Shown: piece after piece, positions 1-6,620 of the stretch
How the letters are laid out: each line of letters opens with the position of its first letter
How positions within the stretch are numbered: position 1 is the first letter of the stretch
Assembly (NCBI GenBank): GCA_028293405.1
Contig: JAQGOW010000322.1
Location: 1-6,620, forward strand
Direction: 5' to 3'
Length of the DNA: 6,620 bases
Source of the DNA: Verrucomicrobiales bacterium
GTDB taxonomy: Bacteria > Verrucomicrobiota > Verrucomicrobiia > Limisphaerales > Palsa-1400
Position numbers and translations under genes: made by a program
Notes under the pieces: generated by a model
Databases searched by the model: none
Told to the model about the DNA's origin: nothing
What the model saw: only the letters and a program-made list of their open reading frames with translations

Positions 1-198
1 GACGAATATACGACGCTCGAATGTCGCGTGAATGCGACCGGTGATATTCAGTCGCTCTCGAAATTTATCTACGACGCCGAAAAAGATCCGCTCGCGGTGA
101 AGGTGGATTCGATTGAAATTTCCTCACGCGATAACAACGGTCAACAATTGAGCCTGGTGCTGCAAGTCAGCGGCTTGGTTTTGAATCAGGCGCAATAA
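1..198 (+). CDS. PilO/GspM-like secretion or pilus assembly protein, C-terminal fragment (5' end outside window)
   Basis: The reading frame is open from the first base and ends at TAA 196-198, giving the last 65 residues of a protein whose start lies upstream. The fragment has an alternating strand-helix-strand-strand pattern: ECRVNATGDIQSLSKFIYDA, then VKVDSIEISSRD, then QLSLVLQVSGLVLN. This resembles the C-terminal ferredoxin-like domain of PilO or GspM, inner-membrane proteins with a periplasmic domain that link the cytoplasmic motor to the outer-membrane secretin. The assignment rests on this fold-like pattern and on the GspC-like and secretin genes directly downstream; there is no diagnostic motif in so short a piece. 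The next gene starts only 2 bases after the stop, so the two are probably co-translated. A GspM assignment is equally possible, and a different inner-membrane component cannot be excluded. Confidence 0.6.
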   Translation, partial: DEYTTLECRVNATGDIQSLSKFIYDAEKDPLAVKVDSIEISSRDNNGQQLSLVLQVSGLVLNQAQ

Positions 199-200
199 GC

Positions 201-878
201 ATGAAGTTCAAAGTTCAAAATTTAAGGTTCAAAGTGTTTTCGCTTGGTTGCGTGTTCGCCGTACTAGCGAGCGTCAGCGGGAAAGCGGCCACAACGAACA
301 CTGTTCAGTCGACGAATGCGCCCGCGCCAACTAGCACGACCAATCCGGCGACTGGCACTGATTTCCCGTCGTTCAAGATCATTGCGCAACGAAACATTTT
401 TAGCGCAAACCGTTCGGGGCGCGTTGCGTCGGGACCGACACGCAAGCCGACGAAAGTCGATACGTTCACGCTCGTGGGAACGATTGATTATGCGAAAGGA
501 ATGTTTGCGATCTTTGACGGATCGAGCGGTTTGTTTCGCAAGACTTTGAAAGTCGGTGATTCGCTCGCCGGTTTTACGATTACTGACATCGACCTCGACC
601 ACGTCGCCATCGCAACTACCAACGGTGCGGATACGGTGTTGCGTGTTGGGACGCAAATGCGTCGTGTGGACGAAGGCGAGTGGGCTGTGGGTTCTGGTCC
701 CGCGCCGCAAATCGCGAAAGCAACCTCTGAGTCGACGGACGAAAAAGCGGACGCCGCACCGAGCGGAGAAAAATCTGATGGTTCGGACGAAGCACCCCCG
801 AGTGCTGAAACGAACGATATTCTGAAGAAACTCATGCAAAAACGCAAAGCGGAGGTAAAAAATGAAGCACCCGAATAA
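201..878 (+). CDS. GspC/PilP-like periplasmic homology-region protein
   Basis: This 225-residue protein has a basic N-terminus and a hydrophobic stretch (about 13-28) ending in SGKAA, which reads as a signal peptide or possibly an uncleaved anchor. A Thr/Asn/Pro-rich linker follows (31-54). Residues 57-152 look like the GspC homology region: FKIIAQRNIFSANR, where RNIF matches the N/RLF-type opening motif, then TFTLVGTID, FAIFDGSSGLFRKTLKVGDS and the DLDHVAI strand. In GspC and PilP this beta-domain contacts the secretin N0 domain and couples the inner-membrane platform to the channel; the secretin N-domain gene follows directly. The C-terminal 70 residues are acidic and low-complexity, ending in a charged helix (about 205-220). 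The start is uncertain. ATG 201 lies 2 bases after the upstream stop with no clear Shine-Dalgarno; GTG 234 (codon 12) has AAGG at 224-227 with a 6-base spacer and would give a more compact signal peptide. PilP is the main alternative name, but no good lipobox is present. Confidence 0.72.
   Translation: MKFKVQNLRFKVFSLGCVFAVLASVSGKAATTNTVQSTNAPAPTSTTNPATGTDFPSFKIIAQRNIFSANRSGRVASGPTRKPTKVDTFTLVGTIDYAKGMFAIFDGSSGLFRKTLKVGDSLAGFTITDIDLDHVAIATTNGADTVLRVGTQMRRVDEGEWAVGSGPAPQIAKATSESTDEKADAAPSGEKSDGSDEAPPSAETNDILKKLMQKRKAEVKNEAPE
206..233 (+). repeat. Three direct copies of GTTCAAA at the start of the GspC/PilP-like gene
   Basis: GTTCAAA occurs at 206-212, 213-219 and 227-233, the first two in direct tandem and the third after an 8-base AT-rich spacer. 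It encodes the repeated residues FKV/RFKV ahead of the hydrophobic core of the signal peptide. The AT-rich composition contrasts with the GC-rich genes around it. It may be a small repeat insertion or an initiation region for the downstream GTG 234, or simply low-complexity coding sequence. Confidence 0.6.
851..855 (+). promoter_or_regulatory. Ribosome binding site GGAGG for the secretin N-domain gene
   Basis: GGAGG is followed by a 6-base spacer (TAAAAA) and ATG 862-864. It lies inside the end of the upstream gene and is the only strong Shine-Dalgarno at a gene junction in the window. It fixes the start at 862 and indicates independent efficient initiation despite the 17-base overlap. Confidence 0.85.
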
Positions 879-2415
879 ATCTCTCATCATCATTTCTATT
901 TTCGCGAGCACTCTGCTGTTGCGCGCCGACGATCAACCGGCACCTGCCACTCTGGCAGACGCGCCAAAAGCGGAAGTTGCACCGGCGAAACCCGTGGCGG
1001 CAAAACCAGCCCCCGAGCGTAAGCCGGCTCAGCCACCGCAACTTGCGGTGACCGGCGAAATGGATCGCGGCCTGCGCTTTAACTTCCGTGGCGTGCCGCT
1101 CGAAACGGTGCTGAACTATCTCAGCGACGCGGCGGGATTCATCATCGTTCCCGAAGCGGATTTGAAGGGCAAAGTTGACATCATCAGCACGCAGCCATTG
1201 AACAAACAGGAAGCCGTCGATCTGCTCAACACCATCGTCAGCAAGAATGGTCTTGCGGCGATGCGAAATGGTCGCACGTTGACCATCATCACACAGGACG
1301 AAGCGAAGAAGCGCGACATCCCGGTCATGAGTGGGTCTGAACCGGATGATATTCCAAAAACGGACAACATCGTGACGCAAATTTTGCCGATGCATACGTT
1401 GAATGCTTCGCAATTGGCCAAAGACCTGTCGTCGTTGATCCCCCAGTCGGCAATCCTGACGGCCAACGAAGCCGGCAACGCTTTGGTCATGACCGGCACG
1501 CAAACGCAAATTCACCGGGTCGCCGAAATCATCAAGGCGCTTGATTCGTCTAGCATTTCCTCTATACGCGTTTTTGCGTTGCAATACGCGGATGCGAAAA
1601 CACTGGCCGCTGTCATTAAAGACGTTTTTGCATCTCCGGCCGAATCCTCCAAAGACGCGGTGCGCAACTATTTTCGCATGCGTTTCGGCGGCGGTGACGA
1701 GGGTGGCGATAGTAGTGATCGACATTCCTCCAAACATGGCAGCAGCAGCGGTGGTGGTGGTGGCGGCAGCTCGAAGGTGACAGCCGTAGCAGACGACTAC
1801 AGCAATTCTGTCATCGTCAGCGCCCCCGAAGATTTAATGACCACAATCGAGAAGGTTGTGAAGGAAGTGGATCAACCGGTCGAGGACGTCAGCAGTGTGC
1901 GCGTGTTCCGCTTGAAATTTGCCGACGCCGGCGAAATGGCGGAACTGCTGAACAACTTGTTCGGTGATGAAAATAAAACCGACGACAACAATCGCCCGCG
2001 ATTTTCTTTTTTCACCCCGCCGCAACCCAATTCTTCAGCGAGCGCAGGTGAAAGTGCCCGTTCGAAAAAGCAGGCCCGCGTCAGTGCCGTGGCCGACCGC
2101 CGCACCGGTTCGGTTGTCGTCACCGCTTCGAAGGTAATGATTGAGCAGATTGCAAAGATGATCCAGGACCTCGATTCCAATCCGGCTCGAAAACAAAAAG
2201 TGTACGTATACTCTTTGGAAAACGCCGATGTGCAACAGGTCGAAGGCGTGTTGCACGATCTATTCCAAACGACAACCACATCGAGCCAACGCAGCACACA
2301 ACAACAAAACAGCGATGCGTTGACCCAACGCCAAACCAGTGCTGCCCAACAAACCACGACCGGATCAACCTTCAGCATCGGCTCCGGCAACAACAGCGCA
2401 CTGCGCGGACAATAA
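862..2415 (+). CDS. gspD: Split secretin, N-terminal polypeptide (N0-N1-N2-N3 plus the first half of another N-domain; no barrel)
   Basis: This 517-residue exported protein is the periplasmic ring part of a type II secretion/type IV pilus secretin without its barrel. It has a signal peptide (hydrophobic 8-20, likely cleavage after LLLRA, residue 22) and a Pro/Ala/Lys-rich linker (24-62). An N0/STN-like domain covers 68-150 (LRFNFRGVPLETVLNYLSDA to NGRTLTIITQ). KH-like repeats follow: N1 170-228 (VTQILPMHTLNASQLAKDL to EIIKALD), N2 234-338 (IRVFALQYADAKTLAAVI, Gly/Ser loop 275-304, SNSVIVSAPEDL) and N3 345-439 (VRVFRLKFADAGEMAELL, loop 369-404, GSVVVTASKVMIEQI). A fourth begins at 446-469 (KVYVYSLENADVQQVEGVL), but only its first strand and helix are present; the chain then runs into a Gln/Thr/Ser-rich tail and stops. 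N0 would be the docking site for the GspC/PilP-like product of the preceding gene. The missing half-domain and the barrel are in the next gene. Some annotations would call this only a 'secretin N-terminal domain-containing protein'. Confidence 0.88.
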   Translation: MKHPNKSLIIISIFASTLLLRADDQPAPATLADAPKAEVAPAKPVAAKPAPERKPAQPPQLAVTGEMDRGLRFNFRGVPLETVLNYLSDAAGFIIVPEADLKGKVDIISTQPLNKQEAVDLLNTIVSKNGLAAMRNGRTLTIITQDEAKKRDIPVMSGSEPDDIPKTDNIVTQILPMHTLNASQLAKDLSSLIPQSAILTANEAGNALVMTGTQTQIHRVAEIIKALDSSSISSIRVFALQYADAKTLAAVIKDVFASPAESSKDAVRNYFRMRFGGGDEGGDSSDRHSSKHGSSSGGGGGGSSKVTAVADDYSNSVIVSAPEDLMTTIEKVVKEVDQPVEDVSSVRVFRLKFADAGEMAELLNNLFGDENKTDDNNRPRFSFFTPPQPNSSASAGESARSKKQARVSAVADRRTGSVVVTASKVMIEQIAKMIQDLDSNPARKQKVYVYSLENADVQQVEGVLHDLFQTTTTSSQRSTQQQNSDALTQRQTSAAQQTTTGSTFSIGSGNNSALRGQ

Positions 2416-2434
2416 TTTAGAAAGCAAAACCAAT

Positions 2435-3757
2435 ATGACTCCAAAACTGAACTTTCGTTTCTGGTTCATCATGGCCCTGTGTTGCGCGACTGCTCCGGCA
2501 TTGTTTGCGCAACGGTCCAGTAGTTCGTCGGGTTCATCCGGTTCTTCGGGCTTCAGCGGATCCCGCGGCAGCAGTGGGTTTTCGGGAGGATCGTCGAGTT
2601 CCGGTTCGCGCGGCAGTGCCAGCAGTGGCACGCGCGAATATCCGAACAATACAATGATCGGCGACGCTGTCATCACCAGCGATCCCGAAACGCGCCGGCT
2701 CATTGTGATCACCGACGAAGAAACCCATGAGCACATCAGCCAGGTGATTTCGAACCTCGATCGTCCCAAGCCACAGGTGTTAATTAAAGTTGTGTTCGCG
2801 GAAGTCACTTACAACAACGCGCTTGATTTGGGTGTTGAAGGCAGTTTCGTCCACAACACCGGGTCGTTCATGGGCATGGTCACGAACATCAATGTATTGA
2901 GCAATGGCACGCAAGTGCCCGTGATCGGACAGCAGTCGATGAACTCAGTTGTCGGCGGTAATACCAGTTTTGGTTTGGCCAATTCATTAGGTGTCCCGGG
3001 CGGTGCCTTCGCCCAGCTCACCGGACAGGATTACATGGTGACGCTCAAAGCCGCTGCGCAAAAAGGCAAAGTCGAAATCCTTTCGCGTCCGTCGATCCTC
3101 GCGCGCAACAACCAAAAAGCCAGCATCGTTGTGGGCCAGGAAGTCCCGCTCATCACAGGTGTTAACTACGACTCGTTCGGTAATCAGCGCAACGCGATCA
3201 CCTATCAAAACGTCGGGATAATCTTGGATGTGACGCCGTTCATTACGCCAGACGGCATGGTTGAAATGATTCTCAAACCGCAGATTTCTTCGGTCGACCC
3301 GAATTCAACGGTTCAAATATCCGGTGCGACAACGAACAGCGGCGCCGTTAACGCGCCTGTCATTGACATTCGCGCCGCTGACACCGTCGTGGTCACGCCC
3401 GATGGAAACACCGTCGTCATCGGCGGTTTGATGCAGAACAATCGCGCGAACACTGTCACTAAAGTTCCATTGCTCGGGGACATTCCGATTCTCGGCGCGC
3501 TGTTCCGACATAAAGTGACGTCAGACACGAAAACCGAATTGCTCATTTTCCTGACGCCTTATGTTGTGCAAACGCCGCATCAACTCGCATTGATGTCCAC
3601 GAGCGAAACTACGCGCATGCAGCTCCAGCCAAATGCGTTCACTGAGAAGGAACTCAATCAATTTCTCGACAACGTGCAGTATCGTAAAAAAGACGAAGTC
3701 AAAGTCGCACGTCCGCCCAGGTCCGTCGATTCGGGTTCCCCAAAGAACCAAAATTAA
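2435..3757 (+). CDS. gspD: Split secretin, C-terminal polypeptide (end of an N-domain plus outer-membrane secretin barrel)
   Basis: This 440-residue protein forms the outer-membrane channel. Its own signal peptide has a hydrophobic core at 9-20 and probable cleavage after ALFA (22-25). A Ser/Gly-rich tract follows (27-65). Residues 74-113 (GDAVITSDPETRRLIVIT, then THEHISQVISNLDRP) are the second half of a KH-like N-domain. The secretin domain starts at about 114 (QVLIKVVFAEVTYNNALDLG) and ends at about 378 (LLIFLTPYVV). It includes SRPSILARNNQKASIVVGQE, the strand region TYQNVGIILDVTPFIT, the hydrophobic VVIGGLM and the family signature VPLLGDIPILGALFR at 344-358. A 62-residue polar tail follows, which might serve as a pilotin-binding or outer-membrane-adjacent segment. 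The start is chosen at ATG 2435 because it gives a complete signal peptide; the frame also extends upstream to a GTG at 2339, which would bury that segment. The gap to the previous gene is 19 bases and the ribosome site is weak (AGAAAG, 2419-2424). Confidence 0.92.
   Translation: MTPKLNFRFWFIMALCCATAPALFAQRSSSSSGSSGSSGFSGSRGSSGFSGGSSSSGSRGSASSGTREYPNNTMIGDAVITSDPETRRLIVITDEETHEHISQVISNLDRPKPQVLIKVVFAEVTYNNALDLGVEGSFVHNTGSFMGMVTNINVLSNGTQVPVIGQQSMNSVVGGNTSFGLANSLGVPGGAFAQLTGQDYMVTLKAAAQKGKVEILSRPSILARNNQKASIVVGQEVPLITGVNYDSFGNQRNAITYQNVGIILDVTPFITPDGMVEMILKPQISSVDPNSTVQISGATTNSGAVNAPVIDIRAADTVVVTPDGNTVVIGGLMQNNRANTVTKVPLLGDIPILGALFRHKVTSDTKTELLIFLTPYVVQTPHQLALMSTSETTRMQLQPNAFTEKELNQFLDNVQYRKKDEVKVARPPRSVDSGSPKNQN
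2513..2629 (+). repeat. Ser/Gly-rich low-complexity coding tract after the secretin signal peptide
   Basis: Residues 27-65 of the barrel polypeptide are nearly all Ser and Gly with occasional Phe, Arg and Ala, built from irregular SSG and GFSG units. At DNA level the units are imperfect (for example GGCAGCAGTGG near 2566 and GCCAGCAGTGG near 2618), so this is a degenerate repeat, not a perfect tandem array. It is expected to be a flexible linker. Confidence 0.8.
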
Positions 3758-3771
3758 TTTATACATACGTA

Positions 3772-5265
3772 ATGATCACTCGTCGCAACTGGCTTGTTTA
3801 CGGAGTGCTCATTGCTGTTTGGGTGGGGTTGGTTGGCTGGCAGATTGCCGAGCACATACGCGTCCAGCGTGATGGTCATGCCGCGCTCGTGAATCGGGCG
3901 AAGGACATTTCGAATACGCTTGGAGTTGTGTTGCGTGCTCAAGGGCGGTTTTTCGGCGTCATTACCAAGGAGCAACTCGAGACGGCGATGAAGGCGCTCG
4001 TCAAGCCCGGCGAGCTTGATGGCATCGCGGTTCTTAACGAATCCGGGGATGTTGTTGCAGCGGCAGGCACGCCTGTGGATTTGCCGGTGAAGACGTCGAA
4101 CACCTCCACTGAATATTGGGGCGACGAAAATGTTATGCTGATGAACCTGGTCGATCTCGGCACGAACATGAGTTCGACAGTTGAGAACACGAACATCACC
4201 GTCATCTTGCCGGAAACTCAACAACGGCAAATCTTCAGCAGATCAAACCGGCCAACCTCCTCGCTGAACACCAATGACGTTGGCACCAACGTTAGTCGCG
4301 CGCAGGGACGAGGCGAAGGACGCGGCCAACGTTGGGGTGGTCGTCCGCCGGATTATTTCCGCAAGCCTTCGTGGATGAACGAAGCCGATTACAAAGCGCT
4401 GATTCAAAAACAAGGCGTGCACAGCTTCGCTCTCGTGCTTTCGACGCAGCCGATTCGCGCTTTTACTTTCCACGATTTATTGATGCGCCTGACTGTTGTT
4501 TTCCTTGCGACCCTTGCAGCTGGCGGCGGTTTTCTCGCCTGGCGTAACGTCGCAAAAAGTTCTGAACTGCAAATTCGTCTCGTGCGCGCGAGCGAATTGA
4601 ACTCGCACTTGAAGGAAATGAATCTCGCCGCCGCCGGTCTCGCGCACGAAACGCGCAATCCACTGAACATTATTCGCGGACTCGCTCAACTCATTTGCAA
4701 ACAGGATGACGTCTCGCCGGAGATTGCGAAGAAAACCCGCGACATCATCAATGAAGCCGATCGCCTCACTGCGCAGCTCAACGAATTTATAAATTACTCC
4801 CGACCTCGCGAGGTGCGACGCAGTGTTGTCGATGTCCAGTTTGTCGTGTCCGAAGTTGTGCGCGCGCTCAACTACGACATCGAGGAAAAGAAGATCACGC
4901 TGCAAATTCCGGCGGAGCCGTTGAAGATTCAGGCCGACGAACAACTGCTCCGTCAGGCGTTATTTAATTTGGTGCTCAACGCGATTCAGGCAGCCAACAT
5001 CGGTGGGACCATCGAAGTGCGTTGTGACAAAACTTCGCAGAACGACGCCTACATCGAAATTCGCGATAACGGTCCCGGCGTCTCCTCCGAACATCGCAAC
5101 GAAATTTTCAAACCGTACTTTACGACGAACGAAAGAGGCACCGGTCTTGGTTTGGCGGTCGTTCAGCAGATCATTCTCGCGCACGGTTGGGAAATTTTGT
5201 ATCTGCCCAACGAACCAAAAGGCGCGATTTTCCGCATCGACCATGTTAAAGTGGCGGCGGCGTGA
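3772..5265 (+). CDS. Two-TM membrane sensor histidine kinase (NtrB/AtoS/PilS type)
   Basis: This 497-residue kinase should autophosphorylate and pass phosphate to the response regulator encoded immediately downstream. TM1 is at about 7-24 and TM2 at about 238-257, enclosing a roughly 210-residue periplasmic sensor region. That region begins with a helix and a PAS/Cache-like strand pattern (LDGIAVLNESGDVVAAAG, 82-99), continues through a long Thr/Asn-rich and Arg/Gly-rich stretch (about 105-200), and ends in a strand (HSFALVLS). No HAMP domain is obvious between TM2 and the kinase core. The H-box is GLAHETRNPLNIIRGLAQLI, with phosphoacceptor His292. The N-box is LFNLVLNAIQA (Asn403), G1 is DNGPGV (432-437), the F-box is IFKPYFTT (445-452) and G2 is GTGLGL (456-461), so all catalytic motifs are intact. 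ATG 3772 follows the secretin stop after 14 AT-rich bases without a visible Shine-Dalgarno. The gene overlaps the regulator by 4 bases (GTGA). The signal it senses is unknown. Confidence 0.93.
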   Translation: MITRRNWLVYGVLIAVWVGLVGWQIAEHIRVQRDGHAALVNRAKDISNTLGVVLRAQGRFFGVITKEQLETAMKALVKPGELDGIAVLNESGDVVAAAGTPVDLPVKTSNTSTEYWGDENVMLMNLVDLGTNMSSTVENTNITVILPETQQRQIFSRSNRPTSSLNTNDVGTNVSRAQGRGEGRGQRWGGRPPDYFRKPSWMNEADYKALIQKQGVHSFALVLSTQPIRAFTFHDLLMRLTVVFLATLAAGGGFLAWRNVAKSSELQIRLVRASELNSHLKEMNLAAAGLAHETRNPLNIIRGLAQLICKQDDVSPEIAKKTRDIINEADRLTAQLNEFINYSRPREVRRSVVDVQFVVSEVVRALNYDIEEKKITLQIPAEPLKIQADEQLLRQALFNLVLNAIQAANIGGTIEVRCDKTSQNDAYIEIRDNGPGVSSEHRNEIFKPYFTTNERGTGLGLAVVQQIILAHGWEILYLPNEPKGAIFRIDHVKVAAA

Positions 5266-6620
5266 AGGATTACGTGCAAACATCACCAGCAAAGCCCCGC
5301 GTGCTCATCGTCGATGACGATGCGAGCCAACGCAGCTTGCTCGATTCTTTTTTGGGCGGGCAGGGCTTCGACACCGTTGCCGTTGAATCCGGCGAACGCG
5401 CCTTGGACGTTTTGCGCAAGGGTGGGGTGGACATGATGGTTTCCGATGTTCGTATGCCTGGTCTTTCCGGTATCGAAACCTTACGTCTCGCTCGACAGGA
5501 ACACGCCCGTCTGCCGGTCTTGCTCGTGACTGCCTTCGCTGATATTCGCCAGGCTGTTGACGCGATGCGCGATGGCGCGGTGAATTATTTACCCAAGCCG
5601 ATCGACCTCGACGAATTGCTGGCATCGGTTCGTCATGCGACCGGCCTGGCTGAAAACGCGCCGCGGGCATTCAGCGGTTCACGCGAACTTCCGGCGCACG
5701 TCATCGCGGAAAGTCCGTTGATGCAATCCGTCTTTCGCGACATCGCGCTCATCGCTCCCTCCGAAAGCCGCGTGTTGATCACTGGCGAAAGCGGCGTTGG
5801 AAAAGAAGTCGTCGCTGATGTCATTCATTTGTGGAGCAAACGCGCTGACGGCCCGCTCGTGAAAGTAAATTGCGCTGCGCTTCCCGAAACACTTCTCGAA
5901 AGCGAATTGTTCGGTCATGAAAAAGGTTCGTTCACCGGCGCGAGCGCGCAACGCATTGGCCGATTCGAACAAGCCAACGGCGGCACGATCATGCTCGATG
6001 AAATTGCCGAAATGTCGCCGGGCCTTCAGGCGAAGCTTTTGCGCGTGACGCAAAACGGCTCCTTTCAACGCATCGGTTCCAATACGGAAATTCGTTCGAA
6101 TGCTCGCATCCTCGCGGCCAGCAATCGCAACCTTGAAGAGGAAGTTAAGAAAAGCCGTTTCCGCGAAGATCTGTTTTACCGTCTGAACGTCGTTGAAATG
6201 AATATTCCGCCATTGCGCGAGCGTCCGGAGGACGTTCTGGCTTTGGCGCAAAAATTCATCGAAGAACTTACGCAAGGCCGCTCGCGTTTGTCTTCGGCGG
6301 TCGGCGAGTTGCTGAAAAACTATTCATGGCCCGGCAACGTCCGCGAATTGCACAACGCCATGGAACGCGCCGCATTGCTTTCGCGCGGCGAAATGATTTT
6401 GCCGGACCATTTGCCGATGCGCGTTCGGACCTCTGCGGAGCCCGCGCCGACGCCAGTCATCGACGAACAAAAGCTCGATGACATTGAGCGCGCCGCGTTA
6501 TTGCTGACGCTGAAAAAGCACGACTACAACCGCACCGAAACTGCCAAAGCGCTTGGTATCAGCCGTCGCGCCCTCATCTACAAGCTCCAACGCTTGCGCG
6601 AATTAGGCTATCAGATAGAC
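5262..6620 (+). CDS. NtrC-family sigma-54-dependent response regulator (3' end beyond window)
   Basis: The frame is open for 453 codons to the last base with no stop; family length is typically about 450-470 residues, so only a few codons are probably missing. The receiver domain (12-125) has acidic residues Asp18-20, phosphoacceptor Asp62 (SDVRMPG), Thr90 and Lys112 (LPKP). The AAA+ sigma-54 interaction domain (about 148-388) has Walker A GESGVGKE (175-182), a GSFTGA loop (222-227), Walker B IMLDE (243-247), FREDLFYRLNV (300-310) and WPGNVREL (356-363). The C-terminal Fis-type DNA-binding domain (404-453) has a helix-turn-helix at about 423-443 (NRTETAKALGISRRALIYKL). When phosphorylated by the upstream kinase it should bind enhancer sites and use ATP hydrolysis to open RpoN promoters. 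GTG 5262 overlaps the kinase stop as GTGA, which favours translational coupling. GTG 5274 is an alternative start, with AAGGA at 5265-5269 and a short 4-base spacer; both keep the whole receiver domain. Confidence 0.94.
   Translation, partial: MKDYVQTSPAKPRVLIVDDDASQRSLLDSFLGGQGFDTVAVESGERALDVLRKGGVDMMVSDVRMPGLSGIETLRLARQEHARLPVLLVTAFADIRQAVDAMRDGAVNYLPKPIDLDELLASVRHATGLAENAPRAFSGSRELPAHVIAESPLMQSVFRDIALIAPSESRVLITGESGVGKEVVADVIHLWSKRADGPLVKVNCAALPETLLESELFGHEKGSFTGASAQRIGRFEQANGGTIMLDEIAEMSPGLQAKLLRVTQNGSFQRIGSNTEIRSNARILAASNRNLEEEVKKSRFREDLFYRLNVVEMNIPPLRERPEDVLALAQKFIEELTQGRSRLSSAVGELLKNYSWPGNVRELHNAMERAALLSRGEMILPDHLPMRVRTSAEPAPTPVIDEQKLDDIERAALLLTLKKHDYNRTETAKALGISRRALIYKLQRLRELGYQID

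Follow-up and report, generated by a model that had tools for sequence, protein, structure and literature searches.

The locus analyzed here raises the question of how a secretin can be built when its N-domains and its barrel are encoded by two genes, with the break falling inside one N-domain. The stretch of DNA under study (hereafter the window; 6,620 nucleotides) is a complete contig (G000:C422) of a 3.85 Mb draft genome that is 67% complete. Its genes are all on the plus strand and lie in the following order: the end of a GspM-like gene, a GspC-like gene, secretin chain 1, secretin chain 2, a histidine kinase and a sigma-54 response regulator (Table 1). Our results suggest that the GspD-type secretin of the Verrucomicrobiota lineage to which the window belongs is probably encoded by two neighboring genes, whose predicted-exported products would likely be joined outside the inner membrane through half of a KH-like N-domain contributed by each.

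Table 1. Features of the two secretin genes and their upstream neighbors in the window
Feature	Positions	Strand	Evidence or content
GspM-like gene, end	1..198	+	T2SSM_b E 0.02, 15.2 bits, below cut-off 21.7
GspC-like gene	201..878	+	GspC_delta 26.5 bits, far below cut-off 150; otherwise by position
Secretin chain 1, 517 aa	862..2415	+	Signal-like start, N0, 3 full Secretin_N, half of a fourth, tail
GspD-like N0 domain	1081..1275	+	Pfam 35.3 bits, cut-off 27
First half (strand 1 and helix 1) of broken Secretin_N	2191..2268	+	KQKVYVYSLENADVQQVEGVLHDLF at 2191-2265; sequence and profile
Chain 1 low-complexity tail	2269..2412	+	48 residues, Q/T/S/N-rich
Secretin chain 2, 440 aa	2435..3757	+	Pfam; TIGR02517 257.7 bits; frame differs from chain 1
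Chain 2 predicted signal peptide	2435..2509	+	Hydropathy rule; cleavage site by eye
Chain 2 Ser/Gly linker	2510..2659	+	Sequence
Second half (strands 2 and 3, helix 2) of broken Secretin_N	2660..2764	+	GDAVITSDPETRRLIVITDEETHEHISQVISNLD from 2660; Pfam
Secretin (barrel) domain	3053..3571	+	E 1.2e-48 and 1.8e-49

First, we examined where the break lies. The Secretin_N repeats of chain 1 scored 145.3 bits (Pfam cut-off 28.2); the third full stretch ended at residue 442, and from there to the C-terminus Pfam gave no match. The preliminary description had assigned this end to strand 1 and helix 1 of a further N-domain followed by a Q/T/S-rich tail, which agreed with the sequence of both segments. 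A profile built on the end also matched the starts of earlier repeats in the same chain. Thus, on the basis of its sequence and profile, the end of chain 1 was read as the start of a fourth repeat. Chain 2, from its ATG at 2435, begins with MTPKLNFRFWFIMALCCATAPALFA-Q and continues with the Ser/Gly linker; residues 77-114 then match columns 32-69 only of Secretin_N (E 3.2e-5; 24.5 bits, below the cut-off of 28.2, Pfam), and residues 207-379 match the Secretin domain (165.4 bits, cut-off 27.5). The order first proposed for this chain (signal peptide, linker, missing half and barrel) was therefore recovered from the sequence and these Pfam columns. It is thus the fourth, barrel-proximal Secretin_N repeat that is broken, and the break falls between helix 1 and strand 2. 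Ordinary GspD has one Secretin_N repeat fewer than the window. It had further been claimed that the other upstream repeats carry their low-complexity loops at this same position; according to the secondary structure of a relative (L036), this was true for N2 and N3 but not for N1. In four loci (L165, L166, L167 and L177), chain 1 lacked about 107 profile columns (239-345), roughly one N-domain, and the position of the break was kept.

Both chains start in a signal-like manner. Our signal-peptide rule was an ad hoc one rather than SignalP, and called for a positive residue, nine residues with a mean hydropathy of at least 1.8 and a small-x-small motif. It picked out 169 of the 172 chain 2 starts, compared with nine after shuffling, as well as the chain 1 start of the window and 70 of the 75 readable chain 1 starts. 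In chain 2, a median of 64 aa separates the Met from strand 2, and the chain 1 tail measured 35-68 aa (median 51; 172 loci). An L-x-R motif recurs in these tails (for example, NALTTR) and was found by a loose pattern in 151 of the 172 loci. Together, the narrow length range and the motif exceed the constraint expected of a plain spacer.

Second, the two chains were compared with known secretin families. They resemble GspD in having N0, Secretin_N repeats and the Secretin barrel in the same order and T2SS genes as neighbors, and differ from it in being encoded by two genes, with a second signal-like start and a break within the last N-domain. Neither chain alone would be filed as GspD, since chain 1 (222.4 bits) and chain 2 (257.7 bits) both stay below the TIGR02517 equivalog cut-off of 351.35, whereas the pair of a relative, when read through as one chain, reached 444.6. 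PilQ was not supported (TIGR02515, 63.3 and 181.7 bits against a cut-off of 284.35). With regard to gene context, the window itself holds weak M and C matches only, and the T2SS gene cluster was recognized through a relative, L183. In that cluster, T2SSF, T2SSG, GspH, T2SSK and T2SSM_b all exceeded their cut-offs, T2SSM_b (2.2e-9) in a gene at the position equivalent to the GspM-like gene of the window; an L-like gene (PilM_2, below cut-off), a gene without a match at the place of C and then both secretin chains were also present. All named close relatives of both chains were Limisphaerales or Verrucomicrobia(ta). A histidine kinase directly follows chain 2 both in the window (within 3772-6620) and in G053 (L183:10312-11877); in the window, the sigma-54 response regulator comes after it (within 3772-6620).

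Third, we asked how often the split recurs. Half-domain profiles placed the two halves in two ORFs at 172 loci, corresponding to 163 genomes when second copies (L036-L043 and L169) are set aside; one further locus whose contig ends before chain 1 (L119) was left out. An initial set of 159 loci had been classed with profiles of both chains, and the later additions came from other orders and another class. The split genomes comprised 150 from the order of the window and 13 from outside it. Of the 320 genomes in the order, 194 matched chain 2 at 1e-70; 150 of these 194 were read, of which 149 had both genes and one was cut by a contig end, and G035, with a weaker chain 2 match, was added. The matching genomes outside the read set were the other 44 of the 194, mostly lower-scoring, together with G329 and G465 from outside the order. 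Beyond the order, the chain 2 gene was patchy. It was present in 34 of 188 genomes in the class sample (the order included) and in 7 of 240 genomes sampled across the phylum; the order to which G324 belongs gave 5 of 11, and that of G418 gave 3 of 223. Among 146 genomes from the class of G536, eight matched, five with the split and three with single-chain secretins.

A two-chain secretin broken in the helix 1-strand 2 loop of one N-domain, with signal-like starts on both chains, was thus borne out by Pfam, by sequence and by recurrence in 163 genomes. A fused close relative disrupted by a frameshift or stop was looked for among the 163 genomes without success: each of them has the two halves in two ORFs, and none has them in one. 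The single-chain relatives fall outside the group of split forms. As the window is a contig of 6620 bases from a draft genome that is 67% complete, one could suspect that the split reflects a recent pseudogene or an error of sequencing or assembly. However, the same layout in 163 genomes already refutes that reading, which we regard as practically negligible. Among these genomes is G418, assembled as a single contig of 4.15 Mb, which rules out draft assembly as the cause.

Some candidates for fusions within the group were rejected. These were open frames of 765 to 1320 aa; in six of them (L028, L042, L065, L069, L071 and L164), the chain 2 frame was open far upstream and chain 1 lay in another frame. 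In L063 and L149, the apparent presence of both halves in one ORF came from the chain 1 profile cross-matching chain 2.

The spacing of the genes bears on whether two proteins are made at all. In the window, the chains are 19 nt apart and in different frames. The distance from the chain 1 stop to the likely chain 2 Met had a median of 31.5 nt; the gap was 0-60 nt in 143 of 158 loci, three overlapped and 12 were further apart (up to 809 nt). In L010 (G041) and L049 (G072), about 805 nt separate the genes, compared with the usual ~30. In many loci, the frames counted from stop to stop overlap or adjoin each other, as would suit one fused protein made by programmed frameshifting or stop read-through, but the relative frames 0, 1 and 2 were used about equally (54, 48 and 59 of 161 distinct pairs) and a signal-peptide-like segment occupies the would-be junction, making such a product very improbable. 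Chain 1 and chain 2 distances were also correlated across 157 genomes (r 0.685; at most 0.055 in 500 shuffles). This close spacing and tracking did not favor the suggestion that the N-terminal part could be separately regulated or exchanged. Single exchanges may nevertheless still occur, since the nearest neighbor was the same for both chains in only 84 of the 157 genomes.

We then considered whether the halves could form one domain. In a tethered AlphaFold model of a relative, both halves were predicted to fold together into one KH-like domain (64 residues superposed on HofQ at 2.1 A), as had been anticipated, and when chain 1 was modeled alone, the strand of its half-domain was lost from the predicted structure. 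Foldseek with the whole tethered model gave query TM-scores of up to 0.20 only, and such low values are expected from the long disordered linkers in the model. Several core positions were conserved in both halves; in the chain 1 half of L036, K493, Q494, V496, V498, L501, N503, A504 and F517 were invariant in 20 rows. It is also conceivable that the chains are exported separately and rebuild no domain, with chain 2 alone forming the ring, chain 1 docking elsewhere and the half-domains being remnants. Covariation between the halves gave no signal, in an underpowered comparison whose control failed too and which we therefore count neither for nor against pairing. For rhizobia, the separate N-terminal chain is considered, in the available part of PMC3459982, to have been kept as a linker. 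The conserved core positions of both halves are unlike a remnant, and the modeled single domain, together with the strand lost from chain 1 alone, also points away from this arrangement, which appears unlikely. Pairing between neighboring protomers, a swap that would lock the ring rather than a single protomer, would be permitted by the flexible tail (median 51 aa) and the Met-to-strand 2 stretch (median 64 aa). However, nothing favors it over pairing within a protomer, and we give it a rather small chance. We infer that the two chains complement each other in cells, whichever of these pairings applies.

To trace the origin of the split, we searched for single-chain relatives with a query that joined the two L036 chains into one, and took the best 120 of 739 matches, 119 of which were new. 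Both halves were present in one chain in 113 of these 119 proteins, and in 113 of the 114 with at least 650 aa. The six without the first half were P0242, P0251, P0253, P0277, P0320 and P0322, five of them shorter than 650 aa; P0277 (717 aa) carries GspE-type domains (PF05157 and PF00437) and Secretin in one chain, which may be a gene-calling error. Among these best 120 matches, all 13 organism-named relatives belonged to Planctomycetota (for example, Tepidisphaeraceae, Phycisphaerales and Sedimentisphaerales), and the second half scored 37-59 bits. The first half was weak (median 11 bits; above 5 in 89 of 113), and a motif check made without the profile found a strand 1-helix 1-like start in 105 of the 113. 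The insert between the halves had a median length of 82 aa (5-95% range 43-105) and was rich in G, S, T, A, Q and N, and none of the 113 inserts contained a hydrophobic stretch; inserts above 120 aa (P0273, P0315 and P0329) are doubtful, the profile having taken the preceding repeat in P0273. Thus, the break sits at a disordered-looking loop of single-chain relatives. These long single-chain GspD proteins, the nearest single-chain relatives found, carry at the break an insert of similar make-up, but differ from the split form in being one chain whose insert lacks a hydrophobic stretch.

In a quick, unrooted barrel tree of 81 rows, the split forms occupied one side of a branch (SH-aLRT 95), and the Planctomycetota group had a support of 15, with a warning of long branches meeting. 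The sample covered 40 of the 172 split loci, 28 of the 114 single-chain relatives and 13 of 18 other single-chain secretins (five were lost to a length filter). The single-chain secretins L175, L180 and L181, which have no chain 1 half, lay outside the split group. As the simplest history, we infer one break followed by the gain of a signal peptide.

Such a history would begin with an ancestral single-chain gspD that had a long helix 1-strand 2 loop and was broken once. After a signal peptide arose there, the loop ends would have become the chain 1 tail and the chain 2 linker. Chain 1 would contribute its strand 1 and helix 1 to complete the chain 2 sheet, and its stalk would thereby be held non-covalently under the barrel ring, with one copy of each chain per protomer. 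More tentatively, and with slightly less than even confidence, we propose that this could be an obligate two-subunit secretin, whose ring and stalk would be exported and built apart and joined by N-domain strand complementation; the arrangement would have been fixed once, be clade-wide and couple a stalk assembled on the inner-membrane platform to a ring that is already in place in the outer membrane. It has long been asked how secretin rings are put together and how they come into contact with the inner-membrane platform. If stalk and barrel are naturally separated by a conserved cut, the two steps would become separable, because the pieces could be expressed, purified and mixed. If true, the split would also show that no covalent link is needed to keep a secretin N-domain together.

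Split secretins are already known (RhcC1/RhcC2), but these are of other origin than the Verrucomicrobiota split. In the available parts of the publications, they are described for the rhizobial T3SS and the P. syringae T3SS-2, where RhcC1 (NolW)/RhcC2 and HrcIIC1/HrcIIC2 similarly place an N-terminal part and a barrel part on two genes (PMC3574062, PMC3973906). As far as the accessible text goes, the RhcC1 and RhcC2 parts differ in origin, RhcC2 being Tad-like with a BON domain (PMC3459982, PMC4500985). Chain 2 gave no Pfam hit to a BON family at E up to 0.1. The genes for RhcC1 and RhcC2 lie apart, whereas those of the window are 19 nt apart, and a domain common to two chains is not described for either pair in the available portions of PMC3574062, PMC3973906, PMC3459982 and PMC4500985. 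A search of the open literature, with most subscription papers outside its scope, found no paper on the present split, and the main text of PMC6668835, as available, contains no word beginning with Verrucomicrobi. In databases, both chains are named "general secretion pathway protein D", or chain 1 is named "secretin N-terminal domain-containing protein", and the split is hidden by these names.

Finally, giant secretins were observed in some related genomes. Two giant ORFs, L200:1405-13056 (3883 aa, G034) and L201:1383-13319 (3978 aa, G031), each contained 35 Secretin_N stretches and one Secretin domain; a GspD-like N0 was seen in L200 only, below the cut-off. We know of no secretin that comes near this number of N-domains. 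At least 10 of 58 related genomes had open frames of 3112-5155 aa with secretin matches.
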